Shown here: positions 1 through 64,000 of the stretch, in pieces
Numbering within the stretch: position 1 is the stretch's first letter
How the letters are laid out: each line of letters opens with the position of its first letter
From: Flavihumibacter petaseus NBRC 106054
Lineage (GTDB): Bacteria; Bacteroidota; Bacteroidia; Chitinophagales; Chitinophagaceae
NCBI RefSeq assembly: GCF_000974785.1
Contig: NZ_BBWV01000001.1
Location: 372,001-436,000, forward strand
DNA length: 64,000 nt
Direction: 5' to 3'
Program-made: the position numbers and the translations under genes
The notes under the pieces: generated by a model
What the model was told of the DNA's origin: nothing
What the model saw: the letters and a program-made list of their open reading frames with translations, nothing else
The model's database searches: none

Positions 1-1
1 T

Positions 2-214
2 GACACCAAGACTTCCATAGAGATCATGGACATCTTCGGAAAGATCCAGTCCGCCGGAAATACAGTTGTGCTGGTGACCCACGAGGAAGATATCGCCAAT
101 CATGCACACCGCATCGTCCGGCTCCGTGATGGTCTTATTGAAACTGACCGCAGAAACGAACATCCAGCCAAATCTGCTCTACATGGCGTTGAAAATATAT
201 ACGAGAACGGGTGA
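2..214 (+). CDS. ABC transporter ATP-binding protein, C-terminal fragment (cut by window edge)
   Basis: Only the last 70 residues are visible; the reading frame is open to the left edge. The fragment carries the H-loop (LVTHEEDIANHAHRIVRLRDG), the typical end of an ABC ATPase of the MacB/LolD export type, where the switch histidine follows a short hydrophobic strand and is followed by the 'RDG' turn. Walker A, the signature motif and Walker B would lie outside the window. The end overlaps the start of the cobalamin adenosyltransferase gene by 32 bases, which suggests the two are co-transcribed. The substrate cannot be told from this fragment. Confidence 0.85.
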   Translation, partial: DTKTSIEIMDIFGKIQSAGNTVVLVTHEEDIANHAHRIVRLRDGLIETDRRNEHPAKSALHGVENIYENG

Positions 215-749
215 TGCCGGTCACACCTCCCTGATCGGCGGTACAAAAGTGCCCAAAAGCCACCTTCGGATTGACACCTACGGAACTGTCGATGAACTGA
301 ACTCCCATATCGGGTTCTGTGCAGACCAGTTAAAGGATCATGAGTCAGTATTGCGCCTGAAAGAAATCCAGGACCGGCTCTTTACTATCGGCGCTTCCCT
401 GGCTACAGATCCGGAAAAAGAACCGCTGATGCGCATGCCGGATCTGCTACAATCTGATGTTGACCAGCTTGAAAAGTGGATTGATCAGATGAATGAAGTA
501 TTGCCACCGATGAAATTCTTCATTCTTCCGGGTGGACATATGGCAATCTCCTCCCTGCATATAAGCCGGTGTGTGTGCCGGAGAGCTGAACGGCTTTGCG
601 TTGCACTTCAGGACGGAGAGCATTTTATTGACCCGCTCGTCATCAAGTACATCAACAGGCTGAGTGATTACCTTTTCGTTCTCGCCAGGTATTCCGGCCA
701 TCTGTTGGGTGTAGCGGAAATTCCCTGGAAACCAAGGGTGAAACAATAG
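183..749 (+). CDS. ATP:cob(I)alamin adenosyltransferase, PduO type
   Basis: 188 residues, normal for the PduO family, which transfers the 5'-deoxyadenosyl group of ATP to cob(I)alamin to make adenosylcobalamin. The N-terminal ATP-binding motif TRTGDAGHTSL lies at about residues 7-17, and the conserved helix motif CRRAERL with the arginine pair lies near residue 133. An open frame runs further upstream (to 102), but MALKIYTRTGD at 183 is the family's normal N-terminus and I chose it. The start lies inside the preceding ABC gene in another frame. The gene ends 7 bases before the end of the convergent lolD gene. The organism probably has a B12-dependent enzyme elsewhere; none is in this window. 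Confidence 0.93.
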   Translation: MALKIYTRTGDAGHTSLIGGTKVPKSHLRIDTYGTVDELNSHIGFCADQLKDHESVLRLKEIQDRLFTIGASLATDPEKEPLMRMPDLLQSDVDQLEKWIDQMNEVLPPMKFFILPGGHMAISSLHISRCVCRRAERLCVALQDGEHFIDPLVIKYINRLSDYLFVLARYSGHLLGVAEIPWKPRVKQ

Positions 750-756
750 CAGGGGG

Positions 757-1413
757 TCAGACGTCTGTCATTCTTCCGTCTTTCATGTGCAACACCCGGT
801 CGCTCATCTTGGCCAGTTCTTCATTATGGGTCACAATGAGAAAAGTCTGGTTAAAATCAGCCCGCAGCCGGAAAAACAAATCATGCAAATCACGGGCATT
901 GGCCGAATCAAGGTTACCTGTAGGCTCATCTGCGAATATGATACGTGGTTCGTTGATCAGTGCCCTGGCCACCGCCACCCGCTGCTGCTCACCTCCGGAG
1001 AGCGCCTGCGGCTTATGTTCTGCCCGTTCTGCCAGACCCAGGTGCCCCAGCAACTCCCTGCCACGCTGTTCCACCGCCTCCTTTGGCTTGCCCGCGATCC
1101 AACCGGGTATGCAGACATTTTCCAGGGCAGTAAATTCAGGCAACAGGTGATGGAATTGAAAGACGAACCCGATATACCGGTTCCGGAAAAAGGCAAGCTG
1201 CCTGTCCGTCATCCCGGTTATTTCCGTCTTGTTAAGCCCTATCTGCCCGGCATCCGCCTTATCCAGCGTCCCAAGTATGTGCAACAGGGTGCTTTTCCCC
1301 GCGCCTGAGGATCCCACAATACTTACGATTTCTCCTTCCTTCACTTCAATATCCACTCCTTTCAGTACCTCCAGTGAACCGTATTTCTTTTTTATCCCTT
1401 TTGCCTGCAACAT
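757..1413 (-). CDS. lolD: LolD-like ABC transporter ATP-binding protein
   Basis: 218 residues and a complete ABC ATPase: Walker [10 protein letters not shown] at 34-42, Q-loop at Q86, signature LSGGEQQR at 138-145, Walker B IIFADEPT ending at 165, and an H-loop ThrHisAsn near 196. The stretch [15 protein letters not shown] after the Q-loop is typical of LolD/MacB/FtsE-type ATPases, and LolD is the best fit by length and sequence. LolD powers release of lipoproteins from the inner membrane with LolC/E. No permease gene is adjacent, so partner and substrate are inferred. The start at 1413 is divergent from the DUF2795 gene, with 85 bases between them. Confidence 0.85.
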
Positions 1414-1444
1414 GGCGCAATATTAAGCGTTGTAGGTGAAAGGA

Positions 1445-1475
1445 TTTGGAAATTTCGTTTTAACACCTACATTTG
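1445..1475 (+). promoter_or_regulatory. Bacteroidota-type promoter for the DUF2795 gene
   Basis: TTTG at 1445-1448, 19 bases, then TACATTTG at 1468-1475. This matches the known Bacteroidota consensus TTTG-N17-23-TAnnTTTG exactly in both boxes. It ends 23 bases before the chosen ATG at 1499, which also argues against an upstream in-frame start at 1436. It is the cleanest promoter match I found in the window. Confidence 0.75.
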
Positions 1476-1498
1476 CCGGAAATTTAAACCCAGTACAG

Positions 1499-1720
1499 AT
1501 GTTTTGGACGCTAGAATTGGCTTCTTACCTGGAAGACGCTCCTTGGCCCGCCACCAAAGACGAGCTGATCGATTACGCAATCAGGAGCGGAGCGCCTATT
1601 GAGGTGGTTGAAAACCTGCAGGAACTGGAAGATGAAGGTGAAATCTATGAGGGGATCGACGACATCTGGCCAGACTATCCTTCCCAGGAAGACTTCTTTT
1701 TCAATGAAGACGAATATTAG
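1499..1720 (+). CDS. DUF2795 family small acidic protein
   Basis: 73 residues starting MFWTLELASYLEDAPWPATK. The protein is very acidic, ending in a run of Asp/Glu and aromatic residues (DYPSQEDFFFNEDEY). It matches the DUF2795 family that I recall as widespread and single-copy in Bacteroidota. Its function is unknown; the pattern LEDAPWPATKDELIDYAIRSG looks like a small helical domain. The start at 1499 is chosen because a consensus promoter ends just upstream, so the longer in-frame version from 1436 would begin before the transcription start. It is followed by a strong bidirectional terminator. Confidence 0.85.
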   Translation: MFWTLELASYLEDAPWPATKDELIDYAIRSGAPIEVVENLQELEDEGEIYEGIDDIWPDYPSQEDFFFNEDEY

Positions 1721-1729
1721 TATGAAATA

Positions 1730-1756
1730 AAAAAATCCCGCAGTGCGGGATTTTTT
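1730..1756 (+). terminator. Rho-independent terminator, bidirectional
   Basis: A perfect inverted repeat TCCCGC-AGT-GCGGGA (1736-1750) is flanked by an A-run on the left and TTTTTT on the right, so it can end transcription from both sides. It sits between the convergent DUF2795 gene (ends 1720) and fabI (ends 1783). Confidence 0.9.
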
Positions 1757-1782
1757 GTTAGCGCTATAGCGAAGCTTGCCGT

Positions 1783-2598
1783 TTATTCCACGCCAAGCTT
1801 GGTCATCACTTCCATACTTACGCCCGTGCTGGAATAACCACCATCGTGGAAAAGATTCTGCATCGTCACCATTTTGGTAAGATCTGAGAACAACGTAATA
1901 CAGTAATTCGCACAGTCTTCCGCTGTGGCGTTTCCGAGCGGGGCAATAGCATTCGCATAGTCGAAGAAATCACCAAAGCCCTTGATACCGGTCCCGGCAG
2001 TGGTTTTGGTGGGAGACTGGGAAACAGTGTTCACCCTCACTTTCTTCTCCAAACCGTAATGGTAGCCAAAGCTACGTGCGATTGACTCCAGCATTGCCTT
2101 GATATCCGCCATATCGGTATAGAATGGATAGGTACGCTGGGCAGCCATATACGTCAATGCCACAATACTTCCCCACTCGTTCATGGCATCCAGTTTGCGG
2201 GCCACACTCATCATTTTATGGAAGGAGAGCGCAGACACGTCAATCCCTTTCAGGAAATAGTCGTAGTTCGACTCGGTATAGGAAATATTCTTCCTGATAT
2301 TCACACTCATGCCGATGGAGTGCAGCAGAAAATCAATTTTACCGCCCAGGATCTCCTGTGACTGCAGGAACAATTGAGACAGTTCTTCTGTACTGGTAGC
2401 GTCTGCAGGGATGATCTGGGCATTGGTCTTTTCCGCCAGTTTCCTGATCTCACCCATGCGCATAGCAATCGGGGCATTGGTCAATACGATCGTTGCGCCC
2501 TCTTCAACAGCTTTCTCGGCAACTTTCCAGGCGATAGAATTTTCATCCAGTGCACCGGTGATGATACCGCGCTTTCCCTTTAATAGATTATAAGCCAT
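1783..2598 (-). CDS. fabI: Enoyl-[acyl-carrier-protein] reductase (NADH) FabI
   Basis: 271 residues. It reduces the trans-2 double bond of enoyl-ACP in the last step of the fatty acid elongation cycle in the cytoplasm. It is a classical short-chain dehydrogenase-like FabI: glycine-rich cofactor segment near GIITGALDENSIAW (11-24), the Tyr-x6-Lys catalytic pair at Y160 and K167, a second tyrosine at Y150, and the FabI substrate loop SQSPTKTTAGTGIKGF near 190-205. It lies 25 bases downstream of recN on the same strand and is probably co-transcribed with it. Housekeeping function; nothing unusual seen. Confidence 0.97.
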   Translation of the reverse strand: MAYNLLKGKRGIITGALDENSIAWKVAEKAVEEGATIVLTNAPIAMRMGEIRKLAEKTNAQIIPADATSTEELSQLFLQSQEILGGKIDFLLHSIGMSVNIRKNISYTESNYDYFLKGIDVSALSFHKMMSVARKLDAMNEWGSIVALTYMAAQRTYPFYTDMADIKAMLESIARSFGYHYGLEKKVRVNTVSQSPTKTTAGTGIKGFGDFFDYANAIAPLGNATAEDCANYCITLFSDLTKMVTMQNLFHDGGYSSTGVSMEVMTKLGVE

Positions 2599-2623
2599 AT
2601 GATGGTTTGCTTTGGCTGCGAAA

Positions 2624-4282
2624 TTAGGGAGATTGGATCATTTCCCTTGCATTCTCCATAGCTGCTGCGCTCGGTTGTTCACCGCCCAGCATTTCAGCAA
2701 TTGCCCGGATTCGTTCGCTTTCGCTCAATGACCTGATCCTTGTTTGTATCTGCCCAGCCTTTTCCTGCTTGTAAACGAATAAATGGTGATCGGCCCTTCC
2801 CGCAATCTGTGGCTGGTGGGTGATACAGATCAATTGCCGGGCAGCTGCCATTTCTTTCATAATCAAACCCACCTGCCGGCTGGCTTCTCCTGAAATCCCC
2901 GTATCGATCTCATCAAAGATGAGTGTGGGCAGGTCCACTTTTCCGGCTACCAGTGACTTGATACAAAGCATCAACCGGCTGAGTTCACCGCCGCTTGCTA
3001 CTTTCCTGAGCGGCGCAAACTGCCCGCTTTTATTGGCATCAAACAGAAAGTCGACATTGTCCATTCCCATCAATGCCGGTTCAACCGGCGTAATGGTCAC
3101 CTTAATGCTGGCATTTGGCATCCCGACACGGTGCAACAGCTGGTTCACCTGCTTCATCAGCGGCGTCGCCTGGGCAGTTCTGAGCGCGGAGAGTTTCTTT
3201 CCGGCAGCCTTTAGTTCATCGAAGTTCAATTTAACCTCATCCTCCAGTTGATTCAACCGCTCGTCCAGGGCAACCACCGATTGTAGTTTTTCGGAGAGCT
3301 CCACCTGTATGGCCAGGAGCTCAGCCGTTGTCCTGGCCCCATGTTTTTTCAGCAACCGGTTTCCAATGTTCAGTCTTTCTTCGACTGCCATTACCCTTTC
3401 GCCATCATAGCTGATCTTATCGCTCCAGCGATCTGCTTCATCAGCAAGATCCGCCAGTTCAAGCTGTACGGAATGGAGGCGTTCCACCAATTCACCCAGG
3501 TCTTTCTGCTGCGCGGTAAATGGCTGAAGTTGCTGAACCAGCTGACGGATCACCTGGATGACAGGTTGATCCTGTTCACGAAGTTGCTGATTGATCTGAA
3601 CCAGTGCCGTCTTGATGCTTTCCGCGTTCGTCAATAGCTCCAGTTCGGCTTCCAGTTGTTCGAGATCACCTTCTTTCAGGTTTACCTCTTCCAGTTCCTG
3701 GAAGAGGAAGCGGTTGAATTCAAGTTCCCGGCTATCCCTGCTCTGCTGCTCTTTCAATTTCAGCAATTCCTTCTGATTATCCTGCCAACGTCTGAAAACC
3801 TTCTGGTATGCTGCAAGCTCGCGGGAAGACGCCGCCATCGCATCGATTACAGCAAGCTGAAAACCTGAGCTCCCGATCGATAGTGTATCAAACTGGCGGT
3901 GCAGGTCTACCAGCATAACAGTCAGTTCCTGCAGCTGCTGAAGCGTTACGGGTGTGTCATTGATAAATGCCCTGCTCTTGCCATTGCTTCCAATCTCGCG
4001 GCGAATGACCACTTCATCCTGTACTTCAAGGTCATTTTCTTCCAGAAATGATCTGACAACAGTTTTACCGGAAACTTTGAACACGGCTTCAACAACACAT
4101 TTTTTATCCTTGTTGAATACAACACCACTATCTGCCCTTTCACCAAGTATGAGTGAGAGCGCACCCATCAGAATGGATTTTCCTGCACCGGTCTCGCCCG
4201 TGATGATACTAAGTCCTTCTCTCCAGGGGATCTCCAGCGCATCGATGATGGCGTAGTTCTGAATATGTAACAGTTGCAGCAT
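2624..4282 (-). CDS. recN: DNA repair protein RecN
   Basis: 552 residues, the normal RecN length. It is an SMC-like ATPase of double-strand break repair. Walker A GETGAGKSIL lies at about 29-38, then a long central coiled coil (about 150-370, rich in Glu/Gln/Leu heptads), and then the C-terminal half of the ATPase with signature SGGELSRLMLCIK, Walker B TLIFDEIDTGISG and the switch-histidine segment CITHQPQIAG. All key residues are present. It heads a likely two-gene unit with fabI. A weak TAAATTG box lies about 15 bases upstream of the start, close to but shorter than the TAnnTTTG consensus. Confidence 0.97.
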   Translation of the reverse strand: MLQLLHIQNYAIIDALEIPWREGLSIITGETGAGKSILMGALSLILGERADSGVVFNKDKKCVVEAVFKVSGKTVVRSFLEENDLEVQDEVVIRREIGSNGKSRAFINDTPVTLQQLQELTVMLVDLHRQFDTLSIGSSGFQLAVIDAMAASSRELAAYQKVFRRWQDNQKELLKLKEQQSRDSRELEFNRFLFQELEEVNLKEGDLEQLEAELELLTNAESIKTALVQINQQLREQDQPVIQVIRQLVQQLQPFTAQQKDLGELVERLHSVQLELADLADEADRWSDKISYDGERVMAVEERLNIGNRLLKKHGARTTAELLAIQVELSEKLQSVVALDERLNQLEDEVKLNFDELKAAGKKLSALRTAQATPLMKQVNQLLHRVGMPNASIKVTITPVEPALMGMDNVDFLFDANKSGQFAPLRKVASGGELSRLMLCIKSLVAGKVDLPTLIFDEIDTGISGEASRQVGLIMKEMAAARQLICITHQPQIAGRADHHLFVYKQEKAGQIQTRIRSLSESERIRAIAEMLGGEQPSAAAMENAREMIQSP

Positions 4283-4354
4283 AGTGAAATCTGCGGCAAT
4301 TTATGGAATTGTGTGCCAGGAATTCCCCTGCAGGTAAAATCCGGTGGAAAAACG

Positions 4355-5347
4355 TTAGTGCGGGGTGACAGATTCGCGGAAAGCGTTTTTGGTTACGGTG
4401 GCAGTTTTGTGGTCCCCGGTATGACTCCATCCGGGAGGCATGATCATATAGAGGACTTTGTTCTTCAGACCAGGTGCTGCTATCACATCGCGGCCAAGCT
4501 CACGGAATTCTCCGAAATATACATCCCAGAAATTCCGGGGATTCATTTTGCGGGTGATGCCATATTCCATGGGATACTGTTTGTCTTCCTGCTGGAACGT
4601 GCCAAACAGGCGGTCCCAGATATTCAGAAGGTTGCAGAAATTGGTATCCATGTAAATGGGATTGCGCGCATGATGCACGCGGTGATGCGATGGCGTTAGA
4701 ATAAGATGTTTCAGCTTCCCCATGCGTCCGTCCTTCATTACTGATTCACCCACATGAATAAAACTGCCCCAGGTACCATCAATAAACATGATAAAAAATA
4801 ACAGTGGTGCATTAACGCCCAGGAGAACACAGATCGTTGTCCGGATAAAATCGGCATATGGTGCTTCCAGGAAGAAATGTGCGTAGGTAACCGACATGTT
4901 CATGGTCTCCGGTGCGTGATGCGTGGAATGCAGGCACCAGAACAACCGCACCTTGTGACCGAGAAAATGATACACGAAATGGGATAGTTCCCAAATGATG
5001 TACCCGTAGATCAGCCAGTACCAGGTAAACGTTGTGGTAAAGGGTGCGAACCGGCCAAAAAATGCCAGGCAGAATCCCACCACGGCAAAAGATAAAAACC
5101 TGCCGATGAACCGGTTGAAAACAAAGATCAGGAAGGGAACACGATAGTCTTCGATCTTGAACTTCTTGTAAAATAGCGCACGGACGATCTCAATGATCAG
5201 CACGAGCGGGATCAGGGGCCCAATAGCAGCAACTACGCCGTCGCGAGTATACAGGCTACTGAAGTCACCGGACTGAAACATGGTCATCCAATGACTGATG
5301 CCGAAGAATCCAATGATTTCTTCCCACAAAATCTGCAAGCCCTTCAT
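4355..5347 (-). CDS. Sterol desaturase / fatty acid hydroxylase superfamily membrane protein
   Basis: 330 residues with several membrane helices (near 40-60, 70-105 and 120-140) and the histidine clusters of the superfamily. These are HFVYHFLGH, then HSTHH about ten residues later, and HHRVHH near the end of the core, which together bind a di-iron centre. Members hydroxylate or desaturate sterols, fatty acids or other lipids; the substrate here is unknown. The ATG at 5347 is chosen over a TTG six bases upstream. It is the last gene of the Nif3 / zinc-ribbon / hydroxylase operon, 16 bases after the zinc-ribbon gene. No electron-donor gene is nearby. Confidence 0.9.
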   Translation of the reverse strand: MKGLQILWEEIIGFFGISHWMTMFQSGDFSSLYTRDGVVAAIGPLIPLVLIIEIVRALFYKKFKIEDYRVPFLIFVFNRFIGRFLSFAVVGFCLAFFGRFAPFTTTFTWYWLIYGYIIWELSHFVYHFLGHKVRLFWCLHSTHHAPETMNMSVTYAHFFLEAPYADFIRTTICVLLGVNAPLLFFIMFIDGTWGSFIHVGESVMKDGRMGKLKHLILTPSHHRVHHARNPIYMDTNFCNLLNIWDRLFGTFQQEDKQYPMEYGITRKMNPRNFWDVYFGEFRELGRDVIAAPGLKNKVLYMIMPPGWSHTGDHKTATVTKNAFRESVTPH

Positions 5348-5363
5348 GACCAACCCTTAGGGA

Positions 5364-6119
5364 TTATTTTACTTCAACGCTGTCGTTCAGGTCGGTATCA
5401 ACCAGGATACGGCCACAGTTTTCACAAACGATGATCTTCTTACGTTGTTTGATCTCGCTCTGACGCTGAGGGGGAATTGCGTTAAAACAACCACCGCAGG
5501 CGTCTCTTACCACAGGAACTACCGCAAGGCCGTTTCTGTAATTTGTGCGGATGCGGTCGTAGGAAAGCAGCAGACGGGGATCGCATTTTTCACGGGCGTC
5601 AGCAGCCAGTTTGTTAAAGTGTTTCTCGTCTGTTTCTGTTGTAGAGATGATCTTTTCCAGCTCATCCTTTTTGTGCTTGAGAACACCTTCCTTGGTATTG
5701 GTGGTTTTCTTTGCCTTATCCAGCGTAAGCACTTTGTCGGAGATCTCTTCCTGTGCGTCCTTGATATGTTTTTCAGCAAGCTTTACCTCGAGCTGCTGCA
5801 TTTCAATTTCCTTGGTGATCGCTTCAAATTCACGACTGTTCTTCACATTCGTGCTCTGCTTTTCATATTTCTTTACCAGTGCTTCAGCTTCCTTGATGGC
5901 TTCCTTCTTCTGGTTGATGAATTCATTGATTCCGTTGATCTCTTCTTCGATCCTGGTCTGACGGGAATGAAGGCCCTGGATCTCATCTTCCAGATCGCTC
6001 ACTTCAATCGGCAACTCTCCTTTCAGAATCTGAAATTCATCGATTTTGGATTCGATTTTCTGGAGGGTAATCAGTGAAACCAATTTTTCTTCAACCGAAA
6101 AGTCTTTTACAGTAGCCAT
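5364..6119 (-). CDS. Coiled-coil protein with C4 zinc ribbon (DUF164-like)
   Basis: 251 residues. A long coiled coil covers about residues 15-180, followed by a C-terminal zinc ribbon with two CxxC pairs (CGGC near 208-211 and CENC near 232-235), ending in an acidic tail. This is the DUF164 / zf-RING_7 family found across bacteria, often next to the Nif3-like gene as here (14 bases between them). A nucleic-acid-binding role has been proposed from the fold; no activity can be read from the sequence. It is co-oriented in a tight three-gene operon. Confidence 0.9.
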   Translation of the reverse strand: MATVKDFSVEEKLVSLITLQKIESKIDEFQILKGELPIEVSDLEDEIQGLHSRQTRIEEEINGINEFINQKKEAIKEAEALVKKYEKQSTNVKNSREFEAITKEIEMQQLEVKLAEKHIKDAQEEISDKVLTLDKAKKTTNTKEGVLKHKKDELEKIISTTETDEKHFNKLAADAREKCDPRLLLSYDRIRTNYRNGLAVVPVVRDACGGCFNAIPPQRQSEIKQRKKIIVCENCGRILVDTDLNDSVEVK

Positions 6120-6133
6120 AATAGCTTTTGAAA

Positions 6134-7231
6134 TTAGGTATAATAATTCACCGGGTTTGTGCTCTGCCCCGTTTTGAAGACGGCAAAGGTAGGGAATTTT
6201 TCTGCCAAATATTCATGCAGAAGGTCGATGGTGAATTGCTCGGTCTCAAAGTGACCAGGGTCGGCCAGCAACAGCCTGCTATCGGCATCAAAAAACTGGT
6301 GATACTTCATATCCGCAGTAATATACGCATCAGCATTAATACCTATTGCATTGGAAATAAGGAAACTACCGGCTCCGCCGCATACTGCCACCCGCTTTAC
6401 CGGCCGGTTCAGCAGTTTGGTATGCCGGATTACCGGAACCCTGAAAATGCCCTTCAGCCACTCCAGGAAGCTGGTTTCCGCCATCGCGACAGGTAATTCG
6501 CCCCATATCCCGGAGCCTATCCCGTCATGCCTGTTGCCGAGCGGCAGGAGGTCAACCGCTATTTCTTCGTATGGATGACTGTTCCGCAGTGCTTTCAGGA
6601 TCGCTCTTTCCATCGGCAGGGGATAGACCAGTTCCAATTTGAATTCCGGAGACTCCTGCCGGATGCCGGGCGTGCCATCAAACGGATTCGTGTTTTCCCC
6701 ACCACGGAAGGTACCGGTTCCGGGCGCTGAAAAGCTGCATTCACTGTAATTTCCGATATGCCCTCCACCGGCTGCAAACAGGGCATTCCGCACCTGATCG
6801 AGATATCCCTGCGGAACATAGGTAACCAGTTTCCTCAGCATCCCCTCCTTCGGCTGCAATATCCTGGTATGCTCAAGCCCCATCTGCCGCGCAATCCGCC
6901 CGTTTACGCCGTTCAGCACATTGTCAAGGTTCGTATGGATGGCATAGATGGCAATGTCGGCTTTGATTGCCAGGATGATCGCCTTTTCCAGGTAGTTTTT
7001 ACCGGTCAGTTTTTTCAATCCGGAAAACAGGATCGGGTGATGTGCGACGATAAGGTTACAGTCTCTGTCAATTGCTTCCTGTACAATTTCTTCTGTTGCG
7101 TCGAGGGAAACGAGCACGCCCCTGCAATCCCACCCGCTGTTTCCGGTAAGTAACCCGGTATTGTCATAAGCCTCCTGGAAGGCAGGTGGAGCAAGCTGTT
7201 CCAGGGCATCTGTGATTTCATTAATGCGCAT
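6134..7231 (-). CDS. Nif3-like dinuclear metal centre protein (YqfO type)
   Basis: 365 residues. The two Nif3 halves carry the conserved metal ligands: AHHP (about 62-65) and IHTNLD (about 97-102) in the N-terminal half and GHFETEQ near the C-terminus. Between them is an inserted domain of about 100 residues (LVTYVPQGYLDQVR to PYEEIAVDLLPL), the PII/CutA-like insert known from the longer YqfO members. Some databases call the family GTP cyclohydrolase 1 type 2, but its role is not settled. The ATG at 7231 is used rather than the TTG at 7237. A TATCTTTG box abuts the start at 7235-7242. First gene of its operon. Confidence 0.92.
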   Translation of the reverse strand: MRINEITDALEQLAPPAFQEAYDNTGLLTGNSGWDCRGVLVSLDATEEIVQEAIDRDCNLIVAHHPILFSGLKKLTGKNYLEKAIILAIKADIAIYAIHTNLDNVLNGVNGRIARQMGLEHTRILQPKEGMLRKLVTYVPQGYLDQVRNALFAAGGGHIGNYSECSFSAPGTGTFRGGENTNPFDGTPGIRQESPEFKLELVYPLPMERAILKALRNSHPYEEIAVDLLPLGNRHDGIGSGIWGELPVAMAETSFLEWLKGIFRVPVIRHTKLLNRPVKRVAVCGGAGSFLISNAIGINADAYITADMKYHQFFDADSRLLLADPGHFETEQFTIDLLHEYLAEKFPTFAVFKTGQSTNPVNYYT

Positions 7232-7315
7232 GGCCAAAGATAGTGTGGCGCTGGTTTATTCGGTATATTACACGCAGCAAAAGCAGTTTACAAAAAAGGT
7301 CGTACTGTTGTGATT

Positions 7316-8824
7316 ATGGGATATGAAAACTATGTAGACCGGATGCGCGAAATCGCTGATATCCGATACGCAACTGCCGTACTGCAATGGGACCAGGAAA
7401 CTTATATGCCTGAGGCCGGAGCAGATGGCAGGTCAAGGCAAATCGCCACCCTGAGCGAATTGGCACATAGCCGTTTTACAGATCCGGCAATGGGTGACCT
7501 TGTAAGTCGTTTGCGTTCGTCCGGCAGTACCGATCCCATGGCCACACGCAACCTGGATCTTACCGCCTATGACTTTGATCAGGCATCCAGGCTTCCGGCT
7601 GCTTTTGTACGCCGAATGAGCGAAACCGTTTCCAAAGCTTTTCAGGCATGGGTAACTGCCCGGTCTGAAAATAACTTCAACCGTTTCGCACCAATATTGG
7701 AGACCCTGGTTACACTCAAGAAAGAGGAAGCCGCCTTGCTGGGATTCGAGGGTCATCCCTACAATGCCCTCCTTAATCAGTATGAGCGTGGCTGTACTAC
7801 TGATCTTCTCGACAAAATTTTTGGTGCACTCCGCGGGCCGTTGCAGCAACTGATTGACCGGATCGGTACCCGTCCGCAGGTAGACAACGCCATCTTCCGC
7901 CAGTATTTTCCTGAAACTGATCAGTGGGCGTTCAGTCTCGATATGTTGAAATTAATGGGATTTGATACCAGTGCAGGCCGCCAGGATAAGTCTGCCCACC
8001 CGTTCACCACCAATTTCAGCAGCCGGGATGTACGCATTACCACGAGGATTGACGAAAACGATCTTTCCTACATGACCTGGAGCACGATCCATGAACTGGG
8101 GCATGCCCTGTATGAGCAGGGGTTGCCGGAATCTCAATACGGTTTGCCCCTCGGGGAATATGCTTCATTAAGCATTCACGAGTCACAATCGCGGCTTTGG
8201 GAAAACAATGTCGGGAGGAGCCTTGCCTGGAGCAGGAATTTTCTGCCCCTCCTGTTGCAGTATTTTCCCATGCAATTCCACAAAACCAATCCCGATCAGC
8301 TGTACCGTGCGGCCAATCGCGTGGAACCCTCCCTGATACGTACGGAAGCAGATGAGCTGACCTATCATTTTCACGTTCTCATCCGTTATGAAATTGAAAA
8401 ATCACTGATCGGCGGAGACCTTTCGGTGAACGATATCCCCGACGCATGGGCAGCAGGTTACAAACGATACCTTGGAATCGAGGTACCGGATAACAGCCGT
8501 GGTTGCCTGCAGGATGTTCACTGGAGCCATGGCAGTTTCGGATATTTTCCCACATACAGCCTCGGTAGTCTATATGCAGCGCAGTTTTTCGCAGCTGCAG
8601 CCCACGAAATTCCGGATTTGTCTGTCAGGATCGAAAAAGGGGAATACCATTTGCTATTGGATTGGCTGCGGAAAAAGGTGCATATGCATGGCAGATTTTT
8701 CACAAGTGAAGAACTCTGCCGGGAGGTAACCGGGGAAGGAATAAACATCGGTCACTTTATGCAATATGTGAATGATAAATACCGTTTCATTTACGCTTTT
8801 CAACCGGAGGAGGCTGCGATATGA
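7316..8824 (+). CDS. M32 family metallocarboxypeptidase (Taq type)
   Basis: 502 residues, the usual length for the M32 family of cytosolic zinc carboxypeptidases that trim C-terminal residues from peptides. The zinc motif is H259-E-L-G-H263, followed about 25 residues later by the third-ligand segment HESQSRLWENNVGRS, a hallmark of M32. Other conserved stretches are the early WDQETYMP and, late, DVHWSHGSFGYFPTYSLG. The ATG at 7316 (MGYENYVDRM) is preferred to the GTG at 7310. Its stop overlaps the next start by four bases (ATGA), which implies translational coupling to the lipoprotein gene. Confidence 0.95.
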   Translation: MGYENYVDRMREIADIRYATAVLQWDQETYMPEAGADGRSRQIATLSELAHSRFTDPAMGDLVSRLRSSGSTDPMATRNLDLTAYDFDQASRLPAAFVRRMSETVSKAFQAWVTARSENNFNRFAPILETLVTLKKEEAALLGFEGHPYNALLNQYERGCTTDLLDKIFGALRGPLQQLIDRIGTRPQVDNAIFRQYFPETDQWAFSLDMLKLMGFDTSAGRQDKSAHPFTTNFSSRDVRITTRIDENDLSYMTWSTIHELGHALYEQGLPESQYGLPLGEYASLSIHESQSRLWENNVGRSLAWSRNFLPLLLQYFPMQFHKTNPDQLYRAANRVEPSLIRTEADELTYHFHVLIRYEIEKSLIGGDLSVNDIPDAWAAGYKRYLGIEVPDNSRGCLQDVHWSHGSFGYFPTYSLGSLYAAQFFAAAAHEIPDLSVRIEKGEYHLLLDWLRKKVHMHGRFFTSEELCREVTGEGINIGHFMQYVNDKYRFIYAFQPEEAAI

Positions 8825-9228
8825 GAAAACTGGCATGGCTATTAGTAATTACCTTTTTGGGACTTTCCTGCAAAAAAGCCATTGAGGACAAAAAGGAAGA
8901 TCTGGTACTGGACGCTATGACAAATGGCCGATGGTATGTATATTCCTTTGTAGACGCCGGCCAGGATATCACCGCATCGTTTTCTCCGTACGAATTTCAG
9001 TTTTACCGGGATGGTAAGGTCAGTGGCCTTTCCAGCACAGGTGAGGTTAAAGGAACCTGGGATGGAGATCCGAATGCCATGACGATCAGTGCCAGTTTTC
9101 CGGAAGCAGGTGACCCTGTTAAAAAACTGAATGCCCTTTGGAAAGTTGTTGATAACTCCTGGGACTATGTGAAGGCGCAGACGACTGTTGATGGATCTGC
9201 GAGACAGTTGTATCTGAAGAAGAAATAG
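8821..9228 (+). CDS. Small lipoprotein, unknown function
   Basis: 135 residues. The N-terminus MRKLAWLLVITFLGLSC is a lipoprotein signal with the acylated cysteine at position 17 followed by KK. The rest looks like a small beta-rich domain of the lipocalin-like kind seen in many Bacteroidota lipoproteins (NGRWYVYSFVDAG, FQFYRDGKVSG, GEVKGTWDGD). I do not recognise a named family. It overlaps the M32 peptidase gene by four bases (ATGA) and precedes the PKD giant by 9 bases, so the three may be co-transcribed although their functions do not obviously relate. Confidence 0.8.
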   Translation: MRKLAWLLVITFLGLSCKKAIEDKKEDLVLDAMTNGRWYVYSFVDAGQDITASFSPYEFQFYRDGKVSGLSSTGEVKGTWDGDPNAMTISASFPEAGDPVKKLNALWKVVDNSWDYVKAQTTVDGSARQLYLKKK

Positions 9229-9237
9229 ATCCAGGTC

Positions 9238-12200
9238 ATGACCCGTATAATCCGTTGTTTCTACCCTGTTGAAAACAAGTTGCTTTCTGAAAAAACAAAA
9301 ACCGACTTGTTGAGAACAAAACATATTATCCTTCTCCTGCTGCTGGCTGTCACCTCATGGGTGAAACTATTGGCGCAAGCTCCCGTTCCTAAATTTACTG
9401 CTGATGTTACTCAGGGTTGTTCTCCACTGGTGGTACGCTTTACAGATCAGTCTACCGGAGCGGGTCCACTAAGCTACCAATGGGATCTCGGCAACGGCGT
9501 GCTGACTACTTCCAAAAACCCCGTGACCACTTACGTTTACGATCCGGCCGGTAACAATACGTTTACGGTGAAATTGAACGTCCGCAACCAATACGGCGTA
9601 CGGAGAACGGAGGGGAAAATAACGGTTTATCCGTCAGCGAATGTTGTTTTCAGGGCAAGTAACAATATAGCCTGTGCGCCTATCGAAATACAATACACAG
9701 ATTTGTCTACGGTACCCTCGGGAAGCATTACCGGCTGGTTATGGGATTTTGGCGATGGAACGACCTCCACTTTAAAAAACCCCAAAAAGTTATATACCAA
9801 TGTGGGGTATTACAATGTGACGTTAACGGTTACAACCTCCAATGGCTGCACAGTTACCAATGCCCGGCCCCGGTTTATGCGGATTATCGGTGGAATTACG
9901 CCCAATTTTGAATTTTCCAGGTCCACCGCCTGCACCATCCCGGTGGATGTTACCTTTAATAATCAGACTACCGGCCCAGGGATACTTTCCCACAAGTGGG
10001 TACTCGGCAACGGCCTGACGTCAAATGACAAGAATCCCACAACAGTTTATGATGAACCCGGTACGTTTAATGTAAAACTTGTTACCACCAGTAACTACGG
10101 CTGTAAGGATTCTCTGGAAAAACCGATTACGTTTTCTACTGACAATACCAGTTTTATAGCACCCGATAGCGTTTGTCCCGACAATCCCGTTCAGTTCACG
10201 AACCAGGGAAGTTCCACCCCCACTTCAGCTACCTGGGATTTCGGCGACGGAACAACGTCGCTTGAAATTAACCCGGTCAAAGCTTACACAGTACCTGGCA
10301 TCTATACAGTCAAGCTTATTAATGCCTATGCTGAATGTACCGGAACTTTCAGCAGAACGATCAAAGTAACCACCCCCCCTGACCTTGGCTTCCTGGTGAC
10401 CAATAGTAAAGGCTGCCAGGCACCACATACGGTAAAGTTCCAGGACACCACGGCAAATTCCAGTAACTGGTTATGGGACTTTGGCGATGGTACTACAAGC
10501 ACCGAAAAAAATCCGGAGCACATTTATACAACTGAAGGCCAGTTCTCCGTTACGCTGACAGTTACCAACGCCCTGGGATGCCCCAGTACAGTCACTAAAA
10601 CTGATATCATTGAAATCAGGCCGCCTGTTGACCTCAGGATCATCCCGGTGGCCAATGGAGGTTGCGTACCGTTTGACTACAAGCCTTCTTTTGTCTTTAA
10701 TTCGCTCGATACCGTTGTATCCTATCAATGGGATTTTGGCGACGGAAGTACTGCCACCGGCCCATTCCCTGTGCACACCTATACAAATTATGGCCGGTAT
10801 GAAGTTAAAGTTACCGTTACTACGAGTGCCGGTTGTTCGATAACCTACGTATCTCCGGATAGTGTGCGGGTAGGCACTCCTCCAACTATAGACTTTACCG
10901 TTTCCAAAAATGCATTTTGTGCAGGTGAGGCGGTAGACTTCACCTCCCTGGCAACGCCGGCTGATCAATGGATCTGGCTTTTTGGCGACGAAGGAAAGTC
11001 ATCCGAAGAAAGTCCCAGTTATATGTACCAGGATACAGGCAGGATGGATGTAACCCTGATTGCCTTCAATAATGGATGCCCCGACACCCTGGTAAAGGAG
11101 GGATTTCTCACCACCTATGCACCTGTCGCTAAATTTGTGGCAAATGTGGATTGTTCCAACCCCAGAAGAGTGAGTTTTGAAAACCTGTCAATTGAAGATG
11201 CAACACATGGAACGACCACTTATTTCTGGGACTTTGGAAACGGCACCACCTCCACACTGAAAGATCCACCACCAATTATATACAGCAGTTTCGGATCCTA
11301 TACTGTTTCCTTAACGGCGAAAGATGATCAGTGTCAGTACAGAAAACAGGTCCAGGTGAATTTATACCGGCTTAATCCGGAAATAGAAACAAATAAACCT
11401 CAATACTGCCCGAACGATCAGGTCCGGCTTACGGTTCCTGCTGCATTCACCGAAAATATTACTGAATACCTTTGGTCTATTGAAGGGGTACCAACCTCAA
11501 TTACCGACGACACCGCTACACTGCGAATTCCGGTTAAAGGCAATTACGATGTTTCACTGTCTGTAAAAGATAAGAATAACTGCTGGGTTACGGTAACCAA
11601 AACCGACCTGATCAAAATAGTAGGCGCTGAAAATGATTTCTCTGTTGCGAATAACGGTGGTTGCGTGAATGCGCAGATCGGTATTACAGATCTGTCAACC
11701 CCTCCGAACTCAATAAAGAGCTGGAGATTCACTTTCGGCGATGGTACAGACACAACATTCACCGCACTGCCCATAACCCATTCCTATACGAATGCCGGCA
11801 CTTATTCCATCAGGTTGATCACGGTTGACAATTTTGGATGCAAAGACACTACAACTAAAACAGCTGTCGCCATTATAACCAAGCCTCAGGTTAATTTTAT
11901 GGCAGAAGACACAATTTATTGTCCTGATGTTGCTGTCAGCTTTTTTGACATGACAAAAGGAAACGGTCTTTCTTACCAATGGGATTTTGGCGATAATGGA
12001 AAGTCCACAGCTAAGGATCCGGTGCATACCTATACGGGAAAAGACACGTCCTATACTGTCCGGTTGATCGTGACAGACGAAAACGGATGCATTGACTCGC
12101 TGATCAGGACGAGCTATATCCGTATTGCAGCACCAACTGCATCTTTCGAACTGTATGATTCTTCGTCAATATGTCCACCACTTGAAACAAAATTTGTTTC

Positions 12201-13656
12201 AACGTCAACCAACGTCGAAAGCCTGCTTTGGGATTTTGGAGATGGCAACCTATCTAACCTGCCTTCTACCAGTAACTTCTATAATACATACGGGAAATAT
12301 ACTGCAACCCTAACTGTAACAGGGTACCACGGATGTAAGAGAACTGCTTCTGCGGAAGTGAATGTGTATAATCCCAATACGCAAACGGTATTCACCTACA
12401 ATCCGCTTGAAAACTGTAATACGCTTACAGCAAACTTCACTATTGTTCCGCCGCCGAATACGGCCTATTCCATTTCGTTCGGTGACGGAACATTTGATAG
12501 TTCGCAGGCTACAAATCTGACCCATACCTATCTGAGACCCGGTATTTATTCTCCCAGGCTCACGCTTTATGATAGCCTGGACTGCCAGGTTAATGTTGGC
12601 GGAAGCAGCCGCATAACCGTTAACGGCATTCTGCCGGACTTTGACCTGAGCAGTAAAGCATTTTGCGATACAGGAACAGTAGCTTTCCAGGACTACAGCC
12701 TGGATGGTGCAGACAGCATAGTATCCTGGAACTGGACCATGGGTGATGGTGGCGTTATGACCGGCGAACACTTCTCTTATCATTTCGCCAACCCGGGAAC
12801 CTATCTCGTCACTGAAAACATGACAACAGCCAAAGGTTGCGTAAACAGCAGGACAGACACTGTCAGGGTATACCGTACACCATTGGCGGTTATCAACGGG
12901 CCGGATGAGGTATGCGTGGGTAATGTTGTTGAATTCAGGGCTACTACCGTAGTTCCGGACTCACTGACCATCTGGAAATGGACCTACAACGGCAGCCAGA
13001 ATTCAGCAGAGCCGGTGATCCGCAACAATTATTCATCACCCGGCACCCAGCAGCTGGCACTCGTTGCTTCCAACCTCCTCGGATGTTCTTCAGATACCAC
13101 CAAAGAAGTAATGGTTTGGCCGAACCCGGTTATTACCAACCAGCCAGAAGTCTCCATGCCGGTGGGCGGAAGCGTAACACTGCCGGTTTCATACAGTTCC
13201 AACGTAATGACCTGGACCTGGACGCCGGCGAATAATCTCAGCTGCACTAACTGCGGTACACCCACTGCCAACCCGCAATTCACGACCAACTATAATATCG
13301 CCGTCGTAGACTCCAACGGATGCCGCGCTACCAGCAATATAGTTGTAACTGTACTGTGCGTAGGTGACAACTACTTTATTCCAAACACCTTCAGCCCGAA
13401 TAATGACGGACAGAATGATGTCTTCTACCCGAGAGGCAAAGGTCTGAACAGGATCCAGTCCATGCGCATCTTCAATCGCTGGGGTGAGATTGTATTCGAG
13501 AAAAAGAATTTCCCTGCAAACGACAGGTCGCAGGGCTGGGATGGTATGGTCCGCGGTATGAAGGCTCAATCTGATGCCTATGTTTATATCATTGAAGTGA
13601 TCTGCGACAATGGTCAGATCGTTCCGTTGAAAGGAAATGTCACCCTGATCAGATAA
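9238..13656 (+). CDS. Giant PKD-repeat protein with T9SS type-B (gliding motility-associated) C-terminal domain
   Basis: 1472 residues. A signal peptide (hydrophobic core at about 31-45, ending LLAQ) follows an unusually long charged N-terminal region. About 15 PKD-like beta domains follow, many with the family motif WDFGDGTTS, each preceded by a cysteine-containing strand (GC/AC). An Ig-like segment precedes the C-terminal CHU_C domain (about 1380-1472): NTFSPNNDGQNDVF, the RWGE turn, GWDG, and the ending KGNVTLIR. Such type-B domains direct export by the type IX system. The protein is presumably displayed on or shed from the surface as an adhesin-like fibre. The PorP/SprF gene starts 4 bases after the stop, the usual partner arrangement. 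Confidence 0.9.
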   Translation: MTRIIRCFYPVENKLLSEKTKTDLLRTKHIILLLLLAVTSWVKLLAQAPVPKFTADVTQGCSPLVVRFTDQSTGAGPLSYQWDLGNGVLTTSKNPVTTYVYDPAGNNTFTVKLNVRNQYGVRRTEGKITVYPSANVVFRASNNIACAPIEIQYTDLSTVPSGSITGWLWDFGDGTTSTLKNPKKLYTNVGYYNVTLTVTTSNGCTVTNARPRFMRIIGGITPNFEFSRSTACTIPVDVTFNNQTTGPGILSHKWVLGNGLTSNDKNPTTVYDEPGTFNVKLVTTSNYGCKDSLEKPITFSTDNTSFIAPDSVCPDNPVQFTNQGSSTPTSATWDFGDGTTSLEINPVKAYTVPGIYTVKLINAYAECTGTFSRTIKVTTPPDLGFLVTNSKGCQAPHTVKFQDTTANSSNWLWDFGDGTTSTEKNPEHIYTTEGQFSVTLTVTNALGCPSTVTKTDIIEIRPPVDLRIIPVANGGCVPFDYKPSFVFNSLDTVVSYQWDFGDGSTATGPFPVHTYTNYGRYEVKVTVTTSAGCSITYVSPDSVRVGTPPTIDFTVSKNAFCAGEAVDFTSLATPADQWIWLFGDEGKSSEESPSYMYQDTGRMDVTLIAFNNGCPDTLVKEGFLTTYAPVAKFVANVDCSNPRRVSFENLSIEDATHGTTTYFWDFGNGTTSTLKDPPPIIYSSFGSYTVSLTAKDDQCQYRKQVQVNLYRLNPEIETNKPQYCPNDQVRLTVPAAFTENITEYLWSIEGVPTSITDDTATLRIPVKGNYDVSLSVKDKNNCWVTVTKTDLIKIVGAENDFSVANNGGCVNAQIGITDLSTPPNSIKSWRFTFGDGTDTTFTALPITHSYTNAGTYSIRLITVDNFGCKDTTTKTAVAIITKPQVNFMAEDTIYCPDVAVSFFDMTKGNGLSYQWDFGDNGKSTAKDPVHTYTGKDTSYTVRLIVTDENGCIDSLIRTSYIRIAAPTASFELYDSSSICPPLETKFVSTSTNVESLLWDFGDGNLSNLPSTSNFYNTYGKYTATLTVTGYHGCKRTASAEVNVYNPNTQTVFTYNPLENCNTLTANFTIVPPPNTAYSISFGDGTFDSSQATNLTHTYLRPGIYSPRLTLYDSLDCQVNVGGSSRITVNGILPDFDLSSKAFCDTGTVAFQDYSLDGADSIVSWNWTMGDGGVMTGEHFSYHFANPGTYLVTENMTTAKGCVNSRTDTVRVYRTPLAVINGPDEVCVGNVVEFRATTVVPDSLTIWKWTYNGSQNSAEPVIRNNYSSPGTQQLALVASNLLGCSSDTTKEVMVWPNPVITNQPEVSMPVGGSVTLPVSYSSNVMTWTWTPANNLSCTNCGTPTANPQFTTNYNIAVVDSNGCRATSNIVVTVLCVGDNYFIPNTFSPNNDGQNDVFYPRGKGLNRIQSMRIFNRWGEIVFEKKNFPANDRSQGWDGMVRGMKAQSDAYVYIIEVICDNGQIVPLKGNVTLIR

Positions 13657-13660
13657 GACT

Positions 13661-14698
13661 ATGAAAACCAGATTTTCCCATATCACTTTCCTGATGTTGA
13701 TGGTAACGCTGCTGACCACGGGGAAGCTGCGTGCACAGGACATTCACTTTTCCCAGTTCTACGAAGCACCGCTATTGCGGAACCCTTCACTTGCCGGGAT
13801 CTTTACCGGAGACATAAGGGCACAGATCGTCTACCGGGATCAGTGGAACAGTTTTACAAACGCCTATCGCAGTGGTTCGCTGAATTTTGAATACAAGTTA
13901 CCGGTTGGAGGAACCGAGGATTTCATAACTGCTGGCCTGCAGATGCTGTATGATCGTGCCGGAACTGTATCCCTCACCTCTACCCATTTGTTGCCTGCCA
14001 TCAACTATCATAAATCCCTCAGCAGCGAACGAAACATGTTCCTTTCCGTTGGTTTTATGGGCGGGATGGTACGCAGAAGCATTGACCAGTCAAAAATCAC
14101 AACCGACAACCAATTCACCGGCGGCGCCTTCAATCCTGCCGTAGCCAGTGGAGAAACCTTTGCAAATGCAAATTACTGGTACCCGGATGCCAGCGTTGGG
14201 ACTGCATTCAACATGAGTTTCGGTAAGGAAGAAGACAACAACCTGTTCTTTGGTGTAGCCTACCACCACGTCAACCGTCCCTCCAACTCATTTTACAGAA
14301 ATGCCAATGAAGCGCTTCATCCCAAATGGGTTGTTTCCGGTGGTGTAAAATTTGATCTGAATGACGAAAGTTTTTTCAACCTCCAGGCAGACTATTCCAA
14401 ACAGGGAAGCGCGTCAGAGGTCATTGGAGGTGCCATGTATGGCTATAAGTTCGGCGATCCGGAGACGCCTGATTATGTCTTGCAGCTGGGTGCTTTTATT
14501 CGTGCCAAAGATGCCCTGATCCCCGCACTCAAGATAGATTACAATCCTTTTTCACTGGGATTCAGTTATGATGTGAACGTTTCGCAGCTCAAGACAGCCA
14601 GCCAGGGCCGCGGCGGTTTTGAATTATCGGTCACCTATATTGGTTTCCTGGATCGTGAAAGTTCTTCGAAATTCAAGATCCACTGTCCCCGTTTTTAA
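13661..14698 (+). CDS. PorP/SprF family type IX secretion-associated outer membrane protein
   Basis: 345 residues. A signal peptide ends near LRAQ, directly followed by the family's typical start DIHFSQFYEAPLLRNPSLAG. The rest is a predicted 14-stranded-type beta barrel, and the protein ends in HCPRF, matching the CPRF end of the second family member at 38878. PorP/SprF proteins sit in the outer membrane and are needed for export or anchoring of type-B cargo encoded next to them. The 4-base gap to the upstream PKD protein makes that protein the likely client. Assignment is to the family, not to PorP or SprF proper. Confidence 0.92.
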   Translation: MKTRFSHITFLMLMVTLLTTGKLRAQDIHFSQFYEAPLLRNPSLAGIFTGDIRAQIVYRDQWNSFTNAYRSGSLNFEYKLPVGGTEDFITAGLQMLYDRAGTVSLTSTHLLPAINYHKSLSSERNMFLSVGFMGGMVRRSIDQSKITTDNQFTGGAFNPAVASGETFANANYWYPDASVGTAFNMSFGKEEDNNLFFGVAYHHVNRPSNSFYRNANEALHPKWVVSGGVKFDLNDESFFNLQADYSKQGSASEVIGGAMYGYKFGDPETPDYVLQLGAFIRAKDALIPALKIDYNPFSLGFSYDVNVSQLKTASQGRGGFELSVTYIGFLDRESSSKFKIHCPRF

Positions 14699-14734
14699 TC
14701 CGTACCCTTTCACTACCTACTAAAATGGTAACCC

Positions 14735-15205
14735 ATGCACCCTGTTCCAGGTCAGCCGGCACCGGATTTCAACCTCTTCAGTTCGGAAAAAATAAGGGTA
14801 TCCCTTTACGAACAGCGGGGTGAAAACGTGCTGTTACTATTCTACCCCCAGGCATTTTCCAGCGTTTGTACAGCAGAGTTATGCAATGTGCGGGACAATC
14901 TTACGTTGTATAATCAGCTCGATGCCCGCGTTTTTGCAATCAGCGTCGATTCCGTTTATACCCTGGCAAAATTCAAAGCCGACCAGCGACTGAATTTTAC
15001 GCTGCTCAGTGATTTTAATAAAGAAACGTCAGCAGCATACGGGGTGCTTATGGAATCTTTCTCCTTTGACATGCGCGGCGTATCGATGAGAGCAGCTTTT
15101 GTGATCGACAGGATGGGGATTGTGAAGTATGCGGAAGTATTGGAAAATGTGAAAGAACAGCCTGATTTTGAGGCAATTAATAAGACACTTGAAGGATTGC
15201 CCTAA
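14735..15205 (+). CDS. Peroxiredoxin (AhpC/TSA family, BCP-like)
   Basis: 156 residues with a thioredoxin fold. The N-terminus PVPGQPAPDFNLF is typical, and the peroxidatic motif FYPQAFSSVC places the peroxidatic cysteine at C45. A second cysteine at C50 (CTAELC) matches the spacing of the resolving cysteine in BCP-type peroxiredoxins, so an intramolecular disulfide is likely. It reduces hydroperoxides in the cytoplasm using a thioredoxin-like donor. No signal peptide is seen. It follows the PorP/SprF gene by 36 bases on the same strand; the link is probably positional only. Confidence 0.9.
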   Translation: MHPVPGQPAPDFNLFSSEKIRVSLYEQRGENVLLLFYPQAFSSVCTAELCNVRDNLTLYNQLDARVFAISVDSVYTLAKFKADQRLNFTLLSDFNKETSAAYGVLMESFSFDMRGVSMRAAFVIDRMGIVKYAEVLENVKEQPDFEAINKTLEGLP

Positions 15206-15213
15206 TATTCTGT

Positions 15214-15242
15214 TAGATTTGCCGGCTGGCATTGTATTTTTG
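15214..15242 (+). promoter_or_regulatory. Candidate tandem -7 boxes before the mini T9SS gene
   Basis: Two sequences fit TAnnTTTG: TAGATTTG at 15214-15221 and TATTTTTG at 15235-15242. The first has a TTG 22 bases upstream (15189-15191) inside the preceding gene; the second lacks a clear upstream TTG. The next start codon is at 15291. The presence of a -7 box just after the peroxiredoxin stop suggests the 107-residue gene has its own transcript. Confidence 0.45.
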
Positions 15243-15290
15243 AGAAAATTGAAATAACTTGTTTAAAAGGACCTGTAACCGTAATCGCCG

Positions 15291-15614
15291 ATGAGGATAT
15301 TTTTTACATTATCCCTTTTTATGGTATTTGCAATTGAAGGAATGGCCCAAACCAGCCAGCCTCAACCTGCAGCGGTCAGGTTTTATCCCAACCCGGCAAT
15401 CAGCCAGATTACTTTCGATTTCCCCCGTCAATACGATAAGACTTATAGCTTTGAAGTATTCAACTTCCTGGGTAAGAAAGTGTTCGAACAGAAGAATGTA
15501 AACCCCAAAACGACCATTGATCTTTCGCAGTATTTTCGCGGCATCTACATCTACCAGTTACGCGATAAAACCGGGAAAATAGTTGAATCCGGTCGTTTTC
15601 AGGTTACCAAATAA
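15291..15614 (+). CDS. Miniature secreted protein made almost wholly of a T9SS type-A sorting domain
   Basis: 107 residues. A signal peptide (MRIFFTLSLFMVFAIEGMAQ) is followed by only about 7 linker residues and then a complete T9SS type-A C-terminal domain: FYPNPAISQITFDF, FNFLGKKVF, LSQYFRGIYIYQLRDKTGK, and a final strand. Normally this domain is the export tag of a much larger cargo. Here there is no cargo domain between signal and tag. Upstream sequence contains the end of the peroxiredoxin gene, so a lost N-terminal part is not evident. It could be a free-standing sorting domain, a surface anchor or a decoy substrate. The start codon fits the signal peptide. Confidence 0.88.
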   Translation: MRIFFTLSLFMVFAIEGMAQTSQPQPAAVRFYPNPAISQITFDFPRQYDKTYSFEVFNFLGKKVFEQKNVNPKTTIDLSQYFRGIYIYQLRDKTGKIVESGRFQVTK

Positions 15615-15629
15615 TTTATTTTCATTCAG

Positions 15630-16802
15630 TTACAACACCTGAACGATCAGGAATTTCAGGTAGTGTGTGTTTTCCAGTCCCCATACAATCGGATGGTCAC
15701 TTGCCTGTGCGCGGTAAACTACCTGCCTTAAGGTTCTGCGTGCATCTTTAGCGGCCATTTCAATAATTTCCAGGAAAAGATCCGGCTGCACCAGGTTTGT
15801 GCAGGAAGTTGTAACGAGAAATCCTCCCGGTTTAACAAGCTTCATTCCCCTCAGGTTAATTTCCTTGTAACCGGTAATCGCCTTATTGATATTTTCCCTG
15901 CTTTTTGTAAAAGCCGGCGGGTCGAGCATCACCACGTCAAACTGGCGGCCTTCCTTTGCCCAGGCTTTTAATACATCAAAAGCATTCACTTCCATGAAAC
16001 TGCACACTTTATCAAACCCGTTCAGAGCAGCGTTCCGGTCGGCCTGCATGACAGCGTTTGCTGAAATGTCGAGTCCCAGCACTGATTTCGCGCCGTAATG
16101 CGCGGCGTGGATTTCAAAAGTTCCGGTATACGTAAATGCACCCAATACGTCAGCCCCTTTGACAATATGCTCAATCGCCCTGCGGTTGTCCTGCTGATCA
16201 AGGAAATAGCCTGTCTTCTGACCATTTTCCACATCTACCAGGAATTGCAGACCATTTTCCCTGATCGTGATCAGCGTATTAAATGGTGCGGAAAGGAAGC
16301 CTTTAACCAATGGTAATCCCTCCAGTTCCCTGACAGGAACGTCATTTCTTTCATAGATTCCTTTGGGTGAGAATACCGTATTTAAAGCATCCACGATGGC
16401 AGGTTTCCACCGGTCGATACCCAGCGCCAGTGTCTGCAGCACAAAATAATCGTTGAATTTGTCGATAATCAGTGCAGGAAGAAAGTCGGCTTCGCCAAAG
16501 ATCAGGCGGCAGTTTTCAGTATAACCAAGCTTCTGGCGGTATTCCCAGGCAGTGCTGATCCGGTTCAGGAAAAAGGCATCATTGATCATTTCCTGTTTGT
16601 TCCGGGTAAGCAGGCGGACAAATATCTGGGACTTGGGATTAGCATATCCCCTACCGACAAACTTCCCCTCATGGGTAAGGAGGTCCACAATATCACCCGG
16701 GTCGATGGCACCTTCAATCTTTCCCACTTCATTGGCAAAAACCCAGGGATGCCCGTTTTCTACTCTTCGGCTAACCTTCTTCTTAAGATAAACTGCTGTC
16801 AT
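15630..16802 (-). CDS. Class I SAM-dependent rRNA methyltransferase (RlmI-like, PUA domain)
   Basis: 390 residues. An N-terminal PUA domain (about 1-75, with HPWVF and the GDIVD turn) is followed by an RlmI-type linker (FGEADFLPALIIDKF) and a Rossmann methyltransferase core. SAM motif I is near FTYTGTFEIHAA, and the catalytic-type motif is LDPPAFTKSR. E. coli RlmI makes m5C1962 in 23S rRNA; this is the nearest known relative, and the exact target here is inferred. The gene is divergent from grpE with 177 bases between, and convergent with the mini T9SS gene. A TACCTTTG box lies 5 bases upstream of the ATG. Confidence 0.9.
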   Translation of the reverse strand: MTAVYLKKKVSRRVENGHPWVFANEVGKIEGAIDPGDIVDLLTHEGKFVGRGYANPKSQIFVRLLTRNKQEMINDAFFLNRISTAWEYRQKLGYTENCRLIFGEADFLPALIIDKFNDYFVLQTLALGIDRWKPAIVDALNTVFSPKGIYERNDVPVRELEGLPLVKGFLSAPFNTLITIRENGLQFLVDVENGQKTGYFLDQQDNRRAIEHIVKGADVLGAFTYTGTFEIHAAHYGAKSVLGLDISANAVMQADRNAALNGFDKVCSFMEVNAFDVLKAWAKEGRQFDVVMLDPPAFTKSRENINKAITGYKEINLRGMKLVKPGGFLVTTSCTNLVQPDLFLEIIEMAAKDARRTLRQVVYRAQASDHPIVWGLENTHYLKFLIVQVL

Positions 16803-16807
16803 GGCCG

Positions 16808-16815
16808 CAAAGGTA
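16808..16815 (-). promoter_or_regulatory. -7 box abutting the rRNA methyltransferase start
   Basis: On the minus strand this reads TACCTTTG, a perfect TAnnTTTG, ending 5 bases before the ATG at 16802. TTTG boxes upstream lie at spacings of 15 and 24 bases, just outside the usual range. If used, the transcript would begin at or very near the start codon. Confidence 0.45.
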
Positions 16816-16954
16816 GCTTATCGGACAGGTCAAATGAGACAAAATGTCCCTTTTACACGCTATGGCAAAAAAATTGACTGAACTAGAGGAATCATCAACC
16901 CAGGCAAATCCGGCATGCTGTATGGCGACTTCCGTCATAAATGGCAAAAATTGC

Positions 16955-16962
16955 TAGGTTTG
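16955..16962 (+). promoter_or_regulatory. -7 box of the grpE-dnaJ promoter
   Basis: TAGGTTTG matches TAnnTTTG and ends 17 bases before the ATG at 16980. No good TTG lies at the expected distance upstream. The box falls inside the reading frame that would begin at 16941, which supports the later start for grpE. Confidence 0.55.
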
Positions 16963-16979
16963 CTGCCAATTTGTACGAC

Positions 16980-17522
16980 ATGGAAGATAAAGACAGGGAA
17001 AATCAAGTTGATATGGACATAAATGCAGATAGCGACGTGCCGGGCACCAGCCATTTGCAGCAGCCCATCGGTGATGCGGCAGACCTGGAAAAAATGGAGC
17101 AGGAACTGGCTGACAGCAAAGACAAATACCTGCGTCTGGTAGCGGAATTCGACAATTTCAGGAAACGGACAGCCAGGGAACGCCTGGAACTGGTGCAAAC
17201 GGCCGGTAAAGATGTAATTACATCTTTGCTTGACGTTCTGGACGATGCTGAGCGGGCGGAAAAGCAACTGGCAGGAATCGATGAAAGCCAGGGCGAAGGG
17301 GTAAAACTGGTGTTCAACAAACTTCGTAACGTATTGCAGGCGAGAGGTTTGAAAGCAATGGAGAGCATCGGCACCGATTTCGATCCCGATAAGCATGAAG
17401 CGATTACCGAGATCCCCGCACCGCAACCTTCACTGGCTGGAAAGGTAGTGGATGAAGTAGTCAAAGGATATTACCTGAATGATAAGATAATCCGGTTCGC
17501 CAAAGTGGTGGTCGGAAAGTAA
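16980..17522 (+). CDS. grpE: Nucleotide exchange factor GrpE
   Basis: 180 residues. It is the nucleotide exchange factor of the DnaK (Hsp70) chaperone. The acidic N-terminus is followed by a long dimerising helix (about 40-95) with the GrpE segment DKYLRLVAEFDNFRKRTARE, then the beta domain with the family motif FDPDKHEAI and the C-terminal strand GYYLNDKIIRFAKVVV. The frame is open back to 16941, but a promoter -7 box lies in that extension, so MEDKDREN is the likelier start. dnaJ follows by 31 bases in the same orientation; dnaK is not in the window. Confidence 0.96.
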   Translation: MEDKDRENQVDMDINADSDVPGTSHLQQPIGDAADLEKMEQELADSKDKYLRLVAEFDNFRKRTARERLELVQTAGKDVITSLLDVLDDAERAEKQLAGIDESQGEGVKLVFNKLRNVLQARGLKAMESIGTDFDPDKHEAITEIPAPQPSLAGKVVDEVVKGYYLNDKIIRFAKVVVGK

Positions 17523-17553
17523 GCGTAGAAAATAAGCAGAACCCAAAGAGCAA

Positions 17554-18720
17554 ATGTCAACCAAAAGAGATTTTTACGAAATACTGGGGGTAGGAAAAAC
17601 CGCTTCCGCCGATGAGATCAAAAAAGCCTATCGTAAGGTGGCCATGCAGTATCACCCTGACCGCAATCCGGGAGATAAGGCAGCTGAAGAAAAGTTTAAG
17701 GAGGCTGCCGAAGCATATGAGGTCTTAAGTGACGCAGACAAACGAACCCAATATGATCGTTATGGTCATGCCGGGCTGTCGGGAGCGGGCCGAGGATTTG
17801 GCGGTGGTGGAAATATGAATATGGATGACATCTTCAGCCAGTTCGGAGACATTTTTGGGGATGACATATTTGGTTCGTTCTTTGGCGGACAAGGTGGCCG
17901 CGGACGCGGCGGTCAACGGCCAAGGGGTATCCGTGGCAGTAACCTGCGCGTTAAACTCAAACTGACATTCGAAGAGATTGCCAAGGGTGTTACAAAAAGC
18001 ATCAAGGTCAAAAAATATGTAACCTGTACCACCTGTTCCGGTTCAGGTGCAAAAGACAAAGGGAGTGTTCAGACCTGTTCTACCTGCTCAGGTAGTGGTC
18101 AGGTAAGAAAAGTTACCAATACCTTCCTTGGACAAATGCAAACGGTCACTACCTGCCCCACCTGTAATGGAGAGGGAACTACCATAACGGCAAAATGCGG
18201 TAGTTGCAAAGGGGAAGGACGTGTCTACGGCGAAGAAACTGTTACCATAGATATACCGGCTGGCGTACAGGAAGGCATGCAGCTGAATGTAACAGGAAGA
18301 GGTAATGCCGGTGAAAGAGGCGGTCCTTCCGGCGACCTGATCGTTCTGATCGAGGAAGAAGCACATGCCCAGCTGCAGCGCGACGGACTTAATGTAGCCT
18401 TTGACCTCTATATCACCTTCCCTGATGCCGTTTTTGGTACCCAGGTGGAAGTGCCCACTATAGACGGAAGGGCCAAGATCAAAATACCAGCCGGCACCCA
18501 GAGCGGTAAAATATTCAGGCTGAAAGGCAAGGGATTTCCGGCTGTGAACAGCTATGAAAAGGGCGACCAGCTGATCCATGTCAATGTCTGGACACCGCAA
18601 CACCTCAGCCAGGAAGAGAAAGCCATGATGGAAAAACTACAGGCTTCCAATAATTTCAAACCCAATCCTGACAAAAACGAAAGGAGCTTTTTCGACAAGG
18701 TTCGCGAGATTTTCTCCTGA
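17554..18720 (+). CDS. dnaJ: Molecular chaperone DnaJ
   Basis: 388 residues, full-length type I Hsp40. J domain at 1-70 with the HPD motif at 34-36; Gly/Phe-rich linker at about 75-130; four CxxCxGxG zinc-binding repeats at about 155-225 ([32 protein letters not shown]); then the C-terminal substrate-binding domains. It delivers substrates to DnaK and stimulates its ATPase. It forms an operon with grpE. Nothing is missing or unusual. Confidence 0.98.
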
Positions 18721-18751
18721 TTGCAAAGCCGGGAAATAACCATTATATTTA
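18721..18751 (+). promoter_or_regulatory. Possible promoter of the HD-domain gene
   Basis: TTG at 18721-18723, 20 bases, then TATATTTA at 18744-18751, one mismatch from TAnnTTTG. It lies in the 50-base gap between dnaJ and the HD gene and ends 19 bases before the ATG at 18771. Confidence 0.4.
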
Positions 18752-18770
18752 ATGGGTAATTCAGCATGAT

Positions 18771-19361
18771 ATGACTGAAACCGGTTTTCATGCCCTAAAA
18801 CAACATATCATTCAACGATTGTCGGCCGGCCTGGATCCGAGATTTACTTATCATAATCTCGCCCATACCCTGGACGTTCTGGAACAGGCCAGCCGAATAG
18901 CTTCCCTTGAAGGTATTTCTGACGAGCGCAATCTTTTATTGTTAAAGATTGCAGCGCTTTATCATGACACCGGTTTCCTGTTTACCTATCGTGGGCACGA
19001 AGAGAAGTCCTGTGAAATTCTTGAGGAAGACCTTGGTGACAAGGGTTTTTCAAAAGAAGAAATGGATTGCATGAAGGGGATGATAATGGCTACCAAAATC
19101 CCCCAAAGCCCGGCCACCCTGATGGAAGAGATTATTTGTGATGCAGACCTGGATTACCTGGGAAGAGATGATTTTGAACCGATCAGTGAGAGCCTTAAAG
19201 CCGAGTTCCTGGCTTATGGCATCATCCGGGAGGTTGCAGAATGGGATCCTATTCAGGTTTCATTTTTTGAGAAGCACCATTATTTCACTTCCAGTTCAAT
19301 CAGGCTCCGGGACCCCGTGAAACAGGACCATCTGGCCAGGCTGTATCAGAGAACCGAATAA
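18771..19361 (+). CDS. HD domain metal-dependent phosphohydrolase
   Basis: 196 residues. The HD superfamily metal site is visible as H28 and H32 (YHNLAH), H65-D66 (ALYHDTGF) and a later aspartate in CDADLDYLG (about 123-131). The superfamily hydrolyses phosphate esters, including cyclic nucleotides and nucleotides; the substrate here is not readable. It stands just before the HEAT-repeat transporter gene (14 bases) and about 10 kb upstream of an adenylate cyclase, so cyclic-nucleotide turnover is a possibility, but only by position. No signal peptide, so cytoplasmic. Confidence 0.85.
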   Translation: MTETGFHALKQHIIQRLSAGLDPRFTYHNLAHTLDVLEQASRIASLEGISDERNLLLLKIAALYHDTGFLFTYRGHEEKSCEILEEDLGDKGFSKEEMDCMKGMIMATKIPQSPATLMEEIICDADLDYLGRDDFEPISESLKAEFLAYGIIREVAEWDPIQVSFFEKHHYFTSSSIRLRDPVKQDHLARLYQRTE

Positions 19362-19375
19362 AAGGCGAATCCCAC

Positions 19376-22135
19376 ATGAGACCCAACCATCGCTGGTTGA
19401 AATTGCTCAATGTACATGATAATGAGTGGCTGACCGTGAAGAAGCTGTTTTGGCTGCAGTTCTTTCAGGGAGCAGGTATTTCATTCTTTTTTACCGCCGA
19501 ATTTGCGCGGTTCCTGGAACGGTTTCCAATCTCCCGGTTGCCCTGGGTAATGATCCTTTCTGCTTTTCTCCTTTGGCTCTCCGGCCTCGTCTATACAGTT
19601 CTTGAACCACTGATCTCCTTTAAAAAATTCAATACGGCGCTTATCCTGTTCATGGCGGGTAGTATGTTGATGGTCCGGCTGGGAAGCATCGTTTTTCCTC
19701 AGGATTGGTTTTACTATTTCAGCCTTGCCTGGTTTTATGTACTGTACCTTTTAAATAATCTTGAATTCTGGGGGATAGCGGCACAGCTGTTTGACATCCG
19801 GCAAAGCAAGCGGCTTTTTGGCGTCATCAGCGCCGGTGACATACCCGCCAAATTTGTCGGTTATACGCTCGCGCTGGTGTTTGTCAGTTTTACCGGAACC
19901 CTGAACCTGTTGCTGGTCGGTTTCCTGTGCATGCTCGCCTCACTTCCCTTTTTTACCAGGCTTGCAGACGATGAAGCGGCAGCTTTCGGACATGGCCATC
20001 AGCATGGCGGCCATTCTTCCGCACACCCCTGGCAATCCGTTTCAAACCTGATCGAGGATTTCAAACACAGCAAGATCATCCAGCGGATCGCCTGGATTTC
20101 CCTGACTACCGGCGCCTGTATGATCATCGTTAATTATGGCTTTTACGCCAAGGTCAAGGAGAACAATCACACAGACATTGAACTGGCCCGTTTTATCGCC
20201 GTATTTATGATCACCCTGCGCGTTGCGGCTATGGTTACCAAAACAATCTTTACCGGCAGGCTGACCATGCATCTCGGGGTGAGGCAAAGCCTGTTTATTA
20301 CGCCGGTAGCCATGGTATTGCTGGTAGGGTTCATCCTGGTGTTCAGCCACGGTAACAATAACCCAAAACTCATATTGTACCTTTTCGGAGCAACCAGTAT
20401 CGGCGTAGATGTATTGCGAACAGCGATCAATGCACCGGTGATCCTGACCGTTATGCAGCCGTTACCCCTACACGAAAGATTGCGGGCACACAATATTGTG
20501 AAAGGCATTATGGATCCATTTGCCACGCTATTCTGTGGCATATTATTGCTGGTATTGTTCCATTACCAGCAATCGATCAACCTGGTGACGCTCTGTTATG
20601 TGCTGCTGATCATTGCAGCGGCCTGGATCATAGGCATCGTACTGGTGAACGCCGAATACCTGAACATGCTGATCAAGACCATCAGCAGTCGCTTCTTCAG
20701 CCAGGAGGAGTTTAACCTGAATGACGCTGAGACGCTGACCAAAATCCAGGAAAAGATAAAATCGGGCTCAGAATCGGAAGTGATGAGTGTGTTGCTGATG
20801 GTGGCAACCAAACAAAATCCACTTTCCACCGACCTGCTGGAGCGGTTTCTGGAGCATCCGGCACGTGACATCCGGCTCGAAACGATCCGCATTATCGGTT
20901 CCAAAAAAATCACCTCACTGAAAGAGCGCCTCATCCCCTTTGTATTTCGAGAGGAAGAACAACTTTTACAGCTGGAGGCTGTGAAAACCATTTGCCAGCT
21001 TGCCGACAACGCGATGGAACTCGATGCCTACCTCAATCACCCCAGTGCGATCATCCGTCAAACAGCAATGATCGGGTTGATGAATAACACCCAGGGCATA
21101 CCCGCCGGACAGGCTGGATCGATCATCGGAACGATGATCGACAATGGCGACAAAGCCGAAAAGCTCAGGGCGCTCGACATGCTCGAAGCTGCCAACGAAG
21201 TTTTCGGCCTGGATGCCCATGCGGGTTTGCTGAGTGATACCGACCACCAGGTACGTACACGCGCCATCAATGCACTGGGAAAAGCGGCAACCCCCAATAC
21301 TATTAAAGCGTTGGCTGCCATTGCCCCTAAAGAAGAGAAACTGGCTGTGAAAGCTTTCCAGCGTATTGGCCCTGCTGCCCTGCCCCACCTTCGCCAATTG
21401 CTGCTTAAACTGCATGCCGGTCAGAATATCCGGAAACAGCTGTTACTGGTCACCGGCAGGATCGGCGGCGAAGCGGCCCAGAAGATCCTTTTGGAACAAC
21501 TGACAGCAAAACCCGCAGACGCGGCAGATATCGTGAAGGCTCTCTACCGGTCTAAATATATAGTAACTGCTGAAAGCCGGGGAATGCTGGAGGAATATTG
21601 CCGCCACTATATCAAGAATGCTGTCGAACTGCTGCACATGCAGAAAGCTTTACCGGAAAAGCAGGACCCCGACCCTTTATTGTTCAGTGCTGTACAGATC
21701 GAATTGCAGGAAATCAGGGAGGTCCTCTTATGCCTGTTTGCCTGCCTCTATGACCGTAAACAGATCAAAAAGGTACGTAACGGCCTTCTGGCGAACCGCA
21801 AGGACAATATTGCCAATGCCCTGGAGATCATCGAACTGACGGTAAAGAAGGACCTGGGTAAATATTTCAATATCTTATACGAGAGTGTGCCAATTGAACG
21901 GAAATGCGACCTGCTGAAAATGCTGAATGGCGGTTTCCGCTATGACCAGGCGGGATCGGTTCTTGGCCGTATTCTTTCTGAACAGCCAATCCGGTACCTT
22001 GACTGGACAAAAGCCTGTTCATTGTATATTACAAGAAAGTATACCATCCCGGTAGAAGAACAATTATTACTTAAATTCCTGGAAGCTGAAAGCCTCCTTT
22101 TACAGGAAACAGCCCGATACGCTTATGCAAACTGA
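19376..22135 (+). CDS. ATP/ADP-carrier-like (MFS-fold) membrane protein with HEAT repeats
   Basis: 919 residues. The N-terminal half (about 25-430) has some 11-12 hydrophobic helices resembling the NTT ATP/ADP carrier branch of the MFS fold. A histidine-rich cytoplasmic loop starts at residue 205 (GHGHQHGGHSSAH) between helices. The C-terminal half (about 455-900) is soluble and built from HEAT-like helical repeats (for example HPARDIRLETIRIIGSKK, DTDHQVRTRAINALGKAA). In related Bacteroidota proteins the HEAT part is often followed by a cyclic-nucleotide-binding domain; here that domain is a separate gene overlapping the end by 11 bases. Transport activity is unproven and the protein could be a regulated scaffold. 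Confidence 0.8.
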   Translation: MRPNHRWLKLLNVHDNEWLTVKKLFWLQFFQGAGISFFFTAEFARFLERFPISRLPWVMILSAFLLWLSGLVYTVLEPLISFKKFNTALILFMAGSMLMVRLGSIVFPQDWFYYFSLAWFYVLYLLNNLEFWGIAAQLFDIRQSKRLFGVISAGDIPAKFVGYTLALVFVSFTGTLNLLLVGFLCMLASLPFFTRLADDEAAAFGHGHQHGGHSSAHPWQSVSNLIEDFKHSKIIQRIAWISLTTGACMIIVNYGFYAKVKENNHTDIELARFIAVFMITLRVAAMVTKTIFTGRLTMHLGVRQSLFITPVAMVLLVGFILVFSHGNNNPKLILYLFGATSIGVDVLRTAINAPVILTVMQPLPLHERLRAHNIVKGIMDPFATLFCGILLLVLFHYQQSINLVTLCYVLLIIAAAWIIGIVLVNAEYLNMLIKTISSRFFSQEEFNLNDAETLTKIQEKIKSGSESEVMSVLLMVATKQNPLSTDLLERFLEHPARDIRLETIRIIGSKKITSLKERLIPFVFREEEQLLQLEAVKTICQLADNAMELDAYLNHPSAIIRQTAMIGLMNNTQGIPAGQAGSIIGTMIDNGDKAEKLRALDMLEAANEVFGLDAHAGLLSDTDHQVRTRAINALGKAATPNTIKALAAIAPKEEKLAVKAFQRIGPAALPHLRQLLLKLHAGQNIRKQLLLVTGRIGGEAAQKILLEQLTAKPADAADIVKALYRSKYIVTAESRGMLEEYCRHYIKNAVELLHMQKALPEKQDPDPLLFSAVQIELQEIREVLLCLFACLYDRKQIKKVRNGLLANRKDNIANALEIIELTVKKDLGKYFNILYESVPIERKCDLLKMLNGGFRYDQAGSVLGRILSEQPIRYLDWTKACSLYITRKYTIPVEEQLLLKFLEAESLLLQETARYAYAN

Positions 22136-22565
22136 TAAATTACTGTTGGTAGAAAAAGTTCTGATCCTTAAGTCTTTGAGCATCTTCCGTGAAACACCCG
22201 AAAACATCCTGGCCGACCTGGCACCATTGATGGAAGAACTGGAATGCGAAAGGAACACACTGCTATTCCATGAGGGCGAAATAGGCGATTGCATGTATGT
22301 TATCCAGCAGGGCGAAGTAAGGATTCACAAAGGAGACATTACCCTTGCCGTTCTCAAAGACAGGGAAGTTTTCGGGGAATTATCCCTGTTAGATGCGGAA
22401 ACCCGTTCTGCATCAGCTACCTGCGCTTCGGATTGCAGCCTTTTCAGGATCGACCAGGAGCCCTTTTATGAACTTATAGATTCCCGCCCCGAAGTTGCCC
22501 GGGGCTTTATTAAAATCCTTTGCCAGCGGCTTCGGGCCCAAAATGAAAAATCGGTTAAGGGATAA
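22125..22565 (+). CDS. Cyclic nucleotide-binding domain protein
   Basis: 146 residues: one CRP/CAP-type cNMP-binding fold and no DNA-binding domain. The beta roll runs LFHEGEIGDCMYVIQQGEVRI, and the phosphate-binding cassette is FGELSLLDAETRSASATC at 83-100, with the ligand-binding Glu85 and Arg94 both present, so it should bind cAMP or cGMP. The start codon lies inside the HEAT-protein gene (overlap 11 bases), so the two are probably translated together and act as one complex. It ends 188 bases before the giant protease gene. Confidence 0.9.
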   Translation: MQTDKLLLVEKVLILKSLSIFRETPENILADLAPLMEELECERNTLLFHEGEIGDCMYVIQQGEVRIHKGDITLAVLKDREVFGELSLLDAETRSASATCASDCSLFRIDQEPFYELIDSRPEVARGFIKILCQRLRAQNEKSVKG

Positions 22566-22753
22566 ACATCAACTTGCGGGGTTGCCATATTTTGCTTACC
22601 TTAAATCGCCTGACACCGTACATTCTACTCTATAAAATACCCTACGTATCCTTTTCAGCTGATCTACCGACCTGGTGCGCGTAAAAATTGTTAACCCTGG
22701 ACCCGGCCCGGAAAGGTTACCCTATTCCGTGGTTTGGTTATTAATTGAAGTAA

Positions 22754-25700
22754 ATGAAAAAGCTGAACAGGAAGAACGTCTTCCTTACCTTTCTGCCACT
22801 GCTGACGGCATTATTGACTGCACTTCCGGCTACTGCACAACAACTAAAAATCCAGGACTTTGTCATGTATGGCAAAGGCACTGTTGAAATCGGAGGTTCA
22901 AATACCTTCACCGGCAAGGGTGCAATTGCAAGTTCTACCTACATTAAATCTTCCAGCACTTCCCTTATAGCAGGCGATTTTCATACTTCCGGAAAGATCG
23001 AGTATCAGAATAACAATTCTATTGAAGGCAATATCAACGCTATTTCCACTATAACAGCGGGAAATGGCTTTAACCTGAAAGGCAATATCAAAGCAGGTGG
23101 AAAGGTAACCATATCAGGAGGAAAAATCACTGGAACCGTTACCACGGGCACTTCCTATTCAGGTCCAACACCAGGTGGCGGACCGGCTATCATTGCCCAA
23201 CCAGTGCTGCCCGCACTTCCCGCCTTTCCTGCTGGTATTAATTTTACCGCAGGCACAACCGACATCACCGGTAACGCGTCCCTGACACCGGTAAATGATA
23301 CCGCGCGCGTACGCAAAGTCAGTTTCAGCGGTAGTAAAACGCTTACATTCAACGGCCCCGGTGTATATATATTTGACGACATCAACTTAACGGGATCTAC
23401 CAGTATTGTCTTTGACCTGAAAGGCAAATCCGGAAAGATTTATATCCTGGTAAAAGGTAACATGTTGCTGGGAAATGCAACAGCATCCTATAAAAATGCA
23501 CCGGCTAATGACAGCGAGATTTCGATAGCTTCCAGAATTCTGACAATCGTCAATGGGTCCGGGGGATCGGACAAAATCGCATTCCGGCTGAATAACGGAA
23601 CCGGTAGCTATGTCTCCAAGTGGCTGGGCACTATCTGGACATCTGCCGGCGGTGTGGAACTGGGTAAAAATTCAGGAAAATCATTTTTCACCGGTGCAGT
23701 AATATCTGCCGGAGACATCAAACTGAATACTGGCGTTTCAATTGTGTTCAGTCCCTATGGAGACTGCCTGACGAAACCCAACGCCAACGCGGGTAGTGAT
23801 AAGCAACTTACAAGTGATATTACAAGTGTCACACTAAACGGAAGTTCAACCACTGCTAATGCCCAGTTTGCATGGACAGCCTTAGCTGGCGGCGCCATCC
23901 AGAGTGGCGCCAATACTGCATCGCCTGTAATTGCACAGGAAGGTACATACGTTCTTACAGTGACGGACCCTGCTTCAGGCTGCACGCAAACGGACACTGC
24001 CATTGTCACCCGCAAATCCGGCATTGATCCTGGTTATGAAAGCGATAATTTCAAAGTCAATGATATTATCGGACCAGAACTCACTGCCCTTGCCGGCAAC
24101 AAGGAAATCAATGCCGGCCAGAACCTGTTTATCATTGATGGCAACAGGGTTTACATCGAAGTAGTTACTGTGGCTACCAAATACAACGATGTATTATCGC
24201 TGATTCAGACGTCACCTTATGGCATGGACAATATCATTCCCAATCCCAGTGGTTCACTGACAATTACGGGAAGATATCCTATCGCAAATCTCACCAAGCT
24301 TAACCTCCTGCCGGATCTGATCCGGTATGTAAAGCCACTGATCCCACCCATCATGGAAAACGGGATTGCGAATACGCAGGGTGATATTGCCCAGAAAACC
24401 GACTATATCCGGAACGCTTATAACCTTGATGGTTCTGGTATTAAAATCGGCGTGCTGTCTGATAGTTATAGTACAATTCCCAATAAGGCTTTTCAGGACG
24501 TCCAGAACGGTGACCTTCCCGGCCCAGGTAACCCCAACGGCATCATCACTCCGGTAGATGTTTTGCTTGATTACACCTTCGGTCAGAAGCTGGATGAAGG
24601 AAGGGCCATGTTGCAGATTATTCATGATATCGCTCCAAAAGCCACACTGGCATTCCGGACCGGGTTTCTGAGTGCCGGCGATTTTGCCAATGGCATCCGG
24701 TCACTCAAAACTGCGGGTTGCCAGATCATTGTTGACGATATTACCTACTACACAGAGCCTTTCTTTGCAAAGGGGCAGGTTGCGAAGGCTGTAGAAGAGG
24801 TCAGCAGCCAGGGTGTTGCCTATTTTACTTCTGCGGGTAATTTCGGAAGTAAATCCTACCAGGCCCAATTCTCACCAGGCACACTCCCCGCTGCATCCGG
24901 ATTAACTGGTACAGCGCATAATTTCGGCGGAACGGTATTGCAGAAACTCAACCTGAAAACAGCAGGCGTATTCACCATAGTGCTGCAATGGCAGGATGAT
25001 GTCTATTCCCTTGGCCAGTCAACCACCGGCACACAGAATGATATTGATATCTACCTCACGGACAATAACGGAAAGATCATTTATGGTTTTAACCGTAACA
25101 ATATAGGAGGTGATCCTTATGAAATCCTTCCCTTCCAGATTGATGAGCCTACACAGGCAAATATTATGATCGTCAGGGCACAGGGCACTGGAAACCCCAA
25201 TCTCAAATACATCGTACTCCGCGGTGACGCTGAAATTGTGAACTACAGCGGCAGCAGCACGATTTTCGGACATGCCAACAGTCCGGCTGCAATGACGGTT
25301 GGTGCTGTTCTGTATTCCAACACACCTGCTTATGGCGTTAATACACCAACAATTGCCTCCTTCTCCTCAGTCGGTGGCGGAGTATTTGAAACTGCCATTC
25401 CCAATAAACCTGATTTCACCGCGCCCAACGGCGTCAGCACTACCGTGGTATTCCCGAATGCACCGGACCCTGACGGTGATGGCTTCACCAATTTTTACGG
25501 CACATCAGCTGCCGCCCCGCATGCGGCTGCAATGGGAGTATTGATTGCGCAGGCAAGAAAAAAATACTTCAATCTGGACGCAGATGGTGCATATATCCGC
25601 AACCTGTTGAAGAATACCGCCATAGATATGAATGCCGGAGGCTTTGATTTCATTTCAGGTTCCGGGCTTATACAAGGCGACGCTGCACTGGCCAGCATGC

Positions 25701-28700
25701 CTTCCGCCCCTACACCCAAGCTGATTACAATTGACCTGCCACCCAATACCAATATTACCAATGGCTCGACTGCGCCGCTCCCCATAACCATCAACGGCGA
25801 CTACTTCAACGAAAACTCAGTAGTGTATGTTCGGAATACGCCGTACACACCAACTTCTATTACTGACGAGCAGATCAAAATAACATTGCCTCCTTTCACA
25901 GGAAACCCGGCAATAAGGGTCTATACTCCTTCGGAAACTCCCAGCGAACTTGATGGCGGTTTTTCCAATTCTGTCAATATTGCCGACATTCCCAAGAAAA
26001 ATGTGGTAGTCACGGTCCAGAATGCTACAAAAAAATTCGCAGAAGCCTTACCTGATTTCGCCATCACGGTGACTGTAAACGGCGCCTCACTTCCCAGTGG
26101 CACTACATTGACGAGTCTGGGCCTCGACCAGGTTCAATATGCAACTACCGCAAATAGCCAAAGTCCCGTAGGCAGCTACCTCGTCAGGGCAACGCGGACA
26201 TTCGATCCGGCTAATGACGCTGACGCAGGCCTGCTGGAATTGTACAATTATTCTTTCGTGGGTGGTGTATTGACTGTGGCGCCACTTCATGTTACTATAA
26301 AACCGGAAGACAAAACTGCTGTTTACGGCGAATCACTGAAAAACATTTCATTCAGGTATATCTACGATGATTCAAAAATACCAATTGGCGAGCGTGCAGC
26401 ATTCCTCTCCAAACTCCAGACGCAACACCAGGCCAATTTCATGAGAAACACGACTGTGTTGCTGTCCGCCAGGTATTCGAATATTACACCCTTAACAGCC
26501 TCCGATCTCACCAACCTCGCCGTTCTTGTCAGCCGTACAGCAACTTCAAAGGGTGTCCCCTTTGTAAATGGCATTCCTTTCGGAGAAGGTGGAACCGGAA
26601 CAAATGATACCACTATTCTGGTAAGCGTGAATCCACAGGGCATCTATGACCTTAACAACCAGGTGACCAATGCACTCACCAGAAAAGGAGTACCGCTGAT
26701 CAATGGTAATCCTATCTATAACGGTGTGCCTTATGTCAATACCACTGCGGTACTGAATACTGTCACCCTGCTTGAAAATGAAGCTGTGGTAAATGGCGTG
26801 CCGTTTGTGAACGGTGTACCATTCGTTAACGGTGTGCCGTACATCAATGGTGTGCCGTATATCAACAGGAAATCATATGAATCAATCAACGGTGTTCCCT
26901 ATATCAATGGAGTACCGTATATCAACAGCGGATTTGAACTTATTAACGGAGTTCCCTACATTAACGGCGTGCCGTTCGTAAACAGCGGATTCGAAATGGT
27001 TAACGGTGTGCCGTTTGTAAATGGTGTTCCACTGATTAACAGTGGGGAAATGTACCTGATCAATGGTGTTCCATTTGTCAACAATGGCGGCCTCTACCTG
27101 ATCAACGGAGTACCTTATATCAACAGCGGATTCAATATTCAGAATGGCGTTCCTTTTGTCAATGGAGTGCCGTATATCAACTCTGCATTTACCCTTGTAA
27201 ATGGTGTTCCGTTTGTTAATGGCGTACCGTTCGTTAATGCATCCGTCTCTTTGCAGAACGGAGTGCCTTATATTAATGGTGTTCCCTTTGTTAATAACCT
27301 CAGCGGTTTCGAGTTGATTAACGGTGTGCCGTATATCAATGGCGTTCCTTTTGTAAACAGCAATATCGTGGTACAGAATGGTGTTCCATATATTAATGGT
27401 GTTCCATTCGTAAATACTGCCATAACCCTGCAAGCTGGCGTACCGTATATCAACGGCGTGCCGTTCGTTAACAGCGGTAGCAACTATATAGTCAACGGCG
27501 TCCCCTTTGTAAATAGTGGCGGCTCACTGGCCAGCGTTATAGACGAGGAAGATCTGGCTCTTGGAGATAAGAGTCTTGTCCTCCAATCTGCCAATGCCAT
27601 TACAGGGTATACAGTCGGACAACAATATATTGTGCCCGGCGCCTTCATGCCCGGCTCTGTTCTGGGCAATAACCTTGACATCAATTACGAATCCGGCTTA
27701 TTGAACATTACGCCGGCGACACTGACCATCAAGGCTGATGATGTAACAGTAGCGTTTGGTGCGACAATTCCGGCTTACACTGCACAAACTACCGGCCTGC
27801 TGCTCGGAGATCTTGCAACGTCAGTGCTGGATGGTCCGATCACGTTCACCACCACCAATGCGACCAACCAGATTGTGACGCCGTACAAACCCGGTCTGTA
27901 TAACATCAATCCGCAGGCAACCACACAAACTTCTGCCAACTATGTACTTGACCTTAAGAAGGGGCAACTTACTATTGGTAAAGCGCCATTGACAATAACG
28001 GCTGAAAATAAATCAAGGGCTTACGGCGATGCCAATCCTGCATTCACCTTTGTATACTCCGGATTTATCGGCACAGACAATGCAGATATCCTTCAGACAA
28101 AGCCAACGGGAACTACTATTGCAACAGCAACTTCTAACGTTGGCCCGTATGATATCACTGCGGCGGGAGCGGTTTCAGATATCTATTCATTTACGTATGT
28201 GAAAGGAACACTAACCGTTACGCAGGCAGCGCTGACGGTTAAAGCGGATGATAACTATATGTACCAGGGTGATGCTTTCCCATCATTCACAGCCACCTAT
28301 ACCGGTCTCAAAAATAGTGACCGGACCCTGATCGGATCGAACAGTCTTACTTTTACCGTTAACAATTACACTGGTCAGGCCGGCACCTATCCAATCGTAC
28401 CTTCTGCGCTTAACTTCAGCAAAGTTGGAAACTACAGCATTACCTATCAGAATGGCTTGCTGTATGTTAATCCGAAAGGCAATGGTGCCAAAAAGATCAG
28501 GGCCTACCTGGATTGCATCAGGGATCTCGGTGCCGGAACAACACCGTATCGTTACGTGGCAAGATTCTTCTACGTAAATGATAATAGCACGGCGATTCTT
28601 ATTCCCAATACCAGCAATGACAATAAGCTGTCATCGTCCGGCAGATTTGATGGCTCAGCGCAACCATCCGTATTCCTTCCAGGCACAGCATCATTTGATG

Positions 28701-29110
28701 TACCATTTGACGGCACCAAACTGACCTGGACGGTTACCAGTTATGAGTCTGCGAAGAAATCCGCAATCGCTGCAACCGGAAGTTCTACTTCCGGCAGGTG
28801 CAACAACAGCCGTGGCTCCGGAAATACTGCTAAGGAAACAGCGGTGGTAACTGAAACTATAGACGCCAGCTGGAAATTCTACCCCAACCCCGTGATCAGC
28901 CGGTTGATGATCAATAGCGGTAAAGAATCAATTGATCCGAAATCTGTTTCCCTGTTTGACGCTTCCGGCAGAAGGTTGTTGCTGCCAGAAACCAGGCAGG
29001 TAACCAGCCGACTGGTGGAACTGAATCTTTCCGGATTACCGGCAGGTATTTATATTGTGAAGGTGGAAACCACAAACGGACAAAAACTGATGCGTATAGT
29101 GAAGCAATAG
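22754..29110 (+). CDS. Giant secreted S53/S8-like protease with IPT/TIG-like and MBG domains, GVP(Y/F)(I/V)N repeat and T9SS type-A tag
   Basis: 2118 residues. Signal peptide 1-29; beta-helix-like region about 35-340; PKD-like segment about 345-420. A subtilase/sedolisin-like domain spans about 545-960: D570 in GVLSDSY, a DEGRAMLQIIHD helix from D614, D661-D662 before ITYY at the oxyanion position, and catalytic S918 in GTSAAAPH. The HGT histidine motif of classical subtilisins is absent and the Asp-rich oxyanion segment is sedolisin-like. An IPT/TIG-like domain follows (about 985-1075), then MBG-type domains from about 1085 to 1900. One MBG unit holds a 280-residue insert of GVP(Y/F)(I/V)N repeats. 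The type-A sorting domain starts at WKFYPNP (about 2039). Presumably a surface or secreted protease; substrate unknown. Confidence 0.88.
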   Translation: MKKLNRKNVFLTFLPLLTALLTALPATAQQLKIQDFVMYGKGTVEIGGSNTFTGKGAIASSTYIKSSSTSLIAGDFHTSGKIEYQNNNSIEGNINAISTITAGNGFNLKGNIKAGGKVTISGGKITGTVTTGTSYSGPTPGGGPAIIAQPVLPALPAFPAGINFTAGTTDITGNASLTPVNDTARVRKVSFSGSKTLTFNGPGVYIFDDINLTGSTSIVFDLKGKSGKIYILVKGNMLLGNATASYKNAPANDSEISIASRILTIVNGSGGSDKIAFRLNNGTGSYVSKWLGTIWTSAGGVELGKNSGKSFFTGAVISAGDIKLNTGVSIVFSPYGDCLTKPNANAGSDKQLTSDITSVTLNGSSTTANAQFAWTALAGGAIQSGANTASPVIAQEGTYVLTVTDPASGCTQTDTAIVTRKSGIDPGYESDNFKVNDIIGPELTALAGNKEINAGQNLFIIDGNRVYIEVVTVATKYNDVLSLIQTSPYGMDNIIPNPSGSLTITGRYPIANLTKLNLLPDLIRYVKPLIPPIMENGIANTQGDIAQKTDYIRNAYNLDGSGIKIGVLSDSYSTIPNKAFQDVQNGDLPGPGNPNGIITPVDVLLDYTFGQKLDEGRAMLQIIHDIAPKATLAFRTGFLSAGDFANGIRSLKTAGCQIIVDDITYYTEPFFAKGQVAKAVEEVSSQGVAYFTSAGNFGSKSYQAQFSPGTLPAASGLTGTAHNFGGTVLQKLNLKTAGVFTIVLQWQDDVYSLGQSTTGTQNDIDIYLTDNNGKIIYGFNRNNIGGDPYEILPFQIDEPTQANIMIVRAQGTGNPNLKYIVLRGDAEIVNYSGSSTIFGHANSPAAMTVGAVLYSNTPAYGVNTPTIASFSSVGGGVFETAIPNKPDFTAPNGVSTTVVFPNAPDPDGDGFTNFYGTSAAAPHAAAMGVLIAQARKKYFNLDADGAYIRNLLKNTAIDMNAGGFDFISGSGLIQGDAALASMPSAPTPKLITIDLPPNTNITNGSTAPLPITINGDYFNENSVVYVRNTPYTPTSITDEQIKITLPPFTGNPAIRVYTPSETPSELDGGFSNSVNIADIPKKNVVVTVQNATKKFAEALPDFAITVTVNGASLPSGTTLTSLGLDQVQYATTANSQSPVGSYLVRATRTFDPANDADAGLLELYNYSFVGGVLTVAPLHVTIKPEDKTAVYGESLKNISFRYIYDDSKIPIGERAAFLSKLQTQHQANFMRNTTVLLSARYSNITPLTASDLTNLAVLVSRTATSKGVPFVNGIPFGEGGTGTNDTTILVSVNPQGIYDLNNQVTNALTRKGVPLINGNPIYNGVPYVNTTAVLNTVTLLENEAVVNGVPFVNGVPFVNGVPYINGVPYINRKSYESINGVPYINGVPYINSGFELINGVPYINGVPFVNSGFEMVNGVPFVNGVPLINSGEMYLINGVPFVNNGGLYLINGVPYINSGFNIQNGVPFVNGVPYINSAFTLVNGVPFVNGVPFVNASVSLQNGVPYINGVPFVNNLSGFELINGVPYINGVPFVNSNIVVQNGVPYINGVPFVNTAITLQAGVPYINGVPFVNSGSNYIVNGVPFVNSGGSLASVIDEEDLALGDKSLVLQSANAITGYTVGQQYIVPGAFMPGSVLGNNLDINYESGLLNITPATLTIKADDVTVAFGATIPAYTAQTTGLLLGDLATSVLDGPITFTTTNATNQIVTPYKPGLYNINPQATTQTSANYVLDLKKGQLTIGKAPLTITAENKSRAYGDANPAFTFVYSGFIGTDNADILQTKPTGTTIATATSNVGPYDITAAGAVSDIYSFTYVKGTLTVTQAALTVKADDNYMYQGDAFPSFTATYTGLKNSDRTLIGSNSLTFTVNNYTGQAGTYPIVPSALNFSKVGNYSITYQNGLLYVNPKGNGAKKIRAYLDCIRDLGAGTTPYRYVARFFYVNDNSTAILIPNTSNDNKLSSSGRFDGSAQPSVFLPGTASFDVPFDGTKLTWTVTSYESAKKSAIAATGSSTSGRCNNSRGSGNTAKETAVVTETIDASWKFYPNPVISRLMINSGKESIDPKSVSLFDASGRRLLLPETRQVTSRLVELNLSGLPAGIYIVKVETTNGQKLMRIVKQ
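26686..27520 (+). repeat. In-gene repeat array encoding GVP(Y/F)(I/V)N units
   Basis: About 27 copies of a six-residue unit, NGVPYI or NGVPFV, mostly in pairs (NGVPYINGVPFV) and separated by 4-8 residue spacers such as SGFELI, SNIVVQ, SAFTLV. An outlying copy (KGVPFVNGIPF) lies near 26550. The basic DNA period is 18 bases, but codons vary freely between copies (ggt/ggc/gga, gtg/gtt/gta), so the amino-acid pattern has been kept while the DNA diverged. The array covers residues about 1311-1589 of the giant protease. Confidence 0.95.
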
Positions 29111-29126
29111 ATTAATAAATGATTAG

Positions 29127-31097
29127 ATGAGTAAATTCCTATGTAGTTGTTGGGCATTGCTGATGGCACTGATATCCTTCGCGCAAAACCAAACAGCCGA
29201 CAGCCTTTTGAAAGCCATACAGGGTATGCAGGAGGATTCCCTGAAGGTCGACGCCCTGATCCAGCTCAGCAGGAATTATTACAATGATTCCTGGGACAAT
29301 GCCATCCGTTACGCGAACGAGGCAAAGGACCTGGCTGCAAGGATCGGGTATAAGAAAGGGGAGGCCCTTGCTTTCAAAGGCATTGGTATCGCCTATTATG
29401 TAATGGGCCAGCCGGTTAGTGCCATCGGTGCCTGGGAGGAATCTCTAAAAGCCTTCCGGTCACTTAATGACAAAAGCGGTATTGCCAACATTCTGGGTAA
29501 CCTGGGAGGCGTGTATGAAAGAAGCGACGAAGCTAAAGCGATGGAATACTACCTTCAGTCGCTGAGCGTGGCTGAGGAGATCGGTGACAATTATCGTATC
29601 GCCACCATGATGCTCAATCTTGGCGCACTTTACGATAAAAAAAGTGCTACTGCTGCGAAGGCCATGGATGCCTACCGCAATGCGATTGCTATAGCCACGG
29701 CTCATAACTACCCCGATGCCCTCGGAATGGCTACCGGAAATATCGGTGACCTGTTCCTGAAAAAAGGAGAAATCGATTCAGCCCTTCATTATTTCAAACT
29801 GGCAGAACTCAATCTTCAGGGAAATGGCAACCTGCCTCTTGCACTGAATAATATCGGCAGGGCATATCTCCAGGCAAAAAATATCCCGGAAGCCACTACC
29901 TATCATCAGCGCGCTTACCAGGAAGCAAGCAGGTCCAACAACAAGCTTTACATGACGCAGGCCCTGCTGGGGCTCGCAGATATTGAAGTACAAAAGGGCG
30001 AAAACGGGCTCGCCCTGAAAACCTACCTGGAAGCGGAACAACTCGCCACCGAGCTGAAAGCCAACGACGAACTCAACAAATCGTATGAGGGACTATCGGC
30101 TACTTATTCCCGCCTTCGTGATTACAGTCATGCCTACCAGTATCAGGTCAAACTGACAGACCTCAAACAAAAGATTTACAATAAAGAAGCAGACGACAAA
30201 ATCAAAGACCTGCAATTCGAATTTGATCTTCAGAAAAAAGAAACAGAGATCAACCTGCTATCGCGGGACAAAGCCCTGCAGGATGTGGAGATCCGGCGCC
30301 AGCGTTTTGCCAAGAATGCCCTTACCGCAGGACTTATAGGCATCATTGCCATCGTCTTCATTCTCTACAGGGGATACCGCAATAAAGTGCGCACCAACCA
30401 GTTACTGGACAAACAGAAAATAGAGATTGAACACCTGTTGCTCAACATTCTTCCGGAAGAAGTTGCCCATGAACTGCAGACTGAAGGAAGTGCAACGCCG
30501 AAAAACTTTGAACAGGTTTCAGTTCTGTTCACAGACTTCAAAGGATTCACCAAAATGGCTGATGTGCTGTCGCCGCAGGAACTGGTCGCCGAACTGAATG
30601 AATGTTTTATGGCATTCGATGAAATCATTGAAAAACACCACCTTGAAAAAATAAAAACCATTGGTGATTCTTACATGTGTGCCGGCGGAATTCCTGTACC
30701 TGACAGTAACCATGCCACTCATATTATAGAAGCAAGTTTTGACATCATAAGGTATCTCGAACAATGGAACAGCCGCCGTATTGAAAAGGGCCTGCAACCC
30801 TGGGAATTGCGTATAGGCATCCACGTAGGCCCGGTAGTGGCGGGTGTGGTAGGTAAGAAGAAATACGCCTATGATATCTGGGGTAGTACAGTGAATATTG
30901 CCAGCCGGATGGAAAGCGCCGGTGAACCAGGCAAGGTCAATATCTCTTCCAGCATGTTCGAACTGGTACGCGATCAGTATGAATGCCGGTATCGTGGAAA
31001 AATCTACGCCAAGAATATCGGTGAGATCGATATGTACTTTGTGGATGGGGTCAAAGCGCAGACAGGTGAAATCCCGTTAGCGATGACCGCCTCTTGA
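29127..31097 (+). CDS. Adenylate cyclase, class III, with TPR sensor region
   Basis: 656 residues. A signal-like N-terminus ends FAQ near 20. TPR repeats at about 30-370 are probably periplasmic; a coiled segment and one membrane helix (about 396-416) follow. The cytoplasmic class III cyclase domain spans about 460-640. Metal-binding aspartates are in FTDFKGF and in GDSY (GDS at 513-515). The substrate-selecting pair is Lys in KTIGDSY and Asp in YDIWGS, the adenylate-type combination. The transition-state residues are Asn and Arg in VNIASRMES. All catalytic residues are present, so it should make cAMP. It follows the giant protease by 16 bases and overlaps the end of the convergent VWA gene by 21 bases. 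Confidence 0.93.
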   Translation: MSKFLCSCWALLMALISFAQNQTADSLLKAIQGMQEDSLKVDALIQLSRNYYNDSWDNAIRYANEAKDLAARIGYKKGEALAFKGIGIAYYVMGQPVSAIGAWEESLKAFRSLNDKSGIANILGNLGGVYERSDEAKAMEYYLQSLSVAEEIGDNYRIATMMLNLGALYDKKSATAAKAMDAYRNAIAIATAHNYPDALGMATGNIGDLFLKKGEIDSALHYFKLAELNLQGNGNLPLALNNIGRAYLQAKNIPEATTYHQRAYQEASRSNNKLYMTQALLGLADIEVQKGENGLALKTYLEAEQLATELKANDELNKSYEGLSATYSRLRDYSHAYQYQVKLTDLKQKIYNKEADDKIKDLQFEFDLQKKETEINLLSRDKALQDVEIRRQRFAKNALTAGLIGIIAIVFILYRGYRNKVRTNQLLDKQKIEIEHLLLNILPEEVAHELQTEGSATPKNFEQVSVLFTDFKGFTKMADVLSPQELVAELNECFMAFDEIIEKHHLEKIKTIGDSYMCAGGIPVPDSNHATHIIEASFDIIRYLEQWNSRRIEKGLQPWELRIGIHVGPVVAGVVGKKKYAYDIWGSTVNIASRMESAGEPGKVNISSSMFELVRDQYECRYRGKIYAKNIGEIDMYFVDGVKAQTGEIPLAMTAS

Positions 31098-32840
31098 GCG
31101 TAACGGCTTCCCTTTATAATACAGCTTTCTTGCCTTTTCCATCAGTGCAAGAAACTCCTGATCCAGGTACTCCTGCGGTCTCACCACCGGCGTCATGATC
31201 GTTTGCAGATCTATCCAATTGCCATTTTTGATAAACCGTGATTCTTTCAGCAATGAACCAAAAAGAACCAGGCCCGTTGCAAAGCGGTAGTTTCGGGGCA
31301 ACTCTATGAACGGTGTCACCTCATTGCCAATACGCAGGGAACAAGTCATTTTCTGGGTTTCCCCTGGTATCTTATAGCTTAATTCCACATCTGCCAGGTA
31401 AGGGGGGATTGCCGAGGCATCCAGTGAATCTCTCTTCTCCAATTCAAACACAGCCATCATCGTGTGGCCGGAACCCAATTCTCCTCCTTCCAGCACGCTG
31501 GAAGTATCTGCTATTGCAGACCGCTTGTTATCAAAACCCAGTAGCCGGTATGACCTGATCGCATCGGGCTGAAACTTTACATGCAGCAAAGCATCATCCG
31601 CAACCGCATACATGGTTTGTGTGATCTCTTTCACCAGCACTTTCTCAGCCTCCTTTTCATCATCCAGGTAAGCGAAATTGCCATTGCCTTTTTTTGCCAG
31701 CACTTCCAGCTTTGAATCCTTGTAATTCCCCATTCCCACACCAAGACAGGTCAGGTAAATGCCCAACTGCCGCTGCTGGGTGATCAGGCGTTCCAGGTCC
31801 TCCTCACTGGTTTGTCCCACATTGAAGTCACCATCCGTTGCAAGTATCACACGATTGTTTCCATTAGGTATAAACTTGCTTTGCGCTAGCTTGTATGCGG
31901 CACGGATACCCGACTCCCCCGCAGTTGATCCGCCCGGCTCCAGTTCTTCTATTGATTTTTTGATCTTGTCCTTTTCGGCTCCGGAAGTAGGAATCAGCCA
32001 AACCCCAACCGATCCGCCGTATACTACGATGGATACCGTGTCAATAGGACGCAGGTTATCGATCATCAGTTTAAATGCCGATTTCAGCAGCGGCAGCCTG
32101 TTGGGCATGTCCATTGATCCGGAAATATCTACCAGGAATACCAGGTTGCTCGGTGGAATATTCTGGAGGTCAAGTTTCTTCGCACTCGCTTTAATAAACA
32201 ATAACTGGTTTCCGGGCTTCCAGGGGCAGTCACTCAGTTTTGACTGCACGTTGAACACCTTATCACCTTCCGGCGCATCGTAACCAAGATCAAAATAATT
32301 CAGCATCTCTTCAATGCGCACCGCATCCGGCGGCACGGTACTGCCCATATTCAGAAAACGGCGGATATTACTGTAGGAAGCCTTATCTGTATTTATAGCA
32401 AAGTCCACATCCGGAAACCTGTGAGAATCCATGTATTCATTTTCACTCAGATTACTGTATGTTTCGCCACCCGCAGCAACATTAGCCTTTTCATTTGATG
32501 GCAACCCACGCGTAACTGACATAAGCCGGCGTTCCTGCCTTGTCTGCTTCTGTGCTATAAGTTTGAGGACAAAATTGTTTTCCCGGCCATTTTCGAGCGA
32601 GACAGTCCGCGACTGATACCCCTCCAGGCTAAGTGTAACAGAATCTTTTGGATTGGCAGACGTTATGCCAAATCCTCCATAAGTGCCTGTATAATAAAGA
32701 TAACCGCTTGAATGGAGCATCATTTTGACATTGGCCAGGGGTTTCTGGGTTTCGTCTTTGATCTCTCCTCTCAAATAATACTGGGCCTGCAGCGGTAACT
32801 GGGCCACGATCAACAGCAATATGGCAAAAACAGTTTTCAG
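31077..32840 (-). CDS. VWA domain protein, YfbK-like, with carboxypeptidase-regulatory-like N-terminal domain
   Basis: 587 residues if read from CTG at 32840, giving a good signal peptide (KTVFAILLLIVAQLPLQAQ); the first TTG is at 32819. No ATG or GTG is available between the upstream in-frame stop and the signal peptide. Domains: a beta-sandwich of the CarboxypepD_reg type (about 30-90), a YfbK-type N-terminal region (MGSTVPPDAVRIEEMLNYFD), a VWA domain with the MIDAS motif DISGSM and a later TDGDFN, and a YfbK-like C-terminal region. YfbK proteins have no firm function; a role in the cell envelope is inferred. The end overlaps the cyclase gene by 21 bases on the opposite strand. Confidence 0.85.
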   Translation of the reverse strand: MKTVFAILLLIVAQLPLQAQYYLRGEIKDETQKPLANVKMMLHSSGYLYYTGTYGGFGITSANPKDSVTLSLEGYQSRTVSLENGRENNFVLKLIAQKQTRQERRLMSVTRGLPSNEKANVAAGGETYSNLSENEYMDSHRFPDVDFAINTDKASYSNIRRFLNMGSTVPPDAVRIEEMLNYFDLGYDAPEGDKVFNVQSKLSDCPWKPGNQLLFIKASAKKLDLQNIPPSNLVFLVDISGSMDMPNRLPLLKSAFKLMIDNLRPIDTVSIVVYGGSVGVWLIPTSGAEKDKIKKSIEELEPGGSTAGESGIRAAYKLAQSKFIPNGNNRVILATDGDFNVGQTSEEDLERLITQQRQLGIYLTCLGVGMGNYKDSKLEVLAKKGNGNFAYLDDEKEAEKVLVKEITQTMYAVADDALLHVKFQPDAIRSYRLLGFDNKRSAIADTSSVLEGGELGSGHTMMAVFELEKRDSLDASAIPPYLADVELSYKIPGETQKMTCSLRIGNEVTPFIELPRNYRFATGLVLFGSLLKESRFIKNGNWIDLQTIMTPVVRPQEYLDQEFLALMEKARKLYYKGKPLRSRGGHR

Positions 32841-32857
32841 GAGGGGGTTTTCGGGGA

Positions 32858-32888
32858 GAAAGTTACATGATTAAGCAGTCATTGTCAA
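32858..32888 (-). promoter_or_regulatory. Possible promoter of the VWA gene
   Basis: On the minus strand: TTG (within TTGACA) at 32888-32886, 20 bases, then TAACTTTC at 32865-32858, one mismatch from TAnnTTTG. It ends 17 bases before the CTG at 32840, consistent with translation beginning there rather than at an upstream ATG, which is out of frame and followed at once by a stop. Confidence 0.45.
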
Positions 32889-32910
32889 GTCTATAGCTTG
32901 AAGTGCGGTA

Positions 32911-33450
32911 TTATTCCTCTTTTAACCGGTAAATTTCCGGAATATTCCTTCCCAATCCATCAAAATCAAGCCCATAACCCAGAACGAACTTATCGGGAAT
33001 AGAAAATCCCAAATATTTAATACCAATTGGAAATTGGGTGGCTGATGGCTTGTGAAGCAAAACTGCCAGTTCGAGAGAAGCAGGCTGCTGGTGATGCAAT
33101 TGAGGAAGAAATTCATGAAGTGTCTTACCGGTATCCACGATATCCTCCAGGATGATTACATGGCGCTGATGGATATCAGTATCCAGGCCGATAGCGGTAA
33201 TTACCTGGCCGGTTGATTTAGTGCCTTTATAAGAAGCCAGCTTGATGAAACAGATTTCTGCATCTATAGTGACAGCCTTGAACAGGTCAGCGGCGAAAAT
33301 AAATGAGCCATTCAAAATTGAGATAAACAGTGGTCTTTTGCCTGCATAGTCATGGTTGATCGCTGCAGCAATTCGGTGCACCTGTTCCTGGATTGCGGCA
33401 GCAGTCAGATAAGGTTCAAACACCTTATCCCTGATATTAACTGTCGGCAT
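32911..33450 (-). CDS. hpt: Hypoxanthine phosphoribosyltransferase
   Basis: 179 residues. It converts hypoxanthine or guanine with PRPP into IMP or GMP (purine salvage, cytoplasm). The PRPP-binding loop IILEDIVDTGKT lies at 99-110, with the two acidic residues and the Asp-Thr-Gly-Lys-Thr turn intact. The early segment ILNGSFIFAADL and the late FVLGYGLDFDGLGRN are also typical of the type I family. Its ATG is one base after the stop of the glucosaminidase gene, so it is the last gene of a LOG / O-methyltransferase / glucosaminidase / hpt operon. Confidence 0.96.
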   Translation of the reverse strand: MPTVNIRDKVFEPYLTAAAIQEQVHRIAAAINHDYAGKRPLFISILNGSFIFAADLFKAVTIDAEICFIKLASYKGTKSTGQVITAIGLDTDIHQRHVIILEDIVDTGKTLHEFLPQLHHQQPASLELAVLLHKPSATQFPIGIKYLGFSIPDKFVLGYGLDFDGLGRNIPEIYRLKEE

Positions 33451-33451
33451 A

Positions 33452-34624
33452 TTAATTCGTGTAGATGATTAATTCCTGGCCTGAATGCAGGCTATTGGAT
33501 GTGAGCCTGTTCCATTCCCTGATCTGATCCGCGCTTACACCGTATTTCCTTCCTATACTAAAAAGGGTCTCTTTCGTTTGTACTACATGTCTTTTAGTCA
33601 CAGCGGGCTGGCTGGTCACAACAGGTGAAGAAGTTGCAAGTCGTGGAGCTTTGGTGGATTTTTCACGAAGGTTGATCACTTCGCCCGGCATAGGTTCCTG
33701 TCCCGCATTCAGCAGGTTAAGTTCGAGAATGGATTCATAACGGACACCTTCGGACTGTGCAATATCATACATTGTTTCCTCAGGTACTACAATATGCTGT
33801 GCGTTCACGCCTGTTTTCCTTTTTCGCTGCAGAAACACAAGCTGATCGTCTGCAAGTATATCTCCCTCTCCCGGCGTCATGTCATTAAATTCCAGGAGTC
33901 GGGATAAGGTCAGTCCATTCTGATTGGCAACTGCCAGTAATGACGTCCCTCCTTTTACAAATACAACCGGTGTCTCATTGATCTCAAATCTACCGGCAGG
34001 ATAGGCGGGAAAAATTGGCGCAATCACCTTCTCCGCATTATTCTCTGCCACAGCTTCACTGCTTCCCTGAGGCGCTTTTAAGGCAAGATCAAAGTCTGCA
34101 GTTTCCCTTCCCAGGGCGATCAGGGTATAGTGCTGGAGATCGTAAGTTTCGATCAGGCGGATCAGTATCTGAGAATACTTGGGATTTGTGGCATAACCGG
34201 CTTTTCTCAACCCGTGGGCCCAGCCTTTATAGTCTGTCGGCTGCAACTGAAACAGGAAAGCGTACCGGCTTCCGTTACGCAGGAAATCTGAATGGTCCTG
34301 ATAGGATTGATAGGGATCGGTATAACTTCTGAAACATTCCCCGCGCGCGTCGTCATCATGATAAACTTTTGCTCCTGTCCATACAGATTTGCACTTGATA
34401 CCGAAATGATTGTTTGATTTCAGTACAAGCTCACTGCGGCCTGCTTCCGTTTCATGAATACCCTGTGCCAGGGTAATAGAAGCGGGAACACCAGTCCGCT
34501 GCATTTCAGCGATTGCCATCGCCCTGTAGGTATTCACATATTCCTGGATAACATCAGCAGGCTGAGCATGTGAAAAAACACCTGAAAAACAGAAAATAAC
34601 AGTATAGAATAGGATCCTCATCAT
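33452..34624 (-). CDS. Secreted glucosaminidase-domain protein with LysM repeats
   Basis: 390 residues. Signal peptide 1-20 (ends SHAQ). A glucosaminidase (FlgJ/LytG-like, Pfam Glucosaminidase) domain spans about 25-165 with ASITLAQGIHETEAGRSEL (the catalytic glutamate lies in this segment), NNHFGIKC, and YATNPKYSQILI. Two clear C-terminal LysM modules (about 277-322 and 346-389) and a weaker LysM-like stretch (about 215-270) would hold it on peptidoglycan. It likely cuts glycan strands of the cell wall. Its ATGATG start overlaps the stop of the O-methyltransferase gene by four bases (34621-34624); hpt follows one base after its stop. Confidence 0.93.
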   Translation of the reverse strand: MMRILFYTVIFCFSGVFSHAQPADVIQEYVNTYRAMAIAEMQRTGVPASITLAQGIHETEAGRSELVLKSNNHFGIKCKSVWTGAKVYHDDDARGECFRSYTDPYQSYQDHSDFLRNGSRYAFLFQLQPTDYKGWAHGLRKAGYATNPKYSQILIRLIETYDLQHYTLIALGRETADFDLALKAPQGSSEAVAENNAEKVIAPIFPAYPAGRFEINETPVVFVKGGTSLLAVANQNGLTLSRLLEFNDMTPGEGDILADDQLVFLQRKRKTGVNAQHIVVPEETMYDIAQSEGVRYESILELNLLNAGQEPMPGEVINLREKSTKAPRLATSSPVVTSQPAVTKRHVVQTKETLFSIGRKYGVSADQIREWNRLTSNSLHSGQELIIYTN

Positions 34625-35262
34625 CTATTTTTTTGCAATAACAGCACCCCATCCCGGAGAGTCAGCAACACGCGATCCACCCGGTTATCTTTCAACACAT
34701 GGTCATTAAACGCCTGAATGGCTTTTGCAGATTTTCCCGTAACGGGTTCTTCCAGTACCTGTCCGTGAAACAAAACGTTGTCTGCGATCACCAGCCCGCC
34801 CTTCCGTAATCTCGGCAATACCAGTTCATAATAATTGATATAACCAGGCTTGTCTGCATCGATAAAAACCAGGTCCCACGTAAATGGAAGAGATGGAATA
34901 ACAGACCCGGCTTCACCGGTATGTTGTACGATCTGGTGGCTGTATGCAGAGGCTTCAAAATAATGGCGGGCTGTATTTACTTCCTGCTCACGCAATTCAA
35001 TGGTGTGCAACTGACCGTCAGCGCGAAGGCCTTCAGCCAGGCAAAGGGCACTATAACCGGTAAAGGTTCCCACTTCAAGTATATATTGGGGAGCAACAAG
35101 CCGGGACACCATTGCCAGGAATCGCCCCTGGAGGTGCCCGCTTAGCATATGGGCTTCCTTATGATGGGCATAAGTATCCGCGGCTACCTGCTTCAGCAGG
35201 TCCGACTCCGGAGACGTAAAACGTTCTGCATATGCCTGGATGTTGCCGGGAATAAGCTCCAC
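34621..35262 (-). CDS. SAM-dependent O-methyltransferase (COMT-like, class I)
   Basis: 213 residues. The Rossmann methyltransferase core has SAM motif I LEVGTFTGYSALCLA (about 61-75), an acidic end of strand 2 (HTIELREQE), and the metal-binding segment FIDADKPGY that marks the small metal-dependent catechol/caffeoyl-CoA-type O-methyltransferases. The substrate is unknown. The start is GTG at 35262 (MELIPGN), the only sensible start before an upstream gap. It is second in the LOG-led operon and coupled to the glucosaminidase by a 4-base overlap. Confidence 0.9.
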   Translation of the reverse strand: MELIPGNIQAYAERFTSPESDLLKQVAADTYAHHKEAHMLSGHLQGRFLAMVSRLVAPQYILEVGTFTGYSALCLAEGLRADGQLHTIELREQEVNTARHYFEASAYSHQIVQHTGEAGSVIPSLPFTWDLVFIDADKPGYINYYELVLPRLRKGGLVIADNVLFHGQVLEEPVTGKSAKAIQAFNDHVLKDNRVDRVLLTLRDGVLLLQKNR

Positions 35263-35286
35263 TACAAAAATTTGGTGCGAAATTAC

Positions 35287-35982
35287 TCAGAAATTCGGTT
35301 GTAACGGGTTCTTGCTGTAAAACTGCAACATATGTTCAGTCACTTCCTCGGCCGTGTCCACAACTGCCAGAAGGTCAAGATCAACGGCCGATATATATTG
35401 TTCATTCAACATGGTTGACTTCAGCCAGTCCATCATACCACCCCAGTAGGATTTCCCGACCAGGATCAGGGGTACCTGTGACATCTTACCGGTCTGGATC
35501 AATGTAGCCACTTCAAAAAATTCATCCATCGTACCAAAACCGCCGGGCATCATGACAAAGCCCTGCGAGTATTTGGTAAACATTGTTTTGCGTACAAAAA
35601 AGTATTCAAAATGAAGATTGGAGTCGCGGTCGATATAAGGATTGGCATGTTGCTCAAACGGAAGTTCAATATTGAGTCCAACAGACTTACCGCCACCCAG
35701 TTGCGCGCCCTTATTGGCTGCTTCCATAATACCAGGTCCTCCCCCGGATATGATACCAAATCCTTCTCCTGCAAGTTTTTTTGCAATATCTACGGTCAGT
35801 TCGTAGGCTTCATGCCCGGGCTGGGTCCGGGCAGAACCAAAAATGGATATGCATGGGCCGATTTTCGCAAGGGCCTCAAATCCATCTACAAATTCCGCCA
35901 TAATTTTAAAGATCTGCCAGCTCGAATGTGCTTTTGATTCACTCCACCGCCTCTGTTTGGTCATCCGTATCGTATCGTTCAT
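35287..35982 (-). CDS. LOG family protein (TIGR00730-like), longer paralogue
   Basis: 231 residues. Rossmann-like LOG fold with the nucleotide-binding GGGPGIMEAANKGA (about 80-93) and the hallmark PGGFGTMDEFFE. LOG enzymes cleave ribose-5-phosphate from nucleotide monophosphates, best known from cytokinin activation. In bacteria without cytokinins they act as general nucleotide phosphoribohydrolases, and older annotations as lysine decarboxylase are wrong. The N-terminal extension of about 35 residues before the core distinguishes it from the second LOG gene at 37582. It heads the operon with the O-methyltransferase (24-base gap). Confidence 0.92.
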   Translation of the reverse strand: MNDTIRMTKQRRWSESKAHSSWQIFKIMAEFVDGFEALAKIGPCISIFGSARTQPGHEAYELTVDIAKKLAGEGFGIISGGGPGIMEAANKGAQLGGGKSVGLNIELPFEQHANPYIDRDSNLHFEYFFVRKTMFTKYSQGFVMMPGGFGTMDEFFEVATLIQTGKMSQVPLILVGKSYWGGMMDWLKSTMLNEQYISAVDLDLLAVVDTAEEVTEHMLQFYSKNPLQPNF

Positions 35983-36076
35983 ACACTCGTTTTAAGGGTT
36001 TGGAGATAATAATGCCACCCGTTGTTGACCAAGGATGGCATCGTAATCCTGCTTATAACAAGAACGTATTTTTTCG

Positions 36077-37540
36077 TCAATTAGTTTGTTTTGCAGCAGT
36101 TTTTTTGGATATCATTAACAGACCGAGGAATGTAAGTAACCCATTGATTACCAGTAGCTCAATCCCTATCTGGAACCCTTCTGGAGAAGCTGCAAGATAC
36201 TTGCTTAGCAAATAACAGATCACTGGTGAAACAAGGCAGATCAGGGTTACCCATCCATTATCCGGAAAATTGCGTTTGGTCAGTATGCCAAAGGCGAACA
36301 GGCCCAGCAGCGGGCCATAGGTATATCCTGCCAGATCGAGTATTATATTGATGATGGATTTATTGTCCAGCCATTTAAAGATCATAATGCACAACAGAAA
36401 GACAACCGTAAAAGTGAGGTGTACCGTACGGCGGATCTGTTTCTGTCGCTGATCAGTCAGTAAGGGATCTCTCTTTATTCCCAAAATATCAATACAGAAA
36501 GATGAAGTCAGTGCAGTGAGTGCGCCATCTGCACTGGGAAATAACGCTGAGATTAGCGCAATGATAAAGATGATTCCGATAGCAGGTGGTACATGGTTCA
36601 AAGCCACTGTCGGAAAAAGATCGTCTCCTTTAACCGGAAGCTGGTGCTGCTCTGCGAACAGGTATAGCAAACCACCAAGGAGCAGGAAAAGGAAATTGAC
36701 GAATACCAGCACCACACTGAAGCTGATGATATTCTTCTGGGAATCGCCCAGTGTCTTCACCGAAATATTCTTCTGCATCATTTCCTGGTCGAGTCCTGTC
36801 ATCGCAATGGTAATGAACGCGCCACCTATGATCTGTTTCAGAAAAAACCCTTTGCTGTTGACATCTGTATTGAAGATCCGCGTAAACCCTTTGGTCGAAA
36901 TGGCATCCATAGCGCCGGTAAAATGAAAACCAAGTTGCTGCATGATATAGAAAACGCAGATCACCAAACCCAGGAGCATACAGGATGTTTGCAGTGTGTC
37001 TGTATATACGATCGTTTTTACACCACCTTCGAAGGTGTAGAGCAATATCATCAGCAGGATAACAATCGCCGTTACTATAAACGGCACGTGCAGGGCATCG
37101 AGTATAAAAATCTGCATCACATTGATAACAAGGTACAGCCGTGCCGTCGCGCCAACGGTACGCGATATGATGAAGAATAATGCACCGGTCTTATAGGCAA
37201 CGGTTCCGAATCGGTGTTGCAGATAATTATAGATTGATGTCAGGTTCAGGCGGTAATATAGCGGCAACAATACGAAGGCGATCACCAGGTATCCCAGAAA
37301 ATATCCCAATACCACCTGCATATAGGTGAAGGCATTGGCTGCCACTGTTCCAGGAACGGAAACAAACGTAACACCACTCAGTGAAGTACCGATCATGCCG
37401 AAGGCCACCAGGATCCAGTTGGAATTCCTGTTGCCGATAAAAAAACTGTCATTGTTAGCGTTGCGCGAAGTAAACCAGGCAACAATCAGCAGAATTACAA
37501 AATAGGCCAAAACAAATCCAAAGAGAAGCGACGCTGACAT
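36077..37540 (-). CDS. Sodium:solute symporter (SSS family)
   Basis: 487 residues with about 13 hydrophobic helices. It shows SSS-family features: the N-terminal helix, then FFIGNRNSNW, GMIGTSLSGVTFVS in helix 2 (the unwound substrate/sodium site region), and SALFPSADGALTALTSSF in the later sodium-site helix. The substrate cannot be told. It is divergent from the second LOG gene (41-base gap) and 94 bases upstream of the first LOG gene. Confidence 0.92.
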   Translation of the reverse strand: MSASLLFGFVLAYFVILLIVAWFTSRNANNDSFFIGNRNSNWILVAFGMIGTSLSGVTFVSVPGTVAANAFTYMQVVLGYFLGYLVIAFVLLPLYYRLNLTSIYNYLQHRFGTVAYKTGALFFIISRTVGATARLYLVINVMQIFILDALHVPFIVTAIVILLMILLYTFEGGVKTIVYTDTLQTSCMLLGLVICVFYIMQQLGFHFTGAMDAISTKGFTRIFNTDVNSKGFFLKQIIGGAFITIAMTGLDQEMMQKNISVKTLGDSQKNIISFSVVLVFVNFLFLLLGGLLYLFAEQHQLPVKGDDLFPTVALNHVPPAIGIIFIIALISALFPSADGALTALTSSFCIDILGIKRDPLLTDQRQKQIRRTVHLTFTVVFLLCIMIFKWLDNKSIINIILDLAGYTYGPLLGLFAFGILTKRNFPDNGWVTLICLVSPVICYLLSKYLAASPEGFQIGIELLVINGLLTFLGLLMISKKTAAKQTN

Positions 37541-37581
37541 AGACGCATTTTTTTGTAAAATAGTTACTTTAGTACAATTAT

Positions 37582-38121
37582 ATGAACATTAAAGCGATCG
37601 CCGTTTTTTGCGGATCTCACGCCGGAGCAAATCCGATGTTCCTTTCACATACAGCTGAACTGGGAAGACTACTGGCAATGCTCGAAATCAAACTGGTTTA
37701 TGGCGGAGGAAAAAAGGGCCTGATGGGCGCTATCGCCGATGCTGTATTGAAGCACGGTGGAGAAGTAATGGGCGTAATTCCCAAAATACTCACTGAATGG
37801 GAACAACAACACGAAGGGTTAACCGAACTGGCGGTAGTGCCTGATATGCACAGCCGAAAAAAGATGATGTACGAAATGAGTGATGCTGCCATCATTCTTC
37901 CCGGCGGGTACGGGACAATGGATGAACTGTTCGAAATGCTGACATGGAATCAGTTGAAAATTCATGATAAGAAGATTTACCTCCTGAATTCAGCCAATTA
38001 CTACCAGTCGCTGATCCATTTCCTGCGGCATGCAGAAAAGGAGCAATTCCTGTATGACCCCCTGGAAGAGCGCATTATTGTATGCAATAATCCCGTGGAA
38101 ATTTTCAACAAGATTACCTGA
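37582..38121 (+). CDS. LOG family protein, short paralogue
   Basis: 179 residues, the standard length of cytokinin-type LOG enzymes. The N-terminus AVFCGSHAG, nucleotide-binding VYGGGKKGLMGAIADA (about 39-54), the conserved SRKKMMYEMSDAAIILPGGYGTMDELFE (R, K and the PGGxGTxxE motif with the catalytic Glu) and LLNSANYYQSLIHFL are all present. It is predicted to release the base from nucleoside 5'-monophosphates. It is divergent from the symporter gene, and with the LOG at 35287 it brackets that gene. It ends 14 bases before the convergent outer-membrane barrel gene. Confidence 0.93.
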   Translation: MNIKAIAVFCGSHAGANPMFLSHTAELGRLLAMLEIKLVYGGGKKGLMGAIADAVLKHGGEVMGVIPKILTEWEQQHEGLTELAVVPDMHSRKKMMYEMSDAAIILPGGYGTMDELFEMLTWNQLKIHDKKIYLLNSANYYQSLIHFLRHAEKEQFLYDPLEERIIVCNNPVEIFNKIT

Positions 38122-38135
38122 AACCAAGCCAAAAT

Positions 38136-38747
38136 CTATCGGCCACCACCCAGGCCGAAACTGAATCCGATACTGATAAATGGCTTGTTCCCGTATGGCG
38201 TGGATGGATCCGTAGGCAAATATCCGGTCTTATTCAGCAAGTCATATTGCACCATGATCATCAGGCCCCCGACGCTACCCATCGGTAATACACCGCCAGC
38301 ACCAAGCAAGAGTGACGGCATTATGCCACCGTTGACTGAACTTTTGGAATCACTGAGGTAATCTGTATAACTTCCCCATATGTAGTTCAGTTCAGGCTGT
38401 ACCTGAAGGAACGCCTGGGGAATGGGGAAAAAACGGCCAAATATGTTCATGCCGGCAACGCCATAGTTTGACCGCGCAACCGTCTCATTATCATATCCAC
38501 GCGTCCGAATCTGGGTATATTGGCCATTGATGCCGATCCCCGCTGCAATCATCTGGCTGAACCGGTAACCGGCCTGAGGAGAAACATTGATGAAGGTGTA
38601 ATCGCCAAAACTCATCCCGAAATTGCCGCCGATAAACATCCTGCTCTTGTCAAATCCCTTTTTCGCTGCCGAATCCTCGTCATACTGCGCAGTTGACTGC
38701 GTGATCATCGTTACCACCAGCGCAAGAGCCATCAAGAGTTTTTTCAT
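38136..38747 (-). CDS. Outer membrane beta-barrel protein, unknown function
   Basis: 203 residues. Signal peptide of about 20 residues (ends STAQ), then alternating hydrophobic/polar strands typical of a small 8-stranded barrel, ending in IGFSFGLGGG with aromatic residues in the last strand. A short insert SYTDYLSDSKSSVNG may be an exposed loop. I do not recognise a closer family. It is 130 bases downstream of the PorP/SprF gene on the same strand, and could be part of the same surface-export unit, though the gap makes this uncertain. Confidence 0.8.
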   Translation of the reverse strand: MKKLLMALALVVTMITQSTAQYDEDSAAKKGFDKSRMFIGGNFGMSFGDYTFINVSPQAGYRFSQMIAAGIGINGQYTQIRTRGYDNETVARSNYGVAGMNIFGRFFPIPQAFLQVQPELNYIWGSYTDYLSDSKSSVNGGIMPSLLLGAGGVLPMGSVGGLMIMVQYDLLNKTGYLPTDPSTPYGNKPFISIGFSFGLGGGR

Positions 38748-38877
38748 AATTATGTTTTAGGTCGGTAATTGCCAATAATTAAGAGACAGTTACAGGCAGT
38801 GCTTCGCTGCCCGCCAATCAGGCTGCACCCGGCAAGCCGGTGTAAAAGTCGTAAAAATAGTTTTGCGGCAACACTTA

Positions 38878-39927
38878 TCAGAAACGGGGACACAGAGATT
38901 GTCGCTGACTGCCGTTATAATCGCTGTAAAAGCCCTGTTTCAGGAGAGAAAACTCAATGGCCCCACGGGAATTGTTATAGGCTGCAAGCGAAGATGTGGT
39001 AACATCGTAGGTAAAACTCATCCGGAAATTCTTCCATTGAAAACCGATCAGCGGAATAATTGATTCTCCTGCCCTGTAAAAAGCCCCCCCGATAAGCTGA
39101 ACTTCACCATCGCCGCTGAGATTATAATTGGCACTTCCCCCCAATACCAATTCATTGGCCGTAGCCTGGCTGGTATAATATCCCATGGGGTTAAGTATAA
39201 CCTGGTCATTCAGTTTAATGCTGGCACTAAGAAATCCGATATACCGCATTGCCAGGCGATTGTCAAAACCACTCTCCGTAAAAAAACTTTCTTTCGGCCG
39301 GTTCAGGTGATGCACCGAAAAGCCACCATTAATGTACAGATTGTCCGTCGGGAAATAAGCATAGTTGAGCCCCGCCTGGATATCCATATAAGTAATGCTG
39401 GTATTGGTAAAAACCACATTGGTGGGTAACCCCGCATCGAAAAAACCGGTCGCCTGGTTGAACTGGTCAGGGAACTTCAGTTTGGTCGGGTCGATTCGCT
39501 TATTTGACATTCCCACATTAAATCCCGCCGTAAGCAAACTTGCATAGCCAAGCATCTGGTGGTATGCAATAGAACCGTACAATTTGGTCGAAGTAAGATT
39601 TCCGCTACCGGCCGCATCCCTTAATAACACGCCACCCAATCCTAGCCACCCGTTTTCAAAACGGTCACGGAAAACCTGGGCATCACCATAAATGCTGAAC
39701 GTCTTATAAGGCACCGACATCACATTCACCCACTGGTTACGGTAATTGGCGCCAATACGGTAGTCCGCATCGGGTATAAAACCGGTGTTCGCAGGATTTG
39801 TTGTCAGCGGTGAATTGAAAAATTGGGAAAAATGCAGATCCTGACCGATAGCCTGCCCTTGCGCCAATACGGCCAGAATAAACATCAGGGTCCAAACTTT
39901 ACCGGGTTTATATATTATGCAATCCAT
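38878..39927 (-). CDS. PorP/SprF family type IX secretion-associated outer membrane protein, second copy
   Basis: 349 residues. A signal-like helix (ending AIGQ) is followed by the family start DLHFSQFFNSPLTTNPANTG, then a beta barrel with recognisable blocks (YRNQWVNV, HHLNRPKESFF, FTYDV) and the same CPRF ending as the copy at 13661. It lies 17 bases downstream of the DUF7948/PKD cargo gene whose C-terminal domain is type B, the normal arrangement of a cargo and its dedicated outer-membrane partner. Confidence 0.92.
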   Translation of the reverse strand: MDCIIYKPGKVWTLMFILAVLAQGQAIGQDLHFSQFFNSPLTTNPANTGFIPDADYRIGANYRNQWVNVMSVPYKTFSIYGDAQVFRDRFENGWLGLGGVLLRDAAGSGNLTSTKLYGSIAYHQMLGYASLLTAGFNVGMSNKRIDPTKLKFPDQFNQATGFFDAGLPTNVVFTNTSITYMDIQAGLNYAYFPTDNLYINGGFSVHHLNRPKESFFTESGFDNRLAMRYIGFLSASIKLNDQVILNPMGYYTSQATANELVLGGSANYNLSGDGEVQLIGGAFYRAGESIIPLIGFQWKNFRMSFTYDVTTSSLAAYNNSRGAIEFSLLKQGFYSDYNGSQRQSLCPRF

Positions 39928-39944
39928 TTCCCTTTCATTAATGG

Positions 39945-42900
39945 TTATCGGATCAGAGTGATATCTCCTTTCTTGGTGGTTCGGGTGCCGTCAATGAACT
40001 CGACTTCCAGCACATAGGCATAAACATCCATCGGTTGCACCACACCATTATAGCGACCATCCCAGCCACCTTTAACCGTATGCGATTCAAATACCTTCTG
40101 CCCAAAACGATTGTAGATCATGAAGCGCATTTTTGAAATACCAAAGCCTTTCACATAGAAAATATTATTAGGTGCATTGCCCAACGGTGTGAATGCATTT
40201 GGCAGATCAATCCTGGGTACCACGATTGCTTCAACCGGTTGGCAAACGGTATCCACACAACCACTGGCATTGGTAGCTTCAAGGCATACATCAAACCTGC
40301 CGGAACTGTTGTACTGGTGTTCCACCTGTGCGCGACTGGTTGTTGCCTGTGTTTCGCCATCGCCAAAAGACCAGTTAAAACTGATGGCGTCTGGTGAAGA
40401 TGTGTTGGTGAAAATATGCGGTGTATTCTCCACCGGAACCACCGGCGCATAAGTAAACGCTGCAGTAGGCTTGTCCTGCACCAGCACGCTCTTCGTAATC
40501 CTGTCTGTTACATTACAGGTGTTGGGATCCGTGGCAGTTAGTGTCACCTGGTAAGTGCCCGCATTATTGAAAATCTTAACGGGTGTCTTCTCGGTAGAAG
40601 TTGTACCGTCGCCAAAATCCCATAGCCATGTCATTCCGGCAATACTGGTATTGGTAATAATCGCATTATAGGGTGCGCAACCATTGGGAATAATGAAGTC
40701 TGCTTTCACAAGCGGACTGAGATAATACTCTTTAATAATTGCATCATCAACATTACAGAAGATCGTATCCCTCAATACCATTCTCACCTGATAAGAACCA
40801 GCTGATGCAAAAGAATGCACCACCGGCTGCACACCAGTGATCAATGTCGTTCCATCACCAAAGTCCCACAGGAAGCTCGAGTCAGTGAAGGAGTATCCGG
40901 CGGGAGGCGTGGAAAGGTTGGTAAACTTGAAAGTCAGCGATTCGCAGGGCAACTGTTTGGCGCCTGTAAAATCCAGCTGCGCCTCTGCAGCACTCACCTT
41001 CACATGTATATAGGAGGTGTCAGCGATATTACAGGTGTTGGAGTCAATGGAAATCAATCTGACCCTGAACAACCCAACATTGTTATAGGTATGCTGAATC
41101 TGCCCGTCGGTGGTCTTCACATCTGGTGAACCATCGCCGAAGGACCATACATAGGTCTTTGCATTGCGAATGGTGTCTTTCAGCAGAACAGTTAACGGCA
41201 CACATCCCATGGTGTCTCTCACGCCGTTGATATAGGATGCGACCCCTGAACCAACACCGGCAAAATTGAAGTGAATTTTTACAGCTGCAAGGTTGCACTG
41301 TGCTCCATTTCCATTCCCGCTGGGATCATAGGCTCCCGAAAATCCATTGGAACAACACCAGGCCCCTGGTGTTACGGGAAAACGCGGCCGCGGATTCGAA
41401 CCAGTAAAACAGTTGGCACAAATTGCCTGGTAGATCACACCATTCTGATCATAACGGCTGGTTCCACCGTCAACATGCTCCGACAGATCACCGTTTTGCC
41501 CAAAGAACGATGCATATAATAATTCAGTCGCATCGCGTTTGATCACTATAAAATAAAAATCATTTCCATCTGTGGTCTTCTTAATCGCATCAGGCGTTAC
41601 CTGCATGCCGAAAGTACCCTGCATATTGAAACTGCCGAGATTGGTACCACCCCAGCCGGAAACATATACGTTCTGGCAACGGTCAACCAGAAAAGCCACA
41701 GGTGAGATATTGGGTTTGCCCTGCGCCGTACCGAAAGTAGTGCGGTATTGCCAGTCGGACAGATCTTTCTTTAGTTTCCCTACAAACTGACGCGCATTGT
41801 CTGTGCCATATACCGCATTGATCTTTGGCATATTTCCGAACGTTATCCCCATGGTATAGGGATCGCCAAAACGGTCGAATTCAAATCCCAGTACGGCATC
41901 CCGCTGATTCGTACCGATGTAGGTGGATTTTTTGACTGAAGTGCCGTTACCTGGAAACACAGCAATGAATCCATCTGTTTCGCCGCCCTGGTAGCTTGAG
42001 CCGACTGTTCCTGCATGGCTTCCGGGAAGATCATCGCTTTCTGTAGAACCGGCAATATAGATGTCACCGTCAAGGGGGTTGATGCCGACAACAAATGCAG
42101 CATCACGTTTTGAGCCGCCAAAATAAGTTGACATCAACACATTGGACAGATCAGGATTTGTCTTGATCAACACACCATCCTGCTCTCCGCTTAAACTCCT
42201 GTTAGGAGCGTTAGCGGTAGTATAGAAATTATCAGACTGAGTACAGGATGCCAGGTAAATATTGCCACCCCCGTCAATGATCACTTCACTGCGGGCATCA
42301 TCACCATAAAAATTAATCAGCCCGTGAGTTCCGCCCTGATGGCTATTGGCAGTATTAAGTCCATCGTCTCCACCACCTCCGATCCGGATTGATCCGACCA
42401 GCGCTGTACCAGCCGGATTCAATTCAGTCAGCACGATATCCCAGCTCCCCTGAGGTCCATAGGTATTGGCGGGAACGGTAACAGGATAATCAGGAGAGTG
42501 CGTCCGCCCGGCGATAATAAGGTTGCCACGGTTGTTAACAATCAGGCTGTGCGGCTGATCTGATTCTTTTCCACCGATATAGGTTGCATATACCCGGTTC
42601 GTCCCCAGCGGGTCGAATTTCATGATTCCCATATTGAATGGTGAAGTACCGGCTGACCCCCTGTAGTCTTCCTGAAATGCGCCGTCTGACACCGGAAATC
42701 CGCTACCAAAAACTATTCCCCCGGAATATAACGTTCCATCCGGACCATAGGTGGCGGTGTATCCCCAGTTGTCCGAACGGCTTTTTGTAAACGTTGAGAA
42801 TATCAGGGTTGGATCAATCACCAGCAACTGCTGCGGATCATAGGAACCAAGAGAAAATCTCACAGTATTTCCCTTTACCTGGTAACGGTTAGACACTTCA

Positions 42901-43607
42901 GTCCTGCCCTTTCCGGAGGTTTGATAGGTATACGGATTAAGTTCGGTAACTGTGCCCACTGAAGTACCTACCATAAGCTCACCCTTTTTCACGGCAAGCT
43001 TGTCGGTACCTTTATACTCGAGTACGATGCTGGAAGGATCTCCCCCGGGCCGTACAATAAATTCATATTTCACCCATCCCTCTTCGGTATAAAACCGCAT
43101 ATCAATGTTGGGATAAACATCTTTGTATACAACGGCACCATATATCCGGCACCCTCCCGCCCATTTGCTTCTGTCATCTCCCAGCATGTAATTGTTGTAG
43201 CCCGGCAACTGTTTATCGCCTGAGATCAGGGGAGCTGGATTGCCACCTTTTAATTCTACCGTATATGCGTGAGAACGAAGGGTGATTTTATCTTCATCTA
43301 CCGCTGTTGCAGCTTTGCGATAGGTTTTGCCGCCACCACCTGATCCACCCTGTCCGCCTGGCTGCTCATTGCCATGTGCAGCCGAAAGGTGTGAATCGAA
43401 TTTTGCAAGGTCTGCTGGATTGTGCTGAAGGATAGTGAAGCCGTTGCTGCGCAGAAAGAACGCACCGTTATCCAGCTCCCCCATGAATTTTACACGCTGA
43501 TCCCACTGCCCTTTATTCTCAACGAATTCCAGGGAGTTGGTATTTTTCTGTGCGAATGCCGACACAGAAAATAGGGTAATCAGAAATATGGACAGAAATC
43601 TTCCCAA
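39945..43607 (-). CDS. DUF7948-type surface protein with PKD domains and T9SS type-B C-terminal domain
   Basis: 1220 residues. The start is TTG at 43607, since an in-frame TAG lies two codons upstream; it gives a clean signal peptide (FLSIFLITLFSVSAFAQ). The N-terminal domain begins LEFVENKGQWDQRVKF and includes KWAGGCRIYGAVVYKDVYPNIDMRF, as in the DUF7948 family. The middle (about 270-740) resembles SBBP beta-propeller repeats (THSPDYPVT, YIGGKESD, YFGGSKRD). Four PKD domains follow (about 820-1130, with FGDG motifs). The CHU_C domain ends KKGDITLIR. A glycine-rich stretch near 85 is low complexity. It is probably displayed on the surface, with PorP/SprF at 38878 as partner. Confidence 0.9.
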   Translation of the reverse strand: MGRFLSIFLITLFSVSAFAQKNTNSLEFVENKGQWDQRVKFMGELDNGAFFLRSNGFTILQHNPADLAKFDSHLSAAHGNEQPGGQGGSGGGGKTYRKAATAVDEDKITLRSHAYTVELKGGNPAPLISGDKQLPGYNNYMLGDDRSKWAGGCRIYGAVVYKDVYPNIDMRFYTEEGWVKYEFIVRPGGDPSSIVLEYKGTDKLAVKKGELMVGTSVGTVTELNPYTYQTSGKGRTEVSNRYQVKGNTVRFSLGSYDPQQLLVIDPTLIFSTFTKSRSDNWGYTATYGPDGTLYSGGIVFGSGFPVSDGAFQEDYRGSAGTSPFNMGIMKFDPLGTNRVYATYIGGKESDQPHSLIVNNRGNLIIAGRTHSPDYPVTVPANTYGPQGSWDIVLTELNPAGTALVGSIRIGGGGDDGLNTANSHQGGTHGLINFYGDDARSEVIIDGGGNIYLASCTQSDNFYTTANAPNRSLSGEQDGVLIKTNPDLSNVLMSTYFGGSKRDAAFVVGINPLDGDIYIAGSTESDDLPGSHAGTVGSSYQGGETDGFIAVFPGNGTSVKKSTYIGTNQRDAVLGFEFDRFGDPYTMGITFGNMPKINAVYGTDNARQFVGKLKKDLSDWQYRTTFGTAQGKPNISPVAFLVDRCQNVYVSGWGGTNLGSFNMQGTFGMQVTPDAIKKTTDGNDFYFIVIKRDATELLYASFFGQNGDLSEHVDGGTSRYDQNGVIYQAICANCFTGSNPRPRFPVTPGAWCCSNGFSGAYDPSGNGNGAQCNLAAVKIHFNFAGVGSGVASYINGVRDTMGCVPLTVLLKDTIRNAKTYVWSFGDGSPDVKTTDGQIQHTYNNVGLFRVRLISIDSNTCNIADTSYIHVKVSAAEAQLDFTGAKQLPCESLTFKFTNLSTPPAGYSFTDSSFLWDFGDGTTLITGVQPVVHSFASAGSYQVRMVLRDTIFCNVDDAIIKEYYLSPLVKADFIIPNGCAPYNAIITNTSIAGMTWLWDFGDGTTSTEKTPVKIFNNAGTYQVTLTATDPNTCNVTDRITKSVLVQDKPTAAFTYAPVVPVENTPHIFTNTSSPDAISFNWSFGDGETQATTSRAQVEHQYNSSGRFDVCLEATNASGCVDTVCQPVEAIVVPRIDLPNAFTPLGNAPNNIFYVKGFGISKMRFMIYNRFGQKVFESHTVKGGWDGRYNGVVQPMDVYAYVLEVEFIDGTRTTKKGDITLIR

Positions 43608-43676
43608 GGTCTATTGAATTTACATCAAATAAATGAATACCGCCAGCCGGGGTCTCGATTAAAACCACTTTAATAT

Positions 43677-45806
43677 CTACGAAATTTTACTCCAGGCAAG
43701 TTTCCCTTTCTGCGATTGTAAAAAAGCCCTTAACGCCGTATGCGCGGGATCCCTTAATTCAGGGTCGGATTCCACCAGTGCACCTGCCATCCTTTTCGCC
43801 TGTTCCAGCAATTGCCTGTCAGATACAAGGTCCGCCAGCCTGAAATTCAGTTCCCCGCTTTGCCGCGTGCCTTCGATATCACCCGGTCCACGCAACTCAA
43901 GATCTTTCTCTGCAATAAGAAATCCGTCATTCGTAGCACACATTGTCTTCAACCGCTCACGCGCGTCATTGTTGACCTGCATACCTGTTAATAATATGCA
44001 AAAACTTTTCTCCGCCCCTCTTCCCACCCTTCCACGAAGCTGATGCAGCTGTGAAAGCCCGAACTTTTCTGCGCTTTCTATTACCATTACACTTGCATTT
44101 GGTACGTTTACCCCCACTTCAATTACTGTTGTTGCCACCATGATGTGAGTGTCATTTTGGACAAACCGTTGCATATTGGTTTCTTTCACATCTGCGGCTT
44201 GTCTTCCATGAACAACACTGATCCAGAATCTCGGTTCAGGAAAAAAGGCTTTGATATTCTCATAGCCGCGCATAAGATTTTCCAGGTCAAGTTTGTCTGA
44301 CTCTTCTATCAGCGGGAATATGAAATAGGCCTGCCGTCCTTTGGCTATTTCTGCGCGCACAAAATCCATCACACTGGCCCTCGCATGTTCATAACGGTGA
44401 ACCGTGCTGATGGGTTGCCGGCCTGGTGGTAATTCATCAATTATGCTATAATCGAGATCGCCATATGCCGTCATCGCAAGTGTCCGGGGGATTGGTGTAG
44501 CGGTCATCACCAGAATATGTGGCGGAACTACAGCTTTTTTCCAGAGCCTCGCACGTTGTGCAACGCCGAAACGATGCTGTTCATCCACAATAGCCAGCCC
44601 AAGTTGGTAAAAAACCACTTTGTCCTCCAGCAAGGCATGCGTTCCGATTACCCAATGTATTGAACCATCTGCAAGCCCGGCCAGGATCATTTTACGTTCT
44701 GCAGCCCGCGTTGAACCCGTCAGCAAAGCAATTTTCAACGGCATCTTTTTTACCAGCTCAGAAATACCGGAATAGTGTTGCGCAGCCAGGATTTCGGTTG
44801 GCGCCATAAGCAGGCTCTGAAATCCGTTGTCGGCTGCCAGTAACATAGTCAGTAGAGCCACCATGGTTTTACCGCTTCCTACATCCCCTTGTAACAACCG
44901 GTTCATCTGCCTCCCCTGGCCCATATCTGCCCGGATTTCCTTAAGTACCCTTTTCTGAGCGCCGGTAAGTGCAAACGGAAGATGCTGCTCATAGAATTCA
45001 TGGAACAAATTTCCTACCTGTCCGAAGACAACTCCTTTTGAATACCGGTGCCTTTCCAGCCTGATCAGGCTTAACCGGAGCTGTGCAAGGAAAAGTTCTT
45101 CAAATTTCAGGCGTTCAACGGCCTGGCGCCAGGCTGCTTCGTTAGCCGGAAAATGAATCTGCCGATATGCTTCAAACCTGCTGGGAAAACCAAAAGTGGC
45201 CACGAGTTTTTCAGGGAGGTTCTCGGGCAGATCTGCCGGCTGCAGCGCCTGGAGTAGCTGGCCCGTAAATTTTGCCAGCTGCCTGCCGCCGAGGGATTTC
45301 GCTTTCAGCTTTTCGGTGCTGGGATAGATAGGTTCCAGTGTAGAACGACCACCCGCCTTTTCGCGCGAATACAACTCTATCTCAGGGTGGCTGATTTGCG
45401 CCCGCCCGTTAAACTGTCCCATTTTTCCAAAGACCAGGTAAGACTGTCCCGTTTCCAGGTTCTTCTGGATCCAGTGAATGGCCTGGAACCAGATCAGATC
45501 CAGCTCACCCGTATCATCACGAAGGGTTCCGATTAACCGCTTGCTCCTGCCCTCACCCAATACCTGCAATTGAACCAGTACACCGGCAGTCTGCACATAA
45601 TCATTGGCACTTGTTGCCACCCTGATGGGATCCACCCTTGTTTTGTCAATGTGTCTGAGAGGAAAATGGTCCAGTAAATCTTTGTAGGTGAAAACAGAAA
45701 GCTCTTTTTTGAGCAGGTCGGCTCGGAGAGGGCCCATTCCTTTCAGGTACTCAATCGGGCTGGATAGTATAGTAGCGTCAAAATGAATGGAAACAATTTC
45801 GCACAA
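43677..45806 (-). CDS. recG: ATP-dependent DNA helicase RecG
   Basis: 709 residues. It remodels stalled replication forks and Holliday junctions. An N-terminal wedge/OB domain (SSPIEYLKGMGPLRADLLKK; later QAIHWIQKNL) is followed by helicase motifs: Walker A LLQGDVGSGKTMVAL, DEQH box (IVDEQHRFGV), MTATPIPRTLAM, and motif VI QLRGRVGRG. The only possible start that keeps the wedge domain is TTG at 45806, 15 bases after the stop of the GT2 gene and in the same frame; a shorter ATG start would cut into the wedge. Confidence 0.95.
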   Translation of the reverse strand: MCEIVSIHFDATILSSPIEYLKGMGPLRADLLKKELSVFTYKDLLDHFPLRHIDKTRVDPIRVATSANDYVQTAGVLVQLQVLGEGRSKRLIGTLRDDTGELDLIWFQAIHWIQKNLETGQSYLVFGKMGQFNGRAQISHPEIELYSREKAGGRSTLEPIYPSTEKLKAKSLGGRQLAKFTGQLLQALQPADLPENLPEKLVATFGFPSRFEAYRQIHFPANEAAWRQAVERLKFEELFLAQLRLSLIRLERHRYSKGVVFGQVGNLFHEFYEQHLPFALTGAQKRVLKEIRADMGQGRQMNRLLQGDVGSGKTMVALLTMLLAADNGFQSLLMAPTEILAAQHYSGISELVKKMPLKIALLTGSTRAAERKMILAGLADGSIHWVIGTHALLEDKVVFYQLGLAIVDEQHRFGVAQRARLWKKAVVPPHILVMTATPIPRTLAMTAYGDLDYSIIDELPPGRQPISTVHRYEHARASVMDFVRAEIAKGRQAYFIFPLIEESDKLDLENLMRGYENIKAFFPEPRFWISVVHGRQAADVKETNMQRFVQNDTHIMVATTVIEVGVNVPNASVMVIESAEKFGLSQLHQLRGRVGRGAEKSFCILLTGMQVNNDARERLKTMCATNDGFLIAEKDLELRGPGDIEGTRQSGELNFRLADLVSDRQLLEQAKRMAGALVESDPELRDPAHTALRAFLQSQKGKLAWSKIS

Positions 45807-45821
45807 ATTTAAGGGCGTACT

Positions 45822-47027
45822 TTATTTGGGAGGGGGTTTGACGCCTGTAAATGTTTTGGGGGTATGTATGAACTCCTTGCGGCCCTTTTTTACCCGGAAT
45901 AGCGCCTTCATCATGCTGATCATCAGCATGGGCAGGCTTAATAATGCCGCGACGGTCTGGTAAGAATAAAACCGCGAGGGAATAGCGATTGCCAGGGTGA
46001 GCATAAAAAACAACAGCAGGCTCAGCCACCAGCCAGGTAAGGGAAAGAACAATGACCAGCCGGTCAGATAATGCACGGATACCAGTAAAACAATAGCCAG
46101 GAAAACGACCAGGTACAGCGACCTGGGCAACAGGAGATTCTGAACGAGTTTGTTAACATACTGCCGGTTTTTGGGAATGCCTTTCATATCCGGTTCCAGA
46201 AACCGCCGCACATGATACCATTGCGCCTCCATCCAGCGGACCCGCTGTTTTTCAAATACTTCATGACTCGATACTTTTTCATCCAGTACCCAGGCATCCG
46301 GAATGAAATGCATCCTGATACCCCGCTTCAGCAATTGCATATCAATTTCCCGGTCTTCTCCGGGATTCTCAAGAATCGGCCTATAGGTAAAGATGGACTT
46401 CAGCAATTTTGTTTCAAATGCCATCCCCGATCCCGACGGCGCTGCAGAAAACCCCAGCGCCTGTTGTCCCAGCCTGAAAAGATGATTATTGATCTCCTCG
46501 CTGATGGCATCCAGCTGGGCTACATTCGTTTGCAGATTCTTAGCCGTCCGGTGACACTGCAAAGCATGGTGCCCCGCCTGGTAGTATTGATTCACCAGTT
46601 TCAGGCAGTCATCCTTCATGATATTGTCCGCATCCAGTATCATCACCATGTCATACTGGTCCTCTGACAGGCGCTGCAATGCGGCATGGATGCTTTTTGA
46701 TTTCATTCTCGCCTGCACTTCAATCACCCGGACGCCCAGGTTCCTGAGTTCTTGCACTGTGGCCGACTGCAATGAATCGGCAATCACAATCAGATCAAAC
46801 AGCTCTGCCGGATAATTGTGCTTCAGTGCTTCCACTGCAGAATGTACAATGATCTGATCATCGCGGAAACAGGGAATCAAAACGGCAAATTTGGCGAGTC
46901 TGGCAGTTTCGGGAGGAGGTACTTCCTTATACATCATACCGGCAATAGATACTACCAATAGGTAGGTTATACTGCAGAACAGGTAAATAAATACTATCAG
47001 GCCGATAAAATAGATAACGGTCAGCAC
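45822..47027 (-). CDS. Family 2 glycosyltransferase, membrane bound
   Basis: 401 residues with an N-terminal membrane helix (4-30), a GT-A catalytic domain and two to three C-terminal helices (about 300-380). GT2 motifs: LIPCFRDD start, DAD (LDADNIMKDD), acidic GEDREID for the acceptor base region, and QRVRWMEAQ, the Q-x-x-RW motif of processive enzymes such as hyaluronan or cellulose synthase. It probably polymerises or adds sugars of a surface glycan. The start is GTG. It follows a terminator after the sugar-transferase gene, so it has a separate transcript, shared with recG. Confidence 0.9.
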   Translation of the reverse strand: MLTVIYFIGLIVFIYLFCSITYLLVVSIAGMMYKEVPPPETARLAKFAVLIPCFRDDQIIVHSAVEALKHNYPAELFDLIVIADSLQSATVQELRNLGVRVIEVQARMKSKSIHAALQRLSEDQYDMVMILDADNIMKDDCLKLVNQYYQAGHHALQCHRTAKNLQTNVAQLDAISEEINNHLFRLGQQALGFSAAPSGSGMAFETKLLKSIFTYRPILENPGEDREIDMQLLKRGIRMHFIPDAWVLDEKVSSHEVFEKQRVRWMEAQWYHVRRFLEPDMKGIPKNRQYVNKLVQNLLLPRSLYLVVFLAIVLLVSVHYLTGWSLFFPLPGWWLSLLLFFMLTLAIAIPSRFYSYQTVAALLSLPMLMISMMKALFRVKKGRKEFIHTPKTFTGVKPPPK

Positions 47028-47076
47028 GGTTTGGGAAAATAGGTAAATTTCAAGGTATCACCAATTACCCTAAACG

Positions 47077-47100
47077 AAAAGCCGGCACTGGCCGGCTTTT
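47077..47100 (-). terminator. Rho-independent terminator after the sugar-transferase gene
   Basis: Perfect 10-base inverted repeat AAAAGCCGGC-ACTG-GCCGGCTTTT in the 99-base gap between the sugar-phosphate transferase (ends 47127) and the GT2 gene (starts 47027). The T-run on the minus strand is short (TTTT, CG, TTT), but the stem is strong and GC-rich. Confidence 0.8.
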
Positions 47101-47126
47101 ACCACAACTTAAATAACATTAATTCG

Positions 47127-48287
47127 TCATGCATTTTCCTTCTGGATCAAAGCCGGGGGCGTTTGCGCAATAATCCAAAGGTCATACAGGAAATTCTGTT
47201 TTTGGGAATAGGTAATATCCAGTCTGATACGCTCTTCAGTGGTCATGCAGTGCCGGTTCTTTTTGTGAATCTGCCAAAGTCCGGTAATTCCTGCAGGAGC
47301 CATAAAGCGGATCGAAAATTCATCTGTTGTAAGCATTGAAGCTTCGTAAAGCGGTAAAGGACGATTGCCAACAAGCGACATGTCGCCAAGCAGTACATTG
47401 AAAAACTGGGGTAACTCATCCAGGCTGGTATTCCGCAACATCTTCCCGATCCTGGTGGTACGGGGATCATTAGTGACTTTAAAAAACACTTTCTCCTTCT
47501 CTTCACCGAATGTATTCAGATGCTTCAGCTGTTCTACCTGCTTCTCGGCGCCGCAACGCATGGTGCGGAACTTAAGAAAATTAAAAACCCGGTAACCCCT
47601 TCCGGCCCGCTTGGAAATATAAAGTACCGGTCCGTTGCTTTCGAGTTTGATGGCTGCAGCTATCAGCAGCATTAATGGCAGCGTTACCAGAATGGCCACA
47701 GATGCAAAAAAGATATCAAAAAGGCGACGGCCAGAATTCAGCGTTGCATTTTTGCGGAGTGCCGCCAGAATATCGAGCTTCTCCTGTGACTTTTTAAGGC
47801 TTCTTTGTTTTACCTTTTCCAGGAACTGGATCCGTTGTACCAGTTTATTATCAGCCTTCCGGGCATCAATCACATCATCAAAAATCCGCATCAGCATCGC
47901 CGGATCCGGACAATCATTGCTGGATGTTGACTTGTCCATGATCACAGGAATACCCCGGAATCGCACATCCGCACGGAGATAATTGACCAGTTCGGCTACA
48001 GCCGGAAGTGACATTTCACTATCGATGATAAAAACCTGGGGATACGATTTCTGTTGTTGCTCTATCCTTTTCAGGATGTTGAGGGCTTTTACAGTATTCT
48101 CCGCCGCATAGCCTCCATCGAACAGGTTCACGAGGTAGTCGATGCTGCGGGTGTTTTTTCCGATATAGAAAAACTCACGTGACAGTATACGCGCTACAGG
48201 AGCTTTGTCCTGCTCGCGGTAAACTGAGTATCTTCTGTAAGTTGGCGCCGTTTGTGGAGCGGCAGTTAGCGGTACAATTGATTCCAT
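47127..48287 (-). CDS. Sugar-phosphate (polyprenyl glycosylphosphotransferase) enzyme with receiver-like N-terminal domain
   Basis: 386 residues. The C-terminal part (about 180-386) is a bacterial sugar transferase (WcaJ/WbaP type) with one membrane anchor (FDIFFASVAILVTLPLML), then LKFRTMRCGAE, RIGKMLRNTSLDELPQFFNVLLGDMSLVGNRP, and GITGLWQI. It transfers a sugar phosphate to undecaprenyl phosphate, the first step of exopolysaccharide or O-antigen repeat synthesis. The N-terminal about 130 residues look like a receiver fold (VFIIDSEM with Asp, then GIPVIMDKSTSS) lacking the acidic pocket and the final Lys strand. The receiver gene at 48321 lies 33 bases upstream. Confidence 0.88.
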   Translation of the reverse strand: MESIVPLTAAPQTAPTYRRYSVYREQDKAPVARILSREFFYIGKNTRSIDYLVNLFDGGYAAENTVKALNILKRIEQQQKSYPQVFIIDSEMSLPAVAELVNYLRADVRFRGIPVIMDKSTSSNDCPDPAMLMRIFDDVIDARKADNKLVQRIQFLEKVKQRSLKKSQEKLDILAALRKNATLNSGRRLFDIFFASVAILVTLPLMLLIAAAIKLESNGPVLYISKRAGRGYRVFNFLKFRTMRCGAEKQVEQLKHLNTFGEEKEKVFFKVTNDPRTTRIGKMLRNTSLDELPQFFNVLLGDMSLVGNRPLPLYEASMLTTDEFSIRFMAPAGITGLWQIHKKNRHCMTTEERIRLDITYSQKQNFLYDLWIIAQTPPALIQKENA

Positions 48288-48320
48288 TCAGGTAAGATTT
48301 GCGACAAGGTGTTAAAAAAA

Positions 48321-48725
48321 CTATACCACCTTCAACCTGTTTAAGGAAGAAAGGGGCGGTGCTTTAACCAGGGCGTCAAGTCTTTGCTTAAGATCAATTG
48401 GATTGAAAGGTTTCTGGAAGCTGGCTTCCACGCCTAAAAGACGGGACTGCCTTAAAACTGTTTCCTCAGGCTGAGAAGAAATTACCACCATGGGTATGTG
48501 TTGATACAATCCGCTGGTCTTGAAATATTCCACCAGTTCCCAGGGTTCTGTGTCGGGTAATTCCGGGTCTATCACGATAGCATCGGGTAAGGATGCCTGA
48601 GATATATAGTGAACCGCCTCACCGCCTTCTGCAGCAGTAGTGGTTACATAATGATCATGAAGGACTGTTTGCAATAAAAACCTGATGGCCTTGCTTTCAG
48701 TAATCACGAGTATCTTTTTTTTCAT
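48321..48725 (-). CDS. Response-regulator receiver protein, single domain, degenerate acidic pocket
   Basis: 134 residues from MKKKILVITES at 48725; an in-frame start 45 bases upstream is possible but adds an unrelated leader. Receiver fold only. Strand 1 ends TESKA instead of the usual acidic DD pair, strand 3 keeps Asp (IVIDPELP), strand 4 ends ISS (Ser of the Thr/Ser switch), strand 5 gives FQKPF with the conserved Lys. Phosphorylation is possible but weakened. It precedes the sugar transferase gene by 33 bases and may regulate it by protein contact. No output domain is present. Confidence 0.85.
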   Translation of the reverse strand: MKKKILVITESKAIRFLLQTVLHDHYVTTTAAEGGEAVHYISQASLPDAIVIDPELPDTEPWELVEYFKTSGLYQHIPMVVISSQPEETVLRQSRLLGVEASFQKPFNPIDLKQRLDALVKAPPLSSLNRLKVV

Positions 48726-49014
48726 CCCTGAATAATTAAGTTGTATTAAACTCAATTTTTCAATAGGCATGCCATTGGAACGGTTAGGTCTTCAAAAGGT
48801 ATCTAGAAAGTAATCCACCGGATATTACTATCCGAACATCGTAATAACACTGGAGTTCTTAGGATTTGTGGAAGAAAGCTATCAGGCCTGGTTCAGAGGA
48901 TTTCGATCAGGTATTGTGGGATAAAAGTAATATATATTTCCATTTCCGGAAATGAATCGGGATAAATTTATTATTACCAGCGTGGATTTACCCGGACACC
49001 CGGACATATGAATA

Positions 49015-50172
49015 TTATTTAACGGGCATGGTTAGCCGGTCGGATTTTACCCACCTGCTGTCGGATTTTCCCATCGCGTAGTACAGCCACCCCCGGATCA
49101 CCGAAAGGTTCATGAACGAAAAGTAGTATGGGATATATACGAATGGCCATTTCGTATTAGTCCGGACCCCTATCCAGCCGATCAGGGCCAGTCCGTAAAA
49201 TACAAGTTGCAACAGGTAAATGAACCGGTAAGGCTCACCCGCGCCTGAAATGACCAGGCTGGCGTTAAGGAAGAAGAATAAAACCAGGCAAACAGGTGCC
49301 AGCGTCCACCGCAGGACACGGTGGGAAACGTACATAAAGCTCAGTAAGGGGTGTTTCCAGAATTTCAGCAACTCCCGGAGCCGGATCATCGCCTGTACCC
49401 CCCCTGCGGCTATCCGGATTTTCCGCTTTTCCTCTTCCCGGATACTGGCTGAACCAGCTTCCACGGCTTTAGCCCCAGGTTCATACCCTACACGGTATCC
49501 CTGCAGGCAGATCCGCAACGAAAGCACAAAATCATCCAGCACGGTATCCGGCTCCAGCGGGATGTACAAGTCTTTCCGGAATGCCAGCAACTCTCCGGCA
49601 GCACCAACCAGGGTGAGGACTTCAGCATCCTGCCGTTTAAGATAGGATTCGTATCTCCAGTACAAACCCTCCCCTTCTTCCAGCACGGCTTTTTCTCCCG
49701 AAACAGCCCCGTTTCTGCGATCGTCAAAATGGGTTGCCAGCCGCTCGAGGCTCCCCGCCACAAGATGGGTATTCGCATCGGTGATTACCACCCAGTCTGA
49801 ACTGACCATTTCCATTGCGCGGTTCAGCGCAGCCGCCTTTCCCCGCCTGACCGGATCATGAAATCCGTGAACCTGCGGGAAAGCAGCCACAATCTGCTCA
49901 CTCCCATCATCTGAGCCGTCAGTAAGCACCCAGATCTGCAATTGTCCTCCCGACCAGGACTGCTCCAGCGTGTTCCGGATTTTTGTACCTAAAACAGCTG
50001 CTTCATTAAATGCGGGAATGATAACAGTAACGGAAACAGGCTTACCCAAACTTTCAGACACAGAAATCCCGCGCCTGCGGACCAGCCGGATCAGCGTAAT
50101 TATCATGGCATACCCAAGGTAGGTATACAACACTACCAGGAAACATAACCAGTATACAACATAACTACCCAT
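49015..50172 (-). CDS. Family 2 glycosyltransferase, second copy, membrane bound
   Basis: 385 residues. N-terminal helix, GT-A domain with VTVIIPAFNEAAVLG, LTDGSDDGS, GKAAALNRAM, TDANTHLV (metal/nucleotide site), DTVLDDFVLSLR (DD), and KRKIRIAAGG in place of QxxRW, then C-terminal helices (about 275-370). The altered last motif differs from the processive GT2 at 45822, so it may act non-processively or be a poly-N-acetylglucosamine-type synthase variant. It overlaps the ROK gene by 8 bases and ends the DODA / sugar porter / ROK / GT2 unit. Confidence 0.9.
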   Translation of the reverse strand: MGSYVVYWLCFLVVLYTYLGYAMIITLIRLVRRRGISVSESLGKPVSVTVIIPAFNEAAVLGTKIRNTLEQSWSGGQLQIWVLTDGSDDGSEQIVAAFPQVHGFHDPVRRGKAAALNRAMEMVSSDWVVITDANTHLVAGSLERLATHFDDRRNGAVSGEKAVLEEGEGLYWRYESYLKRQDAEVLTLVGAAGELLAFRKDLYIPLEPDTVLDDFVLSLRICLQGYRVGYEPGAKAVEAGSASIREEEKRKIRIAAGGVQAMIRLRELLKFWKHPLLSFMYVSHRVLRWTLAPVCLVLFFFLNASLVISGAGEPYRFIYLLQLVFYGLALIGWIGVRTNTKWPFVYIPYYFSFMNLSVIRGWLYYAMGKSDSRWVKSDRLTMPVK

Positions 50173-51100
50173 GCAGACCTGTCACCTGATCTCCGGCAAC
50201 CAGTGCCGCAGCGCCGAACACACCGGCACTGTCACCCAGAACAGGTTTCAGCACAGGTACATCCAGCCGGTTATTGAAGATGAAATGCTCCAGCGACTGG
50301 AGTCCTTTTGAATAAAGACTATCTATATTGCCTACTCCACCACCAATTACGATCACATCCGGATCAAGCATATTGGTGATCATGGCAAGGCCCTTTCCGA
50401 AAAAATAATGGAGCCTGTCCAGCATTTCGACTGCAGGCTTTTCTCCTTCCGCCGTTCTGGCCATGATCTGTTTCAGATTCAGTGGTTCACCACCCGCCTG
50501 CTGGTAATAACGCTGCAACGCCGGACCGCTCAATATGGTTTCAACGCAGCCTGACTTCCCGCAATAGCAGGCCCCGCCTGACTCATCCAGAAATATATGC
50601 CCCCATTCCCCGGCTATTCCATGCAGGCCATTCCAAACCCTGCCGTTAATAACCAGTCCGCCACCCACACCTGTTCCCATAATAATGCCGAACACCATAC
50701 GCGCCTGCGGATGTTGTTGCTTCACCACGCCCCAGTGCGTTTCCGCAAGCGCAAAACAATTGGCATCATTGGCCAGCACCACCGGTATACCCAGGGCCTT
50801 CTCCACATCCGCCTGCAAAGGCTGACCATTCAGTGCAGTGCTGTTACAGTTCTTCATCGTATGCAGCCTGGGATCCAGCACCCCCGGCGTACCTATCCCG
50901 ATAGCGCCGGGCTGAAGGCCGCTTTGCTCCTTCATCTGCTCTACCAGTTTGGCGATCTGCCCGACAATGTGATGATACCCCTTTACCCCTTCCGTATCAA
51001 CCCGGGTCCGTATAATCGGTTGAGGATTATCCAGGTCCGGAAGGATCACCCCCTCAATCTTGGTTCCGCCGAGGTCAATTCCCCAAATCGGTGCTTGCAT
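50165..51100 (-). CDS. ROK family sugar kinase
   Basis: 311 residues. Phosphate-binding motif WGIDLGGTKIEG (about 6-17), catalytic base region NDANCFALAE, GTGVGGGLV, and the zinc motif CYCGKSGCVE, with the ligand His in GEWGH. This is a ROK glucokinase/fructokinase-type enzyme, phosphorylating a hexose or N-acetylhexosamine with ATP; no DNA-binding domain, so not a repressor. It lies between the sugar porter (15-base gap) and the GT2 gene (8-base overlap), consistent with uptake followed by phosphorylation of a sugar that feeds glycan synthesis. Confidence 0.93.
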   Translation of the reverse strand: MQAPIWGIDLGGTKIEGVILPDLDNPQPIIRTRVDTEGVKGYHHIVGQIAKLVEQMKEQSGLQPGAIGIGTPGVLDPRLHTMKNCNSTALNGQPLQADVEKALGIPVVLANDANCFALAETHWGVVKQQHPQARMVFGIIMGTGVGGGLVINGRVWNGLHGIAGEWGHIFLDESGGACYCGKSGCVETILSGPALQRYYQQAGGEPLNLKQIMARTAEGEKPAVEMLDRLHYFFGKGLAMITNMLDPDVIVIGGGVGNIDSLYSKGLQSLEHFIFNNRLDVPVLKPVLGDSAGVFGAAALVAGDQVTGLHG

Positions 51101-51115
51101 AAATAACGCGTTTTA

Positions 51116-52492
51116 TTATTTTTCAATGCCAAGATCCCGCTGGATCTGCTCAAGACTTTTCCCTTTTGTTTCCGGAAGAAACTTCCAGACAAACAGCAGA
51201 TGCAGTACCATCATTACGGTATAGAAAAGAAAACTGTAATAACCGCCGCTGGGACTGCTTTCCACAATCACCGGAAAAGTCCAGCTGATTATGGCAGCCA
51301 TGATCCAGTGGGTAAAGCTACCCAGGGAACCTCCCTGTGATCTCACTGAATTTGGGAAGATTTCAGAAATGAACACCCAGATCACTGCGCCCTGGGAGAA
51401 CGCGAAAAATGCAATGAACCCGACCAGGTACCAAACCACGGCACCGTTACCGGAAAGCTCACCTTTGAAAGCCCATGCAGTCAGCCCCAGGAAGAGGATC
51501 ATACCGAGTGAACCGATAATCAGTAAAGTTTTTCTGCCGAACCGGTCAATAAAACTCATGGCCAGCAGCGTAAAAAGCAAATTCGCCAACCCGATAAATA
51601 CGGGCTGCAGGTAAGCCTGGTCATGTCCATATCCTGCCATTTCAAAAATTCTGGGTGCGTAATACAGGATCGCATTGATGCCCGCAAGCTGGTTAAACAT
51701 AGCCAGCAATACTGCAAACAGGATCGGTTTGATGAACTTCCGCTGGAACAGCCTTTCGTTGATACCATTCCGGGCAAGGGCATGCTCTTCACGGATATGA
51801 GTCAGTGCCTCCGTATCGCCCGTCCGCTCAAAAATGCGGCGCGCTTCATCATCACGATTGTTCAGAACCAGCCACCGGGGACTCTCCGGGATTGTTCTTA
51901 CCAGGATGGCGAATATCGCTGCAGGCACCAGCATAATGCCAAGCATCCAACGCCAGGAATCGTCGCCCAGGCCCTTGAACAGGAAATTGGTAAGGAAGGC
52001 AATAAAGATCCCGAATACAATATTAAGCTGGAAGGAACCTGCAAGCCGGCCCCTCATATGGGCGGGTGCGATTTCTGAAATATACATTGGCCCTACAACG
52101 GAAGACGCCCCGACAGCAAGCCCCCCGACGAAACGGAACAAAACAAATAACGCCCATACGCGCGTACTCGCACAACCTATGGCGCTGACCACATACAGCA
52201 GCGCAATAAACATCAGCACCTTTTTTCTGCCGTACCGCTGGGCAGGAGCGCCGGCAACCAGCGAACCAAGTACAGTGCCGATAAGGCTGGAGGCAACAGT
52301 GAAACCCTGCCATCCCGAACTGAGCGACCACAATTGCTGGATCGTTTTCTCAGCACCGGATATCACGGCCGTTTCAAATCCGAATAGGAATCCGCCCAAA
52401 GCGGCAATAAGGGAAACGCGAAGTGCATAATAGGAAATCGGACGGTGAGTGGAGGTCAGGGCACCGGGATCTTTTTCAAATATGGTTTGCAT
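51116..52492 (-). CDS. Sugar porter family MFS transporter
   Basis: 458 residues and 12 predicted helices. Sugar-porter signatures are complete: GFLFGFETAVISGA in helix 1, RYGRKK after helix 2, PESPRWLV after helix 6, QLAGINAILYYAPRIFE in helix 7, DRFGRKTLL, and the C-terminal PETKGKSLEQIQ. It imports a monosaccharide with protons, similar to XylE/GalP. It sits directly upstream of the ROK kinase, which likely phosphorylates the imported sugar, and 19 bases downstream of the DODA dioxygenase gene. Confidence 0.95.
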   Translation of the reverse strand: MQTIFEKDPGALTSTHRPISYYALRVSLIAALGGFLFGFETAVISGAEKTIQQLWSLSSGWQGFTVASSLIGTVLGSLVAGAPAQRYGRKKVLMFIALLYVVSAIGCASTRVWALFVLFRFVGGLAVGASSVVGPMYISEIAPAHMRGRLAGSFQLNIVFGIFIAFLTNFLFKGLGDDSWRWMLGIMLVPAAIFAILVRTIPESPRWLVLNNRDDEARRIFERTGDTEALTHIREEHALARNGINERLFQRKFIKPILFAVLLAMFNQLAGINAILYYAPRIFEMAGYGHDQAYLQPVFIGLANLLFTLLAMSFIDRFGRKTLLIIGSLGMILFLGLTAWAFKGELSGNGAVVWYLVGFIAFFAFSQGAVIWVFISEIFPNSVRSQGGSLGSFTHWIMAAIISWTFPVIVESSPSGGYYSFLFYTVMMVLHLLFVWKFLPETKGKSLEQIQRDLGIEK

Positions 52493-52511
52493 GTCATAAA
52501 TCTATGAAATA

Positions 52512-53345
52512 CTACCCGAATCTTACAGAGGTCATCGTAAGTGATCCGCCCACTGCCCGGTCATTAAAAAATGCGACGGGTTCACCATTCCCCTGCAGAC
52601 CTAACATATAAATGAGCGGATAATAATGATCCGGGGTCGGAATTGCCAGCGATGCAGGTTTTCCCATCCGGCTGTAATGGATCAGCTCATCATGATTGCC
52701 GTCCGAGATCGCCAGCTTGAATTTTTCATTCATCTCCAGCGCCCAGTCATATCCATAGGATGGTTCACCGAGTTTATCCCACGCGACCATTCGCAGATTA
52801 TGAACCATATTACCGCTGCCGATGATCAACACCCCTCTTTCACGCAACTTTCGCAGTTCAGCAGCCAGCGCATAATGGTAAGCAGCATCCCGCCCGTAGT
52901 CGATACTGAGCTGCAATACGGGAACATTGGCATCAGGATACATGTGCCGCACCACCGTCCAGGTACCGTGATCCAATCCCCAGTCGTGATCAAGGCCCAC
53001 CTGTGTGGACTTTACCAGATCGGCCGTGGACTTCGCTAAAACCGGGTCTCCCGGAGCAGGATATTGCACCTTAAACAGTTCTTCGGGAAAGCCGCCAAAA
53101 TCGTGGATCGTACGGGGTTGCTCCATTGCAGTGACATGTGTGCCACGGGTCAGCCAATGGGCAGATACCACCAGCACTGCAGTTGGTGTTTGTATCGATG
53201 CCGCTGTACCTGCCCAACCCGCCGTAAAATCATTTTGTTCAATACCATTCATGGGAGATCCATGACCGATAAACAATACCGGCATAATATTGCCATCAGT
53301 TGTCAGACCGTCTGTAAACCGGTTAAATGCTTTAATGCTGTCCAT
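52512..53345 (-). CDS. ygiD: DODA-type (4,5-DOPA) extradiol ring-cleavage dioxygenase
   Basis: 277 residues. YgiD/DODA family with the metal-binding histidines in FIGHGSPMNGI (about 25-35), SAHW and GLDHGTW, plus GNMVHNLR. These enzymes open catechol rings such as DOPA using Fe or Zn and oxygen; the true substrate here is unknown. The length is normal. Its start (53345) is directly back to back with the divergent methyltransferase start (53346), so both promoters must lie inside the opposite gene. The downstream sugar porter starts 19 bases later on the same strand. Confidence 0.93.
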   Translation of the reverse strand: MDSIKAFNRFTDGLTTDGNIMPVLFIGHGSPMNGIEQNDFTAGWAGTAASIQTPTAVLVVSAHWLTRGTHVTAMEQPRTIHDFGGFPEELFKVQYPAPGDPVLAKSTADLVKSTQVGLDHDWGLDHGTWTVVRHMYPDANVPVLQLSIDYGRDAAYHYALAAELRKLRERGVLIIGSGNMVHNLRMVAWDKLGEPSYGYDWALEMNEKFKLAISDGNHDELIHYSRMGKPASLAIPTPDHYYPLIYMLGLQGNGEPVAFFNDRAVGGSLTMTSVRFG

Positions 53346-53945
53346 ATGTCAGTATATCCGCTTTTGCTCCACGAATTCCAGCTATATCAACAAACTGTTG
53401 GTATTTATGTTCCCGATCCCGAAGTGGTACGCCGTGGCAGTACCAACCCCTTCCCCTACTGGACAAAAATCTGGCCCGCTGCCCTGGCGCTGTCAGCCTT
53501 CCTGCAACGACAACCGGAATGGATAGCCAAAAAAAATGTGCTGGAACTGGGCGCCGGCCTGGGCCTTCCCGGATTCACCGCAGCGTTCAGAGCAGCATCC
53601 GTAGTCATCAGTGACAACAATTCCTCTTGTATCCCGGTACTGGAGCAAACCGCCCGTCACAACGATTTCTCCAATGTTTCCATAGAAATGCTGGACTGGA
53701 ACAGCCTGCCAGATCCAATCTCCGCAGAATGTATCCTGTTAAGCGATATCAATTATGATCCGGAACAGTTTCCGGAACTGCTATTGTTGTTTCAGCAATT
53801 CATCCGGCAGGGTAAAACCATTCTGCTCAGCACTCCTCAACGCCTGGTAGCGAAAAGCTTTCTGACCCCTCTGTTATCATCTTGTCGTTACCATGAACCT
53901 GGTGGCCTGTACGATGGCATGGAGACCAGCATCTTCATTTTTTAG
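53346..53945 (+). CDS. Class I SAM-dependent methyltransferase (lysine/METTL-like family)
   Basis: 199 residues from the ATG at 53346; a longer frame to 53064 exists but lies antisense within the dioxygenase gene, so it is unlikely. SAM motif I VLELGAGLGLPG is near 60-71, with an acidic strand-2 residue (VISDNNSS), and LSDINYDPEQF and LLSTPQRL later. The early segment NPFPYWTKIWPAALALSAFL is characteristic of METTL/eEF1A-lysine-methyltransferase-like enzymes, which modify proteins. It ends with a 4-base overlap with the convergent M24 peptidase gene (TAG on plus, TAA on minus). Confidence 0.87.
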   Translation: MSVYPLLLHEFQLYQQTVGIYVPDPEVVRRGSTNPFPYWTKIWPAALALSAFLQRQPEWIAKKNVLELGAGLGLPGFTAAFRAASVVISDNNSSCIPVLEQTARHNDFSNVSIEMLDWNSLPDPISAECILLSDINYDPEQFPELLLLFQQFIRQGKTILLSTPQRLVAKSFLTPLLSSCRYHEPGGLYDGMETSIFIF

Positions 53946-55345
53946 TAGCGGGTCTGCACCATGGCTTCTACTTCAGCTGCCGTGGTAGCCAGCGGCTTTC
54001 CGAATAGCCGGGAGCCTGTTGCGGTTATCAGGTAATTGTTTTCTATCCTGATGCCCGTAAAATGACGATATTTTTCCAGCAATGGATAGTTGATCATGCC
54101 TGCCAGTTTATTTTCCGCTTTCCATCGATCGATCAATTCAGGAATAATATAAATACCAGGCTCAACAGTGAGTACATATCCGGCTTCCAGTTCCCGGCCC
54201 AAACGAAGGTATTTCCATCCGAAATCCTTGCGTTTCGCCAGTTGAGGCGAATACCCGACATATTGTTCACCGAGGTCTTCCATATCGTGTACATCCAGGC
54301 CCATCATATGCCCCAGTCCGCACTGGAAGAATAATGTGTGTGCTCCTTCCTGCACGCCTTCTGCGGGATCACCCATAAACAGACCGATTTCCTTCAATCC
54401 CTGCAGCAATGCTTCACATGCCAGCGCATGAATGTCAATGAACCGCTTTCCCGGATGCAATTGTCCGGCTGCACGCTCCAGGGAGTTCAGCACAACATCA
54501 TAAACTTCCCTTTGCTGATTGGTAAATTTCCCTCCTGCCGGAAAAGTCCTGGTAAGATCACCGGCATAATGCATCACCTGTTCTGCGCCGGCATCCAGCA
54601 ATACCAGGTCGCCGTTGCGTATCGTATTACCATAATAATGATTGTGCAACACCTGTCCCTCAATGGTACAGATCACATTGTATGACAACCGTCCCCCGGC
54701 AGCATGCGCTACCTCCAGCACTTTAGCAGCCAGCTCATGCTCCTTCATTCCGGGTTTCACATGCTTCATGGCGGCATGATGCATATCCACACTGATAGAA
54801 ACCGCTTCTTCGATGGCTGTTGCCTCAATCGCTTCCTTAATGGCCCGTTGCCGCACCACGGCTTCGATCAGGGGAACAGATACTTTATCAGGCACCTGCG
54901 CCACGGGAATCCCGAACCATTCAGCCAGCCGCATCTGGTTCAGCTCGCGATAAGGCGGAAGGTAATGAACAGTATGCAGTGCCCCCGCTTTCTTCAGCCA
55001 GCCAGGCAGCGCATCAAATGGTTCAACGGTAGTGATGCCTGCCGCGGCAGCCATTTCACGCAGCGAAGGGAGGGGTCCGGTCCAGATAATCTGATCCATA
55101 GTCAGCTCATTGCCAAAAAGTATCTCTGCACCCGATTCCGGATCTATTACAGCCGCCAGTCCGGCAACATCCAATCCAAAATAATAGAGAAAAGTACTGT
55201 CCTGACGGAAGGGATAGGTATTATCGCGGTAATTCATACCGCTCTCCTCATTGCCCATTAACAAAATCGGGCCACCGGAGATTCCTGAACGGAGGACTTC
55301 TCGTCTTTTTTTATATGTCTCTGCGGGAAATAGTTTAAAATGCAT
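53942..55345 (-). CDS. M24B aminopeptidase P (Xaa-Pro) family metallopeptidase
   Basis: 467 residues. The N-terminal domain (about 1-175) is followed by the M24 pita-bread domain with all five metal ligands: Asp in LLDAGAE, Asp in GDLTRTF, His in GLGHMMGLDVHD, Glu in VEPGIYI, and Glu in RIENNY. It removes an N-terminal residue before proline. No signal peptide, so cytosolic. The ATG at 55345 is preferred to the TTG at 55351. The start is nearly back to back with the divergent DUF3179 gene, and the end overlaps the convergent methyltransferase by four bases. Confidence 0.94.
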   Translation of the reverse strand: MHFKLFPAETYKKRREVLRSGISGGPILLMGNEESGMNYRDNTYPFRQDSTFLYYFGLDVAGLAAVIDPESGAEILFGNELTMDQIIWTGPLPSLREMAAAAGITTVEPFDALPGWLKKAGALHTVHYLPPYRELNQMRLAEWFGIPVAQVPDKVSVPLIEAVVRQRAIKEAIEATAIEEAVSISVDMHHAAMKHVKPGMKEHELAAKVLEVAHAAGGRLSYNVICTIEGQVLHNHYYGNTIRNGDLVLLDAGAEQVMHYAGDLTRTFPAGGKFTNQQREVYDVVLNSLERAAGQLHPGKRFIDIHALACEALLQGLKEIGLFMGDPAEGVQEGAHTLFFQCGLGHMMGLDVHDMEDLGEQYVGYSPQLAKRKDFGWKYLRLGRELEAGYVLTVEPGIYIIPELIDRWKAENKLAGMINYPLLEKYRHFTGIRIENNYLITATGSRLFGKPLATTAAEVEAMVQTRY

Positions 55346-55373
55346 GACCAAAATTAGCCTTAATCAGATAACC

Positions 55374-56552
55374 ATGAAACGCTTTCTGCTGGTCTTTTCC
55401 CTGATCCTGCTTTTTGTGTCTGAACTGGCATCGGTTTATTTTATCATGCCATTACCCGGAAGTCAGAAACAAAACACGCTGCCGTTCGCTTACTGGCTGC
55501 ACAATAACCTCGCATGGATCAGAACCCTTCTGCTCGTAGTCATTTTCTTTACCGCACTGCCGGTTTTCCGATCCTCAAGACGCTGGCCGAAAATAGCCGT
55601 GTCCGTCACACTGCTCCTTTACGGTGCCATTTACTATATGGTCCATTTCCAGATGAGTGCAGACAGGATGTTCTATCAACCAAACCAGGTAGATATGGTG
55701 CCCGTTTCCGGCAACAAAATACCAGCCGGCAAACTGATCATTGGTATCATTGACGGGAACGAAGCAAAAGCTTATCCGATCCAGCTGATCGGTTATCACC
55801 ACCAGGTACGTGACAGTATCAATGGAAAACCAGTGATGGTCACCTATTGTACCGTATGCCGTACGGGAAGGGTCTACAGCCCCGAAGTGAATGGCAAGCC
55901 TGAAAATTTCCGGCTGGTAGGCATGGATCATTTCAATGCCATGTTCGAAGACGAAACAACCAGGTCCTGGTGGCAGCAGGTGAATGGCAATGCCGTTGTG
56001 GGTCCGCTGAAAGGAAAACAGCTCACCGAAATACCCAGCCGGCAGATGAGCCTTGAAAAATGGTTACAGCTTTATCCGCAAAGCCTTATTCTGCAGCAGG
56101 ACAGCACATTCCGGGAAATCTACGAGAAAATGGACAAGTATGACAAGGGCTCCGGCAACAGTGATCTTACCAGGAGAGATTCTTTATCCTGGAAAGATAA
56201 ATCATGGGTCATCGGCATTCAGGATGGTACCTATGCCAAAGCATATGACTGGAACCAGCTGCTCAGTAAACAACTGATCGAAGACAGTGCATCAGGAAAA
56301 TCCTGGTTGCTTTGGGTGGAAAAAGACAGCAGCAGTTTCCATGTTTTTAACCGCAAACTGGATACACTGACACTTGCTTTCCGGGTGCAGAACGACTCCC
56401 TGCGCGATGTGCAGACATCAAGCACCTGGAACAGCGGGGGTTGGGCTGTCGACGGCCCTTTAAAAGGAAGGCACCTGGAAAATATTCCCGCCTACCAGGA
56501 GTTCTGGCATTCCTGGAGACAATTTCATCCGGGCACACTAAAAGGCGATTAA
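55374..56552 (+). CDS. DUF3179 domain membrane-anchored protein
   Basis: 392 residues from ATG 55374; an in-frame ATG at 55344 is also possible but overlaps the divergent M24 start. Three hydrophobic helices at about 1-25, 38-60 and 70-90, then a large periplasmic or external domain of the DUF3179 family, recognised by VTYCTVCRTGRVY (the conserved TYCxxC segment, which may bind metal or a cofactor) and LVGMDHFNAMFEDETTRSWWQQ. Function unknown in the family. It ends with a 4-base overlap with the convergent NIPSNAP gene. Confidence 0.87.
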   Translation: MKRFLLVFSLILLFVSELASVYFIMPLPGSQKQNTLPFAYWLHNNLAWIRTLLLVVIFFTALPVFRSSRRWPKIAVSVTLLLYGAIYYMVHFQMSADRMFYQPNQVDMVPVSGNKIPAGKLIIGIIDGNEAKAYPIQLIGYHHQVRDSINGKPVMVTYCTVCRTGRVYSPEVNGKPENFRLVGMDHFNAMFEDETTRSWWQQVNGNAVVGPLKGKQLTEIPSRQMSLEKWLQLYPQSLILQQDSTFREIYEKMDKYDKGSGNSDLTRRDSLSWKDKSWVIGIQDGTYAKAYDWNQLLSKQLIEDSASGKSWLLWVEKDSSSFHVFNRKLDTLTLAFRVQNDSLRDVQTSSTWNSGGWAVDGPLKGRHLENIPAYQEFWHSWRQFHPGTLKGD

Positions 56553-57304
56553 AAATCGGAATAGGTTGTTGCTTTCAGCAGGTAGATGTCCATATGAGAC
56601 ACATTATTCTGGTACTCCGGAAGGGAAGACAGTGTTTTCCACTCCGCATCTCCACCAAAAGTCTTCCAGTGTGCCTCACGATCCTGTATTGAATTAAAAC
56701 TGGTCATATACATCAGGTTTGGCATGTGGCTGCCGGCGATCACCGATCCATAAAAAACGGCATTGAATCCTAGCCTGGCGAACAACGCAATCTCGCCGCC
56801 TTCATTAAACATCTTTACCTTGTTGCGGAAAGCCATGTCAGATGCCGATTCATAACTCCGCAGTTCATAAATATGTTCCGACCTGTTCTGTGATAAGCCT
56901 GCTGGCGTTGACAGCTTCGGTGCAAGATCAAAAGCCTCGAGTAATATTGTCTCAACACGGGTAAAGGGTACAGATGAATAATTGGTAGTATCCCGAAATG
57001 CCTTAAGGGACAGCTGCTGAAAGTGGCGGGCATCCTTCAGCGGCATCAACACAAAGATCTTCTTGTCTGCCGCCGTATCATTGGCGATAGCTTTGAAAGC
57101 ACCAACAGTTTTGACCGATTGACGATGCAGCATGGGGAGCAACTGATCCTGAAGATATTGATCAAGCAATTTTTCCTGCCTGTCTTCCTGAAAATGATAA
57201 ACGCGCAACAACAACAATTCTTTTCCTGAATGCTGCGCTGCTACAACAGCAATGCTGAACAGAAACAATACAGCCAAAATGATTTTGCGGTAAACAGTAT
57301 GCAT
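56549..57304 (-). CDS. NIPSNAP family exported protein
   Basis: 251 residues. Signal peptide (ends VVAAQ) and two ferredoxin-like alpha/beta repeats of the NIPSNAP type; the second begins with the family's IYELRSYE motif (about 144-151) and continues with GFNAVFYGSVIAG, NLMYMTSF. The function of bacterial NIPSNAP proteins is unclear. It lies 11 bases downstream of the sialate O-acetylesterase gene on the same strand and is probably co-transcribed. Confidence 0.88.
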   Translation of the reverse strand: MHTVYRKIILAVLFLFSIAVVAAQHSGKELLLLRVYHFQEDRQEKLLDQYLQDQLLPMLHRQSVKTVGAFKAIANDTAADKKIFVLMPLKDARHFQQLSLKAFRDTTNYSSVPFTRVETILLEAFDLAPKLSTPAGLSQNRSEHIYELRSYESASDMAFRNKVKMFNEGGEIALFARLGFNAVFYGSVIAGSHMPNLMYMTSFNSIQDREAHWKTFGGDAEWKTLSSLPEYQNNVSHMDIYLLKATTYSDF

Positions 57305-57315
57305 GAGAATTATAG

Positions 57316-58743
57316 TTAAGGGTTAGGTTTTTCTGCCAGCCAGTCATCTGTACGGAAAGGCACAACAGGCAACCCTTCCTGGCTTGATACATTCCCGATG
57401 ATCGTGTTGCTGAATCCATAACGAACATGATAAGCGTTCGCCAGTCCAGGTGCCCATACGGTAATAACATCCTTCTCAACTTTTGCTTTGGCAGGATACC
57501 ATTTCTCCTGCTCATCACTCAGGAAAAATCCGGTCGGCTCCTCTCCATGCACTACCAGTCCGTTCTCCGCATGCGAGAATCGCAGGATCATCTTGTCCTT
57601 ATCCCGGATTGCTGATACCAGTTCGGGACTTCTGTAAACAATACCGGTTTTCTGGTAGGTATCCGCCAGCGCCCAGTTGGCTAATCGCTCGCCAACAGGC
57701 TTCTTTCGGGAAGGATGAATATTGCTCACCGAGTCTATGAGGTCAGTTACCACCACCATACCCGTTTTCGGATAAGTACTGCTCTTTGTCTGCTGTTCCT
57801 GCAACAACGCACCATTATAGTTATTGCCATATTCGAACGGCGCAATCTGTACAAAATAAAAGGGAAACTCCTTCCGCCATGCCTCCCGCCACGCGGCGAT
57901 CATGGTTGTGAACAGGTTCTGATAGGTAGCTGCAGTGCCGGTATTGGCTTCACCCTGATACCAGATTGTACCTGCTATACTGTAGGGCAGGATCGGGGCG
58001 ATCATTCCATTATAGGTCTGCCCGGTAACAGTGGGCCACCAGGCGTAGGTCTGAAGCTTTGCCGCGGCAGCTTTGAGTTCCGGGTCACGTTGCACTTTCG
58101 CCTCCGGCGTCCATGTTTCAGCCGGAGTTCCACCCCAGGACGAATTGATAAGTCCGATAGGCACGTTCAGTTCCTGTTGCAGCTTTTTGCCGAAAAAATA
58201 TCCGACCGCACTAAATGACTTGAGGGAAATGGAATCGCAGGTTGTCCATTTAGCCACTACATCGTCCTGTGGATATGACGTGGCCTTCTTGGGAATGTGA
58301 AAAAAACGGATCATGGGATTGACCGGCGCTTTCAGGTCCTCGTCCAGGTCCCTGGCGCCGTTGTACCAGCTCCATTCCATGTTGGACTGCCCGGAACAGA
58401 CCCACACCTCCCCGATATAGACATCGGTAAGGGTTATGGTATTATTGCTTCGAATGGTTATGGTATAGGGGCCACCAGCTGCGGGTGTGGCAATCCTGAC
58501 CTTCCAGGATGCCATATTATTGACAAGAGCGGAGTCTGTCCGGTTATTCCAGCTGGTCGTTACAAATACTTTTTCCCCCGGGCCGGCCCAACCCCATAAA
58601 GTGGTGGAATCCTGCTGCTGCAACACCATTCCTGAACCAACTATGGCAGGCAGCCGCAATTGTGCAAAAAGCCCGGCGGGCAATACTGCTGACAGCAGGA
58701 ACGTGCCTCCCGCGAAGAGGCTTTTCAGGATTAACTTCTTCAT
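57316..58743 (-). CDS. Sialate O-acetylesterase (SGNH-like), exported
   Basis: 475 residues from ATG 58743; the frame is open to 58833 but the extension has no signal character, while MKKLILKSLFAGGTFLLSAV is a good signal peptide. Family segments: MVLQQQDSTTLWGWAGPGEKV, the catalytic serine motif VCSGQSNMEW (about 95-104), YFFGKKLQQELNVPIGLINSSWGG (split by a few residues), and WYQGEANTG. It removes O-acetyl groups from sialic acid or other glycans outside the cytoplasm. A perfect 8-base inverted repeat lies 8 bases upstream of the start (58752-58771). Confidence 0.92.
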   Translation of the reverse strand: MKKLILKSLFAGGTFLLSAVLPAGLFAQLRLPAIVGSGMVLQQQDSTTLWGWAGPGEKVFVTTSWNNRTDSALVNNMASWKVRIATPAAGGPYTITIRSNNTITLTDVYIGEVWVCSGQSNMEWSWYNGARDLDEDLKAPVNPMIRFFHIPKKATSYPQDDVVAKWTTCDSISLKSFSAVGYFFGKKLQQELNVPIGLINSSWGGTPAETWTPEAKVQRDPELKAAAAKLQTYAWWPTVTGQTYNGMIAPILPYSIAGTIWYQGEANTGTAATYQNLFTTMIAAWREAWRKEFPFYFVQIAPFEYGNNYNGALLQEQQTKSSTYPKTGMVVVTDLIDSVSNIHPSRKKPVGERLANWALADTYQKTGIVYRSPELVSAIRDKDKMILRFSHAENGLVVHGEEPTGFFLSDEQEKWYPAKAKVEKDVITVWAPGLANAYHVRYGFSNTIIGNVSSQEGLPVVPFRTDDWLAEKPNP

Positions 58744-58751
58744 GGGACTAA

Positions 58752-58771
58752 AATAAGGTATGAACCTTATT
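58752..58771 (-). promoter_or_regulatory. Perfect 8-base palindrome just upstream of the sialate O-acetylesterase start
   Basis: AATAAGGT-ATGA-ACCTTATT, two perfect 8-base arms with a 4-base spacer. It lies 8-28 bases before the ATG at 58743, where the 5' leader or the core promoter would be. It could be an operator for a dimeric regulator or a small mRNA hairpin; the sequence cannot decide. Confidence 0.5.
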
Positions 58772-59023
58772 TCAGCTGCAAAATCAGATGATGGTCGCCA
58801 GACGGTAGCGCCGGTCCGACCCTGTAGCCACACGTCCGCCGCAGCAGAAAATATTGTTGAAAGAGCCTTTACAAATGAAGCGGATTGCTAAGGCTGCACC
58901 AATTTCTATCGGGAAAATATACCTGATTATCGCTTGTTTAACTGTATATACAAAATCAACTTCCTGATTATCAATCACTAAACGTCACATTAAAAATTTT
59001 ACTATATACTGATGATGTGGCGG

Positions 59024-60649
59024 CTAAAACGCTTTTATCTGCATGATTGCCTGCTCAAAGGCTTCATTCGGGAGAATGGACTTGTTCTTGATTTTGGACT
59101 TATAGGCCTTAACCGTGTTCCCGGAATACTCCAGTATATCCGCGATCTTATCGTTGTCGTGAATGCCCATCCGGATCAGGGCAAAGATCCTCAGGTCGTT
59201 ATTAAGCAGCTCGCCATCTTTCAGAATGACCCGGTCCTCTTCCTTAAAAAGGGCATTGAACTGCTCCACAAATCCCGGGAACAATTTCAGGAATACTTTA
59301 TCAAAATTTTTCAGCAACTCGTTCTTCTCCTCGCGGACGTTGATATTGTTGATGTGAAATCGGATCTCATCCATTTTCCGCTCATTGATCTTCAGTTCGA
59401 TCACCTTCTTGAACCTTTCGATCTTGGCAAAAAAAGCCGCATTCACATTAAAAAAGTAACCGATATAGGCCTCTTTGATCGAATTTGCTTCGCTCAACTT
59501 CTCATTGATAACCTGCAGTTCGTGGTTAATCGCCTGCTCCTTGCTGTGAGCTTCGCTGATGATAAGTTTGGCTGCCTTGAGCCGGGCAATCTGACGGAAA
59601 ATAATAAAGGCCAGGGCAAGCACCAGTAATAGCAGCAGTGTCGTGATGACAGCGTAGGTGACCACTGCCTTCTTCTCCGCTTCCACCCTTTTCAGCTTCT
59701 CACCTTCGATCAGGGGCAGAATGGCACTGACCTGCACCTTACGCTGCCGCGCACCATAAAAGGTCGCATCGGCAATCGCCTGTTCAATATAATCGGACGC
59801 ACTTTTCACATCACCCTTCCGGTAAAGAAGCTGTGACAGGTTAAAGATTGCAGCAGTCTCCTTGGTAGAAGACCGGATGTCTGCCATGGCAGCCTGAATC
59901 AGTAGCTGAATCGCCGTATCGGTCTGATTATTCTGGATATAAATATCGCTGAGGGTAGATGCCACTATTGCCACCTGGTGGTCTGTAAGATTTCCTCCCT
60001 CCAGCAACCTCCTGAAATCCGTCAGCGCACTATCCTTCTTCCCTGAACGAATCTCCTTCAGGCCACGGAAATAATTATAGGAAAAACCCTCCTTCGGGTA
60101 ATACAACAATGCCGAATCGATAAATCCATTTGCTTTCTGATTGTACAAAGGAGAATGATAGGCATCATTATCAAAATCAGCCAGGTCGTAATAATAACGC
60201 CCCATGAGCGCATAGTAATCAGCACGGGTACTGTCCGGCAATGCAGCTGTCCGGATATCACCCAATGAATCAAGGGTTTCCTTAAATAATCCGGAAGACA
60301 ACAGCGTAAATGCCATTTTAATCCTCGCTTCTGCCAGGCGCGGCGGGTCATTCAATTCCACGGCAAGCGATGACAATTGCTTTGCATAATGGAACGCCGA
60401 ATCGTAATGAAATACTTTATAGGCCTCAAACAATTGCAGGGCCGCATGGTAGCGGCCGGTGATATCTTCAGATGGCTGTTTCAGGTATTGCAGGCGGAGC
60501 AAACGGATCGATTCCTCTTTGGCAGCATCGAAAACAGGTACGGATTGAATGGTTTTATTCAGGGAAAGCAACGCCGTATCGGGCGTTTCAGCCGAGCGGG
60601 CAGTAAGCAGGGTTCCAGTAAGAAACAAGGACAGGGTCAATTTCCACAT
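59024..60649 (-). CDS. TPR and DUF6377 domain regulatory protein, membrane anchored
   Basis: 541 residues. Signal peptide (about 1-20), TPR-like repeats at about 55-300 (probably periplasmic), one membrane helix at about 330-352, a coiled coil, then the DUF6377 cytoplasmic domain (about 375-541) ending in a helix-turn-helix-like LIRMGIHDNDKIADILEYSGNTVKAYKSKIKNKS. The arrangement is that of a one-component membrane sensor that binds DNA directly, common in Bacteroidota. The target genes are not evident; the esterase operon lies downstream on the same strand after a 280-base gap. Confidence 0.88.
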   Translation of the reverse strand: MWKLTLSLFLTGTLLTARSAETPDTALLSLNKTIQSVPVFDAAKEESIRLLRLQYLKQPSEDITGRYHAALQLFEAYKVFHYDSAFHYAKQLSSLAVELNDPPRLAEARIKMAFTLLSSGLFKETLDSLGDIRTAALPDSTRADYYALMGRYYYDLADFDNDAYHSPLYNQKANGFIDSALLYYPKEGFSYNYFRGLKEIRSGKKDSALTDFRRLLEGGNLTDHQVAIVASTLSDIYIQNNQTDTAIQLLIQAAMADIRSSTKETAAIFNLSQLLYRKGDVKSASDYIEQAIADATFYGARQRKVQVSAILPLIEGEKLKRVEAEKKAVVTYAVITTLLLLLVLALAFIIFRQIARLKAAKLIISEAHSKEQAINHELQVINEKLSEANSIKEAYIGYFFNVNAAFFAKIERFKKVIELKINERKMDEIRFHINNINVREEKNELLKNFDKVFLKLFPGFVEQFNALFKEEDRVILKDGELLNNDLRIFALIRMGIHDNDKIADILEYSGNTVKAYKSKIKNKSILPNEAFEQAIMQIKAF

Positions 60650-60660
60650 GGCTGGAAATT

Positions 60661-60703
60661 AAATAAAAAACGCATGCACCAGCCCCGCAGCTGGTACATG
60701 CGT
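60661..60703 (-). terminator. Rho-independent terminator of the small exported protein gene
   Basis: A 14-base stem with one mismatch, ACGCATGCACCAGC / GCTGGTACATGCGT (60670-60703), with a 6-base loop, followed on the minus strand by TTTTTTATTT. It lies between the DUF6377 gene start (60649) and the end of the upstream gene (60736), so the two are transcribed separately. Confidence 0.88.
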
Positions 60704-60735
60704 AAATATTTACCTTTTATAATACTTCGGCAGCC

Positions 60736-61155
60736 TTAGAGCTTGGCAACAACTACCTGTTCGATCACCTGGCTGTTGCGGTTGATCTGGAAAATTTCAG
60801 TCTGGCTCTTTTTACCCTGGCTAACAGTCAGTTTGATTTTGATATCATCAGAACCCTGGTTATCAAACTGGAAACGCTTTGCAATTTTCTTGTCTGTGAA
60901 TGAACCAGTGTACAGTACGTTACCATCGAGGTCACGGAGCGTGATGTTCATTGCTTCACCGGCAGGATTGTCATAGGCAACTTCCAGAACGGGTTGCTGG
61001 TTGATGCTGCCTACATAGCGAACGTCAACAGGAATACGGTTGGCATCCTTTACTTTTTCACCATTAGCATTTGCAGTACCTGCAGTAAATACCAACGCCA
61101 GTACCAGTGCACCGAAAGCGGCGATGCGTTTAATTGAAGTGTTTGCGGTTTTCAT
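60736..61155 (-). CDS. Small exported protein of unknown function
   Basis: 139 residues from ATG 61155 (MKTANTS); an ATG at 61164 adds three residues. Signal peptide ending NANG, then a single beta-sandwich-like domain of about 110 residues (VLEVAYDNPAGEAMNITLRD, GNVLYTGSFTDKKIAKRF), rich in Asn, Asp and Lys. I recognise no named family; small proteins of this shape are frequent in Chitinophagaceae. It stands alone: a strong terminator follows it, and a 270-base gap without genes precedes it. Confidence 0.75.
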   Translation of the reverse strand: MKTANTSIKRIAAFGALVLALVFTAGTANANGEKVKDANRIPVDVRYVGSINQQPVLEVAYDNPAGEAMNITLRDLDGNVLYTGSFTDKKIAKRFQFDNQGSDDIKIKLTVSQGKKSQTEIFQINRNSQVIEQVVVAKL

Positions 61156-61372
61156 AATTTTCATTTTTGTGTTTAAAATATTGTTAACAAAAATCTTTCA
61201 GGAGGCAATCGGGCAAGCTGTATATGGAGTGGGCAACCGGCTTGCTGAGTGGGTTCAACGGGATGTTGAAGTACTGTTGTGTGTGTTAAACTCAGAAGCT
61301 GAAACAAATGTAATACGGGTTTTTTTGCGCCACAACACAGATTTTGCCTGTTTTGCTTAGCCCAAAAGTGTC

Positions 61373-61407
61373 AACGAAAAATTAAAACCCGCCGTGGTAG
61401 CGGGTTT
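61373..61407 (-). terminator. Rho-independent terminator of the MG2/plug protein gene
   Basis: Inverted repeat AAACCCGC-CGTGGTA-GCGGGTTT (61385-61407). On the minus strand the stem is followed by TTTTAATTTTT. It lies 30 bases after the end of the gene that finishes at 61437. Confidence 0.85.
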
Positions 61408-61436
61408 CATTGAATTTCCTAACTTACATCCAACGG

Positions 61437-63779
61437 TTATTTTACCTCAAAAAAGGTCTCCGCATAATACGGCTGACCGTTATGATCCAGCCCCTGCAAT
61501 ACGACTCTATATTTACCCGTTACATCAGAAGTAAAGAATCTCAATGTATTCCTTCCGGGGGCTGCCCCTTTCAGTCTTGGTTCCCAATACAAAAGTTCCC
61601 TTCTGTCAGGGATCCTGCTGAACCTGGCCTGCCCTTCATATTGCGGCGAGTAAAAAATTCTTCTTTGTTGTAATCCCTGGAAATTCACTACTGCATCTGT
61701 AGCTGGCAGTTTATATCCTGCAAGATCACCGGCATAGGTTTTGAAACTCACTACCCCTTCGCGAACCAATTTACCGGCAAACAATTTTTGCATTACGATC
61801 TCTATCGATTTTACCCGCAAAGGATCCAGTTGCATCAGGCTCGCCGCATGTTTAACGGGCACGCCATCCACCAGCAACAATGGTTCGTTCAGAAAATAGT
61901 CATTCAACATCTGGTTTCTCACACGGAAACTATAGGTATCCCCTGTTTTTCTTACGCGGATCTCAGGAATAAATTCATGCAACACTTCTTCAGTAGTGGG
62001 GAAGCGCGTATAATCATCCAAAGGGTAGACCTTATCCGGATGTCCATAAAACGAAATGCGGTTGGTAACCGAATCCTTTACCCGGCTCTTTTTTTCGACC
62101 TCAAAAGCGCGGTCAAGCTGAAAATTCCTGCTGCTTTCTTCAAGTTGAAGCAGCGGCCGGGCCGCTACGTGATGCAGGACAAAATAACCTGCAAAGTGAT
62201 CAGAGAACGAAGGCTGAAGATCGACCCGGTATGCTGATCCACTTTGATCGATAGCCTGGGTAACCAACTCTTTGTTCCCATAGAACTGTTCAAGGTTAAA
62301 CACCAGTTTACCCGCTGTATCAGCCACTGCTTCAGACAGGCGGAAGTCAGTACCCGGTACCGATAGAAACGCCTCCGCGCCCGCGGCCGGCCGGCCCGTT
62401 TTACTGTCAGTTACCTGACCGTGAATCAGTAGCCCCTCCCGCTCCGGTAAATACTGTAACAACGGCGCAGTACCACCCGTAAATTCTTCCGGATTGAACC
62501 TTGACCATCCATTAGTCGACAACACCAGGTCAAGCGCTCCTGAATAGCGCGGATCAGCAGGCTGCCAGGCTGGATCAGGAAACTCAACGGGCCCGTTCAG
62601 TTCTGAAGATGCCAGCAAATATTCTGCTATCGTGTTGCCTCCTTCAAGAAGTTGTTCTCCAACAAGATAGACCGCCACAGAATTTTCTTCGGGAATCTGC
62701 CCCAACTGAAGTGTCACTCCCGACCTGCGCTGATAATACATACTGTCGGTCTGCAGCTCAGGCGCACGCACGGCCGGCTGCTTCCATAATAATCTTTCCC
62801 CAACGGGTTGCAACTTGCTATCGAACAAAATTGCATGGCTGATGCCTTCTCCCAACAATGACTTATCGATCGTAATGGATGTTCCTGCCGGATAGTCTAA
62901 ATTATACACCGCTTTTACCAGCTGGCGGGTATGAACCAGCAGGTGCAATCTTTCACTTTTCCCGGTAACCGGTGCGGATTGTACGCGTAATATAATTTGT
63001 TCGCCACCACTATCACGTGCCACCAGTGCATAGCCGGCTTGTTCTACCCGGGGCAACGACACCCGGATGGTGGTGTCAGGAAAACTGAACACGGCATGGT
63101 AATATTCTCCGGATTTTGCATCCAGCTGGAATTTTCCCATCCCTTTCCAGGTTGTCTGAATAGCCGCAATGGTATCTCTGTCACCCCTGATCAGTACTCC
63201 CCTGACATCCTCCCCTTCTCCATATCCGTTGATCACTTTGAACGCCACCTGGTTGGCAATCCCATCAAGCAGGTGACCAGACTCGGGGAAAAACTGGATA
63301 TTCCTTTTTTTTGATTTACCGGAACTTGCCTTTGCTGCAGGCAGAAAAGCATTCTCAATTATCAGTTGCCGTGAATAATAACCTTCCGGTGAAAAGTTTT
63401 TCATCCACGATGTATATGCCCTCAATTGGTAAACACCATCCGGAAGATCCCCCGGCAAGTCGAGTGTACCTTCACCCCGGCCCTGCTCCAGTGAAACAAT
63501 CTGCTGCAAGGCCGGCTTCTGATCCGCTCCCAGCAATTCGACATACAGGTACCTGCTGACGGCTGACAACCTGTTCAGGTAACCATCAACGTTATAAACG
63601 CTGAACCATACTGTTTCTCCGCTGAGGTAGCTGTTTCTGTCTGTGTGCAGGAAAACTTTCTCCTGGTATCTGGTTTGCTGGTAACGGGCGAATTTTTCCC
63701 GCAACTGACTCTCGGAAGTTTGAGCAACAACACTTCCCGCAGCCATCAGGCAGGCAATTAGTATTAATGGATTTTTCAC
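61437..63779 (-). CDS. Exported MG2-like / TonB-receptor-plug-like surface protein
   Basis: 780 residues from GTG 63779 (signal peptide KNPLILIACLMAAGSVVAQ). The GTG overlaps the stop of the upstream DUF4249 gene (GTGA), so the two are translationally coupled; a TTG further upstream gives a longer but signal-less start. The N-terminal part has an alpha-2-macroglobulin-type MG2 segment (LHTDRNSYLSGETVWFSVY, near 40-58), then beta domains including a CarboxypepD_reg-like unit, and a late segment with the plug-domain hallmark LLLVDGVPVKHAASLMQLDP. The receptor barrel is absent. It probably handles large molecules at the outer surface with the DUF4249 protein. Confidence 0.82.
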   Translation of the reverse strand: MKNPLILIACLMAAGSVVAQTSESQLREKFARYQQTRYQEKVFLHTDRNSYLSGETVWFSVYNVDGYLNRLSAVSRYLYVELLGADQKPALQQIVSLEQGRGEGTLDLPGDLPDGVYQLRAYTSWMKNFSPEGYYSRQLIIENAFLPAAKASSGKSKKRNIQFFPESGHLLDGIANQVAFKVINGYGEGEDVRGVLIRGDRDTIAAIQTTWKGMGKFQLDAKSGEYYHAVFSFPDTTIRVSLPRVEQAGYALVARDSGGEQIILRVQSAPVTGKSERLHLLVHTRQLVKAVYNLDYPAGTSITIDKSLLGEGISHAILFDSKLQPVGERLLWKQPAVRAPELQTDSMYYQRRSGVTLQLGQIPEENSVAVYLVGEQLLEGGNTIAEYLLASSELNGPVEFPDPAWQPADPRYSGALDLVLSTNGWSRFNPEEFTGGTAPLLQYLPEREGLLIHGQVTDSKTGRPAAGAEAFLSVPGTDFRLSEAVADTAGKLVFNLEQFYGNKELVTQAIDQSGSAYRVDLQPSFSDHFAGYFVLHHVAARPLLQLEESSRNFQLDRAFEVEKKSRVKDSVTNRISFYGHPDKVYPLDDYTRFPTTEEVLHEFIPEIRVRKTGDTYSFRVRNQMLNDYFLNEPLLLVDGVPVKHAASLMQLDPLRVKSIEIVMQKLFAGKLVREGVVSFKTYAGDLAGYKLPATDAVVNFQGLQQRRIFYSPQYEGQARFSRIPDRRELLYWEPRLKGAAPGRNTLRFFTSDVTGKYRVVLQGLDHNGQPYYAETFFEVK

Positions 63780-64000
63780 CAGTACGACGGTTTTTGGTTG
63801 GTGCCGCCCTGAAGCCGGCAATCAAGGCAACTTTTTTTGGCAACCCATGCGCCACCACCGGTCATGAAATACCATAGTGTAACTGTAGGATCCGTGTAGT
63901 CCCATTGGGGATAGGCCAGGGGATTATAGTCGATCGCCAGTTTATTGCACTCGTCAGCCGGTAGCACCTGCGACCAGTCATTCAGCTCACGCCTGTCGAT
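63776..64000 (-). CDS. DUF4249 family protein, C-terminal fragment (cut by window edge)
   Basis: About 74 C-terminal residues are visible; the frame is open to the right edge. The end shows the DUF4249 signature with a cysteine pair CLDC followed by RLQGGTNQKPSYW, where family members end G-x-N-x-KP-x-(F/Y)W. DUF4249 genes are commonly next to genes for TonB-receptor-like proteins in Bacteroidota, as here. The stop overlaps the downstream GTG start by four bases. Confidence 0.85.
   Translation of the reverse strand: MDRRELNDWSQVLPADECNKLAIDYNPLAYPQWDYTDPTVTLWYFMTGGGAWVAKKSCLDCRLQGGTNQKPSYW

Follow-up and report, generated by a model that had tools for sequence, protein, structure and literature searches.

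A hexapeptide array inside a secreted subtilase of Flavihumibacter petaseus as a candidate ligand of the TPR sensor encoded directly downstream

The window, by which we mean the whole stretch of 64,000 nucleotides of Flavihumibacter petaseus NBRC 106054 that was analysed, contains a gene for a giant protease in which one domain is interrupted by a long array of six-residue words. The locus raises the question of what such an array is for and of what keeps its copies alike. The features of the protease gene are the following.

22754..29110, + strand: array-bearing T9SS subtilase gene of 2118 aa, with a signal-like N-terminus (judged by eye), PF00082, four MBG_2 (PF18676) stretches found with Pfam and a Por_Secre_tail
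25118..25666, + strand: subtilase domain (Pfam stretch PF00082, residues 789-971)
26282..26548, + strand: N-terminal half of the MBG-like host domain, a conserved flank with pLDDT in blocks of 72-98
26549..26683, + strand: GVPFVN, the first unit, followed by the conserved bridge segment (TTILVSVNPQGIYD in the window)
26684..27514, + strand: main hexapeptide array, 27 GVP units
27536..27718, + strand: C-terminal half of the MBG-like host domain, a conserved flank
28880..29107, + strand: T9SS type A sorting domain (residues 2043-2118; TIGR04183, 46.2 bits, cut-off 23)

The PF00082 (Peptidase S8) match of this protein scored 52.9 against a gathering cut-off of 21.8, and its C-terminal PF18962 match scored 43.7 bits against a cut-off of 27, which identify it as a subtilase and as type A cargo of the T9SS. 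The array comprises 28 GVP motifs at residues 1266-1587, one at 26549 and 27 from 26684 to 27514, and thus begins ahead of the start (26686) given in an earlier note, which had rightly recognized a real hexapeptide array. The spacing is mostly 6 and 13 residues, giving a super-unit of 19 residues made of two hexads and a spacer. Two main words, GVPFVN and GVPYIN, make up most of the array: the variable positions of the GVPxxN units read FV in 14, YI in 11, LI in 2 and YV in 1. All 24 NGVP[YF][VI] copies were spelled with different DNA, and comparison of the array (residues 1347-1587) with that of a same-genus relative gave 77% amino acid identity, a pN/pS of 0.18 and a pS of 0.81, both of which bear out the earlier claim that the unit is kept as protein while its codons differ. 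The whole protease showed 57% identity and a pN/pS of 0.38 with the same relative, and the array was the best conserved among the four protease parts compared. In the same-genus species L002, the array spacing was preserved almost unit for unit. An ORF of 183 aa on the minus strand (26882-27433) crosses the array and looks like a by-product of the repeated codons.

Before the array stands an MBG-like N part (TIKPEDKTAVYG, at residue 1181), and after it the matching C part (NNLDINYESG, at residue 1639). Across the loci compared, the usual frame is an MBG-like N part, a first block, a bridge, a second block and a C part, with the bridge often reading DTTxxVDLxxxSIFNY. The likeness to MBG_2 (PF18676) modules is that the array lies inside an MBG-like domain beside MBG_2 repeats, whereas the host domain differs from those modules by a helix (residues 131-147 of the window segment) and by the array insertion itself. 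The array-bearing part falls outside the profile: the 575-aa window segment matched MBG_2 at residues 5-94 only, with 24.1 against 25, and in the three array-bearing segments scanned the Pfam match was the preceding module only.

AF2 models, built with alignments made from the window and the named loci, gave high confidence for the flanks and a pLDDT mostly below 50 for the window array, with blocks up to 67; the array of 22 NGYALV copies at locus L104 had a pLDDT of 24-47. The low-confidence window model shows hairpin-like strands in the array. A regular solenoid was unsupported by these two models, in both of which the array had low confidence, a low pLDDT not being proof of disorder. The scan against Pfam gave no bacterial hexapeptide profile at E <= 1, and with the array modelled at low confidence a hexapeptide left-handed beta-helix was not indicated. 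A Foldseek search of the PDB with the L104 model returned nothing at E <= 0.001, the weak matches being largely Ig-like or S-layer domains, and a PDB sequence search with a 484-aa segment gave two hits, both with an E of 1.1. LED_rpt (PF20854) reached 16.0 and 23.7 bits against a cut-off of 59; no named repeat family matched the window array above cut-off, and Pam3_gp18 passed its cut-off on the low-complexity NGYALV array of L104 only. The earlier interpretation therefore stands for a protein-level array that interrupts an MBG-like domain and belongs to no named repeat family matched here, and is not supported for the solenoid.

Related subtilases carry an array in the same MBG-like slot with lineage-specific words (ARALVN, GKAAVN, GYALVN, LRGIVS and others), which goes beyond the earlier note, as does the pairing with a TPR sensor gene described below. 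A search of 59 genomes, the window genome among them, recovered same-slot arrays spelling NGVVRA, SLRGIV, NGYALV, NARPLV and NGKAAV; named genomes, when scanned, yielded 49 loci, both flanks of the array domain being present in 47, and 114 array-domain loci were left once duplicates had been removed. The 70 six-mer loci hold 48 distinct six-mers, and units of other lengths (7, 8 and about 20) were found too. Array-carrying genomes include Daejeonella oryzae, Ginsengibacter hankyongi, Ilyomonas limi and Flavisolibacter ginsengisoli. In a profile search, the array domain was present in 12 of 15 genomes of the genus and in 47 of 394 genomes of the family at E <= 1e-15, a cut-off chosen after seeing the search result; at E <= 0.001 the latter count was 70 of 394, the weak matches covering a stretch that suggests ordinary MBG ends. 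At E <= 1e-15 it was also found in 30 of 396 genomes of the order and 19 of 395 of the class, samples that overlap. By these sequence searches the array family is widespread in Bacteroidota, and the open-access literature searched held no apparent description of it or of its signalling. The window's 19-residue layout recurs with NG[TV]P[YF][VIL] words at L190, in a genome from a different family within the order. At L008, a small protein of G031 with an IGYGAS/IGGRAS hexad array was matched and is probably unrelated.

The codon usage of the copies was compared across 78 arrays. Within arrays, 713 exact copies had 668 distinct DNA spellings, where random codons predict 703, and exact copies differed at 3.82 of every 18 bases instead of the 4.44 that random codons would give. 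Codon scrambling, that is, selection for DNA dissimilarity, was not found overall, the copies being slightly more alike than random codons would make them. At 70 loci, exact copies accounted for a median of 0.78 of the hexamers with at most two differences from the top word; arrays were fully uniform at 20 of these loci, and exact copies made up less than one half of the near-match hexamers at 17. One word thus dominates in most arrays while codons are nearly randomised, a combination that argues for selection on the protein word and that is not easily produced by slippage or by recent gene conversion. The arrays of L109, L111 and L112 keep similar DNA between copies and look recently duplicated, and arrays probably start through tandem duplication of this kind.

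The catalytic motifs were scanned in the 105 array proteases that have more than 700 aa before the MBG part. An EGxA[ML] acidic motif, which we take to replace the usual His, was present in all 105, and the GTSxAxP serine motif was kept in 104; the D and N motifs, the former as written for the scan, were found in 68 and 62, respectively. At residues 853-912 of P0001, subtilase columns that covary with the array unit form a cluster, for which substrate specificity or phylogeny are possible reasons.

The genes next to the protease gene include the following features.

22125..22565, + strand: cNMP-binding protein upstream of the protease gene
29127..31097, + strand: partner gene of 656 aa, with a signal-like N-terminus, TPR sensor, TM helix and class III cyclase
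29187..30326, + strand: TPR sensor region (residues 21-400), proposed from covariation as the receptor of the array unit
29397..29399, + strand: Tyr91, groove position 12 of TPR2, which covaries with unit position 5 (p 2.1e-6)
29487..29489, + strand: Asn121, groove position 2 of TPR3, which covaries with Asn at unit position 6
30501..31046, + strand: Guanylate_cyc catalytic domain (residues 459-640)

In P0003, the sensor encoded in the window, hydrophobic windows begin at residue 1 and at residues 393-399; the TPRs (TPR_12, four stretches) lie between them and the class III cyclase comes after. Judging from these hydrophobic windows, the TPR part should be periplasmic. Among the 105 loci with at least 900 bp downstream of the array gene, the gene immediately downstream, on the same strand, encoded a TPR sensor in 87 and the one after it did so in 4 more (91/105), with a median gap of 72 bp between the array and sensor genes. 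For the other genes of the loci, taken as a control, a sensor was next in 4 of 363 cases and within two genes in 36 of 363, the latter figure including genes just upstream of the array gene. The loci hold 93 sensors, 91 of which were assigned to an array gene; the output domain of these 91 was a cyclase in 76 and a histidine kinase in 9, and 6 were cut by contig or locus ends. Fourteen of the 105 loci had no sensor among the next two genes. Five of these (L161, L172, L176, L178 and L147) are second copies, and the other copy in the same genome does have a sensor; L092 has its sensor one gene further downstream, and the other eight are L093, L104, L110, L167, L170, L173, L184 and L194, the sequence stretch of L104 ending inside the next gene. 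At L206 (6093-14319; G029), a gene of 2742 aa lies between the array and sensor genes, in what is apparently a three-gene operon.

The pairing was also seen at the level of genomes: within the genus, the 12 genomes (of 15) that have the array domain are also the ones that have the sensor. In the 394 genomes of the family, 46 held both, 1 the array only, 5 the sensor only and 342 neither, at cut-offs of E <= 1e-15 for the array and E <= 1e-30 for the sensor. The array-only genome (G157) has its array on a contig of 4.5 kb, and the five sensor-only genomes comprise three cases next to a contig end and two with distant TPR proteins. At the looser array cut-off of E <= 0.001 (70 genomes), 48 genomes held both, 22 an array hit only and 3 the sensor only. 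Searched with P0003, the window genome gave a single full-length match plus one further TPR match. The cNMP-binding protein encoded upstream (22125..22565) is a possible cAMP effector, and genes of its cluster lie near some other array loci. Further upstream, 19376-22135 encodes a membrane protein of 919 aa with HEAT repeats, relatives of which occur at 9 compared loci, the window included (cluster 3). Elsewhere in the window, 13661-14698 and 38878-39927 are two similar outer-membrane-like genes, presumably PorP/SprF-like, each adjoining a giant protein with a gliding-type C-terminus.

Covariation between the unit and the TPR domain was analysed in 70 of the 91 sensor-paired loci, or 48 after thinning to one row per unit clade. 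The loci left out were a hand-made list of 17, mostly with units not of period six or of odd register, together with receptors of 380 aa or less and S8 parts of 400 aa or less. Partial Mantel tests gave an r of 0.245 for the TPR part in 70 loci and, in 57 loci, an r of 0.305 for unit and TPR given S8 and MBG, against 0.16-0.17 for S8 and MBG given TPR. In the 48 thinned loci, the unit tracked the TPR part beyond S8 and MBG with an r of 0.182 (p 0.0075), the MBG flank added nothing (r -0.034) and S8 added a little (r 0.128, p 0.03), while the control, the cyclase domain from the sensor protein itself, gave an r of -0.109 in 39 loci (p 0.98), all these p-values being ones from which phylogeny is not fully removed. 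Columns 270-276 of the MBG control look like a copy of the unit, which makes this control conservative.

TPR positions 2, 5, 9, 12, 13, 33 and 34 are given as the concave face in the account of PMC1261162. The groove set used here consisted of positions 2, 5, 9, 12 and 13, positions 33 and 34 being omitted because their numbering is ambiguous in 40-residue repeats. For this set, which was picked after a per-site scan had hinted at it, the correlation with the unit beyond the remaining TPR, S8 and MBG was 0.333, 0.257 and 0.215 at three thinning levels. The groove register came first of 40 register shifts at all three levels, with TPR3 contributing most; in an earlier per-site version it came second of 40. 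When six random or neighbouring S8/MBG columns were put in place of the unit, no more than one draw in 300 reached the value in any of the 12 sets. A mutual-information scan with an effective n of 31 did not favour TPR columns, whose top 5% share was 0.027 against 0.061 for S8 and 0.074 for MBG, and comparison of groove with other TPR positions in that scan gave a p of 0.084. At p < 0.001, the groove was hardly richer in pairs than S8 (3.11 vs 2.68 per 1000), and it stood out only at p < 0.0001, with 1.17 per 1000 (3 of 2574 groove pairs) against 0.25 for S8. Charge complementarity between K/R units and an acidic groove was not found overall, the best columns (p 0.005) being at chance level for the 119 tested. 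Array pairs of the same genome at an MBG distance of 0.3-0.5 shared their word in 5 of 7 cases, one of which was counted after rotation by hand, as compared to 33 of 231 equally distant pairs from different genomes (p 0.0013); six more distant same-genome pairs (two in G917, two in G918, and one each in G502 and G079) all carry different words.

At the level of single residues, the 48258 unit-residue pairs tested were led by MBG columns resembling unit copies, followed by N6-N121 and then by V5-Y91. In the 70 six-mer loci, TPR residue 121 was Asn with all 61 Asn-ended words and with none of the 9 Ser- or Ala-ended words; in the thinned set the counts were 43/43 and 0/5 (p 5.8e-7, the pair having been found by scan, with a Bonferroni value of about 0.03 over 48258 pairs). 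On the S8 plus MBG tree, unit position 6 and residue 121 both change four times, with LRGIVS joined by Thr, GRVVTS by Ser, GKAIVA by Leu and GKAI[VF]S by Lys; the GKAIVA branch is weakly placed (0.213), and if it were joined to GKAI[VF]S the joint switches would be three. In a wider set of 92, to which the G029 sensor was added by hand, Asn occurred at both sites in 73 loci and at neither in 10, leaving 9 mismatches. The mismatches include L092 (GYALVN with Ser), L122 and L154 (20-residue units with Asp) and L119 (SGSLLKVV with Asn), whereas those of L120, L150, L155 and L180 are rotation labels of 7- and 8-mers containing Asn; L115 (a mixed NG/GG 8-mer with Asn) is a possible further break of the rule.

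The dominant words, their lineage specificity, the gene pairing, the swap of output domains and the groove covariation are together best fitted by a ligand-receptor account, in which the array is probably a multicopy peptide ligand for the TPR sensor of the next gene, either released or read intact. The subtilase would be exported by the type IX system, and the repeated word (GVPFVN/GVPYIN in the window) would bind the concave groove of a periplasmic TPR domain, whose sensor would then signal via its adenylate cyclase or, in some lineages, via a histidine kinase. Array copies would stay alike because all must fit one receptor, and words would differ between lineages because ligand and groove change together. 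The within-array pN/pS, with a median of 0.545 in 70 arrays, looks to fit this account less well than the exact-copy count; it took in non-unit hexads at array edges and was left unused. In the version that we tentatively prefer, the fused protease, or another one, frees short peptides that would return through the outer membrane, the whole protein being a multicopy pheromone precursor. Release of free peptides is plausible, given array words of 558-700 Da, the serine motif kept in 104 of 105 proteases, and the multicopy precursors of RRNPPA systems, some propeptides of which are described as containing the mature peptide as many as six times (PMC9765709).

A sensor that reads the intact array, binding it during its periplasmic crossing or at the surface, could do without any free peptide: a multivalent clamp would cluster cyclase or kinase subunits and report the export or surface state. 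Such a clamp would explain the many copies, the operon, the groove covariation and a low-confidence, possibly exposed array with no cleavage step. We nevertheless consider it somewhat unlikely, since L139, L140 and L135 hold only two to four exact copies of their top word, though with variants alongside, and the conservation of the serine motif is left unexplained. A structural or adhesive repeat, whose units would build a cell-surface sheet or solenoid and whose sensor gene would be linked for another reason, would suit the hydrophobic/Asn pattern and the hairpin-like strands of the window model; it is improbable, as the array pLDDT is mostly below 50 and neither the unit-groove covariation nor N6-N121 is predicted by it.

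Two further explanations bear on the evidence itself. Related loci may share unit and TPR residues through ancestry only, and the covariation would then be a phylogenetic echo. S8 and MBG distances also track the unit, S8 columns covary too, and the Mantel tests correct for trees incompletely, but the result in the thinned set, the S8, MBG and cyclase controls, the register shifts, the six-column controls and the four joint switches speak against this explanation and leave it with little probability. A linker repeat shaped by neutral slippage, which the earlier note had itself named as grounds for rejecting its interpretation, or by gene conversion would account for the similar DNA of the L109, L111 and L112 copies; it does not fit the unit-for-unit spacing kept in L002, the distinct DNA of 668 of 713 exact copies or an array better conserved between congeners than the other parts compared, and is extremely unlikely.

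The logic of the proposed ligand-receptor system is nearest to that of the RRNPPA systems of Firmicutes and phages (Rap/Phr, PlcR, NprR, AimR), with which it shares a short linear peptide, a TPR receptor and adjacent genes. Many RRNPPA subfamilies carry DNA-binding domains. P0003 has the TPR receptor in its four TPR_12 stretches, but its hydrophobic windows and Guanylate_cyc domain, with no HTH family at E <= 0.01, set it apart from a cytosolic or HTH receptor, and its neighbour is a protease of 2118 aa instead of a small propeptide gene. The RRNPPA receptor is described as cytosolic (PMC9765709), whereas the sensor here combines a signal-like N-terminus and a TM helix with a cyclase or kinase, and the words lie within a giant secreted Bacteroidota protease. 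Since location, precursor and output depart from the defining features of RRNPPA, the array-sensor system is not filed there. FimS, a TPR histidine kinase of Porphyromonas gingivalis, has a periplasmic TPR sensor domain of related sequence (NF053520, E 6.2e-26), but P0003 scored 90.8 against a cut-off of 600 for that family; the signal of FimS is reported as unknown in PMC11053733. Among solved chains, those of LGN (GPSM2) and Pins come closest to the TPR part by sequence. The TPR domains of these two proteins bind short peptides in their groove, and both are eukaryotic adaptors, not membrane sensors. As no family considered accepts it, the array-sensor system is regarded as a new kind, or as a variant if all peptide-TPR pairs count as one kind.

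The arrays show how a protein repeat can remain alike while its codons randomise, and the loci offer a large number of naturally occurring, presumed peptide-TPR pairs on which specificity can be studied. They may reveal peptide signalling in Bacteroidota, where the open-access search had found no apparent account of it. It is possible, though held with some doubt, that this amounts to a phylum-wide form of communication in which a protease is its own pheromone precursor and lineage-specific hexapeptides re-enter the periplasm, where they would be read by the paired TPR sensor with its interchangeable output, many pherotypes arising as word and groove change together. If the ligand-receptor account is true, the extracytoplasmic TPR sensors of Bacteroidota would gain a ligand that is readable and predictable from the genome.
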